Assembly (NCBI GenBank): GCA_002841685.1 | Contig: PHAM01000069.1 | Coordinates: 1-8,851 of the forward strand | Reading direction: 5' to 3' | From: Elusimicrobia bacterium HGW-Elusimicrobia-2 | Lineage (GTDB): Bacteria > CG03 | Length of the DNA: 8,851 nucleotides | Program-made: the position numbers and the translations under genes | Part shown: positions 1-8,851 of the stretch, one piece after another | Position numbering within the stretch: the stretch's first letter is position 1 | Layout: the number at the start of each line of letters is the position of its first letter | The notes under the pieces: model-generated | The model's input: the letters and a program-made list of their open reading frames with translations, nothing else | What the model was told of the DNA's origin: nothing | The model's database searches: none

Positions 1-1528
1 CTTTGAGGCCCGCTTCCCTGAGCATCGCCGTCAGGAGAACCGCCTGGCCTTTGCAGTCGCCATTTTTGTTGAGGAAGATCTCCTCCGCCTTGTGCGGCCT
101 GAAACCGGCTTCGCCGTATTCCACGGCCACATAGCGTATCTGCGACGCCACCCAGTGATATATGTTAGCGGCATTGGACCTGTCGGATGACATATCCATC
201 AGCTGGGCCGTTTTCTTCCTTATCTCGGGCGTGATGTCCATCCTGTCGGAAAGCATCTCCTTCCACCACAGGTATATCTGATCCCAGCTCTGAAAAGTGG
301 AAAACCTGAAACCGTCGCTTATCTCGTTCCACGGCGGCATGCTGTCCTCGGGTATTATATCCGGCACAAAGGGAAATTTCCAGATGTACAGCCTGTCCGT
401 TTTCGTCTTCTTCACGCGCGGGTCCAGTCTGTATTTCTTTTTGAGGTAAGAGTTTTTGAAAGACCTTATGTCGGGCGTGAATGAAAGAGGTATCTTCACG
501 CTCAATTCCTGATTGACATAGGGCTCAAAACCCTGTATGCCGTAGCGGAATATGACATTGCCCGACGGCAGTTTGTTTGACTTGTGCCGGACCCTGTAAA
601 CGATAACGGCGCCGGGCGTCACAGCCGGCATGGATATGATCTTCAGCCTCGCGTTTGAATAGAGCGGGAAATTCATGTACTTGGACACATCCCTCATCTG
701 CTGCGGCGACACATCCCGCGTCAGTCCCGAGGGCAGCACCGTGTAGGCATCCAGTATCTCAATGTCCTCATAGGTGGAATCGTATGTCAGCGCCACCTCC
801 GCGAACTGCTTCTTACCCCTGTCATTGAATATCTTTATGACCCTGAGCGACTCCGACAGCGACGAGGAATCGGCAAATATCTCATAGTTATCCCTGTCCA
901 TCAGCACAGCGGCCGCCGCTTCCGGATGATCTTCCTGCGATGGCGCCTTACTTATCAGTTCCGCTATTTCAGGGTCTATATCCTCTATGCGGCGGGGAAG
1001 ATTTTTGACGAGCTCGTTATATCTTCCGGCGGCTTTATCGGCGAATTCGCCGGCCTTTATTTTCCCATAAGCCGTTAAGGCCTCCTCAAAAAGATTCTTT
1101 CCCTCAAGGGTCCTCGCCCTGTAAAAGAGAAGCTCGCCGTCACCGGCCTTGTCGGCTTCTCCCTCTATCATGTCAAAATGATAAAGAGCCGATGTGGGAG
1201 AGCCCGTGTAATAATAGGAAAGCGCAAAAAACCTGTTTGCGGAATAGTCCGTGGCGCTCACCTTTTTAAGCGTCTCTATACAGCCGTCATAATCCCCGTT
1301 ATCAAAGAGGAATCCCGCTTTGAATTTCAGTATTTCGTCAGATGAAGCCGGCTTCCCGCCACGGTCCGCTTCCAGTTCCGAGCGCTCTATTCCCTGAAGG
1401 AGCAAGGCCTTCTCCGCGTTTATCTGATCGCGCTGAGCCTCCAGCCCGGCTATGTCAGCAAAAAGAATAGAGCGCGAAAATACAAGCGCGCTAAGTAAAA
1501 TCGGATATTTTCTCAAGTAGTTTATCAA
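1..1528 (-). CDS. Exported DUF3857 / transglutaminase-like protein, C-terminus cut by window edge
   Basis: An uninterrupted frame of about 509 codons runs off the left edge. From the TTG at 1528 it begins MINYLRKYPILLSALVFS and reaches ILFA-D near residue 24, which looks like a signal peptide although an Arg breaks the hydrophobic core. Residues about 50-180 are helical and TPR-like (FDNGDYDGCIETLKK, LFEEALTAYGKI). Residues about 220-330 fit DUF3857 (ESLRVIKIFNDRGKK through GAVIVYRVRHKS). The end of the visible part is a transglutaminase-type core with the catalytic-Cys motif NGDCKGQAVLLTAML, Cys492; the His and Asp of the triad would lie beyond the window. Members of this family are periplasmic or surface proteins of unclear substrate. 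The start overlaps proS by 38 nt and is preceded by GGAGG, so it is probably co-transcribed with proS. Domain calls are from motif recognition, not a search. Confidence 0.85.
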   Translation of the reverse strand, partial: MINYLRKYPILLSALVFSRSILFADIAGLEAQRDQINAEKALLLQGIERSELEADRGGKPASSDEILKFKAGFLFDNGDYDGCIETLKKVSATDYSANRFFALSYYYTGSPTSALYHFDMIEGEADKAGDGELLFYRARTLEGKNLFEEALTAYGKIKAGEFADKAAGRYNELVKNLPRRIEDIDPEIAELISKAPSQEDHPEAAAAVLMDRDNYEIFADSSSLSESLRVIKIFNDRGKKQFAEVALTYDSTYEDIEILDAYTVLPSGLTRDVSPQQMRDVSKYMNFPLYSNARLKIISMPAVTPGAVIVYRVRHKSNKLPSGNVIFRYGIQGFEPYVNQELSVKIPLSFTPDIRSFKNSYLKKKYRLDPRVKKTKTDRLYIWKFPFVPDIIPEDSMPPWNEISDGFRFSTFQSWDQIYLWWKEMLSDRMDITPEIRKKTAQLMDMSSDRSNAANIYHWVASQIRYVAVEYGEAGFRPHKAEEIFLNKNGDCKGQAVLLTAMLREAGLK

Positions 1529-3164
1529 GTTTAACGGCCTCCGTCTTTCCGTCCGCGCGGCTCTGTATCTCGCATTCGCCGGTCTTCATTCCCCGCGGCC
1601 CCAGCACTATCCTGACGGGAATGCCTATGAGGTCGGCGTCCTTGAACTTTATTCCGGCCGACACATCCCTGTCGTCAAACAGCACCTCGTATTTTTCCGC
1701 CAGCGCCTTATATATCTCTTCCGCCTTTTCCATGGCGGGTCCGGTTGACGAGGCCGCTATTATCTCTATCTGATAGGGAGCCATCCCCCTGGGCCATATT
1801 ATGCCCTTGTCGTCGTGATTCTGCGATATCAGCGCCGCCACTATCCTGGAGACGCCTATTCCGTAACAGCCCATCACTATAGGAAGGTCTTTGCCCGCCT
1901 TATCCGTGAAGGACGCCTTGAGCTTTTCAGAATATTTCGTTCCGAGATAGAAGGTGTGCCCTATCTCTATGCCCCGGGCGACAACCAGCGGCTTTCCGCA
2001 CTCGGGACAGGGGTCGCCGGCCTTCACCGTTCTTATGTTCATGAACTCCGCCTGAAAGTCCCGCGGGCAGTTGATATTTTTGATATGAGCGTCTTTTTTG
2101 TTGGCTCCGCTAACCATGTTACAACCGTATTTAATAGTATTATCCGCGTAGGCCTTTATCTTCAGTCCCACGGGCCCGGAAAAGCCCAGAGGCCCTCCCG
2201 TTATCTCCTCTATCTCTTTCTCATCAGCGAGCCTCGCGTCGTCGCCTATTATGGACCTGAGCTTGGCCGGATCAGCGCTGTGGTCGCCCCGCACCAGCAC
2301 GCAGGCGAAACCATCAGCCGTCCTGTAAATTAGCGTTTTAATAAACTTCTCCGCCGGCAGTTTGAGAAAGGCCGACACCTCTTCAACCGTCCGCACGCCG
2401 GGCGTTGAGACTTCCTCGAGCGGCAGTGGCTCTTCTTTGACGGAACTTATTTTTGAATACGCCAGCTCCTGATTCGCACCCCAGCCGCAGCCGCAATAGA
2501 CGAGCTCTTCCTCGCCCTCATCCGATGGGGCCATGAACTCGTGCGACTTCGTGCCGCCTATCAGCCCCGTCTTGGCGATGACAGGCACCGCCTCGAGCGA
2601 CAGCGCCGCGCATATCTTCTTATAGAGCGCGAACATCCTGTCATAAGACAAGCCCGCACCCTGCTCGTCGGCATCAAAACTGTAGGCGTCCTTCATTATG
2701 AACTCTCTCGCCCTCATCACGCCGAATCTCGGCCTTATCTCGTCCCTGTATTTCGTCTGTATCTGATAAAATGTTTTGGGAAGGTCCTTGTATGATTTTA
2801 TGTAATTTCCGGCCAGCTCCGTGATGGCTTCCTCGTGCGTGGGAGCGAGGCAGAATTCCCTGCCCTGCCTGTCTTTGAGGCGCATCAGCTCCGCGCCGTA
2901 TTCACCCCAGCGCCCCGTCTGCTCCCATAAACTTTTGGGAAGAAGCGCCGGAAGCAGCACTTCAAGACAGCCTTCAACGTCGTGCAGGTCTCTTATTACC
3001 TTCTCCACCCTGTTGAGCGCTTTTTTCCCCAGCGGCAGCCACTCGTATATCCCCGAGGCGAGTTTGCGTATCATGCCCGAGCGCAGCATCAGGATGTGCG
3101 ACGGCGTGACAGCGTCTGACGGCACTTCCTTCATTGTCGGTATAAGCGTTTTTGTATATCTCAT
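1491..3164 (-). CDS. proS: Prolyl-tRNA synthetase, bacterial type (ProS)
   Basis: Cytoplasmic enzyme that charges tRNA-Pro with proline using ATP. The 557-residue length fits the bacterial-type enzyme (E. coli about 572). Visible landmarks in order: N-terminal class II core with LASGIYEWLPLG (residues 35-46); the Pro-binding loop PTHEE (108-112); motif 2, KYRDEIRPRFGVMRAREF (138-155) followed by MKDAYSF; an inserted editing (INS/YbaK-like) domain about 225-385 carrying the Lys of KFIKTL (about 276) that corresponds to the editing Lys of the family; motif 3, MGCYGIGVSRIVAAL (431-445); and a C-terminal anticodon-binding domain about 460-557. Nothing is missing. There is no Shine-Dalgarno upstream of the ATG; a TATAAT hexamer ends 9 nt before it. 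The downstream transglutaminase gene overlaps the last 38 nt. Confidence 0.97.
   Translation of the reverse strand: MRYTKTLIPTMKEVPSDAVTPSHILMLRSGMIRKLASGIYEWLPLGKKALNRVEKVIRDLHDVEGCLEVLLPALLPKSLWEQTGRWGEYGAELMRLKDRQGREFCLAPTHEEAITELAGNYIKSYKDLPKTFYQIQTKYRDEIRPRFGVMRAREFIMKDAYSFDADEQGAGLSYDRMFALYKKICAALSLEAVPVIAKTGLIGGTKSHEFMAPSDEGEEELVYCGCGWGANQELAYSKISSVKEEPLPLEEVSTPGVRTVEEVSAFLKLPAEKFIKTLIYRTADGFACVLVRGDHSADPAKLRSIIGDDARLADEKEIEEITGGPLGFSGPVGLKIKAYADNTIKYGCNMVSGANKKDAHIKNINCPRDFQAEFMNIRTVKAGDPCPECGKPLVVARGIEIGHTFYLGTKYSEKLKASFTDKAGKDLPIVMGCYGIGVSRIVAALISQNHDDKGIIWPRGMAPYQIEIIAASSTGPAMEKAEEIYKALAEKYEVLFDDRDVSAGIKFKDADLIGIPVRIVLGPRGMKTGECEIQSRADGKTEAVKLDKLLEKISDFT
1538..1542 (-). promoter_or_regulatory. 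Ribosome binding site GGAGG fixing a TTG start inside proS
   Basis: GGAGG lies 9 nt before the TTG at 1528-1526. No ATG or GTG sits at a suitable distance. An in-frame TTG at 1516 is 21 nt from the GGAGG, too far, so 1528 is preferred. The site is inside the last codons of proS. Confidence 0.6.
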
Positions 3165-3173
3165 AACGCCGCT

Positions 3174-3179
3174 ATTATA
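3174..3179 (-). promoter_or_regulatory. Probable -10 box (TATAAT) of proS, implying a nearly leaderless mRNA
   Basis: A perfect TATAAT is followed by AGCGGCGTT and then the proS ATG. Normal spacing puts transcription start about 3 nt before the ATG, leaving no room for a ribosome binding site, and none is present. No good -35 is visible 16-18 nt upstream, where the strand is a T-run. Confidence 0.55.
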
Positions 3180-3216
3180 GAAAATAGTGACGCCAAAAAA
3201 AAGGGCAAAAAAATTA

Positions 3217-3288
3217 AAATGGTGCCAGGGGTTGACTTTCGATACTTATTGGAAAAAATGGAAAAAATGGGGACGTCCTTAATTTTTT
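3217..3288. repeat. 72-bp direct repeat, copy A (proS side of the AbiE-like cassette)
   Basis: Identical at all 72 positions to 5302-5373, offset 2085 bp. It starts AAATGGTGCCAGGGG, contains a tandem 9-mer (TGGAAAAAA twice) and TGGGGACGTCCTTAA, and ends in a T-run. It is non-coding. Identity stops sharply: copy A continues with TGAAAATGG, copy B with CTTATAAG. It resembles short dispersed intergenic repeats of the REP/MITE kind, but no transposase is in the window. Confidence 0.95.
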
Positions 3289-3291
3289 TGA

Positions 3292-3305
3292 AAATGGCGC
3301 CATTT
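3292..3305. repeat. 14-bp palindrome at the inner edge of repeat copy A
   Basis: AAATGGCGCCATTT is a perfect palindrome. Its right part, TGGCGCCATTT, is the reverse complement of the left start of the repeat (AAATGGTGCCA) at 10 of 11 positions. Positions 3217-3305 could therefore be one complete 89-bp element with imperfect terminal inverted repeats. Copy B lacks this end. It also lies just beyond the stop of the toxin gene, but it has no T-run in the right direction to act as an intrinsic terminator. Confidence 0.5.
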
Positions 3306-3317
3306 ATTTTCTCGCTT

Positions 3318-4160
3318 TTACAACTTTCCGGCAATTTTCTTCAATTGCCCGATGGGCATAACTATTTCCTTATCTGCGAATGTCCGCCCTAACCCGTATC
3401 GTTTCACAAGAATATCAGCGACATCTTTTGTCCCCATGGAAGCCTCGTTATCAAAGTATCTGTATATCGCTTCAAATCCGTCTTTGACATCTTTATTCCC
3501 CCTGTATTTCATCAATTCCTTTTCTACGGATTCCGGGCCGCTTTCAAAATTGACTATGGTATACCATATATCATAAGCGTCTTTTGCGTCTCTGTTCTCT
3601 TCATCCGAATATGCGAAAGCCTTTAATGTCAAAAAAGGTATTATATTCGGGATCTTTATCCGGACTGTCGCCGTGCCATGCATAAGTTTTCTTTCTATAA
3701 AATCCTCAAACACAAGGTACACTCCGCGAAATTTAACGGCATCCACGTCACGGGATATCTCCTTCAGTTTATCCGCCCTGGGCTCTAATTTATCATCAGT
3801 TATCAAATCTATGATTATAGGCTGGCCGCCGCCTTCATACTTTATAAAACTGTGATTGATCGCATCTATTCCGTCGGGAGTCTTTTGTTTTTCAAAGCCC
3901 ATAGACCGGAGTATCTTATAAAAGTTTTTGTATCTGCCTTTTTGTAAAACCGTTAATTTTACCGCAAGATCTATGTCAAGCGTTCCCAAATACTCTTTTA
4001 AGTACGGGAGTTTATTACCGACCAGCAGATCCGGCACAAGCCCGCCGACCAGATACAGATTTTTTGATATACTGCCGAACGCTTCATAGAGTACAGCCAG
4101 CATATTCATCAGCTTTCTCAGATGCGCGGGCGAGTAATCTTCAATCGCTTTCTTTCTCAT
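3318..4160 (-). CDS. AbiEii/AbiGii-like nucleotidyltransferase, putative type IV toxin
   Basis: A 280-residue protein of the DNA polymerase beta-type nucleotidyltransferase fold. The fold signature is LVGGLVPDLL (residues 37-46) followed by GTLDIDLAVK (59-68), giving the metal-binding pair Asp62/Asp64; the third acidic position is probably Asp118 in PIIIDLIT. A later KAFAY (about 180) and KDAYDIWY (193-200) match the C-terminal signature common to AbiEii-type toxins. Characterised relatives modify RNA (for example tRNA 3' ends) with nucleotides and stop growth. The start codon overlaps the stop of the upstream AbiEi-like gene by 4 nt (ATGA), with AAAGGA just before it, so the two are translationally coupled. 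All active-site residues I can recognise are present, so the toxin looks intact. The RNA target is unknown. Confidence 0.82.
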   Translation of the reverse strand: MRKKAIEDYSPAHLRKLMNMLAVLYEAFGSISKNLYLVGGLVPDLLVGNKLPYLKEYLGTLDIDLAVKLTVLQKGRYKNFYKILRSMGFEKQKTPDGIDAINHSFIKYEGGGQPIIIDLITDDKLEPRADKLKEISRDVDAVKFRGVYLVFEDFIERKLMHGTATVRIKIPNIIPFLTLKAFAYSDEENRDAKDAYDIWYTIVNFESGPESVEKELMKYRGNKDVKDGFEAIYRYFDNEASMGTKDVADILVKRYGLGRTFADKEIVMPIGQLKKIAGKL

Positions 4161-5209
4161 TTTGATCCTTTCCTGATGAGCGCAAGGATATGGCCGGCCT
4201 GCTTTTCTCCGCGCAGAGGATTCTTTTTGAGATCAGCGTAAAGCTGAAAATTATCCGCGGCTTTCAGGCCGTCCTTCTCCCGCGCATTTAACAACATATG
4301 ATCGTCCGGCGCCTCAATAACCGTCAGGTTAAATCCCGTATCCGCCGGGGAGGCGGATAAAGCTTTTGCGGGAAATTTTTCAAGCGAATCAACATACACC
4401 GTCACTATGTTAAACGAGGCGAACGGAGCCACCAATGACGCCCCCGCTTCCTGCGTAAAGGCATACTTCATCTTGCTGCCGGAAAGTTTGCCGGCTACAA
4501 CTTCCATCAGTTTTTGCGGATTTTGCGCCCAGAGATAATAATTCTTTTTTGCCTGACGGCGATTCGCTTCTGATTCAACCCAAGCGGAGAGCAGATCGTC
4601 AAAATTTGACAGCGCCAACTTTTTATCTTTTTTTATGACATATCCGGCTTCAGTCATTTTATTAATAACGCGTGAGATCAGCCCCTTGCTCAGGCCTGTC
4701 CTGCCGGCAATATCCCGCTGTATCCATTCCGCTTTCGGCTCAGCAAGAAACATTTTAGTGATACGGGCCGCCTTGGGCGAAAAAATAGACTGGCTGACCG
4801 CTGCCGCCCCTTTCAGACGCCCTGAACCCTGCGCGCTGACGAATATGCTTTCAACCGCTATTTTCGCGTTTCCGCTGAAATCAATATAGCCGATATTGTA
4901 TTTATCGCATATCTTTTTCCCCTGCCCGCTTATAACCGGGACAACCATGACCGGATAGTACGCGGGGTGCGACGAGATAAATTCCTTTAACGCAAGTATC
5001 CCGCTCCTGATATACTGGGGATAACCGGCCGGCTTTACCCCAATGCAGAAACGGTACTTTCGGCCTTTGAACTCGGCTGAGGCTAAAATATCAACGCCTG
5101 CCGGAGTGGTTTTCCCCCCGCGGGATATTTCCCAGCGGGAAAGAAAGGGAATACGCTTCTCCAGTTCTTTCCTTGCGTCCGCTATAAGTTTATTCTTATG
5201 TGTGTACAC
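4157..5209 (-). CDS. AbiEi-like winged-helix antitoxin/repressor with degenerate nuclease-like N-terminal domain
   Basis: A 350-residue protein encoded immediately before, and coupled to, the nucleotidyltransferase toxin. Residues about 30-115 look like a restriction-endonuclease fold: GVDIL (Asp40), then CIGVKP (55-60) where the family normally has an E-x-K, then YIDFSGNA (108-115). The acidic residue before VK is Gly here, so nuclease activity is unlikely. Residues about 145-200 are a winged helix-turn-helix (DIAGRTGLSKGLISRVINKM, then a wing with IKKDKKLAL). The remaining C-terminal half (about 205-350) would be the domain that counteracts the toxin. AbiEi proteins are known to bind inverted repeats in their own promoter, and such repeats are visible at 5231-5267. 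The start is GTG, chosen because AAAGGAGG lies 6 nt upstream. The family assignment is from motifs and pairing. Confidence 0.78.
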   Translation of the reverse strand: MYTHKNKLIADARKELEKRIPFLSRWEISRGGKTTPAGVDILASAEFKGRKYRFCIGVKPAGYPQYIRSGILALKEFISSHPAYYPVMVVPVISGQGKKICDKYNIGYIDFSGNAKIAVESIFVSAQGSGRLKGAAAVSQSIFSPKAARITKMFLAEPKAEWIQRDIAGRTGLSKGLISRVINKMTEAGYVIKKDKKLALSNFDDLLSAWVESEANRRQAKKNYYLWAQNPQKLMEVVAGKLSGSKMKYAFTQEAGASLVAPFASFNIVTVYVDSLEKFPAKALSASPADTGFNLTVIEAPDDHMLLNAREKDGLKAADNFQLYADLKKNPLRGEKQAGHILALIRKGSK

Positions 5210-5215
5210 AGCAGG

Positions 5216-5223
5216 CCTCCTTT
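5216..5223 (-). promoter_or_regulatory. Strong ribosome binding site of the AbiEi-like gene
   Basis: AAAGGAGG, six bases before the GTG at 5209-5207. It fixes the start at GTG. Confidence 0.8.
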
Positions 5224-5230
5224 ATAACAG

Positions 5231-5267
5231 GGTTTACCAATTTGTAAACCTTCTTATATAGTAAACC
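5231..5267. promoter_or_regulatory. Operator-like cluster: inverted repeat plus a third half-site
   Basis: On the plus strand: GGTTTAC (5231-5237), 6 nt, GTAAACC (5244-5250), 10 nt, GTAAACC (5261-5267). The first two form a perfect 7-bp-arm inverted repeat just downstream of the predicted transcription start. The third half-site overlaps the -10. A repressor bound here would block the promoter; the AbiEi-like protein is the obvious candidate. Confidence 0.65.
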
Positions 5268-5288
5268 ATACTTTCCCCTCTCTGTCAA
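5260..5288 (-). promoter_or_regulatory. Promoter of the AbiEi/AbiEii-like operon
   Basis: A perfect -35 TTGACA (5283-5288), a 17-nt spacer and TTTACT (5260-5265) as -10, within an AT-rich TTTACTATATAAG context. Transcription would begin near 5253, giving a leader of about 44 nt. The -35 starts about 14 nt inside the cassette from repeat copy B, so the promoter travels with the cassette. Confidence 0.65.
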
Positions 5289-5301
5289 GGAAGAAATGGA
5301 G

Positions 5302-5373
5302 AAATGGTGCCAGGGGTTGACTTTCGATACTTATTGGAAAAAATGGAAAAAATGGGGACGTCCTTAATTTTTT
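5302..5373. repeat. 72-bp direct repeat, copy B (GDYXXLXY side of the AbiE-like cassette)
   Basis: Identical to 3217-3288. It ends one base short of the stop codon of the GDYXXLXY gene (TAA at 5375-5377), so its outer end abuts that gene exactly. The palindromic end seen next to copy A is missing here. Confidence 0.95.
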
Positions 5374-5374
5374 C

Positions 5375-5884
5375 TTATAAGTGAACTACCCTGCCGTCTA
5401 TGAAAAGTTTGTTGATGATCCCGTTGCCGTGTTTGTCGACAATAACTTCCACCGCGACTTTACTGCGCCCGGCCATATTCTTCTCTATTTCCCTGCCTTT
5501 GCCTTCGGGAACAAAATAACTTTCAATGCCGTATTCAACAACGCCCCTGCGCCGGATCTTCCCTTTTATGACGACATCCCCTCTTTCTATTTCGTTTTTG
5601 GCTTTCATCGCGACAGCTTCCCAGTATTCCCCGACGGGTTCAAGTTTTACATACACTCTGTCGCCGCGGTTAAAATTTGATTTACCCGGAATGCTGCTCA
5701 AACTGCTGATCTTGTATCTTAAAATGACATAATCCCCCCGCAGAAAATCCCGCGGGTCAACCGGCACGGTTTCCAGCAGAACTTTTATTCCCGTCGCGAG
5801 GATGCGCTGTTTATATCCTATGAGCCCCAGCGCGAGAACCAGCCATAACCCCGCGATGCAAAAAGTGATATTTTTCCTGCTCAT
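5375..5884 (-). CDS. GDYXXLXY-domain membrane-anchored protein
   Basis: A 169-residue protein with one N-terminal membrane segment (about residues 6-24: ITFCIAGLWLVLALGLIGY). It is followed by an extracytoplasmic domain carrying the family signature PVDPRDFLRGDYVILRY, with GDYVILRY at residues 50-57. The rest is beta-rich and charged (RGDRVYVKLEP, RRGVVEYGIESYFVPEGKG). Function of the family is unknown. It commonly sits beside DUF2157/DUF4401 membrane proteins, and here the ATG overlaps the stop of the DUF2157 gene by 4 nt, which supports a joint role at the inner membrane. The stop codon touches repeat copy B, so any original downstream sequence has been replaced by the cassette or its repeat. 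Confidence 0.88.
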   Translation of the reverse strand: MSRKNITFCIAGLWLVLALGLIGYKQRILATGIKVLLETVPVDPRDFLRGDYVILRYKISSLSSIPGKSNFNRGDRVYVKLEPVGEYWEAVAMKAKNEIERGDVVIKGKIRRRGVVEYGIESYFVPEGKGREIEKNMAGRSKVAVEVIVDKHGNGIINKLFIDGRVVHL

Positions 5885-7560
5885 TCAGCGCCCCATTTTT
5901 CAATCACCTTTTTTCTCTGCTTTTCAAGATACGCCCCGCCGATCAGCATAAATAACCCGGCGATGATAAAAAACCAGGATTTCTCCGTCAATTCCCAGAA
6001 AACATCAACATATCTTGTGATTATAAGGAGAACAAAAATGACAATGCCCGAATTGAACACCCCTGAACTCCTAATAGCCATCCCGTAAAATATGCTGACA
6101 ACCGCCAGCAAAAATATTATCGTGTTCATGATCACTGTGTTGACCGACGCCAGCGCGGGAAAGAACAATATGAAAAGACTGCCCGAAAAAAGAGCGGCCA
6201 GGCAGATCAATTCCATCTTAAAATTTTTTGTCCTGACAGGGTGCTTATACAGGTTCCAGATCAGCAAAAGGTATGCCGCGATCACCAGCGCTAAACAGAC
6301 GATAAAAAAGAATCCATGCTCAAAACCCGCGTTCTGTATCAGCATTTTCTTGAAAGATAAAAGATACACGCATCCGGCGACGGTCGCGAAACCGATGCTT
6401 TTGTACAGGCCCGCGAAATGTTTTTTGCTCTCACTATGCAGCATCCCTATCAGATACAGGATGACGCCGATAAATAACTGTATGACTAATGTCGTAATGC
6501 CGTCGTATTTATCATTGAACACCTCTGAATACGGGTATAACATAAGGTGGAACCACAGGATGGCGCTGAAGATGTTGATGCACAGACTTTTTTTAAGCTT
6601 ATCCCTGTATGTGAAGAAAAACAGAGCGATGAGAGGAATGAGAAAATAGAAATTCGCCCGCTTTACCGCCGCCGCGTTGAAATAAACTATCTGCCAGGCG
6701 ATAAATGACAGCGAGGCCGCGGAAAAATATTTTTCTTCTTTTTTGATCAGGTAATAAACCAGCAGGCCGCCGCTGATGAATATTGCCAGCCACGAGTACT
6801 GCCAATGATACTCAACAAAACAGCAGGAAAAACTTGCCGCTAAAAGGCCCAGTATATTGATGTTTACCCACGCCCCCAGCTTAAACGCCATCGGCAGTAT
6901 CAGACAAAAAACGAGAACAGGGTAATAATAATTCGCCGCGCTGTTGCTGGAGTTATAAAGGAAATTCCAGGCGATGAGCAGTGCGGACGCGAGGAGAAAA
7001 ACATATTTGTTGTTAAAAAAATACGCCACCGGCAAAACAGGCAGCGCCCATAAGAGCATGATCATCCAGTTACCAGACGAGGGTATGTTGTAGATCTGGC
7101 ATATCAGTATGATACTGCTCCCCCAGAAAATAGAAGCAAGAAACAACAGGCTTTTTCCGAGCAGAGGATGCCCTTCTTTCTCGTAACTGAAATAATAGCC
7201 CGCGAAAAGCGCCGCTATTGTTATCAACAACAGGTTTATAGTGCGTATGTGGGCGGGGATTTTCCGCCAGTTGGACGCCACCAGGAATATGACGCCCACG
7301 CCTAAAAATATAGCGCCGATGATTAAAATGATTTTTACGGCGTCTGTCTTTTTCTTTTGCTGTCCGTTGTCCAGATGATAGAACTGCCGGATCATACCGC
7401 TTTGTTCGGTGTTTATTATTTCCTTTCCTTCCCACAGCGGCAGTTGTTTCCTCAGCCAGTCGCCGTGCCTGTTTCCCCCGAATATAGCGATCACGACCGT
7501 CCTCAGCACCGCATACGCGATGACAAGCATGAGCAGTGAGATTATAATGCCGCCGATCAT
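5881..7560 (-). CDS. DUF2157 polytopic membrane protein
   Basis: A 559-residue integral membrane protein with more than a dozen hydrophobic segments. The DUF2157 hallmark is a short soluble stretch (WLRKQLPLWEGKEI, then EQSGMIRQFYHL, about residues 35-65) followed by a first core helix pair, IILIIGAIFLGVGVIFLVASNWRKIP in outline, at about 77-102. Unusually, an extra helix (about residues 2-27, GGIIISLLMLVIAYAVL) precedes the soluble stretch, which is normally near the N-terminus. The C-terminus is basic and cytoplasm-like (EKQRKKVIEKWG). The start overlaps the stop of the small upstream gene (ATGA) and has no clear Shine-Dalgarno, so translation probably depends on coupling. The downstream GDYXXLXY gene is coupled in the same way. 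No enzymatic or transport activity can be inferred. Confidence 0.85.
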   Translation of the reverse strand: MIGGIIISLLMLVIAYAVLRTVVIAIFGGNRHGDWLRKQLPLWEGKEIINTEQSGMIRQFYHLDNGQQKKKTDAVKIILIIGAIFLGVGVIFLVASNWRKIPAHIRTINLLLITIAALFAGYYFSYEKEGHPLLGKSLLFLASIFWGSSIILICQIYNIPSSGNWMIMLLWALPVLPVAYFFNNKYVFLLASALLIAWNFLYNSSNSAANYYYPVLVFCLILPMAFKLGAWVNINILGLLAASFSCCFVEYHWQYSWLAIFISGGLLVYYLIKKEEKYFSAASLSFIAWQIVYFNAAAVKRANFYFLIPLIALFFFTYRDKLKKSLCINIFSAILWFHLMLYPYSEVFNDKYDGITTLVIQLFIGVILYLIGMLHSESKKHFAGLYKSIGFATVAGCVYLLSFKKMLIQNAGFEHGFFFIVCLALVIAAYLLLIWNLYKHPVRTKNFKMELICLAALFSGSLFILFFPALASVNTVIMNTIIFLLAVVSIFYGMAIRSSGVFNSGIVIFVLLIITRYVDVFWELTEKSWFFIIAGLFMLIGGAYLEKQRKKVIEKWGAE

Positions 7561-7787
7561 AGTTCTTTCGCGCTCTCGCGTGCGACGATTTTAGGGTGAC
7601 TCCGGGATTGTTGGCGGTCGGGTCTCTGCCCCCGGATCATTTTGTATCGCCATTTCTCCGCCTCCTCAAAGGTCTTGAATTTGTAAACGCCCGTCGGGAT
7701 AAATTTTTTGTCTTTTCTGAATGCGGCCATCAATTTCAGAAACTTGTTCAGTTCTTCCGTGAAGCCTTTTTTAATTTTGTTTTTCAT
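7557..7787 (-). CDS. Small basic protein with G-V-Y-K-F-x-T-F-E-E-A motif
   Basis: A 76-residue, Lys-rich protein. The N-terminal half (ELNKFLKLMAAFRKDKKF) is a likely helix. The centre has PTGVYKFKTFEEAEKWRYKM (residues 31-50), then a polar tail with RPDRQQSRSH. Small proteins with this GV-x-x-F-x-x-x-EEA pattern are, from memory, often encoded next to nucleotidyltransferase or similar toxins and may be their antitoxins. Here no such toxin follows; the gene is instead coupled by a 4-nt overlap to a DUF2157 membrane protein. It begins 47 nt after the preceding gene and lacks a convincing Shine-Dalgarno, though a weak promoter could serve it. The frame and coupling make it real; its role is unknown. 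Confidence 0.65.
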   Translation of the reverse strand: MKNKIKKGFTEELNKFLKLMAAFRKDKKFIPTGVYKFKTFEEAEKWRYKMIRGQRPDRQQSRSHPKIVARESAKEL

Positions 7788-7794
7788 CTGCTAA

Positions 7795-7824
7795 ATACTA
7801 ACAATTGCCCCGCCCAAACATCAA
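7795..7824 (-). promoter_or_regulatory. Weak possible promoter for the EEA-motif/DUF2157/GDYXXLXY genes
   Basis: TTGATG (7819-7824), 18 nt, TAGTAT (7795-7800), with transcription predicted to start almost at the ATG of 7787. Matches are only four of six in each hexamer. It is listed because the gap between genes here is the only place a separate promoter could sit, and because the layout would again give a leaderless mRNA as at proS. Confidence 0.25.
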
Positions 7825-7834
7825 GAGACAAAAT

Positions 7835-8041
7835 CTATAGATCGCTGTCCAGTATCGCCATAGGCATACCGGGCCTTTTGAAGCCCTGCGCCTTCATCAT
7901 CCCGAGAACTGTCGCTTCCACCCAGCCCGGATCTTTAGCGGCTCTACGGTAAAGCCGGGGCTTTGAAATAGGGCTTATCGCCACCCCGAGGATAATGATG
8001 GGTTTTCGTTCGTCTTTCGCTTCCGTGATTTTCTTTTTCAT
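7835..8041 (-). CDS. Unrecognised 68-residue protein, second gene of a palindrome-controlled pair
   Basis: I do not recognise this protein. It starts with a basic, charged stretch (MKKKITEAKDERK), then a short hydrophobic strand (PIIILGVAIS), then ISKPRLYRRAAKDPGWVEAT and a C-terminus rich in Met/Gly/Pro (MMKAQGFKRPGMPM) ending LDSDL. It has no signal peptide or membrane helix. Its ATG overlaps the stop of the 145-residue gene by 4 nt, and GGGGAG lies 6 nt before it, so it is coupled and well translated. The conserved-looking Trp/Gly/Pro pattern suggests a small folded domain rather than a random frame. It could be the partner (toxin or antitoxin) of the upstream protein, but that rests only on gene layout. 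Confidence 0.6.
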   Translation of the reverse strand: MKKKITEAKDERKPIIILGVAISPISKPRLYRRAAKDPGWVEATVLGMMKAQGFKRPGMPMAILDSDL

Positions 8042-8475
8042 TTGTTTCTCCCCGCGCCGCGGCTCTTCCGGTCATCAGATATCATGCCTTCCAGGAAATC
8101 GGCGATTTCCCCGTCAATCTTGTTCTTTTTGAGAATACCGACCCATTTTTTGATTTTGCGGGGATTGACGGCGATATTTCTGTTTATTTTTTTACTCTTG
8201 TTAATTAATTTTTCCGCCAGCAGCAACTTGATCAGTTCCGTGGGCTTCCTGTTTTCTTTTTCCGCGCGCTCTATAAGTTTCTTGTATGTGAATATGGATA
8301 TGGCTTTTTTGATATCCTGCGAGGTTAATTTTTTCAGCTCATCAAACAGCGGTTTTTCCCCGTCATTGAACGCGATACAGACATTCTTGGAATGCCGTTT
8401 CCCGTCCGAGGCTATCAACGGGAGATACACCGACAAATAATTTCTTTTCACGTCTTTAATTTTACCTTTTCTCAT
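8038..8475 (-). CDS. Unrecognised 145-residue Lys-rich protein, first gene of a palindrome-controlled pair
   Basis: I do not recognise this protein. Start ATG at 8475 is chosen because AAAGGAGG lies 6 nt upstream; the frame is open further up to 8523 but that part is the promoter itself. The N-terminal 35 residues look like beta strands (RNYLSVYLPLIASD, SKNVCIAF). Residues about 38-90 look helical and include KPLFDELKKLTSQDIKKAIS and PTELIKLLLAEKL. Residues 90-120 are strongly basic (INKSKKINRN, NPRKIKKWVG). The protein ends with a helix and a charged tail. Its high Lys content and helical core would suit nucleic-acid binding, and an autorepressor acting at the palindrome in its promoter is plausible but unproven. 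Codon and base composition are clearly AT-richer than proS, consistent with acquisition. Confidence 0.7.
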   Translation of the reverse strand: MRKGKIKDVKRNYLSVYLPLIASDGKRHSKNVCIAFNDGEKPLFDELKKLTSQDIKKAISIFTYKKLIERAEKENRKPTELIKLLLAEKLINKSKKINRNIAVNPRKIKKWVGILKKNKIDGEIADFLEGMISDDRKSRGAGRNK

Positions 8476-8481
8476 TTCATT

Positions 8482-8489
8482 CCTCCTTT
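8482..8489 (-). promoter_or_regulatory. Strong ribosome binding site deciding the start of the 145-residue gene
   Basis: AAAGGAGG, 6 nt before the ATG at 8475-8473. It starts almost at the predicted transcription start, so the leader is only about 13 nt. Confidence 0.8.
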
Positions 8490-8494
8490 GCTGT

Positions 8495-8523
8495 ATCATA
8501 TCACATTGTGATATGCCTGTCAA
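8495..8523 (-). promoter_or_regulatory. Strong sigma-70-type promoter of the two-gene unknown module
   Basis: TTGACA (8518-8523), exactly 17 nt, then TATGAT (8495-8500). This is the best promoter in the window. Predicted start of transcription is near 8488. Confidence 0.8.
8497..8515. promoter_or_regulatory. 19-bp palindromic operator inside the promoter spacer
   Basis: CATATCACATTGTGATATG is a perfect palindrome with one central base (8506). It fills most of the -35/-10 spacer and overlaps the -10, the position expected for tight repression by a dimeric regulator. Confidence 0.75.
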
Positions 8524-8569
8524 GCGCCCGTACGAGTGCGATGAGGGTGACAGCGAGATGCGGAATGCA

Positions 8570-8609
8570 TCCAGCTTAATTCATGACGCAGTGCGTCACA
8601 TTTTGGATA
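8570..8609. repeat. 40-bp imperfect direct repeat, copy 1, with 15-bp palindrome
   Basis: It matches 8647-8686 at 32 of 40 positions, 77 bp away. It contains TGACGCAGTGCGTCA, palindromic about its central base (8584-8598). The repeat is the coding sequence for the CDALRHELSW segment of the second DUF1016 fragment, so the palindrome has a coding explanation. Confidence 0.8.
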
Positions 8610-8646
8610 GGAAAGATAAAATTGCCTGATGTTGCGCAGAAGTGTG

Positions 8647-8686
8647 TCCAGCTTAATTCTCGACGCACTGCGTCGAGAATTGGATA
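8647..8686. repeat. 40-bp imperfect direct repeat, copy 2, with 27-bp perfect palindrome
   Basis: It contains a perfect palindrome at 8655-8681 (13-bp arms around C8668; core CGACGCACTGCGTCG). It encodes ILDAVRREL of the first DUF1016 fragment. No T-run follows on either strand, so it is not a normal terminator. The hairpin may have promoted the duplication and frameshift seen here. Confidence 0.85.
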
Positions 8687-8749
8687 CGTCTGATAGAATT
8701 TACGCATATTCCATAAATTACTGCTATCAAATCCTTTACCAAAATTGTC

Positions 8750-8851
8750 TAATAGAGGGAACGGCAAATACATCGTAACCCCTTTTATTTGAAAAAGCAA
8801 TTTTTTTCTTAAGCAAAGAACAAAGATCAACAGGCGGGATCATAGCAATGT
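8750..8851. other. Right edge, no recognisable gene
   Basis: Frames on the minus strand are open but short, and I see no family signature upstream of the DUF1016 segment. This may be the eroded 5' part of that gene or unrelated sequence. There are no promoter, tRNA or repeat signals that I can support. Confidence 0.4.

Follow-up and report, generated by a model that had tools for sequence, protein, structure and literature searches.

Type IV toxin-antitoxin systems of the AbiE type are marked by a toxic AbiEii protein that is neutralized by AbiEi without direct contact, and by autorepression. For AbiEii proteins, Dy et al. (PMC3985639) described motifs I, II, and IV and the motif III lysine, and the COG4861-COG4849 pairing was already recognized in that study. 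RAYT-associated repeats (REPs, REPINs, BIMEs, and TIR-type repeats; PMC3733652, PMC8266576) are short, dispersed elements with a genus-level distribution that occur as doublets, bound a Y1 transposase gene in inverted orientation, and lie near and inside genes. Di Nocera et al. (PMC3733652) described REPs located within genes as well as the TIR repeats that accompany RAYT genes, and listed the Rickettsia palindromic elements RPE-4 and RPE-6 among CGTC-tagged repeats.

The window that we analyzed is an entire contig (C19; 8,851 bp) of G000, the genome of an uncultured Elusimicrobiota bacterium (1.78 Mb, 94 contigs, 96% complete), and it was compared with three further genomes (G001, G002, and G003), the four being species-level metagenome-assembled genomes of one genus. 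Apart from two direct 72-mers on the plus strand with a spacing of 2,085 bp, the window contains no perfect repeat of appreciable size; these lie as copy A at 3217-3288 and copy B at 5302-5373, and we confirmed them to be identical at 72 of 72 positions. A sequence-only reading of this DNA had proposed that the two copies bracket an AbiE-like operon with its promoter and operator and nothing else, and the open reading frames and the sequence between the copies agree. The enclosed DNA consists of an AbiEii-like gene (3318-4160, minus strand), an AbiEi-like gene (4157-5209, minus strand), 92 bp of promoter/operator sequence (5210-5301), and a downstream spacer of 29 bp between copy A and the AbiEii stop (3289-3317) that contains the palindrome-like AAAATGGCGCCATTT. 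On the left, copy A lies upstream of proS (1491-3164, minus strand), with 52 bp between the proS start at 3164 and the start of the repeat; on the right, one base separates the end of copy B from the stop codon of the GDYXXLXY gene (5375-5884, minus strand), which forms an operon with a DUF2157 gene. Identity between the two copies breaks off sharply at both repeat ends, and these ends are also those of full-length copies in a dispersed repeat family.

Two other features of the window lie outside this arrangement. Beside the DUF2157 gene are three small open reading frames (76, 68, and 161 aa; 7557-8523) with no Pfam or PADLOC match, and at 8570-8700 there are two copies (76%) of a 54-bp repeat with the palindromes GACGCAGTGCGTC and GACGCACTGCGTC and inverted arms.

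The gene pair between the repeats

The AbiEi and AbiEii reading frames overlap by 4 bp, with the winged-helix gene directly upstream of the nucleotidyltransferase gene. The upstream gene has a GTG start and encodes a 350-aa predicted antitoxin/repressor with a winged helix at about residues 160 to 206, and the downstream gene encodes a 280-aa predicted toxin. Although neither window protein matched an AbiE Pfam model, the AbiE label was borne out through homologues of the pair (best E values, 1e-46 and 6e-21): when scanned singly, 13 of 15 upstream homologues matched PF09952 (AbiEi_2) and 9 of 14 downstream homologues matched PF08843 (AbiEii), with PF12281 also found among the downstream matches. 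Scans with PADLOC, NCBIfam, and PHROG gave no useful family for the predicted toxin. Homologues of the 350-aa protein were found in 28 of 386 genomes, patchily across many families and at 31% identity for the best match, and at most of the homologous loci, across phyla, a homologue of the 280-aa protein is encoded next to it, with the gene order unchanged.

In an alignment of 14 AbiEii sequences, the GG, DxD, K, and KD columns were invariant, and D197 was conserved at 90% or more; the window protein carries G39 G40 (motif I), D62-I-D64 (motif II), and K193 D194 with D197. These columns match motifs I, II, and IV and the lysine of motif III. Within motif III, K180 is present, the nearly invariant arginine column of the homologues is occupied by E187, and R190 follows three residues on, after a small insertion. 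AlphaFold models of AbiEii from a single sequence and from four sequences had pLDDT values of 33 and 50, and their Foldseek/VIA matches (kinases and helical bundles) were discarded; given this low confidence, no structure match was usable.

The promoter region, as read from the minus strand of 5210-5301, contains AAAGGAGG at 5216-5223, before the AbiEi GTG start, a GGTTTAC palindrome, GGTTTACCAATTTGTAAACC, at 5231-5250, an extra GTAAACC at 5261-5267, and a -35-like TTGACA at 5283-5288. The palindrome together with the extra GTAAACC is a candidate operator. The gene pair is, by its family, a predicted AbiE-type type IV toxin-antitoxin system; the operon would act as a toxin-antitoxin/abortive-infection module in which AbiEi would repress its own promoter and counter AbiEii.

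The AbiEi-AbiEii pair was also present in three viral contigs (IMG/VR; L179-L184), in one of which (L179) it lies between the terminase and portal genes, a position suggesting that the family travels with phages. Given its patchy distribution and its presence in phage contigs, the pair looks mobile elsewhere. Among 20 distant AbiE loci, surveyed without a matched control, two had closely bracketing direct repeats, which were diverged and unrelated to those of the window: a duplicated hsdS 3' end in L161 (81 bp at 83%) and 57-bp repeats at 89% in L177. Looser repeats occurred in a few repeat-rich loci, and most of the 20 have none; on whether AbiE pairs are generally bracketed in this way, the survey offers no more than a hint. 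In L161, the pair lies between hsdS and the diverged copy of its 3' end (2748-2828 and 4929-5008), and the AbiEii frame is split in two.

The repeat family and RAYT transposases

The 72-bp repeat is a doublet of two dispersed modules, each of which also occurs alone: module 1, AAATGGTGCCAGGGGTTGACTTTCGATACTTATTG (3217-3251 in copy A), and module 2, GGGGACGTCCTTAAT or GAAAAAATGGAAAAAATGGGGACGTCCTTAATTTTTT (3252-3288). A genome search found 14 repeat matches in G000, 11 in G001, 31 in G002, and 20 in G003, with four weak matches in a neighboring genus of the same family, zero in the other phylum genomes searched, and none in the viral contigs searched. The earlier description of a dispersed short repeat is thus upheld, at a copy number in G000 well short of the many hundreds at which the bracketing was to be put down to chance. 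Sites matching the module-2 pattern with two or fewer mismatches numbered 13 in G000, 37 in G002, 9 in G001, and 16 in G003, and a reversed control pattern had 0 sites in the same four genomes. Among 84,980 species genomes, an exact 20-mer was found only in this genus (Elusimicrobia CG03_land_8_20_14_0_80_50_18, 'bacterium isolate 01_128'). Full doublets are present four times in G000 (A, B, and one each on contigs C90 and C85) and on contig C73 of G002. The C90 and C85 doublets differ from A and B by 4 to 6 substitutions plus 8 to 9 gap positions, and no third identical 72-bp copy was found in the 96%-complete G000. Folding of the 72-bp repeat showed no excess stability (z 0.6) and predicted no strong hairpin; its only pseudo-palindrome lies around GGACGTCC.

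On contig C53 of G002, module 2 occurs at 1202 (+) and 1926 (-) as inverted ends around a Y1_Tnp open reading frame, with GAAAAAGGGGACGTCCTTAATATT before the gene and GAAAATTAAGGACGTCCCCTTTTTC after it. RAYT genes flanked by terminal repeats are laid out in this way, and the other RAYT genes of the genus have inverted ends of their own in a similar layout. For module 1, there is no more than a resemblance to the GGGGTCAGGTCTTGACATT end of a 322-aa RAYT type. A RAYT of the module-2 type was not found in G000, which has only L009- and L010-type RAYTs, and copies A and B contain no transposase open reading frame. We class the 72-bp repeat as RAYT-associated (Y1/IS200-like), with the untagged TIR-type repeats as the better fit; as folding predicts no stable hairpin, we did not place it among the canonical GTAG REPs. 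Since it is a RAYT-associated terminal repeat that is present also inside genes, the repeat is not a dedicated cassette boundary.

Both filled and empty orthologous positions of module 1 were seen in the genus. Module 1 lies in frame inside a U32 peptidase gene in L137/L138 (G003:C62 and G001:C2), as against L144 (G000:C57), and twice in tandem in the gene for the glycine-cleavage T protein (GcvT) in L149 (G002:C33), as against L148 and L150; in both cases there are orthologues without it. Repeats also lie over start codons, where they are translated as the start of predicted secretion signals (MKKCRTSPF..., MKKLRTSPF..., and MRKLRTSPF...), in L125 (G000:C85, 9713 and 12437), L022 (G001:C139, 5034), L122 (G002:C53, 1926), L133 (G002:C73, 4004), and L121 (G003:C98, 7775 and 8245). 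Enrichment of repeats at signal-peptide starts is weak (9 of 71, versus 6.7% at random positions).

The orthologous site and the origin of the bracketed operon

We used proS, whose protein is 98% identical to that of G000 in G003 and 93% identical in G002, to locate the orthologous site in the relatives. G001, G002, and G003 have no AbiE relative, so none of these genomes carries the pair at this site without the repeats. In G002, proS is separated from the GDYXXLXY gene by a spacer that contains a single module-2 repeat, with neither module 1 nor a cassette. The right-hand junction of this repeat, TTAATTTTTTCTTATAA-TGAACT, is the junction found at copy B, and when the window is reduced in silico to a site with one repeat, this virtual site aligns with G002 across the junction, while the left flank of the resident G002 repeat differs from that of the window. 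Because module 2 of copy B shares its junction with G002, it is probably ancestral, and copy B is probably the older of the two copies. The cassette-free, one-repeat relative that the sequence-only reading had suggested looking for therefore exists as far as module 2 is concerned, but module 1 is missing there, and a full 72-bp excision scar was seen in none of the relatives. In G003, the spacer (L042, 2062-3110) has a different proS upstream region and an unrelated 287-aa open reading frame with no Pfam match, and it contains no repeat. Three species thus have three different contents at one position, and the proS-GDYXXLXY spacer is a variable insertion site. In G002, moreover, the GDYXXLXY-DUF2157 pair is itself bracketed by direct repeats of about 125 bp that are 94% identical (L041, 2996-3122 and 5356-5477) and that stretch from the proS 5' end across its upstream region into module 2, stopping near the T-rich end of that module, so that breakpoints have fallen near that end at least twice.

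To date the duplication, we compared the repeats with fourfold-degenerate sites, which differ by 6 to 9% between G000 and G003 and by 16 to 33% between G000 and G002. Had copies A and B diverged since the G003 split, about 4 to 7 differences would be expected in 72 bp; there are 0, for which we calculated a Poisson probability of about 0.001 to 0.02. The duplication is therefore younger than the split of G000 and G003, unless the copies were converted, and this bears out the earlier claim of a recent event; taken as a whole, the earlier interpretation is supported in part. The distribution of the cassette points to the same branch as the repeat duplication.

Mainly on account of this match in timing, we favor, with a little better than even confidence, a single coupled event in which the cassette was gained recently at a pre-existing repeat and the repeat was duplicated along with it. 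The 72-bp repeats would be two copies of a dispersed, nonautonomous element built of terminal repeats of RAYT-type Y1 transposases, and, judging from the shared junction, the common ancestor of G000 and G002 probably already had a repeat comprising module 2 or more in its proS-GDYXXLXY spacer. In the G000 lineage, the AbiEi-AbiEii operon, probably of horizontal origin, would have been added together with the second repeat copy. The most likely route would be a recombination event at the resident repeat: a molecule bearing the operon and a single repeat could have integrated there through one crossover, or template switching (repeat-templated copying) at the repeat could have inserted the operon. 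The direct repeats would in turn allow deletion of the cassette by homologous recombination or slippage, restoring a one-repeat site. Several observations count against this coupled gain: the exact ancestral 72-mer was not seen in G002, no donor molecule with cassette and repeat was found, the module-2-type RAYT was not found in G000 itself, the genus is represented by four metagenome-assembled genomes, and at this site the nearest relative, G003, lacks a repeat and carries another insertion, so that loss of an older cassette is conceivable.

The main rival, which we consider unlikely though deserving of serious attention, is two independent insertions: the operon would have arrived beside the old repeat by other means, and a RAYT acting in trans would have copied a second doublet to its other side, making the bracketing coincidental and leaving the repeats without a part in the gain. 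The mobility of the family, apparent from the filled and empty module 1 sites, fits such a history, as do the doublets elsewhere and the RAYT genes present in G000. However, chance would be unlikely to put a second copy, without a single difference in 72 bp, in the same orientation and directly against the ends of the operon; G000 has only four full doublets, and the other two differ from A and B. If placement were random, two such doublets would lie as direct repeats less than 2.1 kb apart with a probability of about 0.7%, an estimate that leaves their perfect identity out of the count and serves as a guide only, since repeats of this kind do cluster.

It is improbable, in our judgment, that the two repeats are instead the ends of one unit and that a Y1 transposase moved the operon through a single-stranded or circular intermediate. 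Module 2 does form the ends of a RAYT gene, and its T-rich end is also where the direct repeats around the GDYXXLXY-DUF2157 pair of G002 stop; against this, the cassette has no second genomic location, no such unit was seen elsewhere among the examined loci, no cognate RAYT was found in G000, and no 2-kb passenger mobilized by a RAYT is described in the papers that we consulted. We give equally little credence to the broader proposal that host genes in this genus are acquired at RAYT-type repeats and moved with the repeats as their ends, which would amount to an integron-free gene-cassette system based on repeats, in which the defense operon would have been picked up between two copies, moved in single-stranded or circular form, and lost again.

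Gene conversion between adjacent direct repeats is common in general, and an older bracketing whose two repeats were recently made identical by conversion would agree with the ancestral look of module 2 in copy B, but the absence of the cassette from three congeners would then demand several losses, and we regard this history as very improbable. Least probable of all is a false join made by a metagenome assembler misled by the repeat, for although G000 is fragmented and the word lengths used in assembly can be 72 bp or shorter, G002 independently shows the B-side junction, the A side runs into a proS upstream region shared with G002, and the flanking genes are intact.

Comparison with described systems

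If the coupled gain is correct, the locus offers a concrete case of a toxin-antitoxin operon whose likely point of entry was a RAYT-type repeat and which now lies between identical direct repeats, an arrangement from which easy loss would be predicted, with a sister species that has the likely pre-insertion site. It also connects a transposase with its repeat family in the Elusimicrobiota, a little-studied phylum; a literature search that omitted most subscription journals found no paper on such repeats in this phylum. Strains in which the cassette and the second repeat come and go together would support repeat-mediated turnover of defense genes.

With the COG4861-COG4849 branch of AbiE systems (AbiEi_2, PF09952, with AbiEii, PF08843, or NTP_transf_8, PF12281), the window pair shares its gene order, an overlapping operon, the hGG...DhD, K, and D motifs, and a palindrome in the promoter; it differs in proteins too divergent for the Pfam models and in E187, which occupies the motif III arginine column. 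Composite (IS-flanked) transposons likewise carry passenger genes between two identical repeats, but a composite transposon was ruled out here, as the 72-bp flanking repeats encode no transposase. Module 1, in its in-frame insertion in conserved protein genes, is like the Rickettsia palindromic elements, a likeness in the mode of insertion that was seen at only a few orthologous sites. With RAYT-associated repeats, the family shares all of the features given at the outset; in contrast to these, no strong hairpin is predicted, the copy in the window lacks the GTAG tag, and the duplication here is of an entire doublet, with a passenger operon between the two copies. Each part of the locus is thus of a known kind, and it is their combination, with a likely pre-insertion site, that makes a modest new case.

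Follow-up and report, generated by a model that had tools for sequence, protein, structure and literature searches.

Does the pair of small overlapping genes behind a near-consensus promoter in this stretch of DNA form a toxin-antitoxin module in its own right, or does the palindrome in that promoter belong to one of the two genes, with the other as a replaceable companion? The window, by which we mean the whole stretch analysed, is one entire contig (C19, 8,851 bases) of an Elusimicrobia-like metagenome-assembled genome (MAG), whose 1.78-Mb assembly comprises 94 contigs. A sequence-only reading of the window had described the promoter and palindrome, an ideal ribosome binding site, two coupled genes of no recognisable family and a wrecked DUF1016 gene nearby, and had proposed toxin-antitoxin-like control of the pair. 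The individual features were borne out almost throughout; the status of the pair was not.

Promoter, palindrome and coding frames

The promoter (TTGACA-17 nt-TATGAT, 8523-8495, minus strand) is sigma-70-like and matches the consensus at 11 of 12 positions; by itself it is weak evidence, because shuffles average 11.4 such sites against 18 in the window. The palindrome is perfect (CATATCACA-A-TGTGATATG) and runs through most of the spacer and into the -10 box as far as its fourth base; its earlier placement within the spacer was slightly loose. Its own sequence is expected zero times in shuffles. Dinucleotide shuffles of the window yield on average 0.17 perfect inverted repeats with arms of 9 or more and a loop no longer than 1, and the window itself holds two, the promoter palindrome and a 27-nt one within a DUF1016 remnant. 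At this rate the palindrome alone is only moderately unusual; what counts is its conservation. A strong ribosome binding site, AAAGGAGG, stands immediately 5' of the ATG at 8475, and Rfam and tRNA scans of the window returned no matches.

Both genes are read from this one promoter, their frames overlapping by 4 nt (ATGA), and their order is the same in the congeners G001 and G002. The dN/dS values among three congeners (Table 1), together with third-position changes that dominate only in the annotated frame (the other two forward frames of the 68-codon gene are without the pattern), indicate that both frames are real genes under purifying selection. Profile searches against Pfam, NCBIfam, PADLOC and PHROGs gave no convincing family match for either the 145- or the 68-residue protein.

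Table 1. Positions of the features in the window, and operator sequences in related genomes
Feature	Positions	Strand	Remarks
-35 hexamer TTGACA	8518-8523	-	Conserved in G001 (two loci), G002, G013, G044, G149
-10 hexamer TATGAT	8495-8500	-	Overlaps palindrome
19-nt palindrome CATATCACAATGTGATATG, proposed operator of the 145-residue protein	8497-8515	-	Co-conserved with the 145-residue family
145-codon gene, predicted single-chain ribbon-helix-helix autorepressor	8041-8475 (stop to 8038)	-	dN/dS 0.18-0.25; homologues in nine other genomes; AF2 model and VIA-align match to 1u9p
68-codon gene, translationally coupled, putative genus-restricted cargo	7838-8041 (stop to 7835)	-	dN/dS about 0.2 (0.19-0.21); only in G000, G001, G002
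Two truncated DUF1016/YhcG remnants	8570-8754	-	Both end at 'DALRRELSWTH' motif; outside operon; common to G001
Operator, G001 (two copies)			CTTGACAAGTATATCACA(A/T)TGTGATAAAAT
Operator, G002			CTTGACAAACATATCACAAAGTGATATACT
Operator, G013			CTTGACATATATATCACAGTGTGATATAAT, perfect 19-nt palindrome
Operator, G008			ATTGAAAAATATATCACACTGTGTTATAAT
Operator, G044			CTTGACAGGTATATCACATCGTGATAG, heads operon with family member as second gene

The 145-residue family and its operator across genomes

By profile search, the 145-residue family is present in 10 of 386 genomes; a further match (L007, in G060) was dropped, because a long protease-like gene occupies the opposite strand there. Ahead of members that are only 30-67% identical to the window protein, one promoter-operator geometry recurs, namely TTGACA, 2-3 nt and then ATATCACANTGTGATA extending to the -10 box. 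Half of the operator is kept in G149, and the divergent members in G089, G149, G243 and G285 are without the exact operator, that of G089 having a different palindrome, ATACTACATTGTAGTAT, ahead of it. Across the 386 genomes, six sites match the composite pattern TTGACANNNATATCACANTGTGATA with at most one mismatch, all of them heading family operons and one lying in another phylum; with at most two mismatches there are 12 sites, seven of them family loci, and of the five others, four of which were inspected directly or via an identical copy, one lies in a HicAB-like promoter. A reversed control pattern had no places in the same 386 genomes, and exact TATCACANTGTGATA, sought in 17 genomes, was found at four places, all at family loci. 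The congeners are not independent in these counts; separate lineages are represented by G013 and G008, which belong to other families within the phylum, and by G044, from a different phylum. Taken from sequence comparison, these results indicate that the palindromic promoter tracks the 145-residue family and not the pair.

Copies of the operator also occur away from the family. Exact TTGACANNNATATCACANTGTGATA is present in five viral contigs of IMG/VR (L091, L092, L093, L094 and L095, three of which are related phages); family genes are absent from the searched stretches of these contigs, and two permuted controls gave zero and zero in viral contigs. In four of the five, a short phage gene comes next. 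A near copy, CTATCACATTGTGATAG, lies in a HicA-HicB-like promoter (L107, G286:C42:18004-18028) whose antitoxin has an XRE-like C-terminus. The viral copies suggest either that phages use the host's repressor or that another regulator reads the palindrome, and they therefore lower confidence in exclusive recognition, not in the link between family and operator.

The genes that accompany the family change from genome to genome. In G001, one operon consists of the operator, a 75-residue gene, an intact YhcG/DUF1016 nuclease gene (PADLOC candidate defence family PDC-S02) and a 137-residue homologue, while in G044 a DUF6847 gene stands between the operator and the family member. Fic/Doc genes with HTH partners adjoin the family in G002, G001:C269 and G008, DUF1016 genes in G044 and in G149 (there with HsdM), and a type III restriction-like gene in G285; an AbiEi-like gene is also among the contexts. 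In G089, a zinc-ribbon protein of 222 residues, encoded directly 3' of a BrnT toxin (Pfam PF04365), has the family domain as its C-terminal portion. BrnT had no match among the window proteins scanned, the G089 relative alone having one, and the window holds no known toxin.

The 68-residue gene has a much narrower range, being found only in G000, G001 and G002 (3 of 386 genomes, all of one genus), plus a 3' remnant in G001. The two genes adjoin in all three congeners that carry the module, which is absent from the congener G003 and is therefore accessory. Among named records, the two closest carriers are an Elusimicrobia MAG (PEUP01000086) and an unclassified MAG (VMTI01000239), and a scan of genome contigs gave no carriers beyond two congeners. 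No relatives of the 68-residue protein were found in plasmids or of the 145-residue protein in plasmid or phage records, and a protein search of viral contigs gave none for either. Between the window and G001, identity is 95% over the 258 bases upstream, 80% in the 145-codon gene and 91% in the 68-codon gene, with dS of 1.04 and 0.29 in the two genes, respectively; in G001 they stand about 150 bp apart. This mosaic divergence suggests that the parts have been reshuffled, and the 68-residue gene is most likely a local passenger with a putative cargo role.

Of the toxin-antitoxin-like control put forward in the sequence-only reading, the putative self-regulation, the co-conservation of the operator with the 145-residue family beyond the genus and the toxin-antitoxin and defence surroundings stand, and the pair as a conserved unit falls, given 3 genomes with the 68-residue gene versus ten with the family. 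Conservation of the pair with its palindrome holds within the genus; beyond it, the palindrome follows the 145-residue gene without the 68-residue gene. Neither gene proved to belong to a known unrelated family, and homologues of the two do lie side by side behind the palindrome.

The region also carries traces of rearrangement. The DUF1016 wreck upstream is real, consisting in the window of truncated remnants only, compared with intact genes in G001:C228 and G002:C14. Both remnants break off just past the motif of the 27-nt palindrome (8655-8681, one central base), which is matched in the G001:C228 and G002:C14 stretches. At the right end of the window, about 97 bases (8755-8851) recur at roughly twelve contig ends in this genome; they probably represent the terminus of an insertion sequence present in several copies, by which the DUF1016 gene was cut. 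In L022 (G001:C2), a broken extra promoter and half palindrome fused to a DUF1016 remnant (9106-9142, 9336-9361) lie upstream of the intact operator and are a trace of recombination there. Further along the same locus (12431-12543), past an AbiEi-like gene and a short reading frame, perhaps its partner cut short, comes a second copy of the final 55 bases of the 68-codon gene (91% identical), and beyond it stands a relative of the 76-codon gene that the window has at 7557-7787. The end of the 68-codon gene has the look of a recombination joint. Elsewhere in the window, a 72-nt exact direct repeat (3217-3288 and 5302-5373) that may mark an insertion flanks a two-gene pair (3318-5209) encoding, with a 4-nt overlap, a 350-residue winged-helix protein and a 280-residue nucleotidyltransferase-looking protein, resembling an AbiE-like toxin-antitoxin pair.

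Predicted fold of the 145-residue protein

An AlphaFold2 (AF2) model of the 145-residue protein, built from a ten-member alignment (mean pLDDT 78.6, pTM 0.54), has a beta-hairpin at 12-36 (strands 12-21 and 27-36) and helices at 38-47, 52-59, 64-73 and 78-91, a block with pLDDT of about 86-94, followed by a loose linker and two further helices at the C-terminus (105-117, 122-140). For residues 11-96, the top VIA-align match was the permuted single-chain Arc 1u9p (Z 8.1, rmsd 2.9, 75 of 96 residues), where a Z near 8 can reflect a common arrangement; the next-best matches, at Z 4.4 and below, concerned the C-terminal helices only. Foldseek gave no significant match for this model in the PDB. 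Pfam RHH_5 matched two of the ten members weakly (E 0.031 at best), and a PDB sequence search returned weak, mostly cullin matches (E 0.01-0.09; AvtR at E 0.39) that we do not count as evidence. A profile self-comparison for internal duplication was not significant (21 of 200 shuffles). A simple ribbon-helix-helix (RHH) at residues 56-91 was considered and dropped, as the model has helices 52-59 and 64-73 instead. The RHH fold of residues 11-96 is thus a supported prediction. In it, the invariant R11 and Y17 would share a face of strand 1, a placement that suits contacts to bases or backbone; S15 and the 31/33/35 face of strand 2 are further candidates for contacts in the major groove. For the 68-residue protein, whose model is of modest confidence (pLDDT 69.6), no known fold was matched, and Foldseek against the PDB and viral models found nothing significant.

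Natural Arc is a small homodimer. The structure 1u9p is an Arc dimer engineered into one rearranged chain (cited in PMC10450177 and PMC2096629). Residues 11-96 resemble it in the order of elements (a hairpin, then four helices), and P22 Arc likewise has a palindromic operator of about 20 bp over its promoter; 1u9p differs in being engineered and in sharing about 12% identity, and the 145-residue protein has in addition a helical C-terminus and a defence-island setting. Single-chain RHH folds also occur naturally, in MJ0366 and the C-terminal domain of VirC2 (PMC2848546, PMC5425179), and the CasDinG N-terminal domain, DndE and WYL1 are reported to have a similar arrangement (PMC10450177). Like our predicted model, these proteins have two RHH-like halves per chain, and their DNA binding is proposed or shown; no sequence relationship to the 145-residue protein was found. 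VirC2, MJ0366, DndE and omega are missing from the VIA-align list, where absence excludes nothing. In the portions available, PMC2848546, PMC5425179 and PMC10450177 do not describe a single-chain RHH protein as autorepressor of a toxin-antitoxin-like operon.

At the level of the site alone, the palindrome can be likened to the targets of omega (ParB of pSM19035), an RHH protein that binds WATCACW heptads at sites overlapping promoters (PMC9499535). The half-site TATCACA fits this heptad, which we take as a lead only; omega uses arrays of 7-10 heptads per site, whereas here there is one inverted pair with one base between. A literature search for the operator sequence found no paper.

Proposed role and competing explanations

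We consider it likely that the operon is repressed by its own 145-residue product, a predicted single-chain RHH protein residing in defence and toxin-antitoxin islands with exchangeable partners. According to the model, residues 11-96 would form a pseudo-dimeric RHH domain, with a beta-hairpin that would enter the major groove and, after it, two pairs of helices. The palindrome, placed between the -35 and -10 boxes and partly on top of them, has two ATATCACA half-sites; we infer that two protomers would occupy these, cover the spacer and -10 box and so exclude RNA polymerase. Loss of the protein would switch the operon on. The unit of operator and repressor would move among toxin-antitoxin and defence islands, taking different partner genes into its operon, here the 68-residue gene, whose expression would be tied to that of the repressor through the translational overlap. 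Should this gene prove harmful, the two would act as a toxin-antitoxin module that is derepressed when the repressor is lost, and any release of toxin would depend on the passenger. Toxin-antitoxin behaviour of this exact pair is plausible.

The nearest alternative is a classic two-gene type II system, in which the 145-residue protein would be antitoxin and autorepressor and its helical C-terminus (105-140) would neutralise a 68-residue toxin. The gene order, the overlap, the strong, presumably self-regulated promoter, the adjacency in all three congeners and the toxin-antitoxin neighbours are consistent with it, as are the predicted helical region beyond the DNA-binding domain and the family domain behind BrnT in G089. 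BrnT/BrnA and other type II modules, as small self-regulated operons, resemble the putatively self-regulated pair in layout; they differ in that the window is without a known toxin, the larger gene comes first and the second is unassigned. We regard such a system as possible and on the unlikely side, since the 68-residue gene is confined to one genus, the operator and 145-residue gene occur without it, its model matches no known fold, and the unequal divergence and spacing in G001 argue that the two are not evolving as a locked pair. A similarly tentative standing is given to the view that the protein chiefly regulates a YhcG/DUF1016 nuclease cassette, of which the window would hold a decayed version, the nuclease wrecked and the repressor and a small follower left behind. 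The G001 operon with its intact nuclease gene points this way, as do the remnants just upstream in G000 and G001 and the DUF1016 neighbours in G044 and G149; against it, no DUF1016 gene lies within the stretch read in G002, G008, G013, G243, G285 or G089, and both window genes are still under purifying selection.

It is very unlikely that the palindrome instead serves another, widespread regulator, such as a helix-turn-helix protein of the XRE/HigA/HicB type from host or phage, and that the 145-residue protein has a different task. The viral copies and the HicAB-like promoter of G286, with its XRE-type antitoxin region, would fit such a regulator; however, the restriction of near-exact sites in the 386 genomes to family loci is what a widespread foreign regulator would not explain.

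The autorepressor reading can be taken further, to a new family of natural permuted single-chain RHH repressors with their own promoter-operator, acting as a partner-swapping antitoxin or regulator of defence cargo, namely the YhcG nuclease, BrnT, DUF6847 and, in the window, a new toxin of 68 residues; in this full form we judge it rather improbable. An unclassified family has been linked by comparison alone to a specific operator that crosses phyla, which makes its DNA recognition testable with one protein and one 19-bp duplex. The changing partners supply candidates for toxins or defence effectors, headed by the 68-residue gene. If the predicted fold is true, a self-regulating switch of defence islands would use in nature the permuted single-chain Arc arrangement that engineers had devised.
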